A stretch of DNA of 64,000 bases from Planctomycetota bacterium (GTDB lineage Bacteria; Planctomycetota; Phycisphaerae; UBA1845; UTPLA1). Numbering within the stretch: position 1 is the stretch's first letter; each line of letters opens with the position of its first letter. The notes beneath the pieces were generated by a model, which saw only the letters and a program-made list of their open reading frames with translations, had not been told where the DNA came from and did no database searches. The stretch covers positions 1 to 64,000 of the forward strand of contig JAATGM010000055.1 of assembly GCA_015654675.1 (NCBI GenBank). Direction: 5' to 3'. This document shows, piece by piece, positions 1 to 64,000 of this stretch. The translations under genes were made by a program, and so were the position numbers.

Positions 1-1064
1 AAAAGTGCCGCAGCAAGCACTGCCGCACTCACCAGCCCGGTCACACCCGGCGGCAAAACACGCACGATGAATAGCGGAAACACACGATCATTTCTCTCTC
101 GCACCAGCTCTGACTCGATCGCCGACATCGGGAAATGACGGAAATACGCATACAGCCCCGCCCCGACAAACAATAGCAGCACCGGCACCAGCAGCGCCAG
201 GTTGCTCGCAAGAATGGCCTTCTTCGCGTCGCGCTCGTTTTTGCAGCAAAACATTCGCTGCGCCAGCACCTGGTCCGTCCCCAGTGCCGCCAAATTGAGA
301 AATGTCATCCCAAACAGTCCACTCCAAAGCGTGAATACCAGGCCCGGGCTCATCGACATATCGATCGTGCGAAACTTCCCCGCCTCCCCCGCCACTCGCA
401 TCACCTCGCTCGCCCCGCCAGGCACCGCCTTGAATACCCACAACAGCGCGATCACCCCGCCCGTCACCAGCACGCCGAATTGAATCACGTCCGTCCAGAT
501 GACGGTCGTGATCCCGCCCTTCAGCGTCCACCCGATCGAAAACGCCCCGATGATCCAGATCGAGATCGCCAGATCAATATTCGTCACAATCTGCAACACC
601 AGCGCCGCCGTGAACAACCGCACGCTCTGCGAAAGCGTCGCCCCCAGCATGAACAACCCGGCCGCCGCCCGATCGACCCCCGCCCCCAGTCGCTGCCCCA
701 TGTATTGATACGGACTGTAAATCTCGCGCTCGTAATACGCCGGCACAAACCAGTAAGCGATGATCACCCGCGCCGCGATCGATCCCAGCGCCAATTGCAA
801 ATACCGAAAATCACCCTTCGCCGCGAAAACCAGCGCCGGCACGCCGATGAACGTCACGGCCGAAATCTCGGTCGCGATGTTCGACCCCGTCACCGCCCAC
901 CACGGCAACTTCCGACCCCCGAGAAAGAAATCGCGAATTGTCGCCTGCTTGCCCGCCAGCCGTGCCCCCAGATAGGTCGTGAACGCCAGGTACAGCGCCA
1001 CAACCGTCCAGTCCACCCAGCCAAAATGTGCGTTCGGCAGCGCCGAAGCGATGACTCCATTCAT
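1..1064 (-). CDS. Sodium:solute symporter (SSS family), 3' end outside window
   Basis: About 354 residues are visible, reading from an ATG at 1064 that follows an in-frame TGA at 1076-1074; the gene runs off the left edge. The translation starts MNGVIASALPNAHFGWVDW and continues with typical SSS segments: FFLGGRKLPWWAVTGSNIAT and EISAVTFIGVPALVF in the first third, and a succession of hydrophobic helices up to LPPGVTGLVSAAVLAAAL at the cut. SSS proteins are usually about 500 residues with 13 or more helices and couple Na+ to uptake of sugars, amino acids or vitamins. The substrate cannot be read here. It starts 9 nt after the acyltransferase stop, so the two are probably cotranscribed. Confidence 0.88.
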   Translation of the reverse strand, partial: MNGVIASALPNAHFGWVDWTVVALYLAFTTYLGARLAGKQATIRDFFLGGRKLPWWAVTGSNIATEISAVTFIGVPALVFAAKGDFRYLQLALGSIAARVIIAYWFVPAYYEREIYSPYQYMGQRLGAGVDRAAAGLFMLGATLSQSVRLFTAALVLQIVTNIDLAISIWIIGAFSIGWTLKGGITTVIWTDVIQFGVLVTGGVIALLWVFKAVPGGASEVMRVAGEAGKFRTIDMSMSPGLVFTLWSGLFGMTFLNLAALGTDQVLAQRMFCCKNERDAKKAILASNLALLVPVLLLFVGAGLYAYFRHFPMSAIESELVRERNDRVFPLFIVRVLPPGVTGLVSAAVLAAAL

Positions 1065-1073
1065 CGCCGTCGA

Positions 1074-1883
1074 TCATCCCACAGAGGTCGTCGCCGGAAC
1101 AGTCCCCGGCGGTGGAAGATCACGAATCTTCCGCGCCGGCGTCCCGGCCCAGAATTCGTTGGGGCCAATGACCGTCCCCGGCATTACCAGCGACGCCGCC
1201 CCCACCACCGAGCCCTGCTTGATGTGAACGCCGCCGGTGATGATCGAGCCGCCGCCCACCAGAACGTCGTCCTCGATCACCGTCCGCGCGATTGTCACCT
1301 GGTCGCGCTCCTGGACGTGCCCCGTGATCATCGCCTCAAAGCCGATCGTGACGTTTCGACCGATTGTCACCATGTAAGGATCGATGATCGTCGGATCCAC
1401 CACGTAGCACGACTTCGACTTCGGCCCGAACACGGCGCTGAAGAGCCAGCTGATCGGGGGCAGGTTCGAGGAATGAAAAACCAGGAACCCGGGAAACGGC
1501 GGCTCGTAGCGTGCCTTCGTCAGCACCGAAACAAACACCGCCCACACGAGCTGGCGATCGGGTTTCTTGCCCAGCTTGTAGACCCCCTCCCTGGGCGTCG
1601 GGATGAGCATCCGAAGCAGAATCAATTCCAGCACGTAGGCGTTATTGAACAGGATGACCCAGGTGCCGATCCGCTGGCTCCAGGACCACGCGACGCCCCA
1701 GTCGCGCGTGAGCGGGCTTGCCTCGGGCCATCCGCGCCACATCGTCGTGAGCACGGTCGCGACAATCAGCGCGACGCTCCAGATCGTGAGGCGTCCCAGC
1801 GCGTCCAGCGCGACAAAACCCTGCAATCCCCGAATCTGATCGAACGTCTTCATCGACGCGGAACTCGCTTGACTGGTGCTCAC
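1074..1883 (-). CDS. Membrane-linked left-handed beta-helix (hexapeptide repeat) acyltransferase
   Basis: The protein is 269 aa from a GTG at 1883, chosen because GGAG lies about 7 nt upstream; MKTF at 1853 is an alternative. Two or three hydrophobic segments (about 38-55, 80-100) are followed by a hexapeptide-repeat domain in the last 110 residues: VTIGRNVTIGFEAMITGH, VIEDDVLVGGGSIITGGV, VVGAASLVMPGTVIGPN, then the typical end FWAGTPARKIRD. Such domains form a trimeric left-handed beta helix and transfer acetyl or other acyl groups to sugars or amino acids. The N-terminal helices suggest action at the membrane, perhaps on a lipid-linked or surface glycan; this is inference. It lies between a terminator upstream and an SSS symporter downstream. 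Confidence 0.82.
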   Translation of the reverse strand: MSTSQASSASMKTFDQIRGLQGFVALDALGRLTIWSVALIVATVLTTMWRGWPEASPLTRDWGVAWSWSQRIGTWVILFNNAYVLELILLRMLIPTPREGVYKLGKKPDRQLVWAVFVSVLTKARYEPPFPGFLVFHSSNLPPISWLFSAVFGPKSKSCYVVDPTIIDPYMVTIGRNVTIGFEAMITGHVQERDQVTIARTVIEDDVLVGGGSIITGGVHIKQGSVVGAASLVMPGTVIGPNEFWAGTPARKIRDLPPPGTVPATTSVG

Positions 1884-1902
1884 GGCATATCTCCGCCGAA
1901 AC

Positions 1903-1925
1903 AAAAAACGGGCCGAACCGGCCCG
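1903..1925 (-). terminator. Intrinsic terminator after thpR
   Basis: On the minus strand a perfect 7-bp stem CGGGCCG/CGGCCCG with loop GTT is followed directly by six T. It sits about 50 nt past the thpR stop and just before the acyltransferase ribosome binding site, so it probably ends the secDF-lysM-pfkB-thpR unit, and the two genes beyond would depend on read-through or a separate promoter. Confidence 0.75.
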
Positions 1926-1975
1926 CGATCCTCATAATCCGATTGTCAGACCGACGCCTCCTCGCGGCAAGCTCA

Positions 1976-2542
1976 TCAAGCTTCCTCCGCCAGCTCACAT
2001 CGGCACACCGGCGCATACTCCGCCCCGGCCCGCTTCAGGTATGACTCGAATAGCACGATCTCCGCCACTCCCTGCGCTCCGCCCGCAAAGTCCGGCCGCT
2101 CCTCGATCGCCCTGCGAATTTCGGCCGAGCGGCGCGATTCCTTCACCCGTCCAATCGTGAGATGCGGTGCGTATCCCCGGTGCTCCTGTTTGAAGCCAAG
2201 CCCGGCGAACATCGCTTCGCAGTGCTCGCGACACTCCGCCAATGCCCCGGACGGCTCGTGCAGCCCGGCCCAGACGATTCGCACCCCGCCGCGATCCGGG
2301 AAGCAGCCCAGCCCGCGTACATCGATGTCGAACGCCGGCGTCTCTTGGGCAATTTCTTTCAGCACGTCGCAAACCGCCGGAACATCGCCATCCGGCACTT
2401 CGCCCAGGAATTTGATAGTTAGATGCATCTGATCGCGCGAGAGCCACCGGATTGCACGGTCGAATTCCCCCAGCTCCTGCTGAACGCGCACCAGCCGCTC
2501 GCGAATCGCCGGATCAAGCTCAATCGCGGCGAACAATCGCAC
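1976..2542 (-). CDS. thpR: RNA 2',3'-cyclic phosphodiesterase (2H superfamily)
   Basis: The 188-aa protein has the family's usual length. It carries the two HxTx motifs of the 2H phosphoesterases, HLTIKFLG near residue 41 and HLTIGRV near residue 127, and the typical start MRLFAAIELD. The enzyme opens 2',3'-cyclic phosphate ends of RNA to 2'-phosphate. The ATG is 6 nt from the PfkB stop, which argues for translational coupling. A terminator follows the stop codon. The true cellular substrate in this lineage is unknown. It is another RNA-end enzyme in a window that also encodes Pnkp and Hen1 13-17 kb away, but no physical link is visible. Confidence 0.9.
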   Translation of the reverse strand: MRLFAAIELDPAIRERLVRVQQELGEFDRAIRWLSRDQMHLTIKFLGEVPDGDVPAVCDVLKEIAQETPAFDIDVRGLGCFPDRGGVRIVWAGLHEPSGALAECREHCEAMFAGLGFKQEHRGYAPHLTIGRVKESRRSAEIRRAIEERPDFAGGAQGVAEIVLFESYLKRAGAEYAPVCRCELAEEA

Positions 2543-2548
2543 GGCCGG

Positions 2549-3454
2549 TCAATCGAAGTGAACCATGCGGTGTAGTTCCGACAACCGCTGGTCAATCAAT
2601 GCCCGGCTCGCCTGAACGAGCCCGGTGTATGAAAACCCTTCAATCGTGAACGAGGCGGTGACCGTGCCCCGCGCGATCGCCGAGCGCAAGGCCGCCCCGT
2701 CGCGCTTCCCGGTCGATGCAAGATAGCCGAGCATCCCGCCCGCGAAGCTGTCGCCGGCCCCGGTGGGATCGATCACCATCGCCGTTGGATACGCAGGCAA
2801 CACACACGAATCGTCGCGCGTCACCAGCACCGACCCGTGCTCGCCCTTCTTGATTACCACGAACCGCGGGCCGAGCTTCAGCACCTCGCGACCCGCCTCC
2901 ATCAAATGTTTCTTGCCGGTGAGCAGCCGTGCTTCGCCGTCGTTCAGCACCACACCATGCACGACGCTCAGCGTCTTGAGCAACTCGTCGCGCGCCGTGT
3001 CAATCCAGAGGTTCATGGTGTCCGCCACGACCAGCTCCGGGGACTTCAATTTCCCGAGCAATTCCCGCTGCAGCGCTGGATGCGTATTCGCGAGGAACAC
3101 GACCTTGCTGTCGACAAACGAAGCCGGAATCTTCGGACCCTGCTCCCCGAGCACGTTCAAGTCCGTCTTGATCGATTCCGCCGAGTTCATGTCTCCCTGG
3201 TACTTGCCGTGCCAGCGAAACGTCTTCGACCCGGCGCGTGATTCCAGTCCGGCCATATCGACCGGCCGGCCCTTGAAGACTTCCAGGTATTTCTCGGGAA
3301 AATCCGCCCCTACGACGCCCACCAGCCGCACCGGTCCGAACATCGATGCAGCCAGTGAGAAATAAATCGCCGACCCGCCGAGCACGTCCTGTACCTTGCC
3401 GTGCGGTGTCTCGACCGTATCAATTCCGATACTGCCCGTGACCAGTAACGACAT
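2549..3454 (-). CDS. PfkB/ribokinase-family carbohydrate kinase
   Basis: The 301-aa protein opens MSLLVTGSIGIDTVETP and has the substrate-side GG motif LGGSAIYFSLAA near residue 26. The PfkB signature DPTGAGDSFAGG near residues 228-239 includes the catalytic Asp of GAGD. These kinases phosphorylate sugars or nucleosides with ATP. The sequence MNLWIDTARDELLKTL and the overall spacing resemble the adenosine-kinase-like subgroup common in planctomycetes, but the substrate cannot be settled by eye. It lies 27 nt after the LysM gene and 6 nt before thpR, in one minus-strand series with secDF. Confidence 0.9.
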   Translation of the reverse strand: MSLLVTGSIGIDTVETPHGKVQDVLGGSAIYFSLAASMFGPVRLVGVVGADFPEKYLEVFKGRPVDMAGLESRAGSKTFRWHGKYQGDMNSAESIKTDLNVLGEQGPKIPASFVDSKVVFLANTHPALQRELLGKLKSPELVVADTMNLWIDTARDELLKTLSVVHGVVLNDGEARLLTGKKHLMEAGREVLKLGPRFVVIKKGEHGSVLVTRDDSCVLPAYPTAMVIDPTGAGDSFAGGMLGYLASTGKRDGAALRSAIARGTVTASFTIEGFSYTGLVQASRALIDQRLSELHRMVHFD

Positions 3455-3481
3455 CTTCTCTCCGCCCGCCCGTGTTCGCGA

Positions 3482-4666
3482 CTAGCGCTTCGCGCTCTGC
3501 TCGGTGCCCGGCTTCGCAGTTGCGCTTTCGCCCGGAACCGACAGCACCATGCCCGGTCGGATCTTCGATCCGTCCGCTCCAACGATTGACTTGTTTGCCC
3601 GCATTAATTCGGGCCACTTTCGTCCGTCGCCCAGCGTCTCGGCTGCGATCGAATAGAGCGAGTCGCCTTGTCGTACGGTGTACGTCTTTCCGGCCGGCAG
3701 CGGGTTCGCGGCCGGGGCATCATTCTTTTCAACCACTGAAGCGTAATTCGTTCGTGCCAACAGCGAAATTGGCTTCGACTCGACTGCCGGTGCCGCCGCA
3801 ACTTCGATCGGCTTCGCCGCGTCAGGCGCCGACGGCAACGTCAGCTTGGCCCCAACGCGAACCTGCCGCGGATTCTTAATCTCCGGATTCGCGGCCAGAA
3901 TCAGATCGACCCGCCGCGCATCCCCGTAATTCTTCCGCGCGATGGCCGCCAGCGTCTCGCCCTTGGCCACCGTGTGATACCGCGGCCACTCGCCCGGGCT
4001 GGTGGATCCCGATCCACTGGTCGACTTCCACTCGCTGCCGGATACCGGTTTCACGGCGGGGGCCGGCGGCTGAGCGATCGCCGGTGGTAGTTTCACCGTT
4101 CCGGACGTCGAATCCGCGATCCGCGCCGTTTCGCTCGGTTTGGGTGGCACGCTCGACGGACCGCCGAGCGGCTTCGGCAAATCGCTCACGACGGCCGGCT
4201 TTACCGGCTCGAGCTTGACCGGAGTACCGGCCTTCTCGGCGGCCGCCATCCGCAACGCATCGGAAGGACCGGTACGAAGCGGAACGTACGTAGGGGCCGG
4301 GCTTGGAGCCGGGTTCATCGCAACAAATCCCGGAGTCGACGACGCCAATCGATCCGGAGTCGGCGGCCCCATCGGCGCCCCGGCCGGCTTGGGCGGCTCC
4401 GCCTTCGCCAACACCGGCTTCGGAACCGCCGGCTGCGCCGCAATTGTCACCGGAGCCGCAGTGGTCCGCGTCGGCGTCGCGAACTCGGACGGTAAGGGAT
4501 TCATCGTCGGCCGCCCGGTACCGCCGACCTGCAGCGGCTGCACGACCGACGGAGTGAGCGCCACGATCAAGTCGCGATCCCGCGACTTGCTCTTCCAGAA
4601 ATACACGCTGGCCGCCACTACCACCGCGAATCCAGCTACGACGCCGATCTTCGTCTCCGTACGCAT
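3482..4666 (-). CDS. Membrane-anchored protein with two LysM domains
   Basis: The start is the ATG at 4666, preceded by AAGGAG with a 5-nt gap; it gives 394 aa. A signal-anchor (about residues 6-24, GVVAGFAVVVAASVYFW) is followed by a long Pro/Ala/Lys-rich linker. Two LysM domains follow: one begins YHTVAKGETLAAIARKNYG near residue 228, the second begins YTVRQGDSLYSIAAETLG near 333 and ends in GMVLSVPG. LysM modules bind peptidoglycan or other N-acetylglucosamine polymers, so the protein probably reaches from the membrane to the wall. No catalytic domain is seen. The start lies about 25 nt from the secDF stop. Confidence 0.85.
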   Translation of the reverse strand: MRTETKIGVVAGFAVVVAASVYFWKSKSRDRDLIVALTPSVVQPLQVGGTGRPTMNPLPSEFATPTRTTAAPVTIAAQPAVPKPVLAKAEPPKPAGAPMGPPTPDRLASSTPGFVAMNPAPSPAPTYVPLRTGPSDALRMAAAEKAGTPVKLEPVKPAVVSDLPKPLGGPSSVPPKPSETARIADSTSGTVKLPPAIAQPPAPAVKPVSGSEWKSTSGSGSTSPGEWPRYHTVAKGETLAAIARKNYGDARRVDLILAANPEIKNPRQVRVGAKLTLPSAPDAAKPIEVAAAPAVESKPISLLARTNYASVVEKNDAPAANPLPAGKTYTVRQGDSLYSIAAETLGDGRKWPELMRANKSIVGADGSKIRPGMVLSVPGESATAKPGTEQSAKR

Positions 4667-4691
4667 GGGACTCCTTCCCAAACGATTCGCC

Positions 4692-7600
4692 TCAAACCAT
4701 CGCCGGCTGCTGCTTCGCGCCGCGCGCCGGTTTTGTCACCCGGTTGTACAACGCCACCAATAGCGGACTGGCGACGTAAACCGAACTGTACGTTCCCGTC
4801 AGAATTCCGACCAGCATCGCGAACATAAACCCGTGAATGCCGCGGCCGCCGAAAATATACATGATCAGGACCACGATCAACACCGTAAACACCGTCAAAA
4901 TTGTTCGAGACAGCGTCTGATTGATGCTGCTATTCACAAGTGACGGCCGGATGTCCTCGCCGCGCCCCCGATTCTCACGCATGCGATCGAACACAATGAT
5001 CGTGTCGTTAACGGAGTAACCTACGACGGTCAACAGGGCCGCGACCATCGCCAGGTCGATCCGGAAGTTCTCGATCAGCAGGAACTTCCCGAGCGCCGTC
5101 TGCGACAGGTAGTACGAAATCGCGATCATGCCCAGCGCCACGCACACGTCGTGGACCAGCGCGATGACCGCCGCGCCGCCCCAGGTCGCCTTGCCGAACC
5201 GAAACCACAGGTAAATGATGATCGCGAGCCACGAGAGCACCAGCGCGATAATCGCCTTGTTCTCCGCCTCGCGAGCCACCTGCGGCGCGAACTGGGTAAT
5301 CTTCCCAAGCGATGTCTGGCGCTCCATGGCATCCCGCACCAGCTTCACTTCCGGCTCCGCCAGTCGCGATCGCCACGCCTCTGAAGACTGCGAACTCTCC
5401 TCGAGCGGGAAATTCTCGTCCGAAACCAGTACGGCCGCTTCCGTGAACAGGTTCTGTGATCCCGGAGCCGGCTTCAGCCCCACAACCTGCGACGCGCGCC
5501 AGCCATACTGCTCAAAGCCCGGCTGCAATCGCATGGCTTTCAGTCGCTTCTCCATCGATTCGGTCGTCTGCGGCGGATTCAGGTCCTTCACCACCACAGC
5601 CACTCCGCCCTTCCATTCGCTCACGTCCGCCACCATCGACGGATCGCCCGTGACCTTGGAAAGGTCGTTCTCTCGAATCGGGAAGTAGTCCGCGCCGCCC
5701 AGCTTCGCGTCTTTCACGATCTGAAACGAAACCTGTTGCGGGATGTCCACGATATCGCTCATGCACGCGAGCAGGGCCGACACGACGACCTCTTTGCTCG
5801 TCACACGACTGACGATTTCAAACGATTCGCCCTCGTGAGCGCCCGGCTCCAGGGCCGCTTCGGCCTGAACCTGCGCGTCGCCGACGTCGCCAGCCCATGT
5901 CCGAACCTGCTTCGCGAGGGTCTTCAAGCTATTCTGGGCCCACTGCTCGGACGGATTCTCCTCCGGCCGAACAATCAGCGTGACCTGTTCCGGCCCCGTC
6001 GCGCGAACACCGCTTCCCTGCAGCGATGAACCGAGAACCGCCTTGACGAACTCTTCCATCCGGCCGGACGGAACGCCCGGCGTCGTGATCGTGACTTCGT
6101 TCGCCTTCACCGAAACCTGCGACTTGCCGCCGATCGCATCCGCCATCGCACGCATGCGATCCGCTTCTGCGTGCAGCCGCTTCTCCAGGTCCGGCTCCTT
6201 GACGGATCCGGCCTGCTTCAGATCAATCTGCGCCGCGGTTCCGCCCAGGAACTCGATATCGTAAAGTTGATACTTGTCACGCATGAAGAACGCCGCGACC
6301 CCGCCGATCGTCAGTACCAGCGATAGCGCATAGAACCCGCGCCGCAGCCCGTACCAATCCACATTCGGTACACCGATCAGCTTCAACATCGGCAACCGGC
6401 CGTTCGGATCGGGCCGGACCATGTGATGGAATGCCCGTGCGATTCCCATCATGAGATAGATCACCCCGGTCGCCACCGCCGAGTAAACCAGCAGCTTCCC
6501 AAAGGCGATCGAAGTTGCCTCAGCCCGATGCTCCGGACTCGTCAGGAAGTGTGCCGCCGCCCACAACGCCGCCCCCAGCGCGCCGGCCCCACCCGCGATC
6601 GTCAGCGGGAATCGGACCATTTCGCCCGGAACACGGGCCATCGCCATGAACTCGAAGAAGATGCGTGTCACGAACACGGCCGTGAACAGGTTGAGCACCA
6701 CGCCGGCCGCCAGCGTCAGGCCGAATCCCTTGATTTCCTCACTGGCGATCCAGTAGAGAATCACGCTCGTGATAAAGGTCGTGACGTGCGAATCCAGAAT
6801 CGCGTTGAACGCCCGCTCATACCCAAGCCGGATCGCAGTCCGCAATCCCGCCCCCTTCTCCTGTTCTTCGCGGATGCGCTCGTTAATCAGAATGTTCGAA
6901 TCGACCGCCATACCCACTGACAACACGAGGCCCGCCACGCCGGGCAGGGTGAGTGTCGCCCCGAGCATCGCCAGCACCGCGATCGTCATCAAGACGTTCA
7001 TCAACATCGCCATCACAGCGATGATGCCCGCGTAGTAGTAATAGACGATCATGAAGATCGTCACCGCACCGCCGCCCAGGAACGCCGACAACATGCCCGC
7101 CTTGCGGTTCGACTCGCCCAGACTCGGTCCGATCGCCCGAACGCTGATCGGCGGCTCTTTCAGCTTGCGCGGCAAACTGCCCGCATTGAGCTTCTTCACC
7201 AACTCCTGAACTTCCTTCACCGAGAACGATCCGTGGATGATGCCCTTGGTCCGGATCACGCCCTCGATCGAAGCGTATGAAACCGCCTTGTCATCCAGGA
7301 AAATGCACAGCAGCTTGCCCTTGTTTTGTCGCGTCAGTGTGTCGAATCGCCCGCCGCCGCGCTCGTCAATCTCGAACGCCACCGCCGGCCGCCCCTGGTC
7401 ATCCCGCGACGGAGAAGCACTTTGCAGCGTCCACTCCGCCTCGCCTGCCCGGTGTGTCAGCGTCTTGCCCGGCGCGATGTACGCCAGCACGTAATACTTT
7501 TCCCCGTGCCGGTCGATCACGACCTTCTGATTCAATTTCAGCCGGTCGAAGTCCGGCCCCAGCAGGTCCGGGCTGTGCTTGAAGAAATCCCGCGGCTTCT

Positions 7601-8537
7601 CGATCTCAAACCACTCAAACGTTTCCTCGCCCGGGCGCGGCCGCGGCCCAGCCCGACGAAGATTCTCCCGATACGCCTCAAATCGGTTCGGATCGGCCGG
7701 GTCCGCCTCAGCTAGCATGCGATACTCAAGCACGCCCGCCCCTCGCAGCAATCGCTCCAGATCCGCTGGGTCGTCCAGCGTGCCCTCGCGACCCTTCCGT
7801 ACGCGCCAGTTGTCATGCGCCCCGATCAGCTTTTTCACCAGCTCCGCCGAATCCGGCGAGCCCGCCGCGAGTTTCTCTAGCTCTTCTTTGCGAAACTTCG
7901 ACTTCGGCGCCGCATCCAGAATCGTCTGTACGCGCCCCAGGTCGATGTTCTTCGTCAGCAGTTCGTCCATCTTCTGGTCGAATTTCTCTTCCGCATCATT
8001 CAGCGCATTAGATGCCTGCGTCGTCGTCTGCCCCTGCGCCGCGCGGATCGAATCCTCCAGCGTCGCCAAACCCTCCAACAGCGGCTGCCGCGATGGAACG
8101 CCCCGGATCAATGCCTGAATCGCCGCCGTTCGTTCCGACGCCGGCCGTACCACCGCCGCCAGAACCTCGCCGCGCTTCAAATTCGCCAGCCGAAGCTGAT
8201 CACGCAGCGTGTCATACTCCGCCCGGTTCTTCAGTACCGTCTCCGACGGGCGCGGCATCTGGATCTCGAGTCGGTTTGTCCCGACCGGCCGCCAGACCAG
8301 GTTCATCACGCCTTCCGGATCGACGCGCTCCTGCAGCGTCTTCATCACCTTCTCGGCGATGTCCTTCTTCTGATCAGCCGCCAGACCCGAGTCGTCGATC
8401 TCGTACAGCAACGAGTACCCGCCCGACAGGTCGATTCCGTATTTCAGCTTCTCATCCAGCGGAAAGGCCGCCTGATAGGCGATCCCGCAGGCCGCGCCGA
8501 TCAACAATACTTTCCACCACATTTGACGTTCGATCAT
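4692..8537 (-). CDS. secDF: Protein translocase SecDF, single fused chain
   Basis: The 1281-aa protein fuses SecD and SecF. The SecD half has GIDLSGGYSLLYEID near residue 34, a long periplasmic P1 domain and the transmembrane block around LVLSVGMAVDSNILINERIREE (about 540-560). The SecF half begins near residue 730 with YDIEFLGGTAAQI and ends with VVGYSVNDTIIVFDRMRENR and two final helices. SecDF uses the proton gradient to pull preproteins out of SecYEG. Unusual length between DLSGG and the first helices, with a Gln/Asp-rich helical insertion (about residues 160-250), makes it longer than the Bacillus fusion. AAGG lies 7 nt upstream of the ATG at 8537. yajC is not adjacent. Confidence 0.95.
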   Translation of the reverse strand: MIERQMWWKVLLIGAACGIAYQAAFPLDEKLKYGIDLSGGYSLLYEIDDSGLAADQKKDIAEKVMKTLQERVDPEGVMNLVWRPVGTNRLEIQMPRPSETVLKNRAEYDTLRDQLRLANLKRGEVLAAVVRPASERTAAIQALIRGVPSRQPLLEGLATLEDSIRAAQGQTTTQASNALNDAEEKFDQKMDELLTKNIDLGRVQTILDAAPKSKFRKEELEKLAAGSPDSAELVKKLIGAHDNWRVRKGREGTLDDPADLERLLRGAGVLEYRMLAEADPADPNRFEAYRENLRRAGPRPRPGEETFEWFEIEKPRDFFKHSPDLLGPDFDRLKLNQKVVIDRHGEKYYVLAYIAPGKTLTHRAGEAEWTLQSASPSRDDQGRPAVAFEIDERGGGRFDTLTRQNKGKLLCIFLDDKAVSYASIEGVIRTKGIIHGSFSVKEVQELVKKLNAGSLPRKLKEPPISVRAIGPSLGESNRKAGMLSAFLGGGAVTIFMIVYYYYAGIIAVMAMLMNVLMTIAVLAMLGATLTLPGVAGLVLSVGMAVDSNILINERIREEQEKGAGLRTAIRLGYERAFNAILDSHVTTFITSVILYWIASEEIKGFGLTLAAGVVLNLFTAVFVTRIFFEFMAMARVPGEMVRFPLTIAGGAGALGAALWAAAHFLTSPEHRAEATSIAFGKLLVYSAVATGVIYLMMGIARAFHHMVRPDPNGRLPMLKLIGVPNVDWYGLRRGFYALSLVLTIGGVAAFFMRDKYQLYDIEFLGGTAAQIDLKQAGSVKEPDLEKRLHAEADRMRAMADAIGGKSQVSVKANEVTITTPGVPSGRMEEFVKAVLGSSLQGSGVRATGPEQVTLIVRPEENPSEQWAQNSLKTLAKQVRTWAGDVGDAQVQAEAALEPGAHEGESFEIVSRVTSKEVVVSALLACMSDIVDIPQQVSFQIVKDAKLGGADYFPIRENDLSKVTGDPSMVADVSEWKGGVAVVVKDLNPPQTTESMEKRLKAMRLQPGFEQYGWRASQVVGLKPAPGSQNLFTEAAVLVSDENFPLEESSQSSEAWRSRLAEPEVKLVRDAMERQTSLGKITQFAPQVAREAENKAIIALVLSWLAIIIYLWFRFGKATWGGAAVIALVHDVCVALGMIAISYYLSQTALGKFLLIENFRIDLAMVAALLTVVGYSVNDTIIVFDRMRENRGRGEDIRPSLVNSSINQTLSRTILTVFTVLIVVLIMYIFGGRGIHGFMFAMLVGILTGTYSSVYVASPLLVALYNRVTKPARGAKQQPAMV

Positions 8538-8682
8538 GGTGCTACCTTGAAATGAAAGCCGATCTCTCGCGATCGGGTCCCGTCCGACAGCGATCAGACG
8601 AGACGGGTGCTCTTGTAATCACAATTCCAAGTTTCATCCAGCGAAAAGGCGACCGGCGCTCGGCCAATCGCCGACGGAGGGT

Positions 8683-9096
8683 CTAAGACTGGCGCGATGC
8701 CCGCGGCGGAGCGAGCGCGAAATGTGAGGGCCAATGCAGCCGGCCAAAATCTTCATCAATGCCAACAACGACCGACCCGCGCTCGGCGGCATGGGCAAAT
8801 TCCGCGCAAACCACCGCCGAGCAACTGACCGCGAAGCTCTTCTGCAACCCGCCCCCGGCCTTGCCGGCACCGCTGTCGGGTGAAAGCATCGCCACCGGAT
8901 TGCCGGCCGCCGCCCCTCGGCCCGACTTGGCTGGTTGGTTCTTCCCGTCGGATTTCTTCTCCCCCGATCGCTTCGCCGCCGCCCGAGTCTTCAACTCGAC
9001 CAACGAAGCGTGTGCTCGGCTCGCCTCCATCGCCGGCTGGGCCAGAATTCCGGCCGCCACCGACAACAAAACTGCGATCCGAAGCCGAAACGTCAT
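8683..9096 (-). CDS. Small exported protein, function unknown
   Basis: From the ATG at 9096 the product is 137 aa. The start MTFRLRIAVLLSVAAGILAQPA is a good signal peptide. It is followed by a Lys/Ser/Gly-rich stretch and the segment KSFAVSCSAVVCAEFAHAAERGSVVVGID. I do not recognise the family. A TATATT box lies exactly 7 nt upstream of the ATG, the same layout as other candidate leaderless genes in this window, which is part of the reason for accepting it. It is separated from secDF by about 145 nt that holds no other gene. The reading frame could be spurious. Confidence 0.5.
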   Translation of the reverse strand: MTFRLRIAVLLSVAAGILAQPAMEASRAHASLVELKTRAAAKRSGEKKSDGKNQPAKSGRGAAAGNPVAMLSPDSGAGKAGGGLQKSFAVSCSAVVCAEFAHAAERGSVVVGIDEDFGRLHWPSHFALAPPRASRQS

Positions 9097-9272
9097 AACC
9101 GGCAATATACCCCACAATCCACAACCCTGTCGAAGCCCGGTCCGTGACGCCTTTTCCGCCCGCCATTAGTCTGCTTTTCGAAACGTCGAACCACTCAACA
9201 CCCCAATTCCAGATGCCATCACAGAACCCCCGCGATATACTTCGGCAAGTCTCCCGCACCCGAGGCCCGGCC

Positions 9273-9662
9273 ATGCCCCAGCAGCCCAAGCAACCCGGCA
9301 AGTCCGCCAAAAAAACTGCAAAAAAGCCCGATTCTCCGCCATCCAGACCTAGCGTCGTCCCTCTAACCGCCGAAGCCATCGCCAAACGGCTTCGGCTCAA
9401 ATCGGCCCGCAAGGCCGAATCCTGGTGCGCCGAGAATGGCATTCCCGCCTTCAACCGCGACGAATGGAAAGCCGCATACGGCGCCGACCCGGGCGGAGCA
9501 GCCGCCGCCCGCTACTACCACCCCGGAATGGTCAATGCCCTGATCGAAGATCACATCATTGAGGAAGAGCGTGCCAAGGAGTCCGCCGCCACCAAGGCCG
9601 CTCAACGCTCCGGCGCCGCACAACCCCCGCCCCCCTTCGACGACGACGGCGACAACTTCTAA
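9273..9662 (+). CDS. Small basic protein with proline-rich ends, unknown function
   Basis: The ATG at 9273 gives 129 aa. The N-terminus is Lys/Pro-rich (MPQQPKQPGKSAKKTAKK). The centre looks folded and helical: LTAEAIAKRLRLKSARKAES, WCAENGIPAFNRDEW, MVNALIEDHIIEEERAKE. The C-terminus is PPPPFDDDGDNF. The central part, with helix-turn-helix-like spacing, could bind DNA, but I do not recognise a family. A TATACT hexamer lies at 9236-9241, about 32 nt upstream, without a good -35. It is the first of two plus-strand genes between minus-strand blocks. Confidence 0.6.
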   Translation: MPQQPKQPGKSAKKTAKKPDSPPSRPSVVPLTAEAIAKRLRLKSARKAESWCAENGIPAFNRDEWKAAYGADPGGAAAARYYHPGMVNALIEDHIIEEERAKESAATKAAQRSGAAQPPPPFDDDGDNF

Positions 9663-9767
9663 TTCTCGCGATCCCGCAAGCGGTGGTCAGGGCCCGGGCA
9701 CGGTCGGGTTCGTCGCAGGTCCCCAAACACTGTCGCGCCCTTATGATCTCCGAAACAGGAGATCTCC

Positions 9768-10073
9768 ATGCCTCACGAAATCTTGGTTGGCCTCAACGTC
9801 ATTGACCCCGTCGGCTACCAGGCCTATCGCGACGCGATGGCCCCCATCCTCGCCGCACACGGCGGAAGTTTCCGCTTTGACTTCACCATCGCCGCGACTC
9901 TGAAGTCCGAGGCCGCGCACCCCATCAACCGCGTCTTCACTCTGGGCTTCAAAGACAAACAAACCAAGGAGGCCTTCTTCGCCAACCCCGACTACCGTCA
10001 GGTCCGCGCCAGGCACTTCGAGCCGTCCGTCAAGGGCTCAACCATCATCGCCGAATACACCCGCGACGGTTGA
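9768..10073 (+). CDS. DUF1330-family protein
   Basis: The 101-aa protein has the ferredoxin-like alpha-beta features of DUF1330: DPVGYQAYRDAMAPILAAHGG at residues 12-32, a central strand LKSEAAHPINRVFTLGF, and FANPDYRQVRARHFEPSVKG, followed by a short strand STIIAEY. Members are about 95-100 aa, act as small dimers like antibiotic-biosynthesis monooxygenase-fold proteins, and have no established reaction. AGGAG lies 8 nt upstream of the ATG. It stands alone between plus- and minus-strand neighbours. Confidence 0.82.
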   Translation: MPHEILVGLNVIDPVGYQAYRDAMAPILAAHGGSFRFDFTIAATLKSEAAHPINRVFTLGFKDKQTKEAFFANPDYRQVRARHFEPSVKGSTIIAEYTRDG

Positions 10074-10249
10074 TCACTCCCCTGCATCGACAGGAATGAT
10101 GAGTTCAGCGCCGTCGTCTCATAGAAGTTCCAGAGCTCCGTATGCTTTGTAGTACCGTCCGTCGCCGCAAGTCCGCCGCTCAAGGAAGTGCGTCGATGCG
10201 ATGCGTTCATTATCTCGTCAGGTGATGCGTACTGAGAAACGAAGGCCTA

Positions 10250-11146
10250 TCAACCGGGTTTGCTCATTAGCACGTCGACCACGCCGCAGATGGCGAAAGC
10301 CACGCTGACCACTCCATTCATCGTGAAGAATGCCAGGTTCACGCGTGACAGGTCGTTCGCACGCACAAGCGATTGCTCGACGATCAGCAGAATCGCCGCT
10401 GCGCCCACGCCGACAAAATAGAAGGCCCCGAGGTGTTCAAAACGTCCCAACGCAACCAGCAGTACGACTGTCCCGGCATGGAACACACGCGAGAGCGCCA
10501 ACGCTATCCCCGCGCCGAATCGTGCCGGAATGCTGAACAGCCCTTCGCGGCGATCGACCGCGATGTCCTGGCAGGCGTAGATGAGGTCGAAACCCGCGAT
10601 CCAGAGCGCAACGGCGGCGGCGAGCATGAGGGCGGGCCAGCCGAGGTCCGCGGGATTGATTGCGATCCACGCGGCGAGCGGTGCGAAGCCGATCGCGAGG
10701 CCGAGAACGAGATGCGCTGCGGCGGTAAAGCGCTTGGCGTAGGAGTAGAACGCGAGCAGCAGGAGCACTGGGGCGGCGAGTGTGAGGGGCCAGCGGTTTT
10801 TGTAATGCAGAAACATCGCGCATGCCGCAACGAAGAAGGCGGCTGACGCGATGGTGAAGGCCCACGCTTGGCCTGATGTGATTTTCCCCGCAGGGATGGG
10901 CCGATTGGCGGTCCTCGGATTGCGAGCGTCAATCACGGCGTCGGCGATGCGGTTGAAAGTCATCGCAAAACTTCTGGCCGCGACCATGCACAGAACGATG
11001 AGGCCAATCTGGCCCCAGGCGGGCACGCCGGCGGGCAACGATCGCGCCGCCAGCATCATGGCGAAAATGGCGAAGGGCAGCGCGAAGATCGAGTGCGAGA
11101 ATTTGATCATCTCGCCCCATGTGCGGACGGTGGCTGAAAGGGTCAT
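10250..11146 (-). CDS. ubiA: UbiA-family polyprenyltransferase (UbiA/MqnP-like)
   Basis: The 298-aa multi-helix protein has both Asp-rich motifs of aromatic prenyltransferases: NRIADAVIDARNPRT near residue 66, followed by NRPIPAG, and DLIYACQDIAVDRREG near residue 187. The family transfers a polyprenyl chain from its diphosphate to 4-hydroxybenzoate or, in the futalosine menaquinone route, to a related acid (MqnP). Planctomycetes mostly make menaquinone, so the MqnP role is attractive but cannot be decided here. The start overlaps the stop of the upstream glycosyltransferase by 4 nt, so the two are translationally coupled. Confidence 0.88.
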   Translation of the reverse strand: MTLSATVRTWGEMIKFSHSIFALPFAIFAMMLAARSLPAGVPAWGQIGLIVLCMVAARSFAMTFNRIADAVIDARNPRTANRPIPAGKITSGQAWAFTIASAAFFVAACAMFLHYKNRWPLTLAAPVLLLLAFYSYAKRFTAAAHLVLGLAIGFAPLAAWIAINPADLGWPALMLAAAVALWIAGFDLIYACQDIAVDRREGLFSIPARFGAGIALALSRVFHAGTVVLLVALGRFEHLGAFYFVGVGAAAILLIVEQSLVRANDLSRVNLAFFTMNGVVSVAFAICGVVDVLMSKPG

Positions 11147-12501
11147 ACGAGGGCGGGTTGGCGCTTGGTAATCGCCTCGCGATAAGTCTGCACGCAGCGC
11201 TCGGCCGAATCGTGCCAGCTCAGCTTGCGAATTTCAAACGAGCCATGCTCGCGGAGGGTTGCCTGGAGCGGCGGATGTCGCAGAACGGCGATGATCTTGT
11301 TCGCCATTTCATTGACATCCCAGAAGTCGACCTTGAGGGCGTGCGTCAGCACTTCGGAGACGCCGCTCTGCTTGCTGATGATGACGGGCACGTCGTGCGC
11401 CATGGCTTCGAGCGGCGCGATGCCGAAGGGTTCGCTGACCGAAGGCATCACATAGAGGTCGGCCATCTTATAGACGCGGGCAACGTCGTCGCCGCGGAGG
11501 AATCCGGTGAAGAGGACTTTATGCCCGATGCCCATTTCGGCGGACAGCTCGATAACTCGGCGCATCATGTCGCCCGAGCCGGCCATGACGAAGCGGACAT
11601 TGTCCATGACGTCGAGGACTTTTTTCGCGGCGGCGATGAAGTACTCCGGACCCTTCTGCATCGTGATGCGGCCGAGGAAGAGGACGATTTTTTCGTCTTT
11701 CGAGATCGGCGGCGGAAGCGGGCCGTTGTTGACGTCGTCGATGGCGTTATAGACGACTTCGATTTTTTCGGGTGGCACACCGTAGCGTGCGACGAGGATA
11801 TTTTTCGTCAGATGGCTGACGGCGATAACGCGCTGGGCAGTGTGAACGCCTTGGCGCTCGTAGTGATAGATGCGCTGGTTGACGTTCTCGCCGGAGCGAT
11901 CGAACTCGGTCGAGTGAACGTGAACGACGAGGGGCTTGCCGGTGGTCGCGGAGATGGCGATTCCGGCGGCGTAGGTCATCCAGTCGTGGGCGTGGATGAC
12001 GTCAAATTGTTCGTTTTGCGCGATCGCAAGGCACATGGCGGCGTAGCGCTCGACCTCGACCATCATGTCGCCGCCGTAGTGTTCACCCGGGCCGGCTGCG
12101 CCGCCGGAGATGAAGCCGAGCATGCCGCCACCCGGACGGAAGGAGCGCGTGGGTTCGGGCTGTCCGACTTCGGTGACGTCGTAGCCGGGTTCGCCGGGGG
12201 TGGTGACCTTTATCTTGCGCGGCGTCGGCGTCGAGTAGGGGAAGAGGGCGGCGTCGACCGTTCGAAACTGGACGTTGGCCATGTTTTCGACGGTGAATTT
12301 CGACTCGTCGGCGGAGGCCTTGCCGCGCGGCGGGGTGACGAGGGTGACGTGCGTGCCTTTGCCGAGGTTCACCGGTCGCGGCAGGACGAAGAGCACCTGC
12401 AGGCCAATGTCGTTCATGGCCTTGGTCAGGCCGAAGCAGGCCGTACCCAGACCGCCGCTGATGAACGGCGGAAACTCCCATCCAAGCATCAAGACTCTCA
12501 T
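11143..12501 (-). CDS. Glycosyltransferase family 4 (glycogen/starch synthase-like)
   Basis: The 452-aa protein begins MRVLMLGWEFPPFISGGLGT, the nucleotide-sugar binding start of GT4/GT5 enzymes. It continues with DVIHAHDWMTYAAGI and LVVHVHSTEFDRSG, then the C-terminal Rossmann half with VLFLGRITMQKGPEYFI and the EX7E signature in SEPFGIAPLEAMAH. A GT-B fold retaining transferase is therefore certain; the acceptor (glycogen, glycan or lipid) is not. A disordered insertion of about 60 residues (PYSTPTPRK...AGPGEHYGG) separates the first helices. It is cotranscribed with the downstream ubiA-like gene, which it overlaps by 4 nt. Confidence 0.9.
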   Translation of the reverse strand: MRVLMLGWEFPPFISGGLGTACFGLTKAMNDIGLQVLFVLPRPVNLGKGTHVTLVTPPRGKASADESKFTVENMANVQFRTVDAALFPYSTPTPRKIKVTTPGEPGYDVTEVGQPEPTRSFRPGGGMLGFISGGAAGPGEHYGGDMMVEVERYAAMCLAIAQNEQFDVIHAHDWMTYAAGIAISATTGKPLVVHVHSTEFDRSGENVNQRIYHYERQGVHTAQRVIAVSHLTKNILVARYGVPPEKIEVVYNAIDDVNNGPLPPPISKDEKIVLFLGRITMQKGPEYFIAAAKKVLDVMDNVRFVMAGSGDMMRRVIELSAEMGIGHKVLFTGFLRGDDVARVYKMADLYVMPSVSEPFGIAPLEAMAHDVPVIISKQSGVSEVLTHALKVDFWDVNEMANKIIAVLRHPPLQATLREHGSFEIRKLSWHDSAERCVQTYREAITKRQPALV

Positions 12502-12584
12502 GGCTGCATCAGACCTTGTCGGCGAAGGGCACCCTGCCGGGTCGAATTGTGCGTTTGCGCCATGGGTCCGTCAAGGCGGGGCGG

Positions 12585-13577
12585 TCAATGTTCGGCTTCG
12601 GCCAACTCGGCGGCGATGGTGATTGATTTGGCCGAGTCTTCGGCTGAGCCCTTGGTCGCCCGGCTGCGATACGTGGTGATGATGACGACGCCGAGGACGA
12701 TGACGGCGGCTGCGTCGAGCATGTGCTTGGTGAGCGGCTCACCGGCGAACATCCAGCCGAGGAGCACGGCGACGATCGGATTGACGTAGGCGTAGGTGCC
12801 GACACGAGCGGGCGTCGAGACCTGGAGGAGCCAGACATAAGCGCTGAAGGCGATGAGCGAGCCGAAGACAATGAGGTAGGCGAGCGAGAGCAGCGACTTG
12901 AGCGAGATGGCTGAGAAGTGAAGTTTGGCCCAGTCACCGGCGAACATGCCGAAGATCGTCAACACGATTCCACCGGCGAGCATTTCCATTGCGGTCGTCA
13001 GCAGCGGCGACTTTGGCAGCGGCGCGTGTCGCGAGTAGATCGAACCGATCGACCACCAGAGGCAGGCGAACGTGAGCACGATCGCGCCAAGAGGGCGGAT
13101 GGCGACGTCGGCCTTGTCGCCGCCGGAGCGGACGAGCAGAACCATTCCGGCGAAACCGACGATGAGTCCGAGGACAACGCCGACCGTTGGGCGCTTGCCT
13201 TTGGGCCGGAGCCAGTCGGTGAGCACCATCCAGAGCGGGACGGTCGCGACCATGAGCGCGGTGACGCCGGAGGAGACGTGTTGCTCGGCCCAGACGACGC
13301 CGCCGTTGCCGCCGAAAAGCAGCAGGATTCCGATGATCGCGGTGGCGCGCCAGTGCTTGACGCTTGGCTTCTCGGCGCCGCGCACGCGGGCATAGATGTA
13401 AAGGATGACGCCGGCGGTGAAGTGCCTGGCGCCGGCCATGAGAAAGGGCGGCATCGAGTCGAGGGCGAAGCGGATGGCGAGATAGGTCGAGCCCCAGATG
13501 AGGTAGACCGCGGCGAAGGCGGCGATGAGGCCGAGGGCGGTTGGCGCGCGGGATTGCAGCGATCGTTCAGCCGGCAT
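12585..13577 (-). CDS. yedA: EamA/DMT-superfamily exporter, YedA-like
   Basis: The 330-aa protein has ten hydrophobic helices in two EamA repeats. The opening VYLIWGSTYLAIRFALDSMPP and LFGGNGGVVWAEQHVSSGV are characteristic of the YedA branch. The second repeat starts near residue 165 and ends GWMFAGEPLTKHMLDAAAVIVLGVVIITTYR. DMT exporters remove metabolites, amino acids or drugs; the substrate is not known here. The start codon lies inside the last 11 nt of the upstream Lrp/AsnC gene, an arrangement that suggests the regulator controls this exporter, as is common for amino-acid exporters. Confidence 0.87.
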   Translation of the reverse strand: MPAERSLQSRAPTALGLIAAFAAVYLIWGSTYLAIRFALDSMPPFLMAGARHFTAGVILYIYARVRGAEKPSVKHWRATAIIGILLLFGGNGGVVWAEQHVSSGVTALMVATVPLWMVLTDWLRPKGKRPTVGVVLGLIVGFAGMVLLVRSGGDKADVAIRPLGAIVLTFACLWWSIGSIYSRHAPLPKSPLLTTAMEMLAGGIVLTIFGMFAGDWAKLHFSAISLKSLLSLAYLIVFGSLIAFSAYVWLLQVSTPARVGTYAYVNPIVAVLLGWMFAGEPLTKHMLDAAAVIVLGVVIITTYRSRATKGSAEDSAKSITIAAELAEAEH

Positions 13578-14049
13578 CTTTCACCTTCTTACCTACCGAA
13601 GCGATGGGCAGCAGGGCTGTTTCCTTCAACGTGTCCAACACGATGGTGGTTCGGGTGGATTGGATTTCGATCATGGCTCCGAACTTTTCGCGGAGGAGGT
13701 GGGTGAGGCCGGCGGTGTCGGCGGTGCGGACTTTGACGAGGTAGCAGTCTTCGCCGGCGACTGAGTGCACTTCGAGGACTTCGGGGATCTTGGCGAGGCG
13801 CTCGCCGATCTTGGTGGCAGCGACGCGCTCGGCGGCGCGGACGAAGATGAAGGCCATGAGGCCGAGGCCGATCGTGGCCGGGTCGATGCGGGTTTCGTAG
13901 GCGGCGATGACGCCGGTGCGTTCGAGCTTGCGGAGGCGCTCAAGGACGGCGGAGGGGGCGAGATCGACGCGGCGGGCGATTTCGACGTTGGTGATACGGG
14001 CGTCTGCCTGAATAATCGACAGGATTTTGACGTCTTTTTCGTCCAACAT
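13567..14049 (-). CDS. Lrp/AsnC-family transcriptional regulator
   Basis: The 160-aa protein starts MLDEKDVKILSIIQADARIT with the AsnC winged helix (about 1-52, SAVLERLRKLERTGVIAAY). It ends with the RAM ligand domain (about 65-140, LEVHSVAGEDCYLVKVRTADT). I chose the ATG at 14049 rather than that at 14058 because a perfect TATAAT lies exactly 7 nt before 14049 and overlaps the upstream ATG, implying a leaderless message. These regulators sense amino acids as octamers. It overlaps the YedA-like exporter by 11 nt and probably regulates it and itself. Confidence 0.88.
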   Translation of the reverse strand: MLDEKDVKILSIIQADARITNVEIARRVDLAPSAVLERLRKLERTGVIAAYETRIDPATIGLGLMAFIFVRAAERVAATKIGERLAKIPEVLEVHSVAGEDCYLVKVRTADTAGLTHLLREKFGAMIEIQSTRTTIVLDTLKETALLPIASVGKKVKDAG

Positions 14050-14056
14050 GCTGTGC

Positions 14057-14062
14057 ATTATA
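14057..14062 (-). promoter_or_regulatory. -10 box TATAAT of the Lrp/AsnC gene
   Basis: A perfect TATAAT on the minus strand is 7 nt upstream of the ATG at 14049. That spacing would put transcription start at or within 1 nt of the start codon. No convincing -35 was found. Confidence 0.6.
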
Positions 14063-14106
14063 GCGAAATACGAATAATCGGCTGTCCGGGTTCGCAAAAA
14101 AAGCGA

Positions 14107-14122
14107 GCGGCGAGGAGGCCGC
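14107..14122 (-). terminator. Possible terminator after the truncated haemoglobin gene
   Basis: On the minus strand a 5-bp stem GCGGC/GCCGC with loop CTCCTC is followed, after TCGC, by seven T (14094-14102 region). The short stem and the 4-nt gap make it weak, but the T run is rare in this GC-rich sequence. Confidence 0.4.
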
Positions 14123-14167
14123 CGTGGACTTCCTCGCCGCACCCCCAGTTTTCGCGGATTCGATGGG

Positions 14168-14644
14168 TCAGGCGCCGACGATCTGGGAGCGGGTCGAGCC
14201 GACGATTGACATAAGCTCGGCCTGTTCCTTGGCGGGAACCTTGAACTTGTTGAGCGAGGCGGTGAGGTCGGCGGCGAGGGCGTTGAACTCGGCGTCGGTG
14301 ATCTGCATGCCTCGATGAACGGACTTCATGGAGCGGCCTTCATATTTCTGCGGGCCGCCGGTGTTGGCGCAGATGAACTCGGTGAGCATTTTCTTGAGGT
14401 GCGCCACGTTTTCCGGCGTGGCGGGCCACTCGGCGGGCGTGCCCTTACGGGTGAAGTTCACCATCGGGTCGCCGGCGGCGCGGTTGACGAAGTCGTCGAC
14501 AACCGCGGTGACGGCCTTCTCACCGCCGAGGCGGTCGTAGAGCGACTTGCCGTCGGCCATTTTCATGGAGCCGCTGGAGTCGCAGGCCAGGGGAGCCAGG
14601 GGGAGCAGAAAGGCGAGAGCGATCAGTTTGGAGGAACGAGTCAT
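14168..14644 (-). CDS. Group I-type truncated haemoglobin with a lipoprotein signal
   Basis: The 158-aa product starts MTRSSKLIALAFLLPLAPLAC, a lipoprotein signal peptide with Cys21 as the lipidation site. The rest is a truncated globin: SLYDRLGGEKAVTAVVDDFV (34-53), DPMVNF, LTEFICANTGGPQKYEG (87-103) and MKSVHRGMQI, in which His110 is the likely proximal haem ligand. The position usually held by Tyr B10 reads FVN here, so the distal pocket may differ. Truncated globins bind O2 or NO; nearly all are cytosolic, so a membrane-anchored exported form is unusual. It is a monocistron, with the repeat-bearing gap upstream. Confidence 0.85.
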   Translation of the reverse strand: MTRSSKLIALAFLLPLAPLACDSSGSMKMADGKSLYDRLGGEKAVTAVVDDFVNRAAGDPMVNFTRKGTPAEWPATPENVAHLKKMLTEFICANTGGPQKYEGRSMKSVHRGMQITDAEFNALAADLTASLNKFKVPAKEQAELMSIVGSTRSQIVGA

Positions 14645-14924
14645 CACAAATTTCTCCGGTTCGAGTACCAACCATCCGTATTACCGCTCCCGACGATCGG
14701 GCCGGCGAACTGATTTTGAATAGACCGAAGGCCGTTCCGATTTTCCGGGTGACGGCCCTCGGCCGCGTCCCTCCAAAGGACACTCCGCATTGCGGTGCTC
14801 GCCCCTTGTGGCCGCGGCGCACGAGGAAAATCGTGCTGTGGTGAGGTGTACGGCTGGTCGGGGCGGTTGGATTTCGGGATTGGGGGAAACCCTAATTGGG
14901 GTTGGCGGCTGGGTGGCGAATTGC
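14645..14924. other. Intergenic region upstream of the globin gene
   Basis: No gene was found. The stretch holds the presumed promoter region of the globin gene and a T/G-rich segment with several TGAGTC/TGAGAC words near 14950 that leads into the repeat element beginning at about 14925. Confidence 0.4.
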
Positions 14925-15297
14925 GATGAGATTTGTGAGACGGACGAGTCTTGAGACGTGAGTCCTGGGTCTTGAGTCTTGGGACGGTGGTGAGATTTGT
15001 GAGATTTGGGGCGGTCCGGTTTGTTTGGTTCTTGTTCAAACGCTCGGCTGCCCGGCCTGTCGCCCGCGATCGGTGATAATGCTGGCGGTGATAAAAGTGA
15101 TAATGAGTGATCATCCGATCAAGGTGGTCGCGCGGGGCGGTATTTGGTTTTCAAAGATCGGTTTGGTTGGGGCAGAACGTGGGCGCGAGCCGCCTGGGCG
15201 GCTGATTGCGCACGGAGACCCCGGATTTCGCGGGTCCGCCGACATAACGGACCACTCGGCTGACCGAATGTTAGGTAGATGTTTTATGAAGTCAAGT
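14925..15297 (+). repeat. Diverged intergenic repeat with GTGATAA words, copy 1
   Basis: This stretch shares ordered blocks with 42430-42797: GGTGAGATT followed by TGAGATTTGGGGCGG, a cluster of GTGATAA words (here four, at 15071-15113, spaced mostly 9-10 nt), TATTTGGTTxTCAAAG, ACCCCGGATT and AAGTCAAG. Both copies have the same orientation on the plus strand and contain no supported gene. The regular spacing of the GTGATAA words resembles binding sites along one face of the helix. Confidence 0.6.
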
Positions 15298-15389
15298 TGC
15301 GGAACTTCATTTCAAGAGGAGCAAGAGCAGGAGTCGGACTGGGAGTAGGCGTAGGAGTAGGAGTATCAGTGGGCGGTTGCGGTCGTGGC
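15298..15389. repeat. Short GGAGTA/GGAGCA simple-sequence tract
   Basis: A purine-rich tract of GGAGTA-like hexamers (about 15318-15371) lies just past the pnkp stop codon. On the pnkp-sense strand it is pyrimidine-rich. No gene is seen. Confidence 0.5.
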
Positions 15390-17978
15390 TCAGAGGCGGG
15401 GGTCGATGGGTTCGGATTCCAGGGCGAGGACGGCGAAGACGCATTCGTGGATTCGGCGGAGGGGTTCGCGGCGGGTGAAGCGGTGGAGGGCTTCGATGCC
15501 GAGGGCGAATTCGCGGATGGCGAGGGCGCGCTTGGCGGCGAGGCCGCGCGAGCGGAGGCGGTCGAGGTTTTCGGGGAGCGAGTATTCGGGGCCGTAGATG
15601 ATGCGGAGGTATTCGCGGCCGCGGCATTTCACGGCGGGCTGGACGATTCCGCGGCGGGCCCGCGCGGTGAAATCGAATGGTTTGACAACCATTCCCTCGC
15701 CGCCGGTCGCGGTCAGGTCTTCCCACCACTGTGCGCCGGCGGCTTCGCTGGCGGCGTCGGTGACGTCGACGATGAGCGAGCGGGTTGCCTGAATGATCTG
15801 CGGATCGGCGGCATTGAGTCGCGCGGCCCAGTTCATGTGCCAGGTATGGTCGCGACTGGCGTGGACCGCGCCCTCGGTAGCGAGGACGTGGAACGGGGCG
15901 AGCTTCAGGTCGTTGATCGATTGGACCGGCCAGCAATAGCCGCGATAGGCGTCGATGTATTTTGACGCGAGCGCGGCGCGGTCGCGGTATCGATCGAGAA
16001 GGGGGCCTGCGTCGGGGGAACGCGCGGCAGCGCGATTGAGCAGTTCGACGGCGGATGCAAGTGCATTCGTTGCGGCGGTTCCGACGGGGGCGTACTGGCG
16101 TTGCAGTAGTTCCTGAGCCTTGGCGGACCAGGGCATCAATTCGCAGTCGAGGCAGACCCAGTCTGTTTCGAGTTCGTCCCACAATCCTGAGTTTGCGATT
16201 GCGGTGCGGACACGGGTCAGGAATTCGGACTCGATGGCCGGATCGGTGAAGAAGCGGCGGCCGGTGCGGGTGAAGCAGACGGCTGGTTCGTCGGATTGGG
16301 TGCCGAAGCGCTTGCGGGCGGCGTCGGCATCGCGGCAGGCGACGACGACGGCGCGCGAGCCCATGTGCTTTTCCTCGCAGATGAGGCGCGGCACGCCTTC
16401 GTGGCGGAAATAGGCAAAGGCCTCGGCCGGGTGCTCAAGCGTGGCCGGCAGCTTGCTCGTTTCGCACGGCGCCATGGTGGGCGGCAAGTAGATGAGCCAC
16501 TTCGGGTCGAGGGCAAAGCGAGTCATGACCTCGAGCGCGGCCAGCGCATTTTCCTCGCGGACCGTGACGTTGCCCGCGAGCGTAGTGTTGATGATTCGCT
16601 TGCCGATCACATCGTCGATGTCGAGGACGTCGTCGTCGATGTGCTGGGCCGGCCGGTCGGGCGCGGCGTCTTCCGGTGGGAGGAAAGGCTTGGCGGGGGT
16701 GCAGTAAGTGTGGCGGGCCGCGACGGAGACCGTTTCTCGCTCCGGGTAGCGCATGGCCGTGAGGCGACCACCGAAGACGCAGCCGGTGTCGATGTTCATC
16801 GTGCGGTTGAGCCATTCGGGTTCGGGCACTGGGGTGTGGCCATAGATGACCATGGCGCGGCCGCGGTACTCGGCGGCCCAGTTGTGACGGACGGGTAGAC
16901 CGAACTCGTCGGTTTCGCCGGTGGTTTCGCCGAACATGGCGAATTCGCGGACGGCTCCGGAACCGCGACCCTGCATCTCTTCTTTCATGCCAGCGTGGGC
17001 GACGACGAGTTCGCCGTTGTCGAAGACGTAATGGCTGACGAGACCATCGAGGAATTCGGCGAGTTCCTTTTCGAATTGCGGGCGGATGGTCGTCGGAATC
17101 GAATCGATTTCGCTGAGCGTCCGGTCGAGGCCGTGAGTGATCTGAACGTCGCGGCCGCGCAACTTGCGCATGAGTTTCATGTCGTGATTGCCGGGGACGC
17201 AGATTGCGTGGCCAGCATCGATCATGGCTTTGACGAGTCGAACGGAGTCGAGGATGCGCGGTCCGCGATCGACCAAATCGCCGACGAAGACCGCCTTACG
17301 ACCCTGCGGGTGCGCGTATAGCGGCGTGCTCCACGGGCTGTCGTTGGAGGGCGACGGATCTTTCTGATAGCCGAGGTTGGTCAGGAGTTCTTCGAGTTCG
17401 TCGCAGCAGCCATGCACGTCGCCGATGATGTCGAACGGACCGTGTTCGTCACGGCGGTTGTTCCAGAGCGGGACGCGCTGAATGGCGGCGGCATCGAAGT
17501 GTTCGAGTGTGTCGAGGACGAAAACGTGGCGAAAGCCCTCGCGCTGCAGGCCACGGAGCGAACGGCGGAGTTGTTGGACTTGCTGACGGATGACGTGGTC
17601 GCCGAAGTTACGATCGGGCCGGGAGGCGTTGCGCTCTTCGCATACGCGCTGCGGGACATTGAGAACGACGGCGACGGGGAGGCAGTGGTGTTTGCGCGCG
17701 AGCGCGACCAGCGGCTTGCGGGATTCGGCCTGGACGTTTGTCGCGTCGACGACGGTGAGTTTGCCGGCGCTGAGACGCTTCGCGGCGATAAAGTGGAGGA
17801 CGTCGAAGGCGTCATTGGTGGCTGACTGCGAATTCTCGTCCTCAGAGACGAGGCCACGGCAGGTGTCGGAAGAGAGGACCTCAGTCGGCTTGAAGTGCTT
17901 ACGCGCGAACGTGGACTTGCCGGAGCCCGACGGGCCGATGAGGACGACCAGCGATAGGTCGGGGATATTCAGTTGCAT
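15390..17978 (-). CDS. pnkp: Bacterial Pnkp: polynucleotide kinase / phosphatase / ligase
   Basis: The 862-aa protein matches the three-domain RNA repair enzyme Pnkp. The kinase (1-170) has the P-loop GPSGSGKST at residue 14. The metallophosphatase (about 180-460) has DIIGDVHGCCDELEELL, FVGDLVDRGP, GNHD and HAGM. The ligase-type adenylyltransferase (about 490-862) has EEKHMGSR with the nucleophilic Lys, DCELMPWS and EGMVVKP, ending PAVKCRGREYLRIIYGPEY. It heals 5'-OH and 2',3'-cyclic phosphate ends and, with Hen1, seals RNA. The start ATG at 17978 lies inside hen1 (10-nt overlap), so the two are cotranslated. Length agrees with the known Clostridium thermocellum protein (about 870 aa). Confidence 0.93.
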   Translation of the reverse strand: MQLNIPDLSLVVLIGPSGSGKSTFARKHFKPTEVLSSDTCRGLVSEDENSQSATNDAFDVLHFIAAKRLSAGKLTVVDATNVQAESRKPLVALARKHHCLPVAVVLNVPQRVCEERNASRPDRNFGDHVIRQQVQQLRRSLRGLQREGFRHVFVLDTLEHFDAAAIQRVPLWNNRRDEHGPFDIIGDVHGCCDELEELLTNLGYQKDPSPSNDSPWSTPLYAHPQGRKAVFVGDLVDRGPRILDSVRLVKAMIDAGHAICVPGNHDMKLMRKLRGRDVQITHGLDRTLSEIDSIPTTIRPQFEKELAEFLDGLVSHYVFDNGELVVAHAGMKEEMQGRGSGAVREFAMFGETTGETDEFGLPVRHNWAAEYRGRAMVIYGHTPVPEPEWLNRTMNIDTGCVFGGRLTAMRYPERETVSVAARHTYCTPAKPFLPPEDAAPDRPAQHIDDDVLDIDDVIGKRIINTTLAGNVTVREENALAALEVMTRFALDPKWLIYLPPTMAPCETSKLPATLEHPAEAFAYFRHEGVPRLICEEKHMGSRAVVVACRDADAARKRFGTQSDEPAVCFTRTGRRFFTDPAIESEFLTRVRTAIANSGLWDELETDWVCLDCELMPWSAKAQELLQRQYAPVGTAATNALASAVELLNRAAARSPDAGPLLDRYRDRAALASKYIDAYRGYCWPVQSINDLKLAPFHVLATEGAVHASRDHTWHMNWAARLNAADPQIIQATRSLIVDVTDAASEAAGAQWWEDLTATGGEGMVVKPFDFTARARRGIVQPAVKCRGREYLRIIYGPEYSLPENLDRLRSRGLAAKRALAIREFALGIEALHRFTRREPLRRIHECVFAVLALESEPIDPRL

Positions 17979-19375
17979 ACTTGGAAGACGGCCATTTGTG
18001 TTGGTGAGCCGACTTCGGCGTCGTCGGGGCCGATTGGCACAAAGCGGACGGTGTAGTTGAAGCGGGCGGCGACGCGGCCGGCCCAGGTCTGGAACTCGGT
18101 GCGGGTCCATTCGAAGCGGTGGTCGCGGTGTCGGAGCTTGCCGGCGGGGAGCGTTTCGAAGCGGACGTTGAATTCGACGTTGGGGGTCGTGATGACGATG
18201 GTTTTGGGGCGGGCAAATTCAAAGACGCAGCGCTCCATGGCGGCGAGGCGGGGCGGGTCGAGGTGTTCGATTACTTCGACGATGGATGCGGCGTCGAAGC
18301 CGGCGAGGCGGCTGTCGCGGTAGGTCAGAGCGCCGTGGATGAGCTGGATGCGTTGCTTCTGGAGCGGGGGCAGGCGGTCGAGATGCAGGCGATCGGCCGC
18401 GATGTCGAGAGCGCGGTGGGATACGTCGAGGCCAAGGATTAGCTCGAACTGGCGATGTTTGAGGAGGGCTTGAATGAGGCGACCCTCGCCGCAGCCGAGA
18501 TCGAGGACCCGGGTCGCCCCGCACTGGCGAAGGGCGGCGGTGACGGCCCCAAGGCGCTGGTCATTGAGACGAACGCGTTCTTCGACGACGGCTTCTTCCC
18601 GGTCATGCTTCTCGGCGGCGTCATCGGGATCGGCTTCGTCTTCGGCAACGAGGCGTTCGAGTGCGGCGCGGGCCAGATTCCGGCGGCGTTTGAGATAGCG
18701 AAATGTGATTTCTTCGCGGAGGGGATGGGCTGCAAGCCATCCCTCGCCATGGCGGAGGAGTTTTTCGACTTCGTCTTCGCCGACCCAGTAGTGTTTGTCG
18801 TTGTCGAGGACGGGGATCAACACGTACAGGTGCGAAAGCAGGTCGGTCAGACGGCAGGTCGCGGTGATGGTCATGGCGACGTAGGGCGCGGCGGTGTCGG
18901 GGAAGATTTTCGGGTCGAGCGGCATTGGCTGAACGGTTACTTCGTAGCCGAGCGGTTGAAAGAGTCCCGCGACGAACTCGACGCCACCCCTGGCCGGGAG
19001 GACGGGGAGGGATGCGATGATTGGGATGGGGGTGTTGACGAGCTCTGGGCGCTCGCGGCTGGTTCCGCTCAGGGCGCTACTGAGGACCTGGGCGATCGCG
19101 ACGCTCAGGAACGAAGATGCGACGTAGGGGCGATCGTTGACGTATTGCTCGAGGGTGCGGCCCTCGCCGGGCGGACCGCGGCGGCCGCGGACCAGGCCGA
19201 CTGGGTCGACGTCGAGCAGTAGGGCTGCGGTGCAGCGAGTTTCGTCTGATTCGGTGTAGAAGACATGGGCGCGGCCGAAGGAGAGGTCGAAGGATTGGGT
19301 GCGCGCAGGGTTCTTGTGGAGCAGGAAGCCCAGGTCGGTGGCGGGGTGGTGGGTTGTTGAGATTGTCAGGAGCAT
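17969..19375 (-). CDS. hen1: 3'-terminal RNA ribose 2'-O-methyltransferase Hen1
   Basis: The 468-aa protein has the bacterial Hen1 N-terminal domain that activates the Pnkp ligase (MLLTISTTHHPATDLGFLLHKNP, PYVASSFLSVAIAQVLSSAL). Its C-terminal methyltransferase has RVLDLGCGEGRLIQALL near residue 289, VEVIEHLDPPRLAAME carrying the ExxEH metal ligands near 362, and HRDHRFEWTRTEF near 413. It methylates the 2'-O at the broken RNA end before sealing, which blocks repeat cleavage by ribotoxins. It overlaps pnkp by 10 nt. A REP-bearing gap separates it from the transposase downstream of the DUF2339 gene. Confidence 0.94.
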   Translation of the reverse strand: MLLTISTTHHPATDLGFLLHKNPARTQSFDLSFGRAHVFYTESDETRCTAALLLDVDPVGLVRGRRGPPGEGRTLEQYVNDRPYVASSFLSVAIAQVLSSALSGTSRERPELVNTPIPIIASLPVLPARGGVEFVAGLFQPLGYEVTVQPMPLDPKIFPDTAAPYVAMTITATCRLTDLLSHLYVLIPVLDNDKHYWVGEDEVEKLLRHGEGWLAAHPLREEITFRYLKRRRNLARAALERLVAEDEADPDDAAEKHDREEAVVEERVRLNDQRLGAVTAALRQCGATRVLDLGCGEGRLIQALLKHRQFELILGLDVSHRALDIAADRLHLDRLPPLQKQRIQLIHGALTYRDSRLAGFDAASIVEVIEHLDPPRLAAMERCVFEFARPKTIVITTPNVEFNVRFETLPAGKLRHRDHRFEWTRTEFQTWAGRVAARFNYTVRFVPIGPDDAEVGSPTQMAVFQVCN

Positions 19376-19479
19376 GCTGGTTACTTGGGCGCGGCGTGGG
19401 TGCGCTTTATTCTCGTTCGCTATTACTCACGCCGGTTGTTTGGGGCGTAGCTTAATGTGCTTTTGGTGGGGTGCAAGGG

Positions 19480-19580
19480 GGGGCGAGAATGGATTCTCGC
19501 ACCAGAGGGCAGCAGGCAATCGGGGAGCGTGCGAGAAAGGATTCTCGCACCAGCGTGGGAAGGGATTCACGCACCAGTGT
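19480..19580. repeat. REP-like palindromes, left of the transposase (3 units)
   Basis: Three units in the same orientation are seen. The first (19483-19505) has arms GCGAGAAT/ATTCTCGC. The second (19529-19550) has perfect 9-bp arms GTGCGAGAA/TTCTCGCAC with loop AGGA, followed by CAGC. The third (about 19557-19578) is degenerate (GGGATTCACGCACCAG). Matching units lie on the other side of the transposase. Confidence 0.8.
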
Positions 19581-19606
19581 CACCGGTGGATGCTGATCCC
19601 ATCGAG

Positions 19607-20140
19607 TCACATTTCCAGGAGGTCCATCGGAAGACAGACATCGGGCCGGCCGGCATACCACGACGCGGAGCTGTACCACCAGTCCTCCGGCTTCGCCACG
19701 AGTCCCTTTCGTGTCGGATTGTCGTGCAGGTAACGCAGCTTCTGTTCGAAGAGTGGTCTGGTGGAGATGGCATGCGGATGGAAGCCGTCCTGCCAGAGTG
19801 AGAATTGGCCTTGCTCGCTTCGAGCGGGTTGTGCAGCGCGTTCCAGCCATGCCAGTGTCGAGCTACGTCCGTCCGCGACCAATCGATCGTGGATGCTCCT
19901 CGATGTGAAGCGTTTGAAGTCGCGGATCAGCGCGTGCAAGTCCGGAGCGGCGGCGATGAGATGGATGTGATTGGGCATGACGACAAATGCGAAGAGTTGG
20001 AGTCCCTTCTTGTCGCGGCAGTAAGTCAAGGATTCGATGAGCGGGTCGATATAGCGGGCTTCGATGAAGATCGGCGTCCAGTCGAGGATTGTGATGGTGC
20101 AGAAATATGGGAGGTTTTCGTCCGCTCGATAGCGCGTCAT
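19607..20140 (-). mobile_element. REP-associated tyrosine transposase (RAYT, Y1/HUH family)
   Basis: The 177-aa protein begins MTRYRADENLPYFCTITI and has the HUH pair in VVMPNHIHLIAAAP near residue 63. The tail contains SLWQDGFHPHAI and LRYLHDNPTRKGLVAKPEDWWYSSA, typical of the IS200-like transposase_17 family. RAYTs are single-copy housekeeping-like transposases that mobilise or maintain REP palindromes rather than themselves. Palindromes with arms GTGCGAGAA/TTCTCGCAC lie on both sides, two of them within 140 nt of the start. An upstream in-frame Met at 20188 would add 16 residues. The catalytic Tyr is probably in the LRYLHDNP helix, not confirmed. Confidence 0.88.
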
Positions 20141-20197
20141 GGGTGGGGAGGGTAGTTGAGAGCGTGCAAGGTTGGAAGAGAATGTCATGGCGAGGTG

Positions 20198-20264
20198 GTG
20201 CGAGCAGGGATTCTCGCACCAGCAAAGCTTGTGACGTGGGTGCGAGAAAGGATTCTCGCACCAG
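20198..20264. repeat. REP-like palindromes, right of the transposase (2 units)
   Basis: Two units in the same orientation as those on the left: 20198-20219 (arms GTGCGAG and TTCTCGCAC, one arm mismatched) and 20240-20261 (perfect arms GTGCGAGAA/TTCTCGCAC, loop AGGA), each followed by CAGC. They flank the transposase start and its promoter region. Confidence 0.8.
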
Positions 20265-20280
20265 CGGCGCGTCGACTGGC

Positions 20281-22968
20281 TCAGGGGACGGTTGGTTTCG
20301 GCGTGATTCTTGGGGCTAGCTTCTGGTAAAGGAGTGAGGCGAGGAGCAACAGCACTCCAAGGGCCATGAAGGAGACTACTCGGTAGATCATTTCCAAATG
20401 CGAGAGGTCGACGATGAAGACTTTCAGTACGGTCAGGCCGAATAGCGCGATGGCCATGTAGCGGAGGATGTTGATCAGGCGGGCGAAGCCGACGATTAGC
20501 ATCGCGATTGCTGCCACTCCCCAGAAGATGGAAAGGGCTACGTGCATCGCTAGGTTGGGGTCGCGGAAGCGATTGCGGATTTCTTCGAACTTGAAGGCGC
20601 GCATGATTTCGAAGGTGGGGAGCCAGGTCATCAGGACGACGGTAAACGCCAGCAACGCGGTGCAGGTCTGCGGTTGGGTGAACCAGGGGCCAGTGGTTTG
20701 GCGTTTTGCTCTGACGAAGGCGTAGGCGAGCAGGCCGAGGGCGATGACGGCCAGGCCGACTAGGAAGATGCGATTGGTGCCGATGCCGGTGAGATTGCGC
20801 CAGGTGTCGTTCATGCTCGCGCCGAGCGTGTCGACGACTCCGAACCTTACGAGCGTGAGCCAGGTGAGAACGTAGGTATAGCCGGTGAGGGCGGGTTTGC
20901 GCGTGCCGAAGATTAGCCACATCGCGGCGGCATTGAGGACCCAGAAGGCGGTGAGGTAGATGTTTGCTACATCGAGTGGGTGGGTGAAGCGGAGTCGCCA
21001 GGGTTCGAAGTGGAAGATGCGGATGACTTCGAAGGAGCCGGTCCAGGTGATGACTAGGGCTGACATGACGGCGAGTAAGCCCGCGAAGGCGCGATGCCTC
21101 GTGATTTTTCCGAGTTGAGAGGTGGGGTCGCCGATTGCCCCGAGGCGGGCGAGCAGCGGGCTGGCGAACGCGCACATGGTCGCGACGAGCAGGCCGGTAA
21201 GGACGGCGCGGTTGCGGAAGATTCCGCTGAGCTGTGACCATTCGCCTTCGGTGGCGGCGAAGGTGTCCCAGAGGAGGAACTTGAGGGCGACAACGAAGAC
21301 GAGGATGACGCAGATGGGGGAGGTCTTTGGGAAGCGGAGGGCGACGAGGTACCAGGCGACGGTGAGGGTGAGCCAGCACCAGGTGGCGAGGTAGCGTTCG
21401 TACTGGTCGGCGAAGATGCCGAGGATGATGACGGATCCGAAGGCGAGCAGGGCGATGACGAAGGGGATGTCGATTTTCTGGACGGTGCAGCGGACGGTGA
21501 GCATGGCGGCCGAGGCGTAGGCGGCCAGGCCGAGGCCGACGAAGAGGACGATGAGCCAGTTGAGGTAGAAACTGCCGACGGTGAACAGGTGCGGGGTCAG
21601 GCGGGGGTCGTGGTAGTCGTAGATGAGCAGGTGGCAGAGCGCGGCGACGAGGATTGCGCCGGCCTTGAAACGGAGCCATGGGCGCTGGTGGTTGCGGCAG
21701 AACCAAAGCGAGACGATGGCTTGCAGGCCCCAGGCGATGGGGACGAGGTAGTGGTCGAACTGAAGCGGGGCGGCGAGGGCGAGGAAAGTGAAGCCAGCGA
21801 CGAGTTGGGCTTCGCGGAGGATGGCGGCTGCGGGACCGAGTTTGCCGAGTCGCCAGGCGGTGAAGAGTTGCAGGGCGGCGGTGAGGACGGCGAAGAGGCC
21901 GAGCCACTGGTGGTGTGAGTCGCGCGTGAGGAAATAGACGGAGGCGAAGAAGCAGGAGGTGGCGGCGGTGTAGATGATGGTGAGGATGGCGGCGCGATCG
22001 CGGGTGCCGTGGCGGATGGAGAACTGGCCTTCGACGAAGTAGACGAAATAGAAGGCGAGGATGAAGGCGAGGGTCGTCCAGAGGGCGGCGGGGGCGTAGA
22101 ACTTTTGGTACCAACCGAAGAAGAGTGCGACGGTTCCGAGGAAGCTGAGGAGGCGGAGGACGTCCCACTTTCGGATTGCGCCGCTGACGAGGAAGCCGAT
22201 GTCGAGGATGAGGATGTAGGTGAGCAGGGCGACCTGGGCGTTCTGGCCGGTGCTAAGGGCGAGCGGGGTCCAGAATCCGCCGAGGAGGGTGAGGATGGCG
22301 ATGGCGAGGATGTTTCCGTGGACGGCGAGGACGGTGGAAAGGAGGGTGACGCCGGAGAGGAGGGCGAAGGTCGTTTGGACGTTGAGCAGGTGATAGAAGT
22401 AGTAGGCGGCGAAGGCGGAGAAATAGAGAGTGGCTGTGCCGGCGCCGAGGAGTCCGACGGCGAAGTTTTGGAGTTTGCGGCGGAGGGAGATTTCGCCGGC
22501 GGCGACGAGGGCGAGGCCGATGGCTCCGCCGATGCAGCAGCGGATGGTGGGGCTGATCCAGCCCTTGTCGAAGGAATATTTGACGAAGAAGCCGATGCCG
22601 AGGAGGAGGATGAGGGCGCCGATGCGGTTGAGCCAGGTGCGGCCGATGATGACTTCCATGCCGGCGGATGGGGCGGCGGGGCTGGGGCTGGGGTCGCGGG
22701 CCGATTCGGGGATTTCGATTGTGCGGTAGGTGTCGCGCAGGTCGACGCGGTTCGCTTCGGCGGCGGGCTCGGCGATGATGGGTGGCGGTTCGATCGGCGG
22801 ATGCTTGGGGACAACTGGTTCTTTGGGGGCTGGCTGTTGCGCGGGGGTTGGTTTGGTTGGGCGCCGCTCGGCCTGGCTTAGGCGCCATTCGAGACTGATG
22901 AGCTCTTGTTGCAGGCGTTCGACGTCTGCTCGGAGTTCTTGCAGATCGTCGGGGCGATCGTCGGTCAT
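20281..22968 (-). CDS. DUF2339 polytopic membrane protein
   Basis: The 895-aa protein starts at the ATG at 22968 (MTDDRPDDLQELRADVERLQ). A coiled coil (about 5-35) and a Pro-rich linker precede WLNRIGALILLLGIGFFVKY, the hallmark of DUF2339. More than twenty hydrophobic helices follow, with GWISPTIRCCIGGAIGLALV early on and the end VLLLLASLLYQKLAPRI. Members are among the largest multi-spanning proteins of planctomycetes and other bacteria and have no established function. The stop lies about 20 nt from the REP palindromes. Next upstream is the divergent rhomboid gene, with a shared 180-nt promoter region. Confidence 0.88.
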   Translation of the reverse strand: MTDDRPDDLQELRADVERLQQELISLEWRLSQAERRPTKPTPAQQPAPKEPVVPKHPPIEPPPIIAEPAAEANRVDLRDTYRTIEIPESARDPSPSPAAPSAGMEVIIGRTWLNRIGALILLLGIGFFVKYSFDKGWISPTIRCCIGGAIGLALVAAGEISLRRKLQNFAVGLLGAGTATLYFSAFAAYYFYHLLNVQTTFALLSGVTLLSTVLAVHGNILAIAILTLLGGFWTPLALSTGQNAQVALLTYILILDIGFLVSGAIRKWDVLRLLSFLGTVALFFGWYQKFYAPAALWTTLAFILAFYFVYFVEGQFSIRHGTRDRAAILTIIYTAATSCFFASVYFLTRDSHHQWLGLFAVLTAALQLFTAWRLGKLGPAAAILREAQLVAGFTFLALAAPLQFDHYLVPIAWGLQAIVSLWFCRNHQRPWLRFKAGAILVAALCHLLIYDYHDPRLTPHLFTVGSFYLNWLIVLFVGLGLAAYASAAMLTVRCTVQKIDIPFVIALLAFGSVIILGIFADQYERYLATWCWLTLTVAWYLVALRFPKTSPICVILVFVVALKFLLWDTFAATEGEWSQLSGIFRNRAVLTGLLVATMCAFASPLLARLGAIGDPTSQLGKITRHRAFAGLLAVMSALVITWTGSFEVIRIFHFEPWRLRFTHPLDVANIYLTAFWVLNAAAMWLIFGTRKPALTGYTYVLTWLTLVRFGVVDTLGASMNDTWRNLTGIGTNRIFLVGLAVIALGLLAYAFVRAKRQTTGPWFTQPQTCTALLAFTVVLMTWLPTFEIMRAFKFEEIRNRFRDPNLAMHVALSIFWGVAAIAMLIVGFARLINILRYMAIALFGLTVLKVFIVDLSHLEMIYRVVSFMALGVLLLLASLLYQKLAPRITPKPTVP

Positions 22969-23149
22969 GTCGTGTGCGTCCCTCGACGGTCGGCCGGCGA
23001 CGATGAGCCGGCTTTCACGACGGAGCATATCGGTTTGGGCCGCTGGGGCAAAGCGGGGATTGGGCGGGTTGGCGAGGATGGACTAGAATGCTTGCAGCTT
23101 GATCGTTCCGTCCGGGACGTTGATCGCTCAGCGAGTTGTTGAAACCTCT

Positions 23150-24367
23150 ATGTTGTTGCTTCCGTATCGAACTGACGCGCCGATTCGTCGCACGCCGACG
23201 GTCAACTATGTGTTGATCGGGTTGAATGTGGCGGTGTTCGTCGTGCAGAAGATGCTGGGGGACGCGCGTTCGGACGAGCTGTTCAAGCCGTACATGTTGT
23301 GGCCGGGTGCGCCGAAGGTAGTGCAGTTTGTTTCGTACCAGTTCCTGCATGGGGACATTCTGCACCTGGCGGGCAACATGCTGTTCTTGTGGGTGTTTGG
23401 GAACAGCGTGAATGCGAAGATGGGGAATCTGGCTTACGCACTATTTTACCTGGCGTGCGGGGTGTTTGCCGGCGTCGGGTTTGTGTTTGCGGAGGGCGGG
23501 CATCCGTGCGTGGGGGCGAGCGGGGCGATCGCGGGCGTGACGACGGCTTATCTTGTGCTGTTTCCGCGGACGGACGTTACGGTGTTGTACTGGGTCGTGA
23601 TCTTCATCGGGACGACCGCGATTCGTTCGATCTGGCTCATCCTGATCAAGATGGTGTTGTGGGATAATTTCATTTCGATGTATATCGAGCGCGGGGACGG
23701 ATTCACTAGCGTGGCGTACTCGGCGCATATCGCGGGATATCTGGCCGGTTTCGTGCTCACATTGACGATGTTGTGGCTTAAGGCGCTGCCGCGCGATCAC
23801 TTCGACCTGTTGTCGATCTGGCGACGGGCGAATCAGCGGCGGGAGTTTGCTTCAATGATGGCTGATCCGAATGCACGGTCCCAGGCACAGTATGGGCGGG
23901 TGGCGCGGCCGGCCGGGGCGGCAGCAGTTGTGCTGGCGCGGCCGGTCGATCCGATGGCGGGGATGCGCGATGCGGTGATCGCGGCGTTGTCGTCGGCTGA
24001 TCCGACGGGGGCGATGGATCGCTATGCGGAGTTGATTTCGAAGGATCCGGAGCAGGGGTTGCCGCCGCGGTTTCAGCTTGAGATTGGCAATCAGTTCATG
24101 GCGAGCCAGCGGTATGGCCAGGCGGCGGCCGCCTACGAGACATTCCTGCGGCACTATTCGACGGCGGCGAACGCGAACGAAGTGAAACTGCTGCTGGGGA
24201 TTCTGTATGCGCGGTATGTGCCGCAGTATGAGCGGGCGCGCAGCTTTCTGGTGGAGTGTGTTGAGAAGCTGACGAGTCCGGCGCAGCGGGCGCAGGCGTC
24301 GCAGTGGCTGGCGGAGGTAAGCCGGGCACTGGGCGGCGGAGCGGCGGGGGCGACGCCATCGACGTAG
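23150..24367 (+). CDS. Rhomboid intramembrane serine protease with C-terminal TPR-like region
   Basis: From the ATG at 23150 the protein is 405 aa. The rhomboid core has FLHGDILHLAGNMLFLWVFG near residue 64, the catalytic Ser in GASGAIAGV near 124 and the catalytic His in AYSAHIAGYLAGF near 197. After a linker (about 240-290) a helical region resembles tetratricopeptide repeats (FQLEIGNQFMASQRYGQAAAAYETFL, VKLLLGILYARYVPQYERARSF). Rhomboids cleave membrane helices; the TPR tail probably binds a partner in the cytosol. TAGAAT at about 23083 may be its -10. It is followed at 28 nt by a membrane protein gene. Confidence 0.9.
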   Translation: MLLLPYRTDAPIRRTPTVNYVLIGLNVAVFVVQKMLGDARSDELFKPYMLWPGAPKVVQFVSYQFLHGDILHLAGNMLFLWVFGNSVNAKMGNLAYALFYLACGVFAGVGFVFAEGGHPCVGASGAIAGVTTAYLVLFPRTDVTVLYWVVIFIGTTAIRSIWLILIKMVLWDNFISMYIERGDGFTSVAYSAHIAGYLAGFVLTLTMLWLKALPRDHFDLLSIWRRANQRREFASMMADPNARSQAQYGRVARPAGAAAVVLARPVDPMAGMRDAVIAALSSADPTGAMDRYAELISKDPEQGLPPRFQLEIGNQFMASQRYGQAAAAYETFLRHYSTAANANEVKLLLGILYARYVPQYERARSFLVECVEKLTSPAQRAQASQWLAEVSRALGGGAAGATPST

Positions 24368-24395
24368 GCGCTTGAGCGTGGTTTGAGGCGGGTGC

Positions 24396-24965
24396 ATGGA
24401 CGGCGAGGCGTCGGCGAAGGCAGTGCGGGGGAATGCCGGGGTGGCGGTGCTTCCCGGCGCGCTGATGACATTTTACGGCTGGTATTCATCTTTCATTGTC
24501 GCGGGGGACGGATCTCTTCACGATTTTTCGATGGTCGTGGTGCAGAATGTGCTGAGGTTTGGCGGGCCGTTGCTGCTCCTCGCGGCGGGACTGTGCGCGA
24601 TCGGGCGTCGGGAAGGGTTGTGGGTGGACTTTGGGGCGTCGGCGTTGTGCGGCGGGTTGCTGCTGCTGATCGGGGTTTACTGGATCGCCGTCGATCGAGA
24701 CCTGAATGACTTTCTCTATGCAATCTTCGGGGCGGTGATGCTGGGGAGCGTGCGGCATAGTTGGCGGCTGCTGGGAGCCATGCGCGGAGCACCCGTGCCG
24801 CATGAAGAGGAACGCATTGCCGCCGCGCCGGTCGTGGCTCGTGATCTGCCGACGATTCCGGAGGGGCCGCCGCCGGCGGATGGATATCTGGCGGCGCTTG
24901 GACGGTCGGCGAAGGAGCGGCGCGAGGCGCGCGAGGGTCGGAAGGGCGGCGATGGCGGAGTCTGA
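24396..24965 (+). CDS. Small membrane protein, unknown function
   Basis: The 189-aa protein has four likely membrane helices (about 15-35, 46-67, 77-98, 106-122), for example VLRFGGPLLLLAAGLCAIG and ALCGGLLLLIGVYWIAVD. A soluble, Pro/Ala-rich and then strongly charged C-terminus follows (AKERREAREGRKGGDGG). I do not recognise the family. Its last 14 nt overlap the start of the ThiF-like gene and it follows the rhomboid by 28 nt, so the four genes from 23150 to 26341 look like one operon. Confidence 0.75.
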   Translation: MDGEASAKAVRGNAGVAVLPGALMTFYGWYSSFIVAGDGSLHDFSMVVVQNVLRFGGPLLLLAAGLCAIGRREGLWVDFGASALCGGLLLLIGVYWIAVDRDLNDFLYAIFGAVMLGSVRHSWRLLGAMRGAPVPHEEERIAAAPVVARDLPTIPEGPPPADGYLAALGRSAKERREAREGRKGGDGGV

Positions 24966-26019
24966 GGCCGGCGGGTCGCGGATGAGCGCGGAGCTGGAGC
25001 GATACTCGCGGCAGGTTTTGTTCGGTCCGCTCGGTGAAGAGGGGCAGCGGCGGCTGATGGCGTCGCGGGTGACGCTGATCGGGTGCGGGGCGCTGGGGAC
25101 GGTCATCGCGGACACGCTGGTACGGGCGGGTGTCGGGTTTCTGCGCGTCGTCGATCGGGATTACATCGAGCCGAACAATCTGCAGCGCCAAGTCCTCTTC
25201 GATGAGCGGGACGTGGCCGAGGGGTTGCCGAAGGCGGCCGCGGCGGCGGCGAAGCTGGCGCGGATCAACTCGTCGGTGACGGTTGAGCCGGTGGTGGCGG
25301 ATGCGAACCATCGGAACATCGAGGAACTAGTGGACGGGGCGGGGCTGGTACTGGACGGGACGGACAATTTCGAGACGCGGTTTTTGATCAACGATGTGGC
25401 CGTGAAACGCGGCCTGGCGTGGGTGTATGGGGCTTGCGTGAGTTCTACCGGGATGGTGATGCCGATCATTCCGGGCGAGACGCCGTGTCTGCGGTGCGTG
25501 TGGTCGGAGCCGCCGCCGCCGGGTGCGAGCGCGACCTGCGATACGGCCGGCGTGCTGTCGCCGGTGGTGCATGTGGTGGCGGCGATGCAGGCCATGGAGG
25601 CGATCAAGCTGCTGGCGGGCCGGGCGGGCGCGGTGAGTCGGGGTCTGTTGCAGATCGATGTGTGGAGCGGGCGGTTTGAGACGTTTGATATGTCGGCGGC
25701 GCGGGACGCGGGGTGCGCCTGCTGCGGGCGGCGGGAATTCGAGTTCCTGAGCGGGTCGCGCGGCGGCGGGGCAGCGACGCTGTGCGGGCGGAACGCGGTG
25801 CAGGTGGGCGGTTCGGGGGCGGGGCGGCCGGATTTCGGGCAGATCGCGGAGCGCGTGGCGGCGGTGGCGACTTCGCCGCCGCAATCGAACCGCTTTATGC
25901 TGCGGTTTTCGGTCGGACGATATGATGTGACGGTGTTCGCGGACGGACGGGCCATCATCAAGGGCACGCCCGACCCAGACGAGGCGCGGAGTGTTTATGC
26001 GAAATACGTTGGTGCGTAG
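24952..26019 (+). CDS. ThiF/MoeB/HesA-type E1-like adenylyltransferase
   Basis: The 355-aa protein (ATG 24952; the ATG at 24982 is also possible) begins LERYSRQVLFGPLGEEGQRR, followed by the ATP-binding VTLIGCGALGTVIADTL, DRDYIEPNNLQRQVLF and LVLDGTDNFETRFLIND, then PIIPGETPCLRCVW with the first Zn CxxC and GCACCGR with the second. E1-like enzymes adenylate the C-terminus of ubiquitin-like sulfur carriers (ThiS, MoaD). A roughly 80-residue C-terminal part after the zinc ligands contains the ThiF/MoeB-tail strand pattern SVGRYDVTVFADGRAIIKGT. No carrier gene is adjacent, so its partner is unknown. Confidence 0.88.
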   Translation: MAESEAGGSRMSAELERYSRQVLFGPLGEEGQRRLMASRVTLIGCGALGTVIADTLVRAGVGFLRVVDRDYIEPNNLQRQVLFDERDVAEGLPKAAAAAAKLARINSSVTVEPVVADANHRNIEELVDGAGLVLDGTDNFETRFLINDVAVKRGLAWVYGACVSSTGMVMPIIPGETPCLRCVWSEPPPPGASATCDTAGVLSPVVHVVAAMQAMEAIKLLAGRAGAVSRGLLQIDVWSGRFETFDMSAARDAGCACCGRREFEFLSGSRGGGAATLCGRNAVQVGGSGAGRPDFGQIAERVAAVATSPPQSNRFMLRFSVGRYDVTVFADGRAIIKGTPDPDEARSVYAKYVGA

Positions 26020-26341
26020 GTTGGTGCTGGTTTCCGCGACGCTGGGGTTGCTCACGGGATGCTCCGAGTTCGTGCTGGAGGGAATCATCAGCGATCGCGA
26101 GACGGCGCGGCCGCTGCCGTATGTGAAGATTGATCAGGAGAAGGGGGACAACTGGAAGCACGTGGGGGACACGGATGGGCGCGGCCGGTATTGGATCATG
26201 AAGGATCGCGTGGGTGGCGGCGGGGCGATGCGATTATCGAAGAACGGTTACCTGGCCACGAAGGTAACGGAAGGGGACTTCCTGACGGGGCAGAGTTTTC
26301 TGCTCGTGCCGACGAATGGGGCGACGGACGACGGATTTTAG
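25997..26341 (+). CDS. Small lipoprotein, possible carboxypeptidase-regulatory-like fold
   Basis: The 114-aa protein has a lipoprotein signal ending LLTGC, with Cys near residue 21. The mature part contains FVLEGIISDRETARPLPYVKI and DTDGRGRYWIMKDRVGG, a strand pattern seen in carboxypeptidase regulatory-like domains that present one-turn extracellular modules. The ATG at 25997 lies inside the ThiF-like gene (23-nt overlap), so it is translated from the same message. Function is not known. Confidence 0.72.
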   Translation: MRNTLVRRLVLVSATLGLLTGCSEFVLEGIISDRETARPLPYVKIDQEKGDNWKHVGDTDGRGRYWIMKDRVGGGGAMRLSKNGYLATKVTEGDFLTGQSFLLVPTNGATDDGF

Positions 26342-26416
26342 GGCGAAATTGAGCTCGCTTTGAGTCGATTCCGAGCGGCGCGCCATCGTAGCGCCGCGTC
26401 GTGGGGCGCGGCGGCG

Positions 26417-26422
26417 TATAAT
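26417..26422 (+). promoter_or_regulatory. -10 box TATAAT of the HAF-repeat gene
   Basis: A perfect TATAAT ends 7 nt before the ATG at 26430. With normal spacing the RNA would start at the ATG, making the message leaderless. No clear -35 and no ribosome binding site are seen. Confidence 0.55.
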
Positions 26423-26429
26423 TGGGTTG

Positions 26430-27623
26430 ATGGACCGTGCACTCTCGAAATCTATATTGGCGGCACTCGCGTTTTCGCTCTCGGGGCCCTCACTCGCGCG
26501 GGCGGGCGTGCAATTCATCGCGCTGGGTGATCTTCCCGGAAGTAGCGTCAGTAGCACCGGATACGGCGTAGCCAATCTTGGGGCCGCCGCCGTTGGCAGC
26601 AGTTCCTCACTTAGTTCCGGCAGTTCGACCGAAGCGTTTCGTTGGACGGCGCAATCCGGAATATCGGGGCTTGGTTCACTCGAAGGCGCGCCGTTCCAAA
26701 GCATCGCAACCGGCTTGTCGGCAAACGGACTCGTCGTAACCGGTTCGAGTATTTCACCGCGCGGGGGCGAGGCGTTCCGCTGGACCGCTGAGGGAAGGAT
26801 GGAGGCGCTCGGCGACCTTCCGGGTGGACCTGTAGACAGTTACGGTCGCGCGATTTCGGCCGACGGTACTACCGTGGTCGGCTATTCTTGGGGCTCCAGT
26901 CCCAACGGCTCCGAGGCATTTCGTTGGACGCGCGAGACCGGCATGCAACCGCTAGGACACCTGCCCGGCGGATTCGACGCCGGCGACGCCGCCGGCGTCT
27001 CAGGCGATGGCTCCGTCGTGGTCGGCTCCGCCCGTCGTTTCGACTTCGCGGGAGAGGCGTTTCGCTGGACCGAGCAGACCGGCATGGTTGGCTTGGGCGA
27101 CTTGCCAGGCGGTGGATTTCAAAGTTACGCCACCGCTGTCTCGGCTGACGGCGCCACGGTTGTCGGCCACAGCGCATCTTCTAACGGCTCGGAGGCGTTT
27201 CGTTGGACGGCCGGCGGCGGCATGGTCGGGCTGGGCGATCTGCCGGGCGGTCGATTCGAGAGTGATGCGCTTTCCGTCTCCGGCGATGGCTCGATGATCG
27301 TCGGGCGGGGGTATGTGCCCGCGCCGGGCGCGCCGTTGTTCAGTTCGCAAGCGGCTTTCCTTTGGACGCAACAGCGCGGCATGTTGAACCTGCGCGACCT
27401 GCTCATCAATGAATACGGAATTGACCTGGCCGGCTGGTGGCTGATCGACGCGCGCGGCATCTCGCCGGACGGGACGGCCATCATTGGCACGGCGACCAAC
27501 CCGGCCGGGAATCCGGAGGCGTACATGGTCGTCTTTCCCGAGCCGTCGGTAGTTACGCTGCTCGGCGTGGCTGCGGTAATGGGTCGATTGCGCGGGTCGC
27601 GATTTGGGGTTGGCCGCGACTGA
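26430..27623 (+). CDS. HAF-repeat extracellular protein with PEP-CTERM-like tail
   Basis: The 397-aa protein has a signal peptide (MDRALSKSILAALAFSLSG). It then has about six to seven HAF-type repeats of about 45 residues, each with GEAFRWT, MxxLGDLPGG and a following VSADGxxVVG, as in 'GLGDLPGGGFQSYATAVSAD'. The C-terminus has PEPSVVTLLGVAAVMGRLRG, a hydrophobic segment followed by Arg, which fits a PEP-CTERM sorting signal read by an exosortase. HAF repeats probably fold as a beta-propeller-like surface domain. The start at 26430 is chosen over 26427 because TATAAT lies 7 nt before it. No exosortase is encoded in the window. Confidence 0.88.
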   Translation: MDRALSKSILAALAFSLSGPSLARAGVQFIALGDLPGSSVSSTGYGVANLGAAAVGSSSSLSSGSSTEAFRWTAQSGISGLGSLEGAPFQSIATGLSANGLVVTGSSISPRGGEAFRWTAEGRMEALGDLPGGPVDSYGRAISADGTTVVGYSWGSSPNGSEAFRWTRETGMQPLGHLPGGFDAGDAAGVSGDGSVVVGSARRFDFAGEAFRWTEQTGMVGLGDLPGGGFQSYATAVSADGATVVGHSASSNGSEAFRWTAGGGMVGLGDLPGGRFESDALSVSGDGSMIVGRGYVPAPGAPLFSSQAAFLWTQQRGMLNLRDLLINEYGIDLAGWWLIDARGISPDGTAIIGTATNPAGNPEAYMVVFPEPSVVTLLGVAAVMGRLRGSRFGVGRD

Positions 27624-27935
27624 CGTCTGGTTGCCGGCGGGGGCTTTGGGTTTCTACCGGTCATCGTGAACCCACGTTTCGCTGATGCGAAGAATGGGGC
27701 GCTGGTTCTCCGAACTATCAGCCGGGCGGTTCTGACGCTTGATGTCGCGTTTCAATGGGGGCCAGCCAGCGGTTGCGATCTTTATCCCAGACTTCCCGAA
27801 AAAACTTCATTTCTTTTGTCCGCCGTTCAGTCAGGTCGTCGCATGGCGGGCTGAGAGGTTGGAAGTCGCTTCCGATTGTTCGGAGGCCGCCTCGCAGTTC
27901 GATTTTGCGTGATTCGTCACGACAGGGAGACAGCC
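27624..27935. other. Intergenic region between two exported-protein genes
   Basis: About 310 nt without a supported gene. The sequence is less GC-rich near 27785-27830, where a run of A (CGAAAAAACTTCATTTC) and TTTATCCC occur. A ribosome binding site GGGAGA precedes the next ATG at 27936. Confidence 0.5.
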
Positions 27936-29276
27936 ATGAAAACGCTCATTTTGAGCGCCATTGCCGCGTTAAGCATCGCGGGGAGCGTGAGCGCCCAGAC
28001 AGCATTTACCTATCAGGGTCAACTGAAGCAGGCCGGCCAGCCATTTACCGGAACGGCCGACATGAACTTCAATCTGTTTGATTCGGCGACCGGGCCGGGT
28101 TCGATCGGGGACGAGACGCACAACGGTGTGCAGGTAACCAACGGCACGTTCACCGTGGACATCGGCGGCAGCGGGGCCGGGTGGGATCTGAATCTTGCGG
28201 GGGATCTCTGGCTCGAAATCACCGTCAACGGAACTGTCATGACGCCGCGACAGAAGCTCATGCCTACGCCGCATGCGCTGACTTCCGACACCCTGAAACT
28301 GCCGTTCGACTCGACATCGAACAATTTTTCCAGCGTTCCGACCTTTAAGGTGCAGACGCAGGGGACGGGCGGAGCGATCTGGGGCGAATCTTCCAATACG
28401 GGAGCGAATGGCGTCAACGGTTACAACGTGGCGACGAGCGGCGCGGCGAGTGGCGTGCGCGGTGTGTCGAATTCACCAAGCGGTTACGGGGTGGTCGGCG
28501 TCAATCAATCGACGTCGAATCAGGCCGTGGGTGGATACTTCGAGACGACTTCGAAGTCGGGTCTGGCCCTCTGGGGGCGCGTGAACGGCGGCGGGGCACA
28601 CACGGGCAGCTACGCGGGCAACTTTGAGAACACGGCCACGACCGGGTTGGCGATCGGCGTTCAGGGGTACTGCACGAGCAACAATAATGGCTTCGGCGTT
28701 CGCGGGTGGCACGCGGCGTCGGGCGGATTCGGCGCGGGCGTTCTGGGGCACAGCGACAGTCCGGCTGGTTACGGCGGGTATTTCGAGCACGGCTCGTCGA
28801 ACGGCGTCGCGCTCTACGTCCAGGGCAAGGCGCAAGTGAAAGTGCTTCAAATTCTGGGCGGGTCGGATCTGGCTGAGGGCTTCGACGTGAACGGCGAGGT
28901 CCGGCCGGGCATGGTCGTGTCGATTGATCCGTGCGACACGGGCAAGCTGGCTGCCTCGACGCAGGCGTATGACAAGAGAGTCGCGGGCGTCGTCAGCGGC
29001 GCGGGCGGGGTGAACGTCGGCATGGTGATGGGACAGGCGGGTTCGGTGGCCGACGGCAAGCACCCGGTGGCGCTGAGCGGTCGGGTTTACTGCTGGGCGG
29101 TCGGTGGGGCGGACGGTGTCGAGCCGGGAGACCTGCTCACGACATCGGCGGTGGCCGGACACGCGATGAAGGCGACGGACGGTGACGCGGCGCACGGCGC
29201 GACGATCGGCAAAGCGATGTCGTCGCTGAAGCCGGGTGAGACGGGACTGGTGCTCGTGCTGGTCAACCTCCAGTAA
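27936..29276 (+). CDS. Exported repeat-containing surface protein with 'EGFDV' C-terminal domain
   Basis: The 446-aa protein starts MKTLILSAIAALSIAGSVSAQ, a signal peptide. Residues 20-130 (FTYQGQLKQAGQPFTGTADM, WLEITVNGT) look like a beta domain also seen in planctomycete and bacteroidete exported proteins. The middle (about 145-300) has short Gly-rich repeats such as GVRGVSNSPSGYGVVGVN and GVLGHSDSPAGYGGYFEH, probably a beta-helical or parallel-repeat region. The C-terminus begins LGGSDLAEGFDVNGEVRPGM and contains VAGVVSGAGGVNVGMVMG, a conserved domain of unknown role. RBS GGGAGA is present. It is 28 nt upstream of the zincin gene, likely cotranscribed. Confidence 0.78.
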   Translation: MKTLILSAIAALSIAGSVSAQTAFTYQGQLKQAGQPFTGTADMNFNLFDSATGPGSIGDETHNGVQVTNGTFTVDIGGSGAGWDLNLAGDLWLEITVNGTVMTPRQKLMPTPHALTSDTLKLPFDSTSNNFSSVPTFKVQTQGTGGAIWGESSNTGANGVNGYNVATSGAASGVRGVSNSPSGYGVVGVNQSTSNQAVGGYFETTSKSGLALWGRVNGGGAHTGSYAGNFENTATTGLAIGVQGYCTSNNNGFGVRGWHAASGGFGAGVLGHSDSPAGYGGYFEHGSSNGVALYVQGKAQVKVLQILGGSDLAEGFDVNGEVRPGMVVSIDPCDTGKLAASTQAYDKRVAGVVSGAGGVNVGMVMGQAGSVADGKHPVALSGRVYCWAVGGADGVEPGDLLTTSAVAGHAMKATDGDAAHGATIGKAMSSLKPGETGLVLVLVNLQ

Positions 29277-29304
29277 GCCAGGGAAGGAAGCAAAGGAACG
29301 AAAT

Positions 29305-30798
29305 ATGAAGACTCGAATACTAGGATTGATTGCAATGATGGCAGTCGGCGCGACGACGGGTGTAAATGCCCAGAGTCCGGCGACCAGCGCGAAACGTGTT
29401 TTTCAGGCGATGGAGCATCCCACGGCGCGGAATCTGACTCTGCAAAAGGGCGAATCGAGCGTCACGGCGGTCGAGGTCGACCTGAAGTTGATCGGCGAGC
29501 TCGCGAAGGGCGACGCCATCGTTCTGAATCCGGTGGAGAATTATCAGGCGACCGGCATTGTTGATTCGGTCGAGCTGATTGCCGGGAACCGGGTGGTGAC
29601 AGGCCATCTGGAAGGCGTGCCATACAGCGCGTTCACGTTTGCGGTGGTGAACGGGATTGCGGCGGCGAGCATCGACACGGTCAATGAGGGGCGCTATCTG
29701 CTGCGGTTTTCACCGGAGCAGGTTCAAGTCGTGTCGAAGGTGGATTCGGCGTCGCTGCCGGACTGTGGCGTCGATCACACGGGCACGTCGGCGGCGCACC
29801 GATCGGCGGTTCCGCCCAAGGGGTACGTCTCCGATGCTGATTTCGCGGCGGCGGCTGACGCTCCCACGGCTCGGGCGGGTTGCGGGCGGCCGGATCCGGT
29901 TTATGACCTGATGGTTTTCTACACGCCGGCGGTGATCGCGGCGGCTGGATCGGAATCGGCGGTTCAGTCCACCATTCTCGTGACGTTTCCGTCAATCAAC
30001 GCGAGCTATACGAACAGCTTGATTCATACGAGCGCCCGGCTGGTCTACATGGGCTTCGTCAACTACAACGAGAACGGCACGTTTGAGGATCACCGGAATC
30101 GCTTTCAGGATTTTGACGATGGGACGATGGACGTCGTCAATCAGTTACGCGATCAGTACCAGGCGGACATCCTGACGCTGCTGGTGAACGACGATGACGG
30201 GGGCACGTTGTGCGGGATGGCGTATTGCGCCACGGACCAGGACCTGGGATTCTGCGTGGTGAACTATGGCTGCGCCCAGACGAGCATGAGCTGGCAGCAC
30301 GAGATCGGGCACTTGCAGGGCTGTGCGCACGATCCGGCGAATGCCGGGCCGTGCGGACTGCATGATAACTCGCGCGGTTATCTGCTGACGGACACGCTGG
30401 GTAATCGGGTTCGTACGATCATGGCGTACAACGCGGCCCCGGGTTATCAGCGGATCAACTGGTTCTCGAATCCGAACGTGATGCGAAACGGCTCGGCCAT
30501 GGGGACACAGGCGGAGTATTACAACGCGGCCACGGTCGAAGAGACTCGCTTCGAAGTGGAGCGCTTCCGGTCATCGCGCTTCGACATGTGGGTTCGGTTT
30601 GACTATGGCGGGCAGCAGACCGGCCTCTATGAAATGCCCTTCCAGACGCTTGGTGCGGCGCAGGGGTGGTGCTTCGACGCGCCGGCTTTGGCGATGCCGA
30701 CGGTGCACCTGCAGCCGGGAAATTCCACGGAGCGGCCGACACTTTCGAAACCCATGATCGTCGACTGCTGCGGTGGAATTGCGACCATCGGGCTCTAG
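29305..30798 (+). CDS. Exported zincin metalloprotease (HExxHxxxxxHD)
   Basis: The 497-aa protein starts MKTRILGLIAMMAVGATTGVN, a signal peptide. A propeptide-like region of about 170 residues precedes the catalytic domain, which starts near residue 190 (CGRPDPVYDLMVFYTPAVIA). His332, Glu333, His336 and His342 form HEIGHLQGCAHD, the extended zinc motif of metzincins, and IMAYN about 35 residues later probably supplies the Met-turn. The C-terminus (WVRFDYGGQQTGLYEMPF) is an additional beta domain. Many Cys suggest disulfides outside the cytosol. RBS AAGGAA lies before the ATG. Confidence 0.88.
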   Translation: MKTRILGLIAMMAVGATTGVNAQSPATSAKRVFQAMEHPTARNLTLQKGESSVTAVEVDLKLIGELAKGDAIVLNPVENYQATGIVDSVELIAGNRVVTGHLEGVPYSAFTFAVVNGIAAASIDTVNEGRYLLRFSPEQVQVVSKVDSASLPDCGVDHTGTSAAHRSAVPPKGYVSDADFAAAADAPTARAGCGRPDPVYDLMVFYTPAVIAAAGSESAVQSTILVTFPSINASYTNSLIHTSARLVYMGFVNYNENGTFEDHRNRFQDFDDGTMDVVNQLRDQYQADILTLLVNDDDGGTLCGMAYCATDQDLGFCVVNYGCAQTSMSWQHEIGHLQGCAHDPANAGPCGLHDNSRGYLLTDTLGNRVRTIMAYNAAPGYQRINWFSNPNVMRNGSAMGTQAEYYNAATVEETRFEVERFRSSRFDMWVRFDYGGQQTGLYEMPFQTLGAAQGWCFDAPALAMPTVHLQPGNSTERPTLSKPMIVDCCGGIATIGL

Positions 30799-30885
30799 GA
30801 ATCGTCCAGGTAAATTGGAATTTGTTAGACTTTATAAACTCCGATGGGCCGAGACTCGGCCCGTCGTTTCTGAAAGGAATTCATC

Positions 30886-31311
30886 ATGCGACGAATCATG
30901 AGAACTATTTCGCTGCTGCTGGCGACGCTCGTATTGACCACCGCGGCACGGGCTGGATTTGATATTCCGTGGAGTTCGATCGATGGAGGCGGATCGCAGC
31001 ACATGACGGGCGGCGTGTTCGAGTTGTCGGGCACGACGGGACAATGGGATGCGGGCGCGTCGATGGCCGGTGGGGCGTGGCAGGTCGCGGGCGGATTCTG
31101 GCCCGGCGTCTCCGTCAGCAGTTGCGGATGTCCGGCGGATCTTAATCACGACGGCAAGATCAATGGTGGGGATATTCAGAGTTTTGTGCGATGCATGACG
31201 AGTCCGGGCGGAGATTGCGGTTGTGCTGACTTGAATGGCAGCGGCAACGTCGGCGCCGCGGACCTTTCGTTGTTCATCAGTGCGCTGACGGCCGGCGGGA
31301 TTTGCTCCTGA
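30886..31311 (+). CDS. Exported protein with dockerin-like Ca2+-binding repeats
   Basis: The 141-aa protein has a signal peptide (MRRIMRTISLLLATLVLTTAARA). A roughly 55-residue region (SIDGGGSQHMTGGVFELSGT, then GGAWQVAGGFWPG) follows, of a type widespread in planctomycete surface proteins. Two dockerin-type loops follow, DLNHDGKINGGDIQSF and DLNGSGNVGAADLSLF, in which the Asp/Asn ligands of an EF-hand-like calcium site are conserved. CGCPADL and CGCADL add cysteines. Such loops mediate cohesin contacts in cellulosomes, but here the partner is unknown. AAAGGAAT lies about 8 nt upstream of the ATG. Confidence 0.85.
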   Translation: MRRIMRTISLLLATLVLTTAARAGFDIPWSSIDGGGSQHMTGGVFELSGTTGQWDAGASMAGGAWQVAGGFWPGVSVSSCGCPADLNHDGKINGGDIQSFVRCMTSPGGDCGCADLNGSGNVGAADLSLFISALTAGGICS

Positions 31312-31807
31312 CGGAGACTCGGTCGGCTGAATTTCAGGATTGAGACGGCATTTCGTTGTGTGCCGGCTGATGAACGCTCGACGTACCCTCTGATGGGTGG
31401 TCGGCCAGATCAGCTCGGTTGCAACGAAATGCTGTCGTTTGCCTAACGCGGAATTCAGCCAACCGATTAGCGGTAGACCATCCGCACTCTTGATCAAAGC
31501 GATTGGCGATAGTTGGGCCATTGGCCGGGGCTGCATCTTCTGCGCGTAGGGGCGGCGGGGTTGGGGCCGATGTTAGAAACGTGTCAATTGGCGAGGCGCT
31601 GATCGGAGCCGTGGGTGCGGGGGCTATCATATTGTTGTTCCTGCGGTCGGCGGCGGCCACTAAGCGTCGCCTGGAAGCGGAACGGCAGGTGGCTGGTGAG
31701 CGGACAGGCCCGGGCACGCGTAGCTGAGTTGTCGAAGTGAAAGGTTGTCTTATGGGTCCGGCGCGCGTAGATTTCCATAGAAGGATGCGAGTGCCGGTTC
31801 GACATTC
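31312..31807. other. Intergenic region, mostly without supported genes
   Basis: About 500 nt. The only candidate is a short membrane-like reading frame (31581-31727). The rest, including possible minus-strand frames, has no signal peptide, family feature or ribosome binding site that I can support. Confidence 0.45.
31581..31727 (+). CDS. Possible 48-aa membrane protein
   Basis: A GTG at 31581 would give VSIGEALIGAVGAGAIILLF followed by LRSAAATKRRLEAERQ and a short tail: one hydrophobic helix and a basic flank. No clear ribosome binding site is visible and longer upstream starts (TTG 31503) are possible. It may be chance. Confidence 0.3.
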   Translation: MSIGEALIGAVGAGAIILLFLRSAAATKRRLEAERQVAGERTGPGTRS

Positions 31808-32818
31808 ATGAGCGATCGATCAACACGATTTTCTGGACTTTCGGCCTGGATCAGTTTTGTCCAGGTGCTGGTGCCCTTGTCGGCCATCGTTCTGGCGATC
31901 GCGGCAGTAGTCGGGCACCCGGAATGGACCGGTTGGCAACGGGCCGAGGTGGCGGCCGGCGTGGTGCTGGTGGTGGGCGTGGCCGAGGCGCTGCTCGCTT
32001 CGATCGGGGTGATCCTCAAGATTGAATCGACGATGTTCAGGACGCATGACCTGGTGATGGACATGCGCGATACGGCCACGAAGCAGACGAAGCAGCTTGC
32101 GGAGGTTGCTGAGCAATCGCGGTTGTCGGATCTGGCGCGGGCGATTTCATCGCGCGAACAGGAGCGCGATCTGATTCGACGGGCGTTTAACGAATCGCTG
32201 ATCGGCGGAGACTTCGAGGCGGCATACTATCTGGCGGACACGCTGGAGAACCGGCACGGCTATAAGCAGGAGGCCGAGAAGCTGCGGCGCGAACTTTCGG
32301 CGATGCGACGGACCTCTGAGGAGCAGTACATCGCGGAGAGCGTCGACCGCGTCAACCAGCTTGTCGGCGACCATGAATGGGAGAAGGCGCGAGTCGAAGC
32401 TGAGCGGCTTGTGAAACTCTATCCGGCCATGGACGAGATTCAGCGTCTGCCGGAAGCATTGCGGCAAAGGCGAACGGAGCACAAGCGGCGACTGCTCAAG
32501 GCGTGGGACGAGTCGGTTCAGCGGAATGAGATCGATCGCGGGATCGCGCTGCTTCGGGAGTTGGATCAGTATCTGACGCCGAACGAAGCGGCGGCGCTCG
32601 AAGAGTCGGCGCGCGGCGTGTTTCGCGCGAAATTGCACAACATGGGCGTTCAGTTTTCGCTGGCCGTGACAGAGAAGAACTGGGGGACGGCGCTTCAGAT
32701 CGGGCAGGATATCGTGAGCGAGTTTCCGAACACGCGAATGGCGGCGGAAGTCTTGGAACACCTCGACACACTCAAGTCGCGGGCGGCCCGCAGCATGGAA
32801 GCGGCGGTCGAGGGGTAG
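31808..32818 (+). CDS. Membrane protein with long helical/coiled-coil C-terminus
   Basis: The 336-aa protein has two membrane helices (about 12-34 and 46-66, ISFVQVLVPLSAIVLAIAAV). A long cytosolic alpha-helical region follows (residues 75-330) that contains coiled-coil (SREQERDLIRRAFNESL, EAEKLRRELSAMRRTSEEQY) and then two or three TPR-like helix pairs (WEKARVEAERLVKLYPAMDE, WGTALQIGQDIVSEFPNTRM). I infer a scaffold role at the membrane. The family is not recognised and no partner is suggested by the neighbours. The ATG at 31808 is weakly supported by an upstream RBS. Confidence 0.75.
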   Translation: MSDRSTRFSGLSAWISFVQVLVPLSAIVLAIAAVVGHPEWTGWQRAEVAAGVVLVVGVAEALLASIGVILKIESTMFRTHDLVMDMRDTATKQTKQLAEVAEQSRLSDLARAISSREQERDLIRRAFNESLIGGDFEAAYYLADTLENRHGYKQEAEKLRRELSAMRRTSEEQYIAESVDRVNQLVGDHEWEKARVEAERLVKLYPAMDEIQRLPEALRQRRTEHKRRLLKAWDESVQRNEIDRGIALLRELDQYLTPNEAAALEESARGVFRAKLHNMGVQFSLAVTEKNWGTALQIGQDIVSEFPNTRMAAEVLEHLDTLKSRAARSMEAAVEG

Positions 32819-33015
32819 CGGCCAGCCGATCAATAGCGGCTAATTCTGGCTGTTTTTGCGCATCATTCGGTGAGATTTGAGGTTGGGTTCAACGGGGCAC
32901 TGCGGGCGTCGGTCATTCTTGCCGAAGCGTCCCGCCGATAGCACACATAGATCGAAAAGCCGATAAGATCGCGCCTGTTCTAAATCGACAATCTTTGCCA
33001 GGAGGGCAACTCGTC

Positions 33016-34119
33016 ATGTCACCACGCAGTCCTGAAGATGCGACGTTCGGGGTTGGGCGCTTTGCGTTCGTGCTGATCGCGGCGGGTCTCGCGGCGGCTG
33101 GACTCTCGGGCTGTTTGCAGGACGAGGATCCGAACACGTTTCACGTCGAAGGCCGCGCGCCTTCTTCTCCGCCGCGGCCGGTGACCGGGGCTTATGGCTA
33201 TCCGTCGGAGCCGCCGGTGCTGGATTCGCTGGCACTCAAAGACTTTGTGGAGAAGTTCCCGGGGCGGGTGGTGCTGCTGGATTTCTGGGCGAGCTGGTGC
33301 TCGCGTTGCCGCGAAGAGATGCCGCGCGTGGTAGAGCTGCAGAGCGAGCTGCAGTCGTCGGGCTTCCAGGTGATTTCGTGCAACCTGGACGAGACGTCCA
33401 AATGGACGACGGAGACGGTGCCGTTCTTGAAGAGCGTCTCGGCAAATTTTCCGTGCGTGTCAGTGCCGCGAACCGCGAAAAGCCCATTGCGGGGCTGGCT
33501 GGATCCGAACTGGACTTATGCGCTGCCGGGGCGATTCGTGATCGGGGCGGACGGCGTGGTGCTGGCGCGGCTGACGGAGTCGGCGTCGATTGAGCAGGTT
33601 CGGGCGGAGGTCGAGAAGGCGATTGGCGGGGCGGGCACAGAGCCATCGATCGCGGCGCGCGGCAAGAGCGGGATGGAAATGCGCGCGAAGTTGATCGAGT
33701 GTTCGACGGGGAAGGTGACAAGCTTCCCGGCACTGTTTTCAAGCTCGTCCAACAGCGGCGAATTGGGCACCAAGGTGGCCGAGGCAGTTGGTGGGAAAGT
33801 GACGAACCGGACGCGGCGGATCAGCATTTTGCCGGTGGGGAGCAGCGGAAAATCGCCGGCGGCGGGGGTACTCAGTGAAGCGGTGGCCGATTCGATGATC
33901 GCACGTCTTCGGAAGCTTGGGTACATGGACATCATGGAGCCGGCGGAATCGCGGCAGGTGATGGAGAACAAGCAGCTTTCGACGGCGGCAGTGGAGTTTG
34001 ATCCGAGCGTGGTGGCGGGGAACTTCAGCGCGGATTACGTGGTGGCGTGCTGGATGAGCGGAAATGTCGCGGGGGCGACGGCATCGGCCGAGCCGGGCAG
34101 CCGGCGCGCCAAGCCGTGA
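33016..34119 (+). CDS. Lipoprotein with TlpA-like thioredoxin domain and C-terminal extension
   Basis: The 367-aa protein starts at the ATG at 33016, with AGGAGG ten nt upstream. A lipoprotein signal ends GLSGC near residue 34. A thioredoxin-like domain (about 70-205) has VVLLDFWASWCSRCREEMPR with the CxxC pair, as in TlpA/ResA, plus YALPGRFVIGADGVVLARL. The C-terminal 140 residues (GKVTSFPALFSSSSNSGELG, RRISILPVGSSGKSP, SMIARLRKLGYMDIMEPAES) resemble the FlgO/CsgG-like fold that follows some lipoproteins. Probably an exported thiol reductase with an added binding domain. Confidence 0.85.
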   Translation: MSPRSPEDATFGVGRFAFVLIAAGLAAAGLSGCLQDEDPNTFHVEGRAPSSPPRPVTGAYGYPSEPPVLDSLALKDFVEKFPGRVVLLDFWASWCSRCREEMPRVVELQSELQSSGFQVISCNLDETSKWTTETVPFLKSVSANFPCVSVPRTAKSPLRGWLDPNWTYALPGRFVIGADGVVLARLTESASIEQVRAEVEKAIGGAGTEPSIAARGKSGMEMRAKLIECSTGKVTSFPALFSSSSNSGELGTKVAEAVGGKVTNRTRRISILPVGSSGKSPAAGVLSEAVADSMIARLRKLGYMDIMEPAESRQVMENKQLSTAAVEFDPSVVAGNFSADYVVACWMSGNVAGATASAEPGSRRAKP

Positions 34120-34140
34120 CTTTGGGGTACGTCAAAATAA

Positions 34141-34553
34141 ATCGCAGAGCGGGCCGGTAAGCCGAATTCTGTTCCGCCTTTCGGCGGCGGCGACCATCTA
34201 TCTGGGCCGGCGATTACTCGCCGGCTCGAGCGCCCTACCCGCAGCTCGTAACGACGCGGGCCGCGTCTGGCTGCCTATTTGGACTTGCTGGCGGTGGGGT
34301 TTTCCATGCCGTTCGCCTCGCGGCGGACGCGGTGCGCTCTTACCGCACCTTTTCACCCTTGCCTGTGAACCGCGCCATCGATCGGTCACGTGTGACGATC
34401 GGTGGGCGAAACCATCGGCGGTGTATTTTCTGTGGCACTATCCCTGGCATCACTGCCGGTGGCCGTTAGCCATCACCGTGCCCTGCCCAGTTCGGACTTT
34501 CCTCCCGATTGGCCTTTCAGCCGATCGAGCGGCCGCCTAGCCCGCTCTGCGAT
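34141..34553 (-). ncRNA. rnpB: RNase P RNA (bacterial type A)
   Basis: The catalytic RNA of ribonuclease P, which matures tRNA 5' ends. On the minus strand the invariant GAGGAAAGTCC is at 34504-34494, 50 nt from the 5' end, followed by GGGCAGGGCACGG. The invariant 3' element ACAGAATTCGGCTTAC is at 34172-34157. The ends pair as a 14-bp P1 helix (34553-34540 with 34154-34141, GCAGAGCGGGC core). Length about 413 nt is normal for type A. Ends are inferred from P1 pairing. A TACAAT -10 box lies 7 nt upstream of the 5' end. Confidence 0.93.
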
Positions 34554-34560
34554 GGAAGAC

Positions 34561-34566
34561 ATTGTA
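34561..34566 (-). promoter_or_regulatory. -10 box TACAAT of rnpB
   Basis: TACAAT in the context CCGCGTTACAAT on the minus strand ends 7 nt before the P1-defined 5' end of rnpB. This gives a position-anchored -10 element and the same GCGTTACAAT word recurs upstream of the zinc-ribbon genes. A weak CAAACC lies 18 nt further upstream. Confidence 0.65.
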
Positions 34567-34634
34567 ACGCGGGAAACTGGACGCGGTTTGGAAAAGGAGT
34601 GGGGTCCAGAGGAGCTTTATTGTGCCGGCTGTGA

Positions 34635-35321
34635 TTATGTACGCGCGGAATTTCGATTCGCGAGTTGGCGGACAGCCAGGCCGAGGGCGACGCCGAAGAT
34701 GAGGTGTGCGCTGAGGGTCGCGGCGATGAATGTGGGCGTCACGTGGATGCCGAAGATGCGGGGGTAGGGGGTTGCGAGCATCGCCAGTTCGAGGCCGGTG
34801 GCGAAGACGACGGCCCAGAGCCAACTGCGGCGGCGCTGATCGCCGATGAGTGCGAGGTACATCACGCCGAATGTAATTCCGTTGCTGAAGTGGTACGTCC
34901 AGCCGAGCAGTTGAGCGGCGAGGGAGTAGTCCGGCTGTTCGATTGGCTGGCCCAGAAGCATCGCGCCGAAACGGGGGAAAACTTTGAATAGATTGAGGGG
35001 CGGCACGAGCGCGTCGATGTGCCACGCGCGGGCAAAGACGAAGGGGAGGCGGAAAACGTCATAGGCGACGGCGGCGAGAAAGCCGGCCAGCGCGCCGATG
35101 AGGACGGCGCGATAAAGGCGTTGATCGCCGCGCGCGCGATCGACGGCGGCCAATGCGATGAGGAGAAGCGTGGCGGGCGTCAATATCCAAATCGCGAATG
35201 CGCGCATCGGACACACGCGATAGAAGTCGGCGAGCAGGCAGGCGATGCTGGCAGCGGCGAGTATAAAGACGAGGGTGCGGCCGGCCAGATTCCAGGTCGG
35301 GATGGGCGCTGGGCGGGTCAT
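34635..35321 (-). CDS. Polytopic membrane protein, unknown function
   Basis: The 228-aa protein has about six membrane helices (for example LVFILAAASIACLLADFYRV and ATLLLIALAAVDRARG at the start, and HLIFGVALGLAVRQLA at the end). A conserved-looking segment WTYHFSNGITFGVMYLALIG is in the middle, where His and Asn lie in the membrane. The family is not recognised. It begins 12 nt after a 53-aa gene on the same strand, and stops just past the rnpB promoter region. Confidence 0.75.
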   Translation of the reverse strand: MTRPAPIPTWNLAGRTLVFILAAASIACLLADFYRVCPMRAFAIWILTPATLLLIALAAVDRARGDQRLYRAVLIGALAGFLAAVAYDVFRLPFVFARAWHIDALVPPLNLFKVFPRFGAMLLGQPIEQPDYSLAAQLLGWTYHFSNGITFGVMYLALIGDQRRRSWLWAVVFATGLELAMLATPYPRIFGIHVTPTFIAATLSAHLIFGVALGLAVRQLANRNSART

Positions 35322-35333
35322 GTCGGGTTGAGA

Positions 35334-35495
35334 TTAGACGGGGACGACGTCGACGATTTCGACGCCGACGTAGTTTGCTTTTTCGCGAGCGAGCTCCCAC
35401 GCCTCATTCAGGTCGCGCGCGTAGACGCGGTATTGCTGGACGGGGCCCACGGTTTTCTCGCCGGCTTTTTTGTAGCGGAACCAGATGATGTACAT
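35334..35495 (-). CDS. 53-aa protein, unknown function
   Basis: The reading frame starts at ATG 35495 and ends at TAA 35336-35334. The product starts MYIIWFRYKKAGEKTVGPVQ, continues YRVYARDLNEAWELAREKAN and ends YVGVEIVDVVPV: a beta-alpha-beta pattern with balanced codon use and no low-complexity sequence. It is followed by the membrane protein gene at 12 nt, so they are probably one message. The RBS upstream is poor. It is short enough to be missed by a length cut-off. Confidence 0.6.
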   Translation of the reverse strand: MYIIWFRYKKAGEKTVGPVQQYRVYARDLNEAWELAREKANYVGVEIVDVVPV

Positions 35496-35755
35496 GCGCA
35501 CGGCTCACTCAAACGGGTCAGATCAGCTTTGGAAACCCGGAATGCCATTTTGGGGGCTGCGTGGGGTGCGTGCAAATGGACTGACGATCGAGCGTTTTGC
35601 AGACTTATCCGGAATCGATATCCCGTGATTTGAACTGGACTTACAGCTTACCCTCAGCAGGCACGCAAGAAACGAGTCGCTGGGGGGTACTTCCTGTGAA
35701 GCCGGTGTGATCCGGCGATGGCAGTCAACAAACTCGCGATACAGGGAGTACTTCG

Positions 35756-36835
35756 ATGAAGGGGAATCAAGGCAAGTTTGATCGGAAGAGTCGCGTCCTC
35801 GGTTGGGTGGCCGTGTTGAGCACGGGCGTGGCGCTGGCCATGAGTGCTTCGGCCGCCTTTGGCCAGTCGGATTCGAGTGGCCGGCATTTCGCGTTGTGTG
35901 TCGGGATCAATCAGTATTCGATCTCCGGGGCGAACAACCTGCAAGGTTGCGTGAACGACGCAGAGGGCGTGGCGAACACGCTGATGCGAGACTCGCGCTG
36001 GTCGCAGCAGGACGTGTATCTGGTGACGGACACTCAGGCGACCAAGGCAGGCGTTCGCGGCGCGCTTTATCAGCTCGGATCAGAGGCGGGGCCGGGCGAC
36101 GTTGTCTTGTATTTCCAGTCGAGCCACGGAAGCCAGCAATCGGGTACTGACACGTCGCTGGTGATGACAGATGAAATGTACTCGGATGCCGAGTTGGGAT
36201 CGGATCTGGCGCAGGCATTCAACGAGCAGACGACGGTGATCCTGGTGATCGACGCGTGCCACTCGGGCGGATTGTTCCGGTCGGGTCCGCAGACGCGGGC
36301 GCAGCGGGCGGCGGCGAATGCGAGCTTCGTGCAGAACGTGTTGACTGCGATGCAAGCGACACGGCAGGCGCGGGGTGGGGCGGCGCGGAGTCGCTCGGTC
36401 GGCAGCCACGTTGGATTCATTACAGCGGCCGACTACAACCAGTTTTCGCAGGAGACCAACGGGATGGGTGTGTTTGCCCGAAACTTCATCGCGGCGTTCG
36501 CGGAGCGGAACGCGGATACGAACAGCGATGGTCTGATGAGTTTCTGGGAACTGGGGACGTGGGCGGGCGAGAAGGCCAGTGCGGAAAACCCTGACCAGAC
36601 GGCCCAGATGTTCAACGACACGCTCCTGAACGAGACGATAGCGTCGGACCTGCAGACGTCCGAGAGCGGCGGATTTGAGTCGGGCTCGGAGGGTGGCGCG
36701 GGTGGCGGGTTTGATCCGGGCATGGCGTCGGCCGGGACGTGCGGTGCGATGGGATTGAACGGGCCGCTGATGGCTGGGCTGAGTCTGGTTGGCGCGGCGT
36801 TCGCCCGAACGCGAGTTCGAATTCGACGCAGCTGA
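35756..36835 (+). CDS. Secreted caspase-like (peptidase C14) protein with C-terminal anchor
   Basis: The 359-aa protein has a signal peptide (about 14-36). A caspase p20-like domain follows, with HFALCVGINQYSISGANNLQ, the catalytic His124 in FQSSHGSQ and Cys168 in VIDACHSGGL. After about 270 a Gly/Ser-rich stretch leads to CGAMGLNGPLMAGLSLVGAA and ARTRVRIRRS, a Cys-hydrophobic-Arg tail that looks like a CTERM-type sorting signal. Its substrate is unknown; many bacterial C14 proteins cleave after Arg or Lys. GGGAG lies 10 nt upstream of the ATG. It is convergent to top6B, with a shared hairpin terminator. Confidence 0.88.
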   Translation: MKGNQGKFDRKSRVLGWVAVLSTGVALAMSASAAFGQSDSSGRHFALCVGINQYSISGANNLQGCVNDAEGVANTLMRDSRWSQQDVYLVTDTQATKAGVRGALYQLGSEAGPGDVVLYFQSSHGSQQSGTDTSLVMTDEMYSDAELGSDLAQAFNEQTTVILVIDACHSGGLFRSGPQTRAQRAAANASFVQNVLTAMQATRQARGGAARSRSVGSHVGFITAADYNQFSQETNGMGVFARNFIAAFAERNADTNSDGLMSFWELGTWAGEKASAENPDQTAQMFNDTLLNETIASDLQTSESGGFESGSEGGAGGGFDPGMASAGTCGAMGLNGPLMAGLSLVGAAFARTRVRIRRS

Positions 36836-36863
36836 GAACAACAGTAAGGGCAGTGGAACGCGA

Positions 36864-36892
36864 CCCGTCGATGCACGCATCGGCGGGTTTCG
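36864..36892. terminator. Terminator hairpin between convergent caspase and top6B genes
   Basis: CCCGTCGATG (36864-36873) pairs with CATCGGCGGG (36878-36887) with one wobble, loop CACG, followed by TTTCGTTATTT on the plus strand. It terminates the plus-strand gene and may act on top6B as well. Confidence 0.65.
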
Positions 36893-36923
36893 TTATTTCA
36901 GCGATTGCAGGCGAGTCGCACGC

Positions 36924-38837
36924 CTAGTCGTCGATGAGTTTGGCTTGCGCCGTTGGGGCGTCCGCGGGTGGGCGCTCCACGACGACGGTGTTTTCTCCGA
37001 ACTCCGACTCCGGAGTGTCACCCTTTTTCTTGCCTTTGATGACTTTGCCGGAGTCGTCGAGTTGTTCGTCGGCCCGGGCGGTGACGCGCTTTGCGATGGC
37101 GAGCAGATCCTTTTCGAGCTTGGATTGATTGACGCGCTTGATGGAATTGCACGCCATGACGACTTCGCCGATGTAGCGTTCGAAGATGGAGCGGCGTTCG
37201 CCCTCGTAGCGCTGCTTCTTGCGGCGGTTGATGAAGGCCTGGAGCTTGCGACCGCAATCCTGCATGGCGAGTTTGATTTCCTTGCGGATCTCGTCGTAGT
37301 CGGCGATGGCTTCCTTGCTTTCACTCGTGAAGGGAACCCAGACGCTGGCCATGTGGACCATGACGACCATCGGGGCCGCGGGGATTCCGCCTCCGGGCTG
37401 TGCGATGCCATAGCGGCGCCAGTCGGTATCGAGAACGCTTTTGTAGATGCAACAGGCGGACTGCTGGTATTGGAGCGGGACGCGGTTCGCGAAGCGAATG
37501 ATCTTGGCCTGGACGGATTCCTGCTTTTCGTTCGGCGGCGCCGGTGGCGCGTTTTCGTCGGCGGGGGCGGGGCCGAGGTCGCCGCCGAAGGCGAGGCCGA
37601 CTTCGATCTCAAAGGGGTTTCCACGATAGACGGCCGGTGGGCGCGTGGAGGCGGTGTAGAACTCGGCCTTCACACCTTTGAGCAGGCCTGACAGGATTTG
37701 CTGCGCGCCGATGGGGACGAGGCAGTTGGTCGGTGGGGCCATGAGCTTGGTTTGCTGGATTGCCTTGTAGAGCGTTTCGGCTTCGTGCTTCGCGATGCGG
37801 CGCGGGTTGGCGCGGGTATTGAGCTTGGCGAGCTTGCAGATTTCTTCGGCGGCTTGCGGGCCGACGCGGCAGAACTCGCTATGGAGGAAGCCGGTGAGCC
37901 AATGCGATTTGGTTTCCTGCAGCAGGCGGATGAGGACGCCGAGTTCGATGCCGTGGGGATGGGGTTTGATTTCGTGGGGTTGTTCGGGGAGCTCGTTCAC
38001 GGTGCGCGGGAATTCGGCGCGGTCGCCGGCGGGGCCGACGAACTCGAAGCGAGCGTGCGGATTGGCAATAGCGGTGAGCTCAACGTACTCGTCCACCGAC
38101 TGGCGGCCCTTGGCGTAGCTGGCGACGAGTTCAATTTCGACCTGGGTGCCGTGCGGCCATTCGACGTCGACGGTGTCGTCTTTGACGATGGTGGGTTCGT
38201 TTTTCTTGGTGTCGATCTGGATTTCGAAGGCATGGGCCGGCTTTTTTGCGCCGGTTCGCGAGATGACTTTGAGCGACTTGCCGGTGGTGAGCAGGCCGTA
38301 CATGCCGGCGGCGGAGATGCCGATGCCCTGCTGGCCGCGGCTCATGCGGAGGCGGTGGAACTTGGAGCCGTAAAGGAGCTTTCCGAAGATGTTGGGGATC
38401 TGTTGTTTGACGATGCCTGGGCCGTTGTCGCGGACGATGACGCGGAAGCGTTCTTCCTCGACCTGTTCGACCTGAACGAAGATGTCCGGGAGGATGCCGG
38501 CTTCTTCGCAGGCGTCGAGCGAGTTGTCGACGGCCTCCTTGACGGTCGTGAGCAAGGCCTTGCGCTTGTTGTCGAAACCGAGGAGGTGGCGGTTCTTGGC
38601 GAAGAACTCACTGACGGAGATTTCGCGTTGACCCTTCGAGAGCGACTCGGCGGTGGCGAATGTTTTCGTGGCCGATTTACGTGGTTTTTCGGGGGTTTTT
38701 TCGAGTTTTGGAGCGGGTGTCGGTTGTTTGGTGGACACCGGGGTGGGAGCGGGGGCGCGCTTCCCAGGGAAGTCCAACATCATTTGTGATTTGATGTTGC
38801 GGTTTTTTGATAAGGGTTTTTCCTTGGTCGCAGCCAT
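36924..38837 (-). CDS. top6B: DNA topoisomerase VI subunit B
   Basis: The 637-aa protein has the GHKL ATPase of Top6[21 protein letters not shown] near residue 96, [20 protein letters not shown] near 136 and [19 protein letters not shown] near 164. A transducer domain follows, with [14 protein letters not shown] and [18 protein letters not shown] roughly 70-residue Lys/Pro-rich N-terminal extension and a 70-residue acidic C-terminal tail are additions to the usual ~530 aa. Topo VI is a heterotetramer that needs subunit A for cleavage. No subunit A is encoded within 25 kb either side visible here, so the partner must lie elsewhere. Confidence 0.93.
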
Positions 38838-39005
38838 CCTGGCGTCTCCAAATCGATCCGTCCTGGCCGAATCGCGAGCTTTATTGAGGGCCGCCCGCGG
38901 CGGTGAAAAACCGTCAATTGGCGGGGGAATTTACTCCGTTTCTGAACAATTGCAACGTCCGGAAAATGTCCAACTTCCGAGAACGAAATTCCCGGAAAGA
39001 AAGTC

Positions 39006-39033
39006 TTGACTCAGAATTAAGAATCGCTAGAGT
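39006..39033 (+). promoter_or_regulatory. Sigma-70-type promoter of the small RNA candidate
   Basis: TTGACT at 39006-39011 and TAGAGT at 39028-39033 are separated by 16 nt. The predicted start (about 39040) coincides with the first hairpin of the downstream structured RNA. Confidence 0.55.
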
Positions 39034-39039
39034 TAGCTG

Positions 39040-39186
39040 TCGGACGTGAGGGGGTATCTAAGTGATAACCCTTACGTTCATTTAAATAGTCCATCACCCC
39101 CGGGTTTGGCTCCCCCCCCCAGGCCAAACCCACGATGGAACGGGAGCGATTGTTGAGTGTGCCAATCGCTCCCACTTTTATTTTTA
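39040..39186 (+). ncRNA. Candidate structured small RNA (or leader) with C9 loop and terminator
   Basis: Three hairpins in series. Hairpin 1: 39045-39052 with 39069-39076, 8 bp with one wobble. Hairpin 2: 39091-39095 with 39134-39138, extended by 39102-39110 with 39123-39131, 9 bp, carrying a 12-nt loop with nine C. Hairpin 3: GGGAGCGATTG with CAATCGCTCCC (39142-39152/39163-39173), then ACTTTTATTTTT, an intrinsic terminator. A TTGACT/TAGAGT promoter precedes it. The nine-C loop could bind G-rich ribosome binding sites. It ends 106 nt before the first possible TPR start, so an attenuator of that gene is the alternative. Confidence 0.65.
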
Positions 39187-39291
39187 CACCTGAACATTTC
39201 ATGGCATTCCAGAGTCGGCGTGAGTCGGACCCCGCGTCCGAGTTTGCCGGTTCACGTCTGTTAACTGAATCGGCTTCCTGATCGGGTCGAT

Positions 39292-40629
39292 GTGCGGAAG
39301 AGATCGGACGACCTGCATCGCCGCGCGATCGCCCACTTTCTGGAGAGCCGTATGGGGACGACGAATGGCGCGAACCGCTCGCCACATCACTTTGCCGCGG
39401 ATTATCAGCTCGGCGTGGCCGCTTACGACTGCGGACGCTACTCAGAAGCGATTTCGCTGCTGAGCCGCATGGCGGATCGGGGTGACGCGGCGGGGACTTT
39501 GTCGCGTTTTTACCTGGGGCAGGCGCATCTTCAGATCGGATTAGGTGAGCTGCGGTCACGTCGATTCAAACCGGCGATTCAGCATTTACAGGCGGCGGCC
39601 GCAGCCGATAGAACGCGCGGCGACTTGGGACGGCATCTGGCGGCGGCTTACGCAGGAGATGGCCGGTATGACCTCGCATCGCGCGAGTTTGAGGGGATGA
39701 TCGCACGCGGGGCGGGCGATTCTGACACTCCGATTCGAATGGCGCATTCGCAGTGGCGGCAGGGGCGGCCGGAAGCGGCGATCGAGACGATGCTGGGGGC
39801 TATCCGCCGGGAGCGAGGGCGGGCGGAGCTTCATTTTCAGCTTGGGCTGTTTCAGGCAGCGGCGGATGACTACGCGGCCGCCATCAGTGCTTTTTCGGAG
39901 GCGACGCGGCTTGCGCCCGGGGATGCTGACGCGCATCAGCATCTTGGACTGACTTACGCGGCGACCGGGGAGTTGGGAAACGCGCTCACGCACTTGCGGG
40001 TGGCGCGGCGCCTGGCACCGCGAGATAGCTATCTGGCTTTGCAGTTTGCGTTGGCGACTCAGGCGGCCGCGGGTGAGGGAATTGCACTCGAGCCGGAGGA
40101 TGATCTGCCGGCCGGTGGGAAGTTTGACCAGCGTGCGATTGAACGGCTGGGGCAGACGGTGCTTGGCGATCCGGATTTCGTCGAGGCATTTCTGGCGCTG
40201 CCGCAGACGGGGATCGATCGCGATGTCTTCGCGACGCTCGCGGCGACGCTGGAATGGGCGCTGGAGCGGCACTCGGAGTACGCGGACCTGCACTTCCATT
40301 GCTCGCGGGTCTATGAGCGACTCGGGCGACGCGACGAGGCGATCGCGGCGGCCGCGCGGGCGCTGCAGGCGAATCCGCAATACGTGCAGGCGATGATCCA
40401 TCTCGGGCGGTTGTATGCCGAGACGGATCAGACTCAGGATGGAATCGATCGGCTGCAAGAGGCCATCGAACGCGGCGGTGACTACCCGGACGTGCACTAC
40501 CTGCTTGGGCAACTCTATCGGCGACGGGGCGATCGGCCGCGGGCGCGGCGGTCGTTCGAGCGGGCGCTGGAGTTGAACGAGGGGTATTCGGCGGCGCGGT
40601 CGGCGCTGGCTGAGCTGTCGGCGGCTTGA
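39292..40629 (+). CDS. Tetratricopeptide repeat protein
   Basis: The frame opens at a GTG at 39292 (445 aa); ATG 39352 is an alternative (425 aa). It contains about eight TPR units, for example YQLGVAAYDCGRYSEAISLL, LHFQLGLFQAAADDYAAAIS, HQHLGLTYAATGELGNALTH and VHYLLGQLYRRRGDRPRARR. A degenerate, Asp-rich insert (about 245-310, ALEPEDDLPAGGKFDQRAIE) splits the repeats in two groups. There is no signal peptide, so it should be cytosolic and bind partner proteins. It lies 12 nt upstream of a second TPR gene. Confidence 0.82.
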   Translation: MRKRSDDLHRRAIAHFLESRMGTTNGANRSPHHFAADYQLGVAAYDCGRYSEAISLLSRMADRGDAAGTLSRFYLGQAHLQIGLGELRSRRFKPAIQHLQAAAAADRTRGDLGRHLAAAYAGDGRYDLASREFEGMIARGAGDSDTPIRMAHSQWRQGRPEAAIETMLGAIRRERGRAELHFQLGLFQAAADDYAAAISAFSEATRLAPGDADAHQHLGLTYAATGELGNALTHLRVARRLAPRDSYLALQFALATQAAAGEGIALEPEDDLPAGGKFDQRAIERLGQTVLGDPDFVEAFLALPQTGIDRDVFATLAATLEWALERHSEYADLHFHCSRVYERLGRRDEAIAAAARALQANPQYVQAMIHLGRLYAETDQTQDGIDRLQEAIERGGDYPDVHYLLGQLYRRRGDRPRARRSFERALELNEGYSAARSALAELSAA

Positions 40630-40641
40630 AAGGGGGCGGGG

Positions 40642-42330
40642 GTGTCTTACTTACTTGAATTGCTGGGGCGAGGTCTGCTCACGAATCTGAGCGGTGCGTT
40701 TCCGAACGTGCTGCCGGCAGCGGATGGGACTCCGATCGAGGAGCTGGCGCAGCGCATTCGCGAGAACCCGGATGACGAGGCGGGGCGGCTGCGGCTGGCG
40801 ACGGCGCAGTTGCGGGCGCAGCGGAGCGTGGCAGCACGGCAAACTTTTGCGACGCTGTTGGCCACGTCGCGGGCGACGGTTGCGGCGCTGGCCGGTATGG
40901 CGTGCGCGCATGACGAATTAGGCGAGTTGGATGCGGCGCTGGATCGACTGCGGTCGGCGCAGAAGATCGATCCGGCGAATCCGGCGGTGTTGTTCTGCCT
41001 GGGGCTTTGTCACGAGAAACGCGGAGAGGCCGAAGCGGCGCTGGGGTATTACCGCGATGCGATCGCACTCTGTCCCACTTTGCGAAACGCGCATGAGCGG
41101 TTGGCGGCGATTGCGGTGCGCGAGGGGCGGGTGGAAGAGGCGATTTCGCATTACCACCGGCTGTGCGAACTGGACCCACAGATTCCGGATGGGCATTTGA
41201 CGCTGGCCGGACTGCTCTCGCACGCGGGGGAGCATGCGGAGGCGATTGAGCGATATCAGACGGCCATCGGCCTGGACCCGGGGAACTGGGAGGCGCGTGA
41301 CGACCTGGTGGCGTCGTATGAGAAGGCCGGACTGCTGCGCGAGGCGATTGAATGTCTGCACCAGATGGCGGCGGCGGAGCCGGACGATGCGGATACGCAG
41401 ACGCGGCTGGGCGAGTTGTATGGCCGCGTCGGCAATGACGAGGCGGCGGTGCGGCATCTGCAACGGGCGGTGGAGATCAGCCCGGAGTATCTCGAGGCGA
41501 ACGTCAAGCTCGGGATGCAGCACCTGCGGGCGGGGCGGCATGAAGAGGCGGCGCGGTGGTTTAACTTCGCGACGGAGATCAATGACCGGCTGACGTCGGC
41601 TTATGTCGGGCTGGGAGTGGCGCAGCATCTGGCGGGGCGGGAAGAAGACGCGATTGCTTCGCTGGACATGGCATCGAGCGTGGAGCCGAACAGCACGCTT
41701 CTGTTCAGCGAGGTGGCGCGGATGCACTTGAAGGCGGCCGCGGCGGCGGCCGGCGAGCGGTATCTTTCGAGCGACGGGCCGGCGAGTTCGACGACGGCCG
41801 ATGGCTCGGAAGGGCTGATCGAGACGCAGATCGGGCGGCTGCGGAAGGCGATTGAGGCGCGGCCGACGCATGCTGATCTGCACTATCGGCTGGGCCTGCT
41901 GCTGCGGAACAAGGGCGAACTGGATGAGGCGATCGCGTGCTTCCAGGAGGCGGTTGAGATCAACCCGTGCTACGTGAAGGCGCTGGTGAAGCTGGGGCTG
42001 GGGCTGAAGGACCGGGACGAGCTGGACGAGGCGATCGGCGTTTTGCAGCGGGTGACGGCGTTGCAGCCGGAGTATGTGGATGTCCACTATCAGCTCGGTC
42101 TGATGTTCGTGCAGCGAAGTCAGTTTGAGATGGCGATCGAGCGATTCGAGTTCGCGGCGGGACGGGAACCGTCCAACGTCGATTTTCAGGCGAACCTGGC
42201 ACTGTCGTTGCAGAACGCAGGGCTGGTGGACCGGGCGAGCGCGACTTGGCGGCTGATTTGCGAGCTGGATCCGCAATCGGGGGCGGCTTCGGAGGCGCGG
42301 GCCATGGTGGCGAAGAACCGGGGGAAGTGA
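40642..42330 (+). CDS. Tetratricopeptide repeat protein, partner of the preceding gene
   Basis: The 562-aa protein starts at GTG 40642, preceded by AAAGGGGGCGGGG. Ten or more TPRs are seen, among them LFCLGLCHEKRGEAEAALGY, ISHYHRLCELDPQIPDGHLT, IECLHQMAAAEPDDADTQTR and LHYRLGLLLRNKGELDEAIA. A Ser/Gly/Asp linker (about 372-390, SSDGPASSTTADGSEG) separates two repeat blocks. N-terminal residues 1-30 (YLLELLGRGLLTNLSGAFPN) are amphipathic and may contact a membrane or partner. The genes are 12 nt apart, so a common message and complex are likely. Confidence 0.82.
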   Translation: MSYLLELLGRGLLTNLSGAFPNVLPAADGTPIEELAQRIRENPDDEAGRLRLATAQLRAQRSVAARQTFATLLATSRATVAALAGMACAHDELGELDAALDRLRSAQKIDPANPAVLFCLGLCHEKRGEAEAALGYYRDAIALCPTLRNAHERLAAIAVREGRVEEAISHYHRLCELDPQIPDGHLTLAGLLSHAGEHAEAIERYQTAIGLDPGNWEARDDLVASYEKAGLLREAIECLHQMAAAEPDDADTQTRLGELYGRVGNDEAAVRHLQRAVEISPEYLEANVKLGMQHLRAGRHEEAARWFNFATEINDRLTSAYVGLGVAQHLAGREEDAIASLDMASSVEPNSTLLFSEVARMHLKAAAAAAGERYLSSDGPASSTTADGSEGLIETQIGRLRKAIEARPTHADLHYRLGLLLRNKGELDEAIACFQEAVEINPCYVKALVKLGLGLKDRDELDEAIGVLQRVTALQPEYVDVHYQLGLMFVQRSQFEMAIERFEFAAGREPSNVDFQANLALSLQNAGLVDRASATWRLICELDPQSGAASEARAMVAKNRGK

Positions 42331-42429
42331 CGGCGAATTGCGCAATTCTACCCGGCGACTTGAGCAGGGCCTCGGTTCGGGGACCATTGCGAAGAGCACT
42401 CGGGGGAGGCACGCGCCACGCGAACGGCG

Positions 42430-42797
42430 GTTGCGAGTGCGTGAGATTTTTGAGACGACCCTCATTTCCGGTCGAATCCGTCGAGACATCGGTGAGATTA
42501 TTGAGATTTGGGGCGGCCCGCATTGTTCGGGATTGGTTTAATTGCACCGCTCCGTCCTGCCGGTCGTTCGTGGGCTGTCACCTTCGCTCGGTGATAAAAG
42601 TGATAATGGGTGATAATCCGTTCCGATCGCGCACGGACTGAGAGTATTTGGTTGTCAAAGAGCGACGTATTCGCGCGGGGAGGCGGCGCTTCCCGTCGAG
42701 ACGGGATTTTGCGCAGATTGACCCCGGATTGCTCCTCTTTCGTTTAGCGGGAGCATGTTCGGTTAGTGTTTAGTACGGCCGATTGGGAAGTCAAGGG
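42430..42797 (+). repeat. Diverged intergenic repeat with GTGATAA words, copy 2
   Basis: Paralogous to 14925-15297 by ordered blocks: GTGAGATT/TTTGAGACG, TGAGATTTGGGGCGG, three GTGATAA words at 42591-42616 spaced 10 nt, TATTTGGTTGTCAAAG, ACCCCGGATT and GAAGTCAAGGG. It begins just after the second TPR gene. No coding potential is evident. Confidence 0.6.
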
Positions 42798-42963
42798 TAT
42801 TGGCGAATTTATCCGGGGCTCGACGTGACAGGGGTGGTTGGACGCCTCGTTTCCAGGGCGCGTGGCGATCGCAGTTGCTGTGCGGCGTGGGGCGGCGCTG
42901 GTGGTTTATGGCTTTATTGAGTGGCCGGTCCGCAGAGATCGAGAATACGGGGTTTTCGATTGT
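42798..42963. other. Intergenic region before the AT-rich palindrome
   Basis: About 165 nt between the repeat and the palindrome with no gene or recognisable site. Together with neighbours it is part of a non-coding stretch of nearly 1 kb, unusually long for this window. Confidence 0.4.
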
Positions 42964-43022
42964 CTGAATTTCAGAATTACTGAATTTCAGTAATTCTGAA
43001 AATCGGTAATTCTGAAATTCAG
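42964..43022. repeat. AT-rich palindromic element, copy 1
   Basis: Perfect 17-bp inverted repeat: CTGAATTTCAGAATTAC (42964-42980) with GTAATTCTGAAATTCAG (43006-43022). The 25-nt centre repeats the same words again. It is AT-rich in a GC-rich sequence. A related element lies at 44125-44183, so the two bracket the 43317-43958 gene. Confidence 0.75.
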
Positions 43023-43143
43023 AGGATTGGATCGCGGCGAGGCCCGGGGGGATGCGACGGGCTCGGGCGGTGCGTTGGGTGGACTTGGTGCGGGGCGAGT
43101 GCTGGGAGCGGGTTGCTGGGAGCGAGGGTTAGGGACCGGGTGC

Positions 43144-43191
43144 AAAAAAAGTGGGAGGCAAAGGTCCCTTTCGGGATTTCGCCTCCACTTT
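43144..43191 (-). terminator. Intrinsic terminator with GAAA-capped inner stem
   Basis: On the minus strand AAAGTGGAGGC pairs with GCCTCCCACTTT (one bulge). Inside is a TCCC-GAAA-GGGA hairpin. Seven T follow on the 3' side. It lies about 125 nt past the stop at 43317, so it should end that gene's transcript. Confidence 0.72.
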
Positions 43192-43316
43192 GAATCCTCT
43201 TTGCCGAAGCATTGTGGATTCAGTGGAAGATAGGGCGGCGGGAATAGGGTGTGGGAGAAAATCTGAAAAATGGGTTGGAGGCTGGGAAGCCGGGGGCGTC
43301 TTTCCGCATGCCGGTC

Positions 43317-43958
43317 CTACGGCGACGGTTTTGAGACGTCGAACGCCCGGGCGAGCGCTTTCGTCCGTCCTTCTTTAGTCCACCAGTTCTTCACGTCGTC
43401 GACGCTCGTCTTTTGAATGACCATGCGTTGACCCAGCATCGTGGTCGTTTTTCCTGTGTCCCTGGTTGCTCCAATATCGACTTTGCACGTCTTTTTCAGA
43501 AATGAGGCGAGCGCCGACGCCATGTTGTCGGCTGTGTATTTATTTTCTTCGCGCATCAGAGCCTCGCCCAACTCCAGTACGATCGCTGACTCGCGAACCG
43601 GACCTGGGAATGGTCTCTTTTCAGAAAGGATAATCGCAGCTTTGGACCGCGCATTCGCATCTTCATCGAACTGAACGACGGTCAATAGAAGTGGGACGTA
43701 CCGGCAATCTGAGGCGGCGGCGGCGCCAATAGTCGAGAGCATGTTGTGGCGCTGCTCGGGCTTCCGAAGTCCGAGGTACGTTTGCGTTACGGTCTCTTCA
43801 CTCTGATCCCTGATCTTCGACCCAAGCTCATTTACGCGAGCCATTCGAGCCGTGCCCTTGAGCGGTTCGAGGTCGTTCATCGCCTTTACAAAGTCCGATG
43901 CCTGAACCCGGCCGTCGAGCCAGCCACCCATCATTGCGCAGAGCAGGATTGCGATCAT
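43317..43958 (-). CDS. Exported protein of unknown function
   Basis: From the ATG at 43958 the product is 213 aa; AAGGAG lies before it. The start MIAILLCAMMGGWLDGRVQA is a signal peptide. The mature part is mostly helical and resembles HEAT-like repeats in style (LSTIGAAAASDCRYVPLLLT, ARSKAAIILSEKRPFPGPVR), ending in VDDVKNWWTKEGRTKALARA. I do not recognise the family. It has a clear TACAAT promoter with a leader of about 30 nt, a terminator, and lies between two AT-rich palindromes, unlike its neighbours. Confidence 0.72.
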   Translation of the reverse strand: MIAILLCAMMGGWLDGRVQASDFVKAMNDLEPLKGTARMARVNELGSKIRDQSEETVTQTYLGLRKPEQRHNMLSTIGAAAASDCRYVPLLLTVVQFDEDANARSKAAIILSEKRPFPGPVRESAIVLELGEALMREENKYTADNMASALASFLKKTCKVDIGATRDTGKTTTMLGQRMVIQKTSVDDVKNWWTKEGRTKALARAFDVSKPSP

Positions 43959-43989
43959 TGTTCGACTCCTTGGCGGTTTGTCATCGCGG

Positions 43990-43995
43990 ATTGTA
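43990..43995 (-). promoter_or_regulatory. -10 box TACAAT of the 43317-43958 gene
   Basis: CGCGTTACAATCC on the minus strand, 31 nt upstream of the ATG at 43958. Here an RBS (AAGGAG) follows, so this copy of the promoter word drives a leadered message. Confidence 0.55.
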
Positions 43996-44124
43996 ACGCG
44001 GGGGGCCGCCAGGGCGACCCCCAGACTGGCACCGCCGGTTTGGATCTCGTCGTTGGGGTTCTGCATTCGAGAATTGTTAGTTGCTTCCGCTGAACGGCGG
44101 GTGTGGCGGATTTCAGAACATCTG

Positions 44125-44183
44125 ATTTTCTGAATTACTGAATTTCAGGAATTCAGATATTCAGTAATTCTGAAATTCAGAGA
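44125..44183. repeat. AT-rich palindromic element, copy 2
   Basis: Related to 42964-43022. Perfect arms GAATTACTGAAT (44132-44143) and ATTCAGTAATTC (44159-44170), with further CTGAATTTCAG and CTGAAATTCAG on either side in altered order. Confidence 0.65.
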
Positions 44184-44321
44184 ATTGGGTTTTGGCGGGT
44201 TTGGGGGAGTGGGTGGCGATCAGGCTGTGTGTTGTGTATGGATCTGACGCGAGCTGGGTGGGGCATGGCCTTTGGCGTTTGGGCTGGCGCGAGGGTTGGG
44301 TGCGCGGAGGATTCGGGGCGT

Positions 44322-44402
44322 TCACTCTGGTTGCGCGTCGCGCGCCAGGCCTTGCGCCGCCGGCTCGGATTTGGGGGTTGGGGTTCCGCATTCGGGGCAT
44401 TC
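44322..44402 (-). pseudogene. Decayed tail of a tenth zinc-ribbon paralogue
   Basis: Minus-strand codons from 44402 read ECPECGTPTPKSEPAA then QGLARDAQPE and a TGA at 44324-44322. This is the conserved C-terminal CPECG half-ribbon of the neighbouring gene family with no upstream CxxC half and a different frame from the 44411-45748 gene that abuts it. The flank (44229-44280) also matches the intergenic repeat found next to the 46535 and 50464 genes. It is probably what is left after a deletion or recombination between array members. Confidence 0.65.
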
Positions 44403-44410
44403 CAACCGAT

Positions 44411-45748
44411 TCAACTGCCGGATTGTCCGGCTTTATTCGCCGGCGGTACCTGTGGTAACGGATTGACTCGAATGTTGTCGAAAATCACGTTCCCGTCGTA
44501 CATCTCCATGACATCCGTCGTCGCGCGCGCTTGTCTCCGACTGGATTCAAATGTGACGCTAACCAGATCCCCTTCGGCGGGGGGAAAGGGAACGGTGCAC
44601 CCTCCAGTCAGCCCGCTGTCGGTCGGGCGAAGCACCCGTGTCATAGTGTGCAAGACACGCCTTTTGGAGTCCCGCATCGTGAATTTGCCGCAGAGGATTC
44701 CTCGCCGATTACCGCGCCATCGAATCGAAGTCCATATCTCTGCTTCCTTTCCGGGAGCACTAGGTTTCTCCAAGAAAGCCCGCACTTCAAGATCGTCACG
44801 AAGCGCAGACGCCAAGAGTTTTTGCGTTTTCACTGAATCCGAGGCGTGTGGGCCAAGTACGTGACACTCGCCGTTGCAGGCAACATTTCGCTCGACGAGC
44901 TGGATTGTGCCTGCAAACACCATGACTTTCAGATCGAGCTCAATGGCGTGGGAGCCAACCGAGAGCCAGTTGAGTGGCACCTCCAGCGATCCCTCCGACC
45001 AACCAGACGCTCTTATCCAAGTGCTCTCGATGATTTTCTGAGAAAATGGAGCTACCTCCCTGCCGTCGATCTTGAGGCGTTCGGCGATGACTTCGTATCG
45101 AAGGAAGGTCCCAGACGGAGTTCTCAGCGAGCAGGTAACTACGATTGGAACCGTGTCGCCCTGGCGGACTAATGGGCGAACGGCGAGCGATGGCCGGACG
45201 AGTTGCCGATAGACTCTGTCGGTTTGGTCCGGCGGCACCAACCGCCGCGACCGCAATAGTTCAAACAAATCGAGTGATTGCTGATCGAGTCTTCGAATGT
45301 CCGAATCCTCAGCAAGCGTTATAACGGATTGCGCAATCAATTGGGCGTCGGCTCGCGATAGTCGGTTGGTAGAGCAGCGTTCTGTCAATACAGCTTTGGC
45401 GTTAGCGTTGCCGAAGAGCGCAGGTCGAGCAAGAAGCGAAGTTGGCAGGCAGCGATACCAAGTAATGCCGTGGGACCAATGGAGCCAAGAATCGGAAATC
45501 AGTCCGGCCCCAAGCATCAAGAGGGGAACGCCGGATGCCAATCGAGACAGTTTGCGATGTCGTTGGCCGACGCACTGCGCTGATTCGCTCAAGTCGACGC
45601 CGCATTCGGGGCATTCTTTTGATTCGACTCCGGTGAGGTTGTAGTTGCATTTTCGGCAGCGGGGTTCCTGGCCGATTCGGCGGCCGATGAGGCCCCGCGT
45701 CAGGAGGGCTGCGCCCGTGAGCAGGAGTGTGATTGCCGCGATGAGCAT
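44411..45748 (-). CDS. Membrane protein with N-terminal zinc ribbon, array member 1
   Basis: The 445-aa protein has a first helix (3-23), then a zinc ribbon at residues 31-51 (CRKCNYNLTG, CPECG), then a second helix (about 72-90, ASGVPLLMLGAGLISDSWLH). A long soluble part of about 340 residues follows, with beta-rich segments such as GDTVPIVVTCSLRTPSGTF and GDLVSVTFESSRRQ. It is the outlier of the array: the ribbon is N-terminal and the extracytoplasmic domain is much larger. Function unknown; the ribbon's YNLTG...CPECG core makes it a family member. AGGGCTCCTC precedes the ATG. Confidence 0.75.
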   Translation of the reverse strand: MLIAAITLLLTGAALLTRGLIGRRIGQEPRCRKCNYNLTGVESKECPECGVDLSESAQCVGQRHRKLSRLASGVPLLMLGAGLISDSWLHWSHGITWYRCLPTSLLARPALFGNANAKAVLTERCSTNRLSRADAQLIAQSVITLAEDSDIRRLDQQSLDLFELLRSRRLVPPDQTDRVYRQLVRPSLAVRPLVRQGDTVPIVVTCSLRTPSGTFLRYEVIAERLKIDGREVAPFSQKIIESTWIRASGWSEGSLEVPLNWLSVGSHAIELDLKVMVFAGTIQLVERNVACNGECHVLGPHASDSVKTQKLLASALRDDLEVRAFLEKPSAPGKEAEIWTSIRWRGNRRGILCGKFTMRDSKRRVLHTMTRVLRPTDSGLTGGCTVPFPPAEGDLVSVTFESSRRQARATTDVMEMYDGNVIFDNIRVNPLPQVPPANKAGQSGS

Positions 45749-45772
45749 GAGGAGCCCTGGTTGGGCTGCATT

Positions 45773-46429
45773 CTATCGAAAGTCGTCGGGGCTTGTGGCG
45801 GCGTTGACTTGTTCTGGCACGCGATGTTGGCCGGCGCTGGCGCTACGGGTTCGGACATTGGGGGCAGGCTCTGGAGCGGCCGGTTCGGGTTTGGGGGTTG
45901 GGGTTCCGCATTCGGGGCATTTTCCGGATTGGTTTCCGGTCATGTTGTAGTGGCAGTTGGGGCAGTGGCCTTCGGTTGGGCGGCGGCGGTCGCGGTACCA
46001 GAGCCAGACGGTGGGGATCGTCACCAAGAGGAAGGGGAGCCAGAGGGGAATTCGTACTCGGAGTTGAGAAATGGTTCCCCAAATTTTCTGCCGGTGCCAG
46101 ACCGGCAGTACCAAGCCGAGGTCGGTCCGACCGAACGCGGGCCGGATGCGATAGAATTGCCATCCTTCGGTTCTTCGCACGTTTTCAAGACCGAGGTGAT
46201 AGATCGACTCTGAGCGTCCCTGGCGGAGGTATTCCTCGACCTTTCCAGACGGGTCGTCCAGGCACCCGACGAAATGTGCGCACCCGGCGACGAATTGGCA
46301 AGATTCACAGGGATTAGATTGGTACCCCATTTTCATGTACACGCACGTCAGCCATAGAGTGGCGAGCAGCACCGATGCAGAAGCTCCGATCCATTTCGAA
46401 AAACTGCGAAGGCGGGGGTGGGTGCGCAT
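45773..46429 (-). CDS. Two-helix membrane protein with C-terminal zinc ribbon, array member 2
   Basis: The 218-aa protein has an N-terminal basic patch (MRTHPRLRSF), helix 1 (12-32), a variable region (33-125, with Cys-rich CESCQFVAGCAHFVGC), helix 2 (126-146, PLWLPFLLVTIPTVWLWY) and a cytosolic ribbon with Cys156, 159, 171 and 174 (CPNCHYNMTGN, CPECGTP). The predicted topology is N-in, C-in with the variable part outside. Members 2, 6 and 9 share the helix-2 sequence PLWLPF/RRRP and form a subgroup. Its ATG is 6 nt from a TACAAT box, with no RBS, suggesting a leaderless message. Function unknown. Confidence 0.78.
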   Translation of the reverse strand: MRTHPRLRSFSKWIGASASVLLATLWLTCVYMKMGYQSNPCESCQFVAGCAHFVGCLDDPSGKVEEYLRQGRSESIYHLGLENVRRTEGWQFYRIRPAFGRTDLGLVLPVWHRQKIWGTISQLRVRIPLWLPFLLVTIPTVWLWYRDRRRPTEGHCPNCHYNMTGNQSGKCPECGTPTPKPEPAAPEPAPNVRTRSASAGQHRVPEQVNAATSPDDFR

Positions 46430-46435
46430 GGTTGG

Positions 46436-46441
46436 ATTGTA
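46436..46441 (-). promoter_or_regulatory. TACAAT box, array member 2
   Basis: TACAAT on the minus strand, 6 nt upstream of the ATG at 46429, in the context GCGTTACAATCC. The same 6-nt gap occurs for members 4, 6, 8 and 9. Confidence 0.5.
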
Positions 46442-46467
46442 ACGCGCGGGGGCGGGGTGGTTTGGCG

Positions 46468-46650
46468 GGCCCTTTCAGGACTCAGGCATTGGGTGCGATG
46501 TGGACCCAGGGCGTTGCCCTGGGCTGGGTCTGGGTCACGCCTTTGGCGTTTGGGATGGAATGGCCGGTTCGGAGTTGGAAGTTGGGGTTCCGCATTCGGG
46601 GCATTTGTTGGATTCGTTTCCTGTCAAGTTGTAGTTGCACCTAATGCAGT
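46468..46650. repeat. Type II repeat, copy 1 (intergenic part plus ribbon 3' end)
   Basis: Nearly identical to 50398-50583, including CAGGGCGTTGCCCTG (a palindrome), CACGCCTTTGGCGTT and the last 120 nt of the adjacent gene. It covers the 3' end of member 3 and the region downstream of it. Confidence 0.8.
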
Positions 46651-47116
46651 GGCCGACTCGGATGCGCCGCGATTTCAGCCAATGAACTGTGCGCTGGGAC
46701 AGTTGCCATGCCGGGAAGCCCGTGGCGGCGATGAGCAGAACCATCGGAATCCAGAGTGGGATGATCACGGTGTCGATACGACGAGTGTCTCCAAACACCG
46801 AGCTAGTCCAGTTTGTCGATGACACTCTCGGAATCAGGCACTGGATGCCAACCGGCTCGGGGATCGGGATTTCTTCGTCTCCTACCTTCATAGGCTCGCC
46901 CGGTGTTCGCGGCGGCATCGGCTTGATCTTGGGCCAGCGCTGGGCGATGAATCCACCGTCGAGTACGCGCAACCGCCAAGGGTCGTGCCAGTAATTCACG
47001 AGGTTGGCATTAGTGCTTCCTATCCAAATGGACGCCAGAGCGATAATCGCCCCCGACCCGAGAATGGCGAGAGAGTCAGGGACAACGCGTCGGCGCAATA
47101 CTGATGCCTCAGGCAT
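46535..47116 (-). CDS. Two-helix membrane protein with C-terminal zinc ribbon, array member 3
   Basis: The 193-aa protein has helix 1 (13-32), a variable part (33-115, Pro-rich KPMPPRTPGEPMK), helix 2 (117-136, IIPLWIPMVLLIAATGF) and a ribbon with Cys157, 160, 172 and 175 (CIRCNYNLTGNESNKCPECG). The last 37 residues are identical to those of member 8, whereas the rest of the two proteins is unrelated, which points to 3'-end transfer between them. No TACAAT box at the standard gap is present; the leader has GTGAGGTTTTTCAATC. Function unknown. Confidence 0.76.
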   Translation of the reverse strand: MPEASVLRRRVVPDSLAILGSGAIIALASIWIGSTNANLVNYWHDPWRLRVLDGGFIAQRWPKIKPMPPRTPGEPMKVGDEEIPIPEPVGIQCLIPRVSSTNWTSSVFGDTRRIDTVIIPLWIPMVLLIAATGFPAWQLSQRTVHWLKSRRIRVGHCIRCNYNLTGNESNKCPECGTPTSNSEPAIPSQTPKA

Positions 47117-47217
47117 GATTGAAAAACCTCACGGTTCGTTTTCGAGGGCCGGAGGGTGACTTCGACTGCGTGTAACAATTCTTGAGCGTTGGGACAGTGG
47201 CGACATGGAGACAAACA

Positions 47218-47811
47218 TCATCCGTTTTGATCAGAATGGTCAAGTCGCGGCGGCGCACTCGTAGTCCTGGTTTGTTCGATCGTAGGAGGCGTCGATTTCA
47301 GGGGCAACGGGTTCTTTACTGAGGGGGTTCCGCATTCGGGGCATTTTCCTGAGACGTTGCAAGTCATGTTGTAGTTGCAGTTGGGGCAGAACAGTGCTGT
47401 CCATCCTGCTGTACGGCGGTGAGCGGCGCGAACTCGCCAGGCTGCGAGCAATATGAGCGCCGATGCGAGGCCAATTGGCCAGAGGGGCAGGAAGTATGTT
47501 CCGTTTGGAAACCAGCCGATGGAGCTGAAGGAAGGGAAACCATAGGGGGCACGGGGCCGTTGCCACTCCACGGACGATGCGTATTCGGGCTTGGCCATCG
47601 CGCATAGTCCGGATTGGAACGTGCCGCTTCCAATGTAGAAGTAGCGGCCGCGGCCGCCTTCCCAATTCTGATTCGCGATGGGGGGCTCGACTGGTCGCCA
47701 GTAGGCGACGCGAAGGCCGAGCATGGTGAGTGTCCATATGACGAAGGCGAGAGCGCACAACGTGATCGCCGACCAGATGGCGATGCGGCGGCTTAGGGAA
47801 GCGGTGCGCAT
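47218..47811 (-). CDS. Two-helix membrane protein with C-terminal zinc ribbon, array member 4
   Basis: The 197-aa protein has a basic start (MRTASLSRR), helix 1 (9-33), a variable part (34-105, with GGRGRYFYIGSGTFQSGLC), helix 2 (106-126, FLPLWPIGLASALILLAAW) and a ribbon with Cys142, 145, 157 and 160 (CPNCNYNMTCNVSGKCPECG). In the second position of the loop, CNV replaces GNV. A Pro/Thr-rich tail follows that is longer than in other members. A TACAAT box lies 6 nt before the ATG. Function unknown. Confidence 0.77.
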   Translation of the reverse strand: MRTASLSRRIAIWSAITLCALAFVIWTLTMLGLRVAYWRPVEPPIANQNWEGGRGRYFYIGSGTFQSGLCAMAKPEYASSVEWQRPRAPYGFPSFSSIGWFPNGTYFLPLWPIGLASALILLAAWRVRAAHRRTAGWTALFCPNCNYNMTCNVSGKCPECGTPSVKNPLPLKSTPPTIEQTRTTSAPPRLDHSDQNG

Positions 47812-48137
47812 GGTTAGATTGTAACGCGCGGGGGTGGTGGCTCGCGTTTGGACGTTTTCGACGGCTGGGTATTGGGGCTTCCTCCGCCCCTGCCGGGGCG
47901 GGAAAAGTTTGGGGGCCGGGGTCCACGGGTTGCGCGCGGCCTTCGCGGCCGCGCTTCACCGCGTGGCTACAGTCCGTCGCCCCGTTGGGGCGAATTGGGC
48001 TGGCGCAGCGGTTGAGTCCTCGGGTGATGCGGATTGTTCAATGTGGTTGTGGGTGGCTCGCCGCTTACTTACGTGCGCGGCTCTGAATTGGCGGCGGGTG
48101 GTTCGGGTTTGGGGGTTGGGGTTCCGCATTCGGGGCA
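47812..48137. repeat. Type I repeat, copy A (intergenic unit plus ribbon 3' end)
   Basis: Contains the gene-start TACAAT box, a palindrome CCGCCCC/GGGGCGG (about 47884-47901), the words TTCACCGCGTGGCTACAG and a palindrome TCGCCCC-GTT-GGGGCGA (47977-47993), then GGATTGTTCAATGTGGTTG and the 3' end of member 5. Copies B and C are at 49331-49665 and 51091-51412, and a partial copy at about 48690-48790. Confidence 0.82.
47818..47823 (-). promoter_or_regulatory. TACAAT box, array member 4
   Basis: TACAAT 6 nt upstream of the ATG at 47811, context GCGTTACAATC, minus strand. Confidence 0.5.
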
Positions 48138-48644
48138 GGTGCCGGTCACATTACCTGATAGATCATATCGACACGTACGGCAACACTGTTCTGGGATGAT
48201 ACGGCCAGCCCGCCAACAGCAGATCGGAAGTGCTACCACAATTATTGCACCCAGTTCCCAGACGGGAAAAGATAGATAAAGCAGGCCGAGCGATCGATGT
48301 GTATGTATTTCCGGCGGGCTCCATAGCTCGGCAGCGGACTGAATCGGCTCAATTGAGAATCGCAGACTGCTGGGATACGAACCGATCAGCGATTTATTGA
48401 TCGCGATCTCTGGTTTTGTGCATCGCAAGAGAAATACGCGCCCCTTCTCCAAGGCAACAAAGGTCCAGGGCGATCGCAGAGTTGAGGAGACGGAAACCCC
48501 CAGAGTTCCGATTGCCGTGAGGCCGCTGCTGACTGCGACGATCAATGCCAGACGACTGCACACTCGTCGTATCCCGGGCCACGATTGACTGGAAAAGCAC
48601 CGCATTGCGATTCGATCTAATTTGTCCCGAACGTGTTGACTCAT
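48069..48644 (-). CDS. Membrane protein with C-terminal zinc ribbon, array member 5
   Basis: The 191-aa protein has helix 1 (30-52, RLALIVAVSSGLTAIGTLGV), a variable part (55-120), helix 2 (121-143, LSFPVWELGAIIVVALPICC) and a diverged ribbon with Cys155, 158, 170 and 173 (CRTCRYDLSGNVTGTCPECG). The tail KPEPPAANSEPRT resembles members 2 and 9. The start ATG lies in the stop codon of member 6 (ATGA overlap), so it is translationally coupled to it, unlike the other members. Function unknown. Confidence 0.74.
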   Translation of the reverse strand: MSQHVRDKLDRIAMRCFSSQSWPGIRRVCSRLALIVAVSSGLTAIGTLGVSVSSTLRSPWTFVALEKGRVFLLRCTKPEIAINKSLIGSYPSSLRFSIEPIQSAAELWSPPEIHTHRSLGLLYLSFPVWELGAIIVVALPICCWRAGRIIPEQCCRTCRYDLSGNVTGTCPECGTPTPKPEPPAANSEPRT

Positions 48645-49330
48645 GGGCGGCCAGACGCGGATTCGTAATCCACAGACTGCGCGCGGCCCGGGCGGATACG
48701 CTTCACCGCTTCGCTACAGTCCGAGGCCCCGTTGGGGCTCGTTCCAATTGATGCAGATGTCGGGGTTCCGCATTCGGGACATTTGTTGGATTCGTTTCCT
48801 GTCAGGTTGTATCCGCACGATTGGCAGTGGCCTGCCGGTGGGCGGCGGTGGTTTTTGTACCAGAGGAGGGCAGTGGGGAGCGCGAAGATGAGGAATGGAA
48901 GCCAAAGCGGGAGCGTCATATTGTATGTGGTGAGGAATGCTTTGGCTGGAGGAGGGGCGCGGCCCGTGAACAGCTTGTACACCAGTTTTTCGATTATGTC
49001 CGGCGGCGGCGTGTGTGTGGTTTGACGGACGGTGGGCCACGCGAATCCGAATGATGACAGTTGAATGGGCGAGCCCGTGAGGCGGGTGCTGGACCATTTG
49101 GCCGGAAAGCGCTGAAAGATCCCCGGGTAGACGTCATCGCGCATGATGTCCGCACCGATTCGGCCGCTACTCAGTTCGAGATGAACGAAGTAGCGATCGA
49201 GGCAAGCGCGTTGCAAGCAAAACCGGCCATGGCTGGGCGGAATGGATGCCAACCAAGCGAGAAGAATTACGAGCGACGTTTGAAGTCCGGCCCATCGTGT
49301 GATTCGGCGGAATCGGGAGCGGGTGCGCAT
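48641..49330 (-). CDS. Two-helix membrane protein with C-terminal zinc ribbon, array member 6
   Basis: The 229-aa protein starts MRTRSRFRRITRW, followed by helix 1 (13-31), a variable part (32-138), helix 2 (139-158, LPLWLPFLIFALPTALLWY) and a ribbon with Cys169, 172, 184 and 187 (CQSCGYNLTGNESNKCPECG). The tail is unusually long (SIGTSPNGASDCSEAVKRIR...) because the usual stop is lost in a partial copy of the type I repeat, and it then reaches the ATG of member 5. A TACAAT box lies 6 nt before the ATG. Function unknown. Confidence 0.76.
   Translation of the reverse strand: MRTRSRFRRITRWAGLQTSLVILLAWLASIPPSHGRFCLQRACLDRYFVHLELSSGRIGADIMRDDVYPGIFQRFPAKWSSTRLTGSPIQLSSFGFAWPTVRQTTHTPPPDIIEKLVYKLFTGRAPPPAKAFLTTYNMTLPLWLPFLIFALPTALLWYKNHRRPPAGHCQSCGYNLTGNESNKCPECGTPTSASIGTSPNGASDCSEAVKRIRPGRAQSVDYESASGRP
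48690..48790. repeat. Type I repeat, partial copy
   Basis: CTTCACCGCTTCGCTACAG and GGCCCCGTTGGGGCTC (48702-48741) match the core of the type I repeat. It lies inside the 3' coding end of member 6, which reads through it and so gains an altered C-terminus. Confidence 0.65.
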
Positions 49331-49665
49331 GTTTGGATTGTATCGTGACAGCGGACGGAGCGTGTTCGAACGTCATCGATAGGCGTCGAGGTCTCCTCCG
49401 CCCCGGCCGGGGCGGGGTGGCTCGGCGATTCGGAGTCCACGGGTTGCGCGCGGGCGTTCCTTTCCACGGGTTTCGCTGCGCTTCACCGCGTGGCTACAGT
49501 CCTTCGCCCCGTTGGGGCGAATTGGGTTGGCGCAGCGGTTGGGCGCTCGGGGGATGCGGATTGTTCAATGTGGTTGGGTGTTGCGCGCCGCTTAGTTACC
49601 TGCGCGGCTCTGAATCGGGGCGGCCGGTTCGGAGTTGGGGGTTGGGGTTCCGCATTCGGGGCATT
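49331..49665. repeat. Type I repeat, copy B
   Basis: Contains TACAAT (49337-49342), CCGCCCC/GGGGCGG, two CCACGGGTT words, TTCACCGCGTGGCTACAG, TCGCCCC-GTT-GGGGCGA and GGATTGTTCAATGTGGTTG, then the 3' end of member 7. Nearly identical to copy C over 49478-49640. Confidence 0.85.
49337..49342 (-). promoter_or_regulatory. TACAAT box, array member 6
   Basis: TACAAT 6 nt upstream of the ATG at 49330 in the context CACGATACAATCC, minus strand. Confidence 0.5.
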
Positions 49666-50305
49666 TGTTGGATTGGTTGCCGGTGAGGTTGTAGTTGCAT
49701 TCGATGCACCGGCCATTGCCGATGCGCTGCCAATGTCGTCGCCGACTGAGCACTAGAGACCGCGTGATTAGTCCGGCTGCAAGCAGCAGCATCGCAGCGA
49801 CGAAGTAGAGGTTCACGATCATCGCTGACGGAGGTCTCGAAGCGCTGAACGTGGTTCCTGGCGATTTCGACAAGATGGGTTGCGGCACGAGCGCCAGCGG
49901 AACTGGGCTTAACGAGGTGCACGCGAGAAGTTCGTTTATTGACGGCTCACCGCTCGGAGGGTTTTCGAAAATGACCGAACCATCGGGATCAACGACATAC
50001 CTGGGACGCGATCGTTTCTGAAATGCCTCGGCGCGTGATAACACGAGGGCTGAGTCATTGAGAAGCAGGACGCGCCCGACGCCGACTACAACCCAATAGT
50101 GTGTTCGTGGTATCGCGAGGTAGAGAGGTCGCCCGACTACCGCCGGGTAGATGACGATTGTCAGAGCAATGAGCACGAATATGCCGACCGAGCAGTGACC
50201 GAATAGTTTGCGCGGTGGGCCGGAAATTTGCCGATTGCCGGCAGGCCGGCTCAGGACGGCGGATTCCTTTGCTGCAATCAGCGTCATGTTACTTGAATCG
50301 GGCAT
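49592..50305 (-). CDS. Membrane protein with C-terminal zinc ribbon, array member 7
   Basis: The 237-aa protein has helix 1 (40-62, VGIFVLIALTIVIYPAVVG), a variable part (63-160), helix 2 (163-184, IVNLYFVAAMLLLAAGLITR) and a ribbon with Cys200, 203, 215 and 218 (CIECNYNLTGNQSNKCPECG). The final SEPAAPIQSRAGN is identical to member 9. The N-terminal 35 residues are polar and unlike other members. Fifty nt upstream a TACAAT-N6-ATGCGCACC start exists in another frame and stops after 24 codons, so the original start was probably lost by a frameshift. Function unknown. Confidence 0.72.
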   Translation of the reverse strand: MPDSSNMTLIAAKESAVLSRPAGNRQISGPPRKLFGHCSVGIFVLIALTIVIYPAVVGRPLYLAIPRTHYWVVVGVGRVLLLNDSALVLSRAEAFQKRSRPRYVVDPDGSVIFENPPSGEPSINELLACTSLSPVPLALVPQPILSKSPGTTFSASRPPSAMIVNLYFVAAMLLLAAGLITRSLVLSRRRHWQRIGNGRCIECNYNLTGNQSNKCPECGTPTPNSEPAAPIQSRAGN

Positions 50306-50364
50306 ACTCGAGTTTTGTTTGAACTGCTGATCTCGAGAGTTCGGGTTTGGGTGCGCATCGATCG

Positions 50365-50370
50365 ATTGTA
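50365..50370 (-). promoter_or_regulatory. TACAAT box upstream of array member 7
   Basis: TACAAT 6 nt upstream of the ATG at 50358, which opens only a 24-codon frame (50284-50358). Member 7 itself starts at 50305 in another frame, so the box would give it a leader of about 53 nt. Confidence 0.45.
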
Positions 50371-50397
50371 TCGCGCGCGAGCGGGGTGGGTTGGGGC

Positions 50398-50583
50398 GCC
50401 CTTTCAGGGCTCAGGGATTGGGTGTGATGCGGACCCAGGGCGTTGCCCTGGGCTGGGTCTGGGTCACGCCTTTGGCGTTTGGGATGGAATGGCCGGTTCG
50501 GAGTTGGAAGTTGGGGTTCCGCATTCGGGGCATTTGTTGGATTCGTTTCCTGTCAAGTTGTAATTGCACCTAATGCAGTGGCC
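50398..50583. repeat. Type II repeat, copy 2
   Basis: Nearly identical to 46468-46650: CAGGGCGTTGCCCTG, CACGCCTTTGGCGTT, GGAATGGCCGGTTCGGAG and the ribbon-coding 3' end of the adjacent gene. Confidence 0.8.
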
Positions 50584-51090
50584 GGGTGGGTGGATCCGGC
50601 GGAAGCGTCGCAGGCAGAACGCGGCGCCGAGCGTAGCGGCGGCAACCAGGTACCAGGTGGGGAAGATGAGTGTGTGGGTCGTTACGCGACCCATGTGTAG
50701 TTCGAAGAGATTTCCATCAGGGGCCTTGATCAGTTTGAGTAGCGCGGGGCTCTCCACTGTCGCGATGTGCGGCGACCAGAGGAATGCGCGCACCGGCCTC
50801 CAGACGTCCGGGGCGAAGTGGGTCATGCGATTCTCGAGAAGATAGAACAGGTCGAGTCGATCAAGCCACAGGCCGGGCTTGTTCGATTGTCGATCTGAAG
50901 CAGGGACGTCCCGATCGAAATCGCACCAACGGAGGGCGAGGTTGCCGCTGTCGAGGGTGAGCATTCGACATGTCGGCCAAACGTAGTCGATGTGCCAATG
51001 AAAGGTGGACCACCAGGCGCCGGCGAGCAGGAGAACAATCCCGATGGCAGTCCATCTTGCGGTGCTCCGGAGCAGGTTTTGCGTGCGCAT
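50464..51090 (-). CDS. Two-helix membrane protein with C-terminal zinc ribbon, array member 8
   Basis: The 208-aa protein starts at ATG 51090 (MRTQNLLRSTARW). It has helix 1 (12-30, AIGIVLLLAGAWW), a variable part (31-140, with LDSGNLALRWCDFDRDVP), helix 2 (about 142-162, FPTWYLVAAATLGAAFCL) and a ribbon with CIRCNYNLTG and CPECG (Cys172, 175, 187, 190). The C-terminal 37 residues equal those of member 3. TACAAT lies 6 nt before the ATG, which is why I prefer 51090 over the upstream in-frame start. Function unknown. Confidence 0.77.
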   Translation of the reverse strand: MRTQNLLRSTARWTAIGIVLLLAGAWWSTFHWHIDYVWPTCRMLTLDSGNLALRWCDFDRDVPASDRQSNKPGLWLDRLDLFYLLENRMTHFAPDVWRPVRAFLWSPHIATVESPALLKLIKAPDGNLFELHMGRVTTHTLIFPTWYLVAAATLGAAFCLRRFRRIHPPGHCIRCNYNLTGNESNKCPECGTPTSNSEPAIPSQTPKA

Positions 51091-51412
51091 GGCGGAATTG
51101 TAACGCGCGTGGGCTGAAGGGCTCACGTTCAGACGTTTTCAACGGGAGTGTATTGGGACTTCCTCCGACCCTGCCGGGGCGGGAGAGCCTCGGGGGCTGA
51201 GTTCCACGGGTTTCGCTGCGCTTCACCGCGTGGCTACAGTCCTTCGCCCCGTTGGGGCGAATTGGGCTGGCGCAGCGATTGGGTGCTCGGGGGATGCGGA
51301 TTGTTCAACGTGGTTGGGTGTTGCGCGCCGCTTAGTTACCTGCGCGGCTCTGAATCGGGGCGGCCGGCTCGGATTTGGGGGTTGGGGTTCCGCATTCGGG
51401 GCATTTGTTGGA
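51091..51412. repeat. Type I repeat, copy C
   Basis: Contains TACAAT (51097-51102), ACGTTTTCAACGG, a CCGACCC/GGGGCGG half palindrome, TTCACCGCGTGGCTACAG, TCGCCCC-GTT-GGGGCGA and GGATTGTTCAACGTGGTTG, then the 3' end of member 9. Confidence 0.85.
51097..51102 (-). promoter_or_regulatory. TACAAT box, array member 8
   Basis: TACAAT 6 nt upstream of the ATG at 51090, context GCGTTACAATT, minus strand. Confidence 0.5.
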
Positions 51413-51886
51413 GACATTGCCGGTCATGTTGTAGTTGCAGTTAGGGCAGTGGCCTTCGGTTGGGCGGCGGCGGTTGTGGCGCCAGAGTAGGGCGGCGGGA
51501 ATCGCTAGGGCCGCCATCGGCACCCAGAATGGAAATGAGCTATGAACGAGCTTTGCCTGCGTCCCGGGTACGAGGAATTGCAGGAGTGGGATGGAAGAGG
51601 TTTCGTAGCGCGGGAGGATGAAGCCATAGTTAAACGGATCCGAGCCCCAGGCTTGATTCGGGATGACATGCACCTTCCAGCCGCAAAGACTTGGATCGAT
51701 CGGCGTCGGACCCAGACCGATGGCGTATTTCGTATAAACCTGGCCGGAGACGATTTCCATTCGGAAGGTGACGCCCTCGTACTCGGCGTAGTAGCGAATC
51801 GATAGCAGCCAGGCGATGGCGAACAAGGTGAGGAGCAAAGTGAGAGACCAAATGAGTACGCGGCGGGGCCTGGAGCGGGTGCGCAT
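51332..51886 (-). CDS. Two-helix membrane protein with C-terminal zinc ribbon, array member 9
   Basis: The 184-aa protein starts MRTRSRPRRVLIW. It has helix 1 (10-30, LIWSLTLLLTLFAIAWLL), a variable part (31-116), helix 2 (118-136, FPFWVPMAALAIPAALLW) and a ribbon with Cys147, 150, 162 and 165 (CPNCNYNMTGNVSNKCPECG). It is the shortest and perhaps the most typical member. The tail SEPAAPIQSRAGN is identical to member 7. TACAAT lies 6 nt before the ATG. As first gene on the right, it begins the array; the nearest upstream gene on the same strand, the PafA-like phosphatase, ends about 190 nt away. Function unknown. Confidence 0.78.
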   Translation of the reverse strand: MRTRSRPRRVLIWSLTLLLTLFAIAWLLSIRYYAEYEGVTFRMEIVSGQVYTKYAIGLGPTPIDPSLCGWKVHVIPNQAWGSDPFNYGFILPRYETSSIPLLQFLVPGTQAKLVHSSFPFWVPMAALAIPAALLWRHNRRRPTEGHCPNCNYNMTGNVSNKCPECGTPTPKSEPAAPIQSRAGN

Positions 51887-51892
51887 TGGTGG

Positions 51893-51898
51893 ATTGTA
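51893..51898 (-). promoter_or_regulatory. TACAAT box, array member 9
   Basis: TACAAT 6 nt upstream of the ATG at 51886, context GCGATACAATCC, minus strand. Confidence 0.5.
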
Positions 51899-52035
51899 TC
51901 GCGCGGGCAGGTGGGCGGCGGATTTTGGGATTGCGGGGCGGTTGTTCTATGATCGGATTTTGAGATAGGCGGGTCGATGTTTTGGGTTGGGGCTCTCGTC
52001 GGTCGGCGAGCGTTGCTCCGCGATCGTGCGGTTGA

Positions 52036-52069
52036 CCCTCACCCGTATCCTCTCCGTTTCGGGGAGAGG
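52036..52069. terminator. Terminator-like hairpin after the PafA-like gene
   Basis: CCTCTCC (52049-52055) pairs with GGAGAGG (52063-52069), loop GTTTCGG, 7 nt past the stop codon of the minus-strand phosphatase. No T run follows, so it may be a stabilising or repeat-derived hairpin. Confidence 0.4.
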
Positions 52070-52075
52070 GAGTGG

Positions 52076-53755
52076 TTAGCGGGCGTTTGTGTCGAGGGCT
52101 TCGTGCAGGACTCGGCCTTGGCAGCCGAGGGGCGGCTCGATGCCGAGAACTGCCGCAAGCGTTGGGGCAATATCGAGCGGATCGGCTGGGGTGAAGTGGC
52201 GGCCGTTGATGATGCCGGGACCGTAGAGGACGATCGGTACGTGGCGGTCGTGGTTGCTTCCGGCGGAGTGGCCGGCGGCGTCTTTGCTTTGTTTGGTCCA
52301 GTAGGGGGCGGTGCGGAGGCAGATCTGGCCGGAGCGGTTGGGGTAGTAGCAGCGATATGCTAGGTAGCGCGGGTCGTCGGGCGTTGGCGGTGGGCCGGTT
52401 AGTTGGTCGGCGGTGATGGCGTCGGCGATTCCGGGGTTGGCGCGGAGGGCGGCGACGGCGGCGTCGTAGAGGGGGCGGCGTTTTTCCGGTGGGAGGGCGT
52501 CGATGGCGGGGTCGAGGTAGAGCCAGGGGAGTTCGATGTCGCGGACGTAGGGCGTGGTGCTCGACGCGCATTGTTGCATGGCGCGTTCTACTTCTTTTTC
52601 GAGGGCGGAGAGGTCGAGGGTGCCGGCGGCGAGGTTGTGCGCTTTTGCGAGCGTGGGGATTGTGCGGACGCCGTGGTCTGCGCTGAGGGCGATGAGAGTG
52701 CGGCCGGGGCCGACTTGGTTGTCGACGAGATTGAGGAAGGCGGCGAGCTGGCGGTCGGTCTGCAGCGTGAAGTCCATCATCTCGGGGCTTTCGGGGCCGA
52801 AGAGGTGGCCGGCGGCGTCGAAGGAGGACAAGCTGATGCAGAGCAGGTCGATGGCGGGGCCCTGACCGAGCTTTTCGTTTTGGAGGAGGGCGGCGGCGAG
52901 GTCGAGCGTAATGTCGTTGCCGAAGGGGGTGGCCATGAGGGCGGCGTAGTAGCCGGGCTTGGGTTTGCTGGCGCGCTGCGGGAGCGGATGGGGGAATGCG
53001 GGGCTGAGGGCGAACTCGACTTCGGTATTGGGCGCGAGTGGGGTGCAGAGGGCGTAAGCGGCGTCGGGAAGGAGGCGGGTCCAGCTTTTTCCGGCGAAGC
53101 GGTCGACGGATTCGGCTTTGTTGATGGCTTCGACGCAGGCGGGGAGGGCAGGGGTGTAGTAGGTGCTCGTCAGCCAGCGGCCGGTTTCTTCGCTCCACCA
53201 GAAGCAGCCGTCGGGTTTGTGGCCGGCCATGGCGATGCTGGCGCGGGGTTTGATGGCGAGTGAGAATACGCGCGAGCGTGCGTCGGCGAGCTTGAGCTGG
53301 TCGGCGAAGTTGGGGCCGATGATTTCGGCGGGGGAGCGGCCTTTTTGTTTTTCGCCCGGCGCTTCGCCGATGGGCTGGCAGCTTGGGTCGGTGAAGGCGG
53401 CGGACATTTTTTTTGCGTCGGGTGAGTCGAACCACTGATTGGCGACGATGCCGTGTTCGCGCGGCAGGCGGCCGGAGGCGATGGTGGCGTGGCCGGCGGC
53501 GGTGACGGTCGCGGCGTAGGAGAAGTAGGCGTTTTCGAAGGAGGCGCCGTCGTTGAGGAGGCGGCGGAAGCCGTCGGGGGCGAGATGCGGAGTGAAGCGG
53601 GTGAGGTAGTCGGCTCGGAACTGGTCGATTACGAGGAGGATGACGAGGCGCGGGGAGTTGTCCTGCTGGGGCGGAGACTTGGCGGCGGAGGGTGGATCGG
53701 CGGCGCGGGCGGCGGTGGCGAAGAGTAGAAGGACGGCGAAGACGCGATAGAGCAT
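52076..53755 (-). CDS. Alkaline phosphatase superfamily protein, PafA-like
   Basis: From ATG 53755, preceded by GGAG at 7 nt, the product is 559 aa. It has a signal peptide (MLYRVFAVLLLFATAARA), then LVILLVIDQFRADYLTRFTP with the first metal Asp, and TVTAAGHATIASG with the Thr nucleophile typical of PafA-like phosphatases and nucleotide pyrophosphatases. Later motifs are SFDAAGHLFGPES, ALSADHGVRTIP and HDRHVPIVLYGPG, which provide the remaining Zn ligands. It is expected to be periplasmic and to release phosphate from monoesters. It stands alone between the array and a divergent operon. Confidence 0.9.
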   Translation of the reverse strand: MLYRVFAVLLLFATAARAADPPSAAKSPPQQDNSPRLVILLVIDQFRADYLTRFTPHLAPDGFRRLLNDGASFENAYFSYAATVTAAGHATIASGRLPREHGIVANQWFDSPDAKKMSAAFTDPSCQPIGEAPGEKQKGRSPAEIIGPNFADQLKLADARSRVFSLAIKPRASIAMAGHKPDGCFWWSEETGRWLTSTYYTPALPACVEAINKAESVDRFAGKSWTRLLPDAAYALCTPLAPNTEVEFALSPAFPHPLPQRASKPKPGYYAALMATPFGNDITLDLAAALLQNEKLGQGPAIDLLCISLSSFDAAGHLFGPESPEMMDFTLQTDRQLAAFLNLVDNQVGPGRTLIALSADHGVRTIPTLAKAHNLAAGTLDLSALEKEVERAMQQCASSTTPYVRDIELPWLYLDPAIDALPPEKRRPLYDAAVAALRANPGIADAITADQLTGPPPTPDDPRYLAYRCYYPNRSGQICLRTAPYWTKQSKDAAGHSAGSNHDRHVPIVLYGPGIINGRHFTPADPLDIAPTLAAVLGIEPPLGCQGRVLHEALDTNAR

Positions 53756-53872
53756 TGGGGACTCCGGGTGGATGCGCTGGGGCTCCATGGTGCAGTTTAG
53801 TTGTTGGGGGTTGGGGGACGCTATAGCATCGCGGCGAGCTTCATGAAACCTGTATGGAAGGGTTGAGCGGCC

Positions 53873-54679
53873 GTGGCGTCGATGCTGAGCGTGTTTTTGT
53901 TGCAGTTGGCGGGGGGCTGCATGGTCGTCCTGGGAATGTGCGGGGTGCAGGATATGGCTTGGCGATACCTACGCCTGATGGCGGTGATATCGCTGGGCGT
54001 GTTGTTGCTGGCGGGCTCGATGCTCATTCACGAATCGGGATCGGATTTCTTCAGGCACAGAGCGAGATTTATTTTTCCGCTGGTGGCGGTCGTTCAGGCA
54101 GTTTATTGGATTGCCGTTAACGCAATGCAAGGGTCCGCGGTCAAACGGAATCAGGGCGCGATCGCGTTTGCGGGTGGATTGAGTGCGCTTGTCGCCGCAT
54201 GCCAATCGGCAGTGGCTGTGCAACTCTTCGAAGTTGCAAACTGGTCGATGGCGATTCTTGAGTCTGTGATCAGCATTGTTCTCGGGGCAGGTCTGATCGG
54301 GACAGTGACCGCGGGCATGTTGCTGGGGCATCGATATTTGACAGATACCGAAATGACGATCGCGCCGTTGCGACGGCTTACGAATTTCTTTGTTGCAGCG
54401 GTGATCTTGCGAGCGATTTGGGTCGCAGTGTTGGTGGCATTAAATCGCACGGCCTTGTTCAGCGGTGGACCTGCGGCGACGTGGACTTTATTGATGCTGT
54501 GCGTGCGCTTTGGAGTGGGCATTGTGGGGACGGGCGTGTTTGCCTACATGGTTTGGGATTGTGTTAAGCGGCGGAGTACGCAGTCGGCTACGGGGATTCT
54601 TTATTTGACGATGGTGTTTGTGTTCATCGGGGAACTGACGGGGCAGTACTTAATGCGAACGGCGGGGTTGCCGGTATGA
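53873..54679 (+). CDS. Polytopic membrane protein, unknown function
   Basis: The 268-aa protein starts at GTG 53873 (MASMLSVFLLQLAGG; ATG at 53882 is possible). It has about seven helices, for example LRLMAVISLGVLLLAGSMLI, VVQAVYWIAVNAM, IVLGAGLIGTVTAGMLLGHR and ILYLTMVFVFIGELTGQYLM. HESGSD and HRYLTDTEM are short conserved-looking loops. I do not recognise the family. It overlaps the next gene by 4 nt and heads the operon that contains folE. Confidence 0.75.
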   Translation: MASMLSVFLLQLAGGCMVVLGMCGVQDMAWRYLRLMAVISLGVLLLAGSMLIHESGSDFFRHRARFIFPLVAVVQAVYWIAVNAMQGSAVKRNQGAIAFAGGLSALVAACQSAVAVQLFEVANWSMAILESVISIVLGAGLIGTVTAGMLLGHRYLTDTEMTIAPLRRLTNFFVAAVILRAIWVAVLVALNRTALFSGGPAATWTLLMLCVRFGVGIVGTGVFAYMVWDCVKRRSTQSATGILYLTMVFVFIGELTGQYLMRTAGLPV

Positions 54680-55137
54680 GCGTGGATGTGCGCGTGCGAT
54701 GTTTGCGGGAAGGGTGCGGGGGGATAGTTCGATTTGCGGCGCGCGATTCGGGGGAGCAAGAGCGGGATTGTCCGCGGTGCGGGGATTCGCGGCGATTGGC
54801 GATTGATTCGGATTTGGCGCGCGGGGGGAGCGTGACGGTTTGTCCTTGCTGCGGCGGGCGGGAGTTTTTTCTTCGGAAGGATTTTCCGCAGTGGCTGGGG
54901 TTGATGATCGTGATCGATGCAGCGATTGCGTCGTGCGTGTTTTTGTATTTGAAAATGATGATGTGGGTCTGGATCGTTCTGGGCGGGGCGGTGCTGGTGG
55001 ATGCGGCGCTCTATTTCGTGACAGGGATCGCGACGGTTTGCTATCGTTGCCGGGCCGAGTTTCGCGGGGTGGCGTATAATCCGGCCCACACAGGATTCGA
55101 TCTGGCGACCTCAGAGAAATATGCACAGGTGCCGTAA
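54676..55137 (+). CDS. Zinc-ribbon membrane protein upstream of folE
   Basis: The 153-aa protein has CLREGCGG, CPRCGDSRR and CPCCGGREFF in its N-terminal half, consistent with two zinc sites. A hairpin of two helices follows (about 76-118, WLGLMIVIDAAIASCVFLYL and MWVWIVLGGAVLVDAALYFV), then a third Cys pair (VCYRCRAEFRG). It is not a member of the 44-52 kb family, since it lacks YNLTG and CPECGTP and has the opposite arrangement. It overlaps the previous gene (ATGA) and shares 1 nt with folE. Confidence 0.75.
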   Translation: MSVDVRVRCLREGCGGIVRFAARDSGEQERDCPRCGDSRRLAIDSDLARGGSVTVCPCCGGREFFLRKDFPQWLGLMIVIDAAIASCVFLYLKMMMWVWIVLGGAVLVDAALYFVTGIATVCYRCRAEFRGVAYNPAHTGFDLATSEKYAQVP

Positions 55138-55733
55138 TGGAACGAAGCAGCATGGCCGACGCGCGCGTGGACGAGGAGCGGATCGCGAAGGCGGTGCGCG
55201 AGATTCTACTGGCGGTGGGGGAGGACCCGGAGCGCGAGGGGTTGAAGAAGACGCCGCGGCGCGTGGCGAAGATGTATGCCGAGATGTTTGCCGGGCTGCA
55301 CGTTGATCCGCGCGAACACACGCGGACATTTTTCACGGAGAACTATGACGAGCTGGTGGTGTTGCGAGACATCAACTTCTTCTCGATGTGCGAGCATCAT
55401 CTGCTGCCGTTCGAGGGGAAGGCGCACATCGGGTATCTGCCGGCGGGGCGGGTGATCGGGGTTTCGAAGCTGGCGCGGGTGGTGGAGTCGTTTGCGCGGC
55501 GGCCGCAGGTGCAGGAGCGGCTGACGACGCAGGTGGCCGATCTGCTGATGAGCGAGTTGGACGCCAAGGGGGTGGCGGTGGTGATGGAGGCGATTCATAC
55601 ATGCATGACTTGTCGCGGCGTGAAGAAGTCGGGGAGCGTGATGGTGACTTCGGCGGTGCGCGGGGAGTGCCGATCGAATCCGTCGACGCGGCTGGAGGTG
55701 TTCAGTCTGTTGCACAGTGGGCGGCATCGATGA
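55137..55733 (+). CDS. folE: GTP cyclohydrolase I
   Basis: The 198-aa protein has the full FolE signature: DPEREGLKKTPRRVAKMYAE near residue 30, SMCEHHLLPFEGKAHIGYLP with the zinc Cys and His near 83, VIGVSKLARVVESFARRPQ, and HTCMTCRGVKKSGS with the second zinc Cys near 155. It converts GTP to dihydroneopterin triphosphate, the first step of folate and queuosine-type pterin synthesis. ATG at 55137; ATG at 55152 is an alternative. It is coupled to both neighbours by overlaps. Confidence 0.96.
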   Translation: MERSSMADARVDEERIAKAVREILLAVGEDPEREGLKKTPRRVAKMYAEMFAGLHVDPREHTRTFFTENYDELVVLRDINFFSMCEHHLLPFEGKAHIGYLPAGRVIGVSKLARVVESFARRPQVQERLTTQVADLLMSELDAKGVAVVMEAIHTCMTCRGVKKSGSVMVTSAVRGECRSNPSTRLEVFSLLHSGRHR

Positions 55734-56731
55734 CGCGCGTCGCGCTGGTGATGCTGGGGTTGGGGCTGGCGTTCGCGTCCGGGTGTGAGAAATCGGGCGG
55801 TGGGGCGGCAAGCCCGACGAGTGGGCCGGCCGGGAAGCTGCGGGTGGCGTTGCTGCATCCGGGGCGGGAGACGGATGGGGGTTGGAATCAGCTTGCTTAT
55901 CAAGCGCTAGTAAAGCTGCATGAGACAACCGGCGTGGAGGTGCGGCACACTTTTTCGCCGAGCAGCGCGACGTTCAAGAGCGATATGCGGGATTATGCGC
56001 AGCAGGGGTACACGCTCGTCATCTGTCATGGGAGCGAGTATGTGAAGGCGGCGCGGGAAGTCGCGGCGGCTTTTCCGGCGACGAAGTTTGTGGTGACGGG
56101 GAGCGCGGACGCCGGGGCGGGCGTGGCGACGATTGATTTCCGGCTGTGGGAGGCGACTTATCTTTGCGGGCTGCTGGGGGCGAAGCTCGTGCCGGCCGGG
56201 CCGGCGGGATTGATCGGCGGACAGGACTTCACGACGGTTCGTAACACGATGAACGCGTTTGCGAACGGGGCTAAGTCGGTGGCGAGTGGCTATGTCACGT
56301 ACTCGCAGTTCGTGGGGAGCTGGGATGACGTGGCGGCGGCGCAGCAGACGGCGCGGTCGCTGATTGAGACGCGCGGGGTGAAGGTGATTTTCCAGAATTG
56401 CGACGCAGCGGCGCAGGGAATCTTTCAGGCGGCGGCGGGGGCGAAGGTGTTCGCGTTTGGGGCGAACAGCGATCAGAACGCGATGTCGCCGGGCGTGGTG
56501 CCGGCGAGCGCGGTGATTGATATGGAGAAGGCATACGAGCTGGTGCTGAAGTCGATCGAAGCCGGCAAGTTCGAGGCGAAGGCGTATGTGGGGGATTTGA
56601 AGAGCGGTATTATTGATGTCGTGTTGAATCCCGATTTTGCGCAGCGATGGCCGCAGCGGGCGCTGCACGATTTTGAAGCTGCGAAGGCGGGGATCATTGC
56701 GGGGAAGATTGACGTGCTGGCCGGTAGGTAG
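55730..56731 (+). CDS. BMP-family substrate-binding lipoprotein
   Basis: The 333-aa protein starts in the folE stop (ATGA). A lipoprotein signal ends LAFASGC near residue 18. The mature part has LRVALLHPGRETDGGWNQLA, RDYAQQGYTLVICHGSEYV, FRLWEATYLCGLLGAKLVPA and FGANSDQNAMSPGVVPASAV, the pattern of the Bmp/PnrA family of periplasmic nucleoside- or small-molecule-binding proteins. No ABC permease or ATPase genes accompany it, so it may act with a remote transporter or as a sensor. Confidence 0.88.
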   Translation: MTRVALVMLGLGLAFASGCEKSGGGAASPTSGPAGKLRVALLHPGRETDGGWNQLAYQALVKLHETTGVEVRHTFSPSSATFKSDMRDYAQQGYTLVICHGSEYVKAAREVAAAFPATKFVVTGSADAGAGVATIDFRLWEATYLCGLLGAKLVPAGPAGLIGGQDFTTVRNTMNAFANGAKSVASGYVTYSQFVGSWDDVAAAQQTARSLIETRGVKVIFQNCDAAAQGIFQAAAGAKVFAFGANSDQNAMSPGVVPASAVIDMEKAYELVLKSIEAGKFEAKAYVGDLKSGIIDVVLNPDFAQRWPQRALHDFEAAKAGIIAGKIDVLAGR

Positions 56732-56734
56732 CGG

Positions 56735-57589
56735 TCAGCGGGCGCGTGCATCCCATGCGTTTGCGGTTTTGCTGAACCAGTCCGCGCCCCAAGCGTGCAG
56801 TCCGTGGATGAAGATTGCGGCGGCGGCGACGGGGGCGATGGGGGCGTGTTGAATCAGGAATGGGGCGATGATCGCGGGGTGGGTTTCAACGGCGGCGAGG
56901 CCGATATGTTCGTTGGCTGATTCGGCGGTGCGCCAGCGATGGAGCAGCTCGGCGAAGGGGAGATTGATGCGGGCTTCGAAGAGTAGCTCGGGTTGATGGA
57001 TTTCGCGGTCGCGGACGAGGCCGACGCAGATCAGATCTTTGATGTCATCAGCGGCCAGGGCGGCTTCTTCGGTGAGTTCGCGGCGGACGGCGGCGAAGGC
57101 GTCTACGGTTGGGGCGTCGCCGCGATCGATTTCTTCCAGCGCGCCGCCGAAGGTGTGCAGGTAGCCGGCGTGCCAGGCCACCTGGTTGCTGCGGCGGCCG
57201 AAGATGAGCATGCCGCCCTCGGCGATGAGGGTGGCGGTTGTGCCGACGGGATTTGAGAAGCGGTGCCAGCCGAAGTCGTTGAGGCGATGGCGCTGGTAGA
57301 GATTGGTTCCGAGGAAATCCTGATAGTTGGTGGGGCCGACGTTCAGTTGGAAGCGGTCGGGTTGCGCGTCGTGTGAGAGGTAGCGGAGCAGGGCGCCGTT
57401 GAAGAGGAGCCGGCCGGCGGCGTCGGCCTCGGCTTTGCGAATGGTCCATTCGCTTTGGATGAGTGCGTCGAGTTCGGGGGTGGTGGCGCGCGGGGTGGGC
57501 TGGTAGAGGACGTGAAGTTGAGCGGGGGTGAAGCGCCCGGCGGCGAGGATCTCGAAGGGGAGATTCGAGGTGTCAACCGGGTTCGTCAT
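56735..57589 (-). CDS. Nudix hydrolase, NUDT22-like, with expanded Nudix box
   Basis: The 284-aa protein has FNGALLRY and LNVGPTNYQDFLGTNLYQ upstream of the Nudix region, a combination I associate with NUDT22-type UDP-sugar hydrolases. The Nudix motif reads GGALEEIDRGDAP and, after an insertion, AVRRELTEEAAL (about residues 148-177), so the metal-binding REL-EE core is intact while the usual 5-residue spacing after the first Gly-rich part is stretched. The probable role is hydrolysis of a nucleoside diphosphate-linked compound. Its ATG overlaps the stop of the isochorismatase-like gene by 17 nt. Confidence 0.82.
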   Translation of the reverse strand: MTNPVDTSNLPFEILAAGRFTPAQLHVLYQPTPRATTPELDALIQSEWTIRKAEADAAGRLLFNGALLRYLSHDAQPDRFQLNVGPTNYQDFLGTNLYQRHRLNDFGWHRFSNPVGTTATLIAEGGMLIFGRRSNQVAWHAGYLHTFGGALEEIDRGDAPTVDAFAAVRRELTEEAALAADDIKDLICVGLVRDREIHQPELLFEARINLPFAELLHRWRTAESANEHIGLAAVETHPAIIAPFLIQHAPIAPVAAAAIFIHGLHAWGADWFSKTANAWDARAR

Positions 57590-58151
57590 TGGTTTGCTTC
57601 ACGAGTTCGAGGAGCGGTTTGAATTCGGGGACGTCGCAGCGGCGGACAAGCTCGAAGATCAGTGATTCGGTCGATGTGATGATCGCGCCGGCGCGGGCCA
57701 TGCGGGCGAGGGCGGTGTCGCGGTCAAAGGGGCGGCGGCTGCCGACGGCATCGGCGGGGATGAAGGGGACATAGTCGACTCTTAAGAGTTCGAGGGCGGT
57801 TTGCTGGATGCAGACGTGGGTTTCGACGCCCACGAGGATGACGTGTTCGCGATTGGTGGCCTGTAATCGGGCGCGGAATTGCGGATCGGACCAGCATGAG
57901 CAGGTTGATTTGATGATCGGGGTGGATTCGGGGGGCAGCGATTGGGCGATCTCAGGGGTTGTGGCGCCGATTCCGCGCGGATTCTGCTCGGTGTGCAGGA
58001 CGGGAAGCCCGAGAATTCCGGCGGCTTTGAGCATTTTTCGGGCGGAAGCGGTGATTGTGGGGCCGCGGTCGATGGCAGGCATCATGCGGGCCTGCATATC
58101 AATGATGATGAGCACGGCGAGATCAGTCTGGGCAAGAATGGGGTCAGGCAT
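57573..58151 (-). CDS. Isochorismatase-like cysteine hydrolase
   Basis: The 192-aa protein has the catalytic Asp in AVLIIIDMQARMMPA near residue 18, the Lys in TPIIKSTCSCWSD near 81 and the nucleophilic Cys in VGVETHVCIQQTALELL near 114. This triad is shared by isochorismatases, nicotinamidases and carbamoylsarcosine hydrolases; the substrate is undetermined. A likely promoter TAGACT and a GGAATC RBS precede the ATG. It overlaps the Nudix gene downstream and is divergent from the SDR gene (53-nt gap). Confidence 0.87.
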   Translation of the reverse strand: MPDPILAQTDLAVLIIIDMQARMMPAIDRGPTITASARKMLKAAGILGLPVLHTEQNPRGIGATTPEIAQSLPPESTPIIKSTCSCWSDPQFRARLQATNREHVILVGVETHVCIQQTALELLRVDYVPFIPADAVGSRRPFDRDTALARMARAGAIITSTESLIFELVRRCDVPEFKPLLELVKQTNDEPG

Positions 58152-58204
58152 TGGGGATTCCGCACCGATGAAACGTAGTCTATTGCCCGGAAAGGTTTGC
58201 CGAA

Positions 58205-58993
58205 ATGGATCAGTCGCATAAGATGGTTGGAGGCCTCGCGGCGGGAGATCGGGATTTGAAAACTCAAGGGGAAGTCTTGGAGCTCTCGGCGACCGCGCCG
58301 TTGGCGGGGCGGGTGGCGCTGATTACCGGGGCTTCTCGTGGTTTGGGGCGGGCTTTGGTCGAGCGATTCACGGACGCCGGGGCGACGGTCGCTTTTTGTT
58401 CGCGGCGGATGGGCGATCTCGAGAGTCTTGAACGCGGCCGGCGAGAATTGGGCCGGCAGGTTCTGGCGATGCCGTGCGACGTGCGGATCGAGTCGGCGGT
58501 GGTGCGAATGGTGCACCGGGTCTTTGAGAAATTCCGACGAATTGACATCGTTGTGAATGCGGCGGCGATTCGCGGTCCGCGGCTTTCGATCGCGGAGCAT
58601 CCGCTTGAGATGTGGCGCGACGTCATGGAGACGAATCTCACCGGAACCTATCTGGTTTGCCGGGAAGTGATCCCGTACATGACGCAGCAGAAGAGCGGCG
58701 TGATTTTGAACATCGCGGACGCGGGGCCGCAGTCGATGCGGCCGAATCTGGCGTCGTATGTGGCGAGCAAAGCCGGGCTCGAAGGACTGACGAACAGTCT
58801 GGCGCACGAGCTTCGGAACAGCGGCATTCGGGTGAATGTGGTTGATCCGGAGCTGGGGCGGGATGCGGGTGCGAAGAACTCGGGGGATCTATTCCTGTGG
58901 CTGGCGTCGGACGCCGCGAAGGAAGTGACGGGGCAGCGTCTCCGCGCGTCTACCTTTGTGATCAAGTCGGACGTGACGCCGCTGGTCAACTAG
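58205..58993 (+). CDS. Short-chain dehydrogenase/reductase with altered catalytic Ser
   Basis: The 262-aa protein has a roughly 30-residue N-terminal extension, then the dinucleotide motif ALITGASRGLGRALVERF, CDVRIESAVVRMVHRVFEKF, DIVVNAAAIRGPR (NAAA for NNAG) and SYVASKAGLEGLTNSLAHEL with the catalytic Tyr and Lys. The residue 13 positions before the Tyr, usually Ser, is Asp here (NIADAG); a Ser occurs only 8 positions before it. It may be a non-canonical reductase. It ends 3 nt from the convergent RNase HI gene. Confidence 0.88.
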   Translation: MDQSHKMVGGLAAGDRDLKTQGEVLELSATAPLAGRVALITGASRGLGRALVERFTDAGATVAFCSRRMGDLESLERGRRELGRQVLAMPCDVRIESAVVRMVHRVFEKFRRIDIVVNAAAIRGPRLSIAEHPLEMWRDVMETNLTGTYLVCREVIPYMTQQKSGVILNIADAGPQSMRPNLASYVASKAGLEGLTNSLAHELRNSGIRVNVVDPELGRDAGAKNSGDLFLWLASDAAKEVTGQRLRASTFVIKSDVTPLVN

Positions 58994-58996
58994 ATT

Positions 58997-59743
58997 TCAA
59001 TCTTCAGCTTCGTCCGGGGTGATCGAGAATACGGCGCCGCAGCCGGACTTCGGGCAGGGGACGTCTTTCGTGCTGCGCGCAACGACCGCGTCGAGCACGG
59101 AGCGGGCCGGCTCGAGGCAGAGGCCGGCGGGCAGGGTGGAGTTGAAGACGTAAGCTGCGTTTTTCTTGCAGTGGGCGGGGCAGGATCCTGGGGCCGGGGC
59201 GCGATTGCATTTGACGAGGATATTTGCGGCGGGTGCTGGCTTCGCGGCCTTTTGCGCGGCGGGGGCTGGTTTCGGCGCCACTGTCGCCGTTGCTGACTTC
59301 GGCGCGGGCTGCGCGGCTTTGGGCCAGTCAGATTCGACTACGTCGGCCGAGGCGTCCATGGAGAGATTGGCAAGTTCGTCGGCGCGGGCGTTCATGGCAC
59401 GCGGGACGTGCTCGGCTTTCCAGCGTTTGAATTTTTCGAGCGTGGTGCGGGCCTGGTTAAACAGCGGGACGATGACCTCACTCTTCACACGATAGTCGCC
59501 GTTGAGCTGGCGGACGAGGAGCTCGCTGTCGGAGCGGATGTGGATATCGGTGACGTCGCGGGCGAGGGCTTCATCGAGGCCGCGGAGGAGGGCGCCGTAC
59601 TCGGCCTGATTGTTGGTTTTGCGGCCAAACCAGTAGCCGGCTTCGAGGAGCGGGACACCGTCGGTGTCGAGGATGACGACGCCGCCGGCCGCGGGTCCGG
59701 GATTTCCGCGGGAGCCGCCGTCGATGTACATCAGGACGTTCAT
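58997..59743 (-). CDS. RNase HI-family protein with Cys-rich C-terminal domain
   Basis: The 248-aa protein has the RNase HI domain at 1-130: YIDGGSRGNPGPAAGGVVIL with the first Asp, NNQAEYGALLRGLDEAL with the Glu, DIHIRSDSELLVRQLNGDY with the second Asp, and ARADELANLSMD with the last. A linker rich in Ala, Pro and Lys (about 140-172) leads to a 75-residue Cys-containing tail (CNRAPAPGSCPAHCKKN, GLCLEP, VPCPKSGCGAVFSI) that could bind zinc. RNase HI cleaves RNA in RNA-DNA hybrids; the tail may add binding specificity. Confidence 0.88.
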   Translation of the reverse strand: MNVLMYIDGGSRGNPGPAAGGVVILDTDGVPLLEAGYWFGRKTNNQAEYGALLRGLDEALARDVTDIHIRSDSELLVRQLNGDYRVKSEVIVPLFNQARTTLEKFKRWKAEHVPRAMNARADELANLSMDASADVVESDWPKAAQPAPKSATATVAPKPAPAAQKAAKPAPAANILVKCNRAPAPGSCPAHCKKNAAYVFNSTLPAGLCLEPARSVLDAVVARSTKDVPCPKSGCGAVFSITPDEAED

Positions 59744-59761
59744 GGTGGAGTAGTGCGGGGC

Positions 59762-60508
59762 CTAGCGTGCGCCTGAGGTGAGGGAACCCTCAAGGAACAG
59801 GATGCGGCCGCAGATGTTGCAGAAGACAGGCTCGTCGCGGCTGATGATAGCGTTGACCTGTTGCAGGGTGACGCCCATGTTGCAACCGCTGCAGACGAAC
59901 TCTTCGCGGCGCGGATTGGTGCGCAGGACGACGGCCATGGCCTGTCCGTCGTGTTTTTCGGCGACGCGGCCGAAGGTTCCGAGTACGGGTTCGGGGACGG
60001 CTTCGGCGGCGCGTTCGCGTTCTGAGGTGAGGGCTTTGAGCCGGTCGGCGACTTGCTGTTCGTAGTCGCGGGCGGACTTGCGCACTTCAGCGAGGCGAGT
60101 CTGCTCGTCGGCGAGGCGGGCGTCCTCCTGATCGATGATTTTCTTGGCGGCATCGAGCTCGGTAAAGAGGTTCAGCGTTCGCTCCTCGACCTTGGCCGAG
60201 TCGGCCTTGTGCGTGTTGATTTCGGAGAGGAGCGTTGAGTATTCCTTGTTGGTCTTGGCGGAGTTGAGCTGGGTGCGGAGCTTGGCGACACGATCTTCGA
60301 ATGACTTGACGTCGAGGTTGAGTCGATCGGCTTCGACCTGGCGATCGCGCATGGCCTTGCGCTTCGTTTCCAACTCGGTGGTGTGGACCGCGATGCGCTT
60401 TTCCTGGGCGCGCACGGCGTGCTGCTTCGCGCCGATCCGCTGGCGCAGTTCAGTCAGCTGGATTTCGACTTCCTGGAGTTTCAGTAACGCGTCGAGGATT
60501 GAGCCCAT
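59762..60508 (-). CDS. Coiled-coil protein with C-terminal zinc ribbon
   Basis: The 248-aa protein starts MGSILDALLKLQEVEIQLTE. About 185 residues of helical coiled coil follow (VSRAxx-type heptads in QHAVRAQEKRIAVHTTELET, AKVEERTLNLFTELDAAKKI, EDARLADEQTRLAEVRKSAR). The C-terminal ribbon has VCSGCNMGVT and FCNICGRIL, four Cys near residues 203-236. It matches the widespread CT398-like zf-RING_7 family, small coiled-coil proteins of uncertain role that may act at the ribosome or with nucleic acids. It lies 18 nt upstream of the RNase HI gene. Confidence 0.87.
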   Translation of the reverse strand: MGSILDALLKLQEVEIQLTELRQRIGAKQHAVRAQEKRIAVHTTELETKRKAMRDRQVEADRLNLDVKSFEDRVAKLRTQLNSAKTNKEYSTLLSEINTHKADSAKVEERTLNLFTELDAAKKIIDQEDARLADEQTRLAEVRKSARDYEQQVADRLKALTSERERAAEAVPEPVLGTFGRVAEKHDGQAMAVVLRTNPRREEFVCSGCNMGVTLQQVNAIISRDEPVFCNICGRILFLEGSLTSGAR

Positions 60509-60601
60509 CTTGTCGTGTCCGTCCCTACCGCGGCCGACCCGACGGCTTCGTCGCGAAGACGCGCAGGTCAATCGCCATTATGGGCGCGGAACGGCTCGGC
60601 T

Positions 60602-61759
60602 TCAATGAGGAGAGTCGAGACCGCGGCTGAGGCGGGCCTCGGCGGCAGAATCGGCGAGGTCGGAAACGCCTCCAGCGGGGCGAATGTGAAGCGTTCCGGG
60701 GACGACGATTTCGATGGGGGGCGTTGCGCGGCCGCAATCGGCGATGATTTTCGCGGTCCACTGGGCGAGTCGGTTGGGGTCGAACTCGCAGGCGGTGATT
60801 CCAAGGGCGTGGGCACGGTCGTCGCCCGGCTCCAGGACGGCGGCCAGCGCGGAGGCCTGCCGGCGGGCGCGAAGGGCGGCATGGACGGTTTCCAGCACGA
60901 GGCCGCCAAGACAGAGCACTCCCGTGCGCTCATTGAGGCGACCGTTGAGCGAATTGAGCGGGGCGTTTGCATCGTCGTTCTGAAGGGCGACGCGATGGCC
61001 CTCGCGGCGACGACGGGCGCAGGAGGTTTGATAGCCAGCGAGGGCGGCGTGGATTTCGGGTCGCGTGTCTGCGGCGGAAACGGCCACGACGTCGGTGCAG
61101 CCGAGCTGGAAGAGGTATTCGGAGGCGTGAAACGCGGCGACGTTGTAATCCGGGATTACGGCGTGGGTGCGCAGATTGTCGGCCGAGGCGCCGAGCACCA
61201 CGGCGGGAATCTGACGACGGGCCAGCACGAAGAGGAGTGCTTCGCCGGGGCGATCGTGCAGCGGTCGGGCCAGTGGCGCGGCGACCGGAAGAACCAATGT
61301 ATCGACCTGATTGAGCGATCGAAAACGGGCCGGGTCGACTGCGAGGACGCCATCGGACGAACGCTGTGTGGGGATCGACTCGACGCGATCACCCTGGGCG
61401 GCGAGCGCTGTGGTCAGCAGGGCATGCCAATCGACAGCCGAGTCATATCGAGTGGTAGGCGTCAGACAATGAACGGCGCGGCCGGTTTGCGCGGTCGCGT
61501 CGGCGCCATCGGATTGTGAAACGAACGTACCGCGCCCGATGAAACGACGGACGAGGCCTTCTGTCGCAAGATCGCAGAGGGCCTTATTGACTGTTTTCGC
61601 ATTGGCGTTGAAGCGCTTTCCAAGCTCGCGCTCGCCGGGAAGCTGGCCGGCGAGATCGCCACTGACGATGGCGTTCCGGATCTGCTCGCGCAGACGCTGG
61701 AACTTGTAGCTGAGCTTAGTCGGCGACTCGAGCGAGGCCGCGTCGGCGCGACGATCCAT
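60602..61759 (-). CDS. GntR-type regulator with LacI-like sugar-binding domain
   Basis: The 385-aa protein starts MDRRADAASLESPTKLSYKF, preceded by GGGAGGG. The winged helix of GntR (about 12-85) has GQLPGERELGKRFNANAKTV and EGLVRRFIGRGTFVS. The C-terminal 280 residues resemble a periplasmic-binding (LacI/GalR-type) effector domain: VDTLVLPVAAPLARPLHDRP, VAAFHASEYLFQLGCTDVVA. Such chimeras usually control sugar catabolism. No sugar gene cluster is adjacent, so the target may be elsewhere; autoregulation is possible. Confidence 0.83.
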   Translation of the reverse strand: MDRRADAASLESPTKLSYKFQRLREQIRNAIVSGDLAGQLPGERELGKRFNANAKTVNKALCDLATEGLVRRFIGRGTFVSQSDGADATAQTGRAVHCLTPTTRYDSAVDWHALLTTALAAQGDRVESIPTQRSSDGVLAVDPARFRSLNQVDTLVLPVAAPLARPLHDRPGEALLFVLARRQIPAVVLGASADNLRTHAVIPDYNVAAFHASEYLFQLGCTDVVAVSAADTRPEIHAALAGYQTSCARRRREGHRVALQNDDANAPLNSLNGRLNERTGVLCLGGLVLETVHAALRARRQASALAAVLEPGDDRAHALGITACEFDPNRLAQWTAKIIADCGRATPPIEIVVPGTLHIRPAGGVSDLADSAAEARLSRGLDSPH

Positions 61760-61988
61760 TCGCTTTCCCTCCCGGAAAGCCACCAGAATCCGCAATACCG
61801 CGAACGTGTAGCCAGGTCAGATTCGGTTCGAATCGAAGGGCAAGCGGTCCGAGCCGCCCAAGCAGGCACGCGGTCGGGTATGTGCGAGGACCCAGCTGCC
61901 GCGTACCACCGATATTCTTGCCCGCCCCAAGTGTCGGAACATCGTTATTATCCAAAAAATGCGTTTGTGCGGACGGTGAAGTGGGTGG

Positions 61989-63026
61989 TCAGGCGTCGGA
62001 TTTGGGTTGCGAAAACGTAGGTATCACGCCCAATCCGGGCCCGCGCCCGATTGAGAGACGCGCGTTTTCGCCACCGAGGCCGGTGAACGGGTCGTTGGCG
62101 ATGAGCAGGTGGCCGTCGAGATCGATCCAGTCGACGGCTGGCGCGAGCTGGGCGGCGGCGGCGATCCCTAGTGAGCTTTCGATCATGCAGCCGAGCATGA
62201 CTTTGAGGCCTCGGGCGCGGGCGGCGGCGATCATGCGGCGGGCTTCGAGGATTCCGCCGCACTTGCTGAGTTTGATGTTGATTCCGTCGACGGAATCTGC
62301 GACACGCGCGACGTCGGCGGGTTTGACGCAGCTTTCGTCGGCGACGATCGGGCGGACGCGCGCGTCTTTCAGCCGGCGAAGCGTGGCGAGGTCTTCACGA
62401 GCGCAGGGTTGTTCGATGAGTTCCGGATCGAATGGGGCGATGGCGTGTAGCCGGTCGAGGGCTTCGTTGGCGGGCCAGCCCATATTGGCGTCGACGCGGA
62501 TGGTTTTGTTGGGGGCGTGTTCGCGGATGAGGGCGAGCGTTTGAGATTCGGCGTCGGTGCCGATTTTCACTTTCCAAATCGGGAAAGAAGCGATTTCCGC
62601 CATTTTCACGAGGATGCGATCGGGTTTGTCGATGCCGAGTGTCATCGACGTTTCGGGCGCCGTTTCGGGATCGAGGCCGAGGGCAGCGACGGTGGGGCGG
62701 CGGTCGCGCTTGCCGATCCAGTCGTGCACAGCGGCGTCGATTGCGGCTATGGCGGCGCGCTGATCGTCGTGTTGCGCGAGTAACTCATCGATGAATTGTT
62801 CGGGGTGATCGAGATTTTCCGGGAGGGATTTCGCGATGGTTGCGAGCGTGCGTTCAGACGATTCGAGGGACTGTCCATAAAAATCGGCCGGAACGGCTTC
62901 GCCCCAGCCCTCTACGCCGGCGTGTTCCAAGCGGACCCAGATGGTTTGTTTTTGCGTTCGCACAGCGGCGGCCGTCACGAATGGATGACGGAGCGTGAGG
63001 TCGAGACGTTGCCAGCGAAGGTGCAT
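61989..63026 (-). CDS. Dipeptide epimerase (enolase superfamily)
   Basis: The 345-aa protein has the enolase-superfamily capping domain (RHPFVTAAAVRTQKQTIWVR) and barrel: FPIWKVKIGTDAES with the KxK acid/base pair, TIRVDANMGW with the first metal Asp, PELIEQPCAREDL with the Glu, RPIVADESCVKP with the second Asp, GINIKLSKCGGILEARRM with the opposite Lys, and SLGIAAAAQLAPAVDW. This set fits L-Ala-D/L-Glu epimerases, which recycle murein dipeptides. The peptide specificity cannot be decided from sequence. Confidence 0.88.
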   Translation of the reverse strand: MHLRWQRLDLTLRHPFVTAAAVRTQKQTIWVRLEHAGVEGWGEAVPADFYGQSLESSERTLATIAKSLPENLDHPEQFIDELLAQHDDQRAAIAAIDAAVHDWIGKRDRRPTVAALGLDPETAPETSMTLGIDKPDRILVKMAEIASFPIWKVKIGTDAESQTLALIREHAPNKTIRVDANMGWPANEALDRLHAIAPFDPELIEQPCAREDLATLRRLKDARVRPIVADESCVKPADVARVADSVDGINIKLSKCGGILEARRMIAAARARGLKVMLGCMIESSLGIAAAAQLAPAVDWIDLDGHLLIANDPFTGLGGENARLSIGRGPGLGVIPTFSQPKSDA

Positions 63027-63133
63027 GGAGAATTCCGGATAGTTGTCGCGTGTAACCTATGCAAGGATAATGCTTTGTAGTTTTTGCACAAGGGCAGGAC
63101 GGCGGCGGCTTGGCGCATGTTGCGAGCCAGCGT

Positions 63134-63139
63134 TATACT
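63134..63139 (+). promoter_or_regulatory. Candidate -10 TATACT of the KAS III-like gene
   Basis: TATACT with TTGGCG 18 nt upstream (63110-63115). The predicted transcript has a leader of about 180 nt before the ATG at 63323; no known riboswitch pattern was recognised in it. Confidence 0.45.
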
Positions 63140-63322
63140 CCGGGCCGCTTTGAGGCACCTGGGCCTCAGATTCGCAACCGAATCGAGCCGCCCGCAGGGA
63201 GGCACCACCGGCACGGACGCGAGGTCGGCCGGACGGTGCCACGTCTGTTTGCAACGGTGTCGGCGCTACGGGAAGTGTGCGGCTCGCCGGCTCGCTCCAG
63301 GCCCGACGGATTTAGGAGTTGT

Positions 63323-64000
63323 ATGTCTCTTCAGCACGTGAAGATCGCAGGGACGGGGAGCTTCCTGCCTGGTCCGCCGATTCCGAATGATCGGCTTGAG
63401 GCGATGCTTGGTCCGTTGGACAAGGCGCCGGCGAAGATCCAGAGCTTCGTAGACAATCTCGGCCGGCGCATGCTGGATCGCAGCGGGGTTGTGACGCGCC
63501 ACCTGGCGATCGATCCTGAGACGGGGGACATGACGCATACGTTCGCGAGTCTGGCCGAGCAGGCGGCGCGGAGCGCGCTGGACATGGCCAAGATGCAGCC
63601 GCAACAGATCGAGCTGCTGATCATCGCGTGCCCTTCATACGATCAGAGCACGCCTCCGACGAGCGCTTTGCTGCAGGAGCGGCTGGGAATTCAAGTTTGC
63701 GCCGAGATGGAGATTCACTCGAATTGCTCGGGTGTCGGCAAGAGCGTGCAGGTCGCGTATGACGCGCTGCGGAGCGGCCGATATCAGACGGCGCTGGTGT
63801 GCTACAGCCAGCTTTCGAGCGTCTATCTGCGGAGCTGCTACTTCAATCAGGAAAAGATGGACAAGGTCAACGCGGCGCTGCGGTGGATTCTCGCGGATGG
63901 CGCGGGGGCACTGGTGCTGAAGGCGACGCAGAACGGCGTGCAGGGGCGCGAAGTTCTCGGGACGTTCGTCGAGTCGGTGGGGGCGGGGCGGCCGGCGGGA
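63323..64000 (+). CDS. 3-oxoacyl-ACP synthase III family protein (FabH-like), 3' end outside window
   Basis: The first 226 residues are visible. The start is the ATG at 63323, with TAGGAG 7-8 nt upstream. KAS III features are VKIAGTGSFLPGPPIPNDRL at the N-terminus, IELLIIACPSYDQSTPPTSA near 97, and the active-site Cys135 in EIHSNCSGVGKSVQVAYDAL. The tail ILADGAGALVLKATQNGVQG is typical before the His/Asn part, which is cut off. FabH condenses acetyl-CoA with malonyl-ACP; related enzymes make beta-lactone or other secondary products. Divergence in the opening loops suggests a FabH relative rather than the housekeeping enzyme. Confidence 0.85.
   Translation, partial: MSLQHVKIAGTGSFLPGPPIPNDRLEAMLGPLDKAPAKIQSFVDNLGRRMLDRSGVVTRHLAIDPETGDMTHTFASLAEQAARSALDMAKMQPQQIELLIIACPSYDQSTPPTSALLQERLGIQVCAEMEIHSNCSGVGKSVQVAYDALRSGRYQTALVCYSQLSSVYLRSCYFNQEKMDKVNAALRWILADGAGALVLKATQNGVQGREVLGTFVESVGAGRPAG

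Follow-up and report, generated by a model that had tools for sequence, protein, structure and literature searches.

Pilin silent cassettes, vlsE and the tips of Rhs proteins share a common organization, in which constant ends bound variable middles and recombination occurs between copies. Expanded paralogue families are also said to exist in planctomycetes, reportedly in the work of Mahajan (2020). Passages of PMC8567305 that cite this work deal with kinases, sigma factors, BamB, gyrase and others, and the strings "zinc" and "Phycisphaer" have 0 occurrences in that text. The locus described here lies in a window of 64,000 nt, the whole stretch of DNA that was analysed, and consists of consecutive genes with CxxC...CPECG ribbons on the minus strand, at 44411-51886. 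We consider it probable that eight of these genes represent an undescribed family, that their outer parts share a fold, and that their constant ends are exchanged between copies.

An earlier note on this DNA proposed nine genes of one layout. The consecutive arrangement on the minus strand and the CPECG ribbons are indeed found, but the layout fits only eight of the nine genes. In the class A genes g1 to g8 (45773-51886), a basic N-terminus is followed by a first transmembrane helix (TM1), an outer part, a second helix (TM2) and a C-terminal C-x2-C...CPECG Cys4 ribbon, itself preceded by an Arg-rich stretch. These genes, all on the minus strand, are g1 (51332-51886, 184 aa), g2 (50464-51090, 208 aa), g3 (49592-50305, class A-like with an altered N-terminus), g4 (48641-49330, 229 aa, overlapping g5 by 4 nt), g5 (48069-48644, 191 aa), g6 (47218-47811, 197 aa), g7 (46535-47116, 193 aa) and g8 (45773-46429, 218 aa). 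By contrast, g9 (44411-45748, minus strand, 445 aa) is of class B: its ribbon is located close to the N-terminus (about residues 31-53 of 445), ahead of a long outer part, and it belongs to another paralogue set, with paralogues at G000:C60 and C18. Behind the last gene, the decayed ribbon tail mentioned in the same note is present (CPECGTPTPKSEPAA... remnant, 44338-44402, minus strand), and a second, weaker remnant (73%) is found on the same strand at 44026-44076, where the next gene (43317-44066) begins. Nine sites in the window match the 20-mer that encodes the CPECGTP end (8 exactly and one with a single mismatch, compared to 0.02 expected), all of them inside the array stretch, in g1 to g8 and in the decayed tail (44380-44399). 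The Cys pattern suggests that the ribbon binds zinc. The sequences and the models fit the proposed topology, with the basic N-terminus in, the outer part out and the ribbon in; following the positive-inside rule, both termini would be cytosolic and the outer domain would be located outside the inner membrane.

The start regions of several genes are also alike. TACAAT, a -10-like box, lies six bases ahead of the g1 ATG (51887-51898) and, at the same spacing, ahead of g2 (51091-51102), g4 (49331-49342), g6 (47812-47823) and g8 (46430-46441), always on the minus strand. It is likewise found on that strand (50359-50370) ahead of a ghost start of g3, ATGCGCACC at 50358, which is 53 nt ahead of the present start and in a different frame. 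Comparison of the start regions of the array genes revealed no such box ahead of g5 and g7. The shared start region makes it likely that g2 starts at 51090 rather than at 51126.

The outer parts had been described as completely divergent and unrelated. Their pairwise identities are 16-32% (21 pairs, every combination of the window genes g1 to g8 without g3). To compare them, 126 proteins from relatives and 23 from the genome itself were retained out of 215 ribbon frames, g3, which failed the filter of this set, being added by hand, and profiles were built on 113 of the 126 relatives (outer length 40-115). In an anchored test, in which the interiors of the outer parts were shuffled 500 times each while TM1, TM2 and the ribbon were kept intact, the real outer parts of 22 own-genome proteins scored above their shuffled versions with a mean z of 2.7; these proteins are not independent, one being a near copy of g7. 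The number of shuffles, out of 500, that matched the real score was 1 for g1, 0 for g2, 21 for g3, 15 for g4, 0 for g5, 28 for g6, 0 for g7 and 7 for g8, so that g3, g4 and g6 are individually marginal. No signal was obtained in this test for two of the 22 proteins (L031_p1_2610, 111/500; L033_p2_1091, 106/500), nor in an earlier run for two own-genome proteins whose outer parts have 29 residues and which were left out of the final test. An unanchored profile of the outer part only was weak: g5 alone, among the eight window genes, beat every shuffle. Among relatives, the outer part conserves a Gly (106/112), a Pro (94/104) and Trp/Gly positions. AlphaFold2 predicted a six-stranded outer domain in both members modelled, g1 and a relative (L083), these two models not being independent since they drew on overlapping alignments; for g1, the mean pLDDT was 83.9, with stretches of the outer domain at about 58-71. 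Foldseek, run on the L083 relative only, returned no match at E <= 0.001, and the best VIA-align matches, 9r68_I for L083 (Z 5.8, rmsd 7.2, 75 aligned residues) and 8es4_A for g1 (Z 6.5, rmsd 5.1, 64 aligned residues), are at the level of common arrangements. The outer parts thus do align with the anchored profile, clearly as a set and weakly gene by gene; they keep common scaffold positions, and the two modelled members are predicted to fold alike. We therefore reject the view that they are unrelated: as far as sequence computation shows, the set is homologous, and its members have strongly diverged.

The ribbon and its 3' flank had been proposed to be nearly invariant. The flank is indeed alike within two sets, g1/g3/g5 and g2/g7, but those of g6 and g8 are short and different, and g4 overlaps g5. 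We refer to the ribbon end, the noncoding 3' flank and the start of the next gene as the linker, which is 93-95% identical over about 240 nt in the gene pairs g1/g3 and g2/g7. Specifically, the g1 ribbon end and flank (51202-51439) are 95% identical over 238 nt to those of g3 (49462-49699), and the stretch from the g2 ribbon to the ghost start ahead of g3 (50342-50584) is 93% identical over 243 nt to that from the g7 ribbon to the g8 start (46413-46655), all on the minus strand. No match between the outer-part DNA of g1 and g3, or of g2 and g7, was found at E 1e-5. In addition, a minus-strand block from the g6 ribbon to the g7 ribbon (46584-47389) is 87.6% identical over 806 nt, mainly coding DNA, to a second array (L031:9155-9933). 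The outer part of g7 is closely copied in this second array (L031:9401-9973), while its ribbon is g2-like: in the 120 nt ahead of the ribbon, g7 differs at 4 positions from the second-array copy and at 81 from g2, whereas within the ribbon (66 nt) only 1 position separates it from g2, and 11 from the second-array copy. Read from its sequence, g7 is a clear chimera whose closest match switches exactly at the ribbon. Because of this chimera, and because linkers are alike where the outer DNA is matchless, the constant ends appear to recombine independently of the outer parts.

Nearest-neighbour comparisons point in the same direction. The nearest neighbour was found in the same genome for 38 of 96 proteins with TM2 and the ribbon, for 20 with the outer part and for 26 with TM1, compared to a mean of about 5 and a maximum of 14 with shuffled labels; for own-genome proteins, the values were 16/21, 9/21 and 6/21, respectively. 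With a median relative score of 0.07, the outer comparison is noisy, and hence the contrast between ribbon and outer part may be partly noise. Set against TM1, the contrast is less marked (18 to 6). Taken together, the linkers, the nearest neighbours and g7 argue for recombination at constant ends that bound variable parts. Regarding the flanks themselves, folding of five of them gave z values of -0.4 to -3.2. A search for structured RNAs in Rfam yielded four matches, every one below the gathering score.

In an ordinary birth-and-death family, tandem duplication with a relaxed outer part and a ribbon kept by protein selection would produce an array with no exchange. The conservation of the ribbon residues across relatives, the existence of ribbon remnants, and an outer dN that is only moderately lower than dS (0.109 and 0.158) in the most similar pair, g7 and its second-array copy, are consistent with this scenario. 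Protein selection, however, cannot explain noncoding 3' flanks as alike as the ribbon (93-95%) where the outer DNA has no match; the switch of partner in g7, precisely where the ribbon starts, also speaks against this scenario, and we consider birth and death without exchange improbable. The shared flanks could also derive from a scattered REP-like palindromic repeat, which the IS200-like transposase encoded at ~19.6 kb in this same window may have moved, with the ribbon ends as passengers. The flanks of g1, g3 and g5 hold the palindrome TTCGCCCCAACGGGGCGAA (with one mismatch in g5), which has 10 copies genome-wide at up to 2 mismatches compared to 0 for a reversed control, and of the 13 places where the flank is matched, 4 have short matches (48-63 bp) that, by position, do not directly follow a ribbon match. 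Yet the shared blocks start at or within the ribbon, and several of them reach the next start codon, past the palindrome; the g2/g7 flank differs from the palindrome flank; and the 806-nt g6-to-g7 block is mainly coding. A mobile repeat is thus, in our view, an equally unlikely source of the constant ends.

Diversifying selection on the outer parts, of the kind seen in loci for antigens or kin recognition, would be suggested by an array of another genome (G034, L173), in which TM1 is 73-82% and the ribbon 74-84% identical while the outer parts are only 20-26% identical. The alignable pairs speak against it. Besides the g7 pair, outer identity reached at least 40% in three distinct pairs among 93 from 18 chosen loci, a number that contains duplicates (one array appears twice, as L123 and L174), and dN is below dS in each (0.65/0.76 for L174 5222/7618, 0.31/1.50 for L147 2536/3159 and 0.59/1.02 for L081 3141/3654). 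These four pairs, few as they are, bear no sign of the positive selection on the variable parts that the earlier note had raised, and we regard diversifying selection as quite improbable. Exchange of the constant ends between paralogues remains our preferred reading.

We then defined the distribution of the family in a sample comprising the genome itself and 40 relatives, none of the same genus. The ribbon query matches 41 of 41 genomes, own genome included, with 2-78 matches each. Profile A4, made of 67 of the 88 proteins of profile A3 (g1 and 87 proteins from the genome contig loci), matches at least 38 of the 41 genomes, with up to at least 63 matches each; these counts are lower bounds, as up to 94 candidates per genome were scored (up to 19 in an earlier scan), and many matches span the TM2-ribbon half only, so that full-layout genes are fewer than matches. 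Homologues occur singly in relatives, and also in tandem, although array frequencies are biased, the regions having been picked for hits or for the phosphodiesterase that neighbours the array, and two of them (L175, L179) overlapping. The earlier note would have its view refuted by singly occurring homologues with outer parts that align; the former is the case in part, the latter weakly for individual genes and clearly for the set. Synteny is not general: of 20 relatives, 6 encode a homologue of the phosphodiesterase, with two family genes nearby in one of these six (G007), and no recurring flanking family was found among 29 of the 53 listed flanking proteins and the window phosphodiesterase. 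The array is probably a local expansion of an undescribed family of small two-helix membrane proteins of Phycisphaerae, which these searches show to be multi-copy in most of the order's sampled genomes.

No model in Pfam, NCBIfam, PHROGs or PADLOC spans the class A family. The best Pfam DZR (PF12773) match reached 17.1 bits for a gathering cut-off of 27.3, and the best match to the NCBIfam HVO_2753 family (NF041909) 21.2 bits for a cut-off of 80. A profile search of PDB sequences matched the ribbon to entries of zinc-finger or ribbon type, besides giving weak matches to cytochrome oxidase (E 0.03 and 0.95). PADLOC returned 0 matches for the nine array proteins at E 0.1, and a defence role was set aside. 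A viral origin was likewise rejected: a pattern-based scan of viral contigs contained no relative of g4, and PHROGs matches appeared only at E 0.04-0.1. Judged by title or abstract start, none of the papers listed in literature searches is on this family. Within the libraries searched, the statement that no described system has this arrangement is thus borne out. Current annotation presumably leaves class A genes as unrelated hypothetical proteins, because the outer parts align with anchored profiles only.

How might such an array work? The ribbon, the 3' flank and the start of the next gene behave as recombining linkers common to the genes of one genome, with differing outer cassettes between them; the gain, loss and re-pairing of these cassettes would result from gene conversion or from unequal crossing-over, in either case between linkers. 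Less securely, the outer domains may contact differing envelope ligands or partners, the ribbon may dock on a shared cytosolic partner, and the set may act as envelope sensors or scaffolds, a role that we propose only tentatively. In a bolder version, which we hold to be unlikely, the array would be a recombination-built receptor repertoire in which the linkers are crossover seams, each made of the ribbon end, the 3' flank, the TACAAT promoter-like box and the start codon; the cell would gain, lose and re-pair outer-domain cassettes, the ribbon wiring all of them to one cytosolic partner. Exchange of constant ends, our preferred reading, would provide a concrete bacterial example of module exchange, testable on closely related strains, in a family that is present in several to tens of copies in most sampled genomes of one planctomycete order and nameless in the curated libraries searched. 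What is new is how constancy would arise: the conserved cytosolic module, together with the noncoding DNA behind it, would pass from one paralogue to another whatever the outer domain.

Library models of small generic zinc ribbons (DZR PF12773 and DUF7129 PF23455 in Pfam, NF041909 in NCBIfam) resemble the class A ribbon in their two Cys pairs, short spacer and CPxCG knuckle, but their matches are below curated cut-offs and restricted to the ribbon, leaving the helices and the outer domain uncovered. The L083 relative has Foldseek matches to the claudin-type fold that are too weak to establish a relation (E 0.29-1.9, probability <=0.33; VIA-align Z about 3); a beta sheet between TM1 and TM2 and conserved Trp and Gly would be the common traits, but a Cys4 ribbon follows TM2 in class A. 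Like the expanded planctomycete paralogue families, the array family is a lineage-specific expansion in Planctomycetota. Compared to pilin, vlsE and Rhs, each array copy resembles a separate gene, with no expression site distinguishable from a silent store, and exchange is read from sequence rather than from a change observed within a strain. With these cassette systems the array nevertheless has in common constant DNA that bounds variable parts, and copies that recombine.

The segment at 44411-51886 on the minus strand contains nine genes encoding CxxC...CPECG ribbons, with a decayed tail after the last one. The CPECGTP-end 20-mer is present in nine copies in the window (eight exact, one with a single mismatch), versus 0.02 expected. 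The earlier note correctly described a nine-gene ribbon array, but the single layout that it assigned to all members is common to g1-g8 only (class A, 45773-51886): a basic N-terminus, a helix, an outer part, a second helix, an Arg-rich stretch and a C-terminal ribbon. In g9 (class B, 44411-45748), the ribbon lies near the N-terminus, and the gene groups with genes of the same genome on contigs C60 and C18. These g9 paralogues, with an N-terminal ribbon and a long outer part, form clusters at C60:49.9-54.5 kb and C18:157-163.7 kb. A/T-rich direct and inverted repeats of the GAATTTCAGAATT type lie between g9 and the next gene (44107-44192 and 42959-43023), with similar copies at loci L036, L041 and L049.

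Where array genes match one another at the DNA level, the match extends from the ribbon across the 3' flank and often reaches the start of the next gene. Such shared DNA links g1 and g3 (95.0% over 238 nt), g2 and g7 (93.4% over 243 nt), and the g1-to-g2 and g5-to-g6 stretches (81.4% over 354 nt), while the outer parts of these linker-sharing pairs gave no DNA match at E 1e-5. The block from the g6 ribbon to the g7 ribbon matches a second array (87.6% over 806 nt), which comprises five genes at the end of a contig (C45:247.2-250.8 kb). The closest match of g7 changes at the ribbon: the 120 nt upstream display 4 differences from the second-array copy (L031:9401-9973) versus 81 from g2, and the 66 nt of the ribbon itself 11 versus 1. 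In the other blocks, the exact crossover cannot be placed because the ribbons are alike in all copies. Nearest-neighbour counts agree with this exchange picture. The nearest neighbour came from the same genome in 38/96 cases for the second helix and ribbon, 26/96 for the first helix and 20/96 for the outer part (about 5 with shuffled labels), and by one part only in 23 cases for the ribbon versus 5 for the outer part, and in 18 for the ribbon versus 6 for the first helix.

On contig C50, the 3' flank recurs after a ribbon gene with a different architecture (L035 2562-2829, 84%). The flank matches 13 places in the genome, four of which are short and, judging from their positions, do not directly follow a ribbon match; part of the flank is therefore a dispersed palindromic repeat. 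An IS200-like (Y1_Tnp) protein at about 19607-20140 (-; 27.7 bits, cut-off 23) is a possible REP-associated transposase, the genome having dispersed palindromes. The end of C45 (position 250907) and the start of C46 (position 1) both bear a ribbon gene with an identical C-terminal tail, and the assembly therefore probably broke within a repeated array.

Contrary to the earlier suggestion that the outer parts are unrelated, when only the outer interior was shuffled and everything else in the protein was kept, the real version outscored the shuffled one against a profile of 113 relatives in a set of 22 proteins from the own genome (mean z 2.7); in a variant, the whole outer part was shuffled. 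Among 500 shuffles, the real score was reached by 1 for g1, 0 for g2, 21 for g3, 15 for g4, 0 for g5, 28 for g6, 0 for g7 and 7 for g8; no outer signal over shuffles was detected in 2 of the 22 proteins, both outside the window. Profiles of the outer parts alone gave a far weaker result than the test retaining the rest of the protein. Relatives share recurrent outer positions (Gly in 106/112, Pro in 94/104, plus Trp and Gly positions), and AlphaFold2 models of g1 and of a homologue at L083 (mean pLDDT 83.9 and 86.1) display a helix, six strands, a helix and the ribbon in the same order, with pLDDT dropping to 58-71 in parts of the outer domain. Fold searches yielded no clear structural relative. 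The outer parts of g7 and its second-array copy gave dN 0.109 and dS 0.158, from 28 changes, and dN was below dS in each of the three distinct pairs with outer identity of at least 40% among 93 examined; positive selection was thus not seen in these four pairs.

Five array genes (g1, g2, g4, g6 and g8) and a ghost start ahead of g3 have TACAAT six bases upstream of the ATG; g5 and g7 lack it. The window contains nine TA[CT]AAT-N5..8-ATG sites, seven of which fall in the array or immediately past it (the seventh at 43984), against an expectation of 0.6 sites for the entire window (20 base shuffles). Other loci of the own genome, 166 kb in total, contain 12 such sites, 6 of which lead into ribbon frames, one of these inside a gene. 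We infer that transcription from TACAAT-ATG starts may be leaderless.

The ribbon query matched 95 places in the own genome at E <=1 (70 at E <=0.001), in several protein architectures among the loci looked at, and 41/41 genomes sampled from the order, the own genome among them (2 to 78 places each). A class A profile built from 67 proteins matched 38/41 of these genomes (31/33 of good quality) at up to 63 places, many matches spanning only the second helix and ribbon, with at most 94 candidates scored per genome. Across an even phylum sample, it matched at least 12/195 genomes at E 1e-10, these being the own genome plus 11 others from its class; scoring was limited to 19 candidates per genome, so the count is a minimum. 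A named collection yielded at least 575 candidate stretches, of which 488 code for relatives; of the 80 kept, 74 bear a Phycisphaerae or other Planctomycetota label, and the six labelled as other phyla may be mis-assigned MAGs. Among 30 fetched regions, which were chosen for hits, 22 have class A genes: 13 of these contain tandem sets of two to five genes (on one strand, with ribbons no more than about 1.5 kb apart), and the other 9 contain single or scattered copies.

Scanning 29 of 53 flanking proteins revealed no family that recurs. The window also encodes a Peptidase_C14 caspase-domain protein (35756-36835, +, E 1.6e-17) and an M12-type metallopeptidase (Reprolysin_5, 29236-30798, +, E 2.3e-16), and a second caspase-domain gene (L193:5851-7563) lies upstream of a ribbon pair. 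The defence library gave zero matches and the phage library weak ones only, and none of the papers listed by the literature searches was on this family. Because of their topology, and since one ribbon type serves many outer parts, we propose that these proteins may act as sensors or scaffolds, with the ribbon as a predicted docking module.
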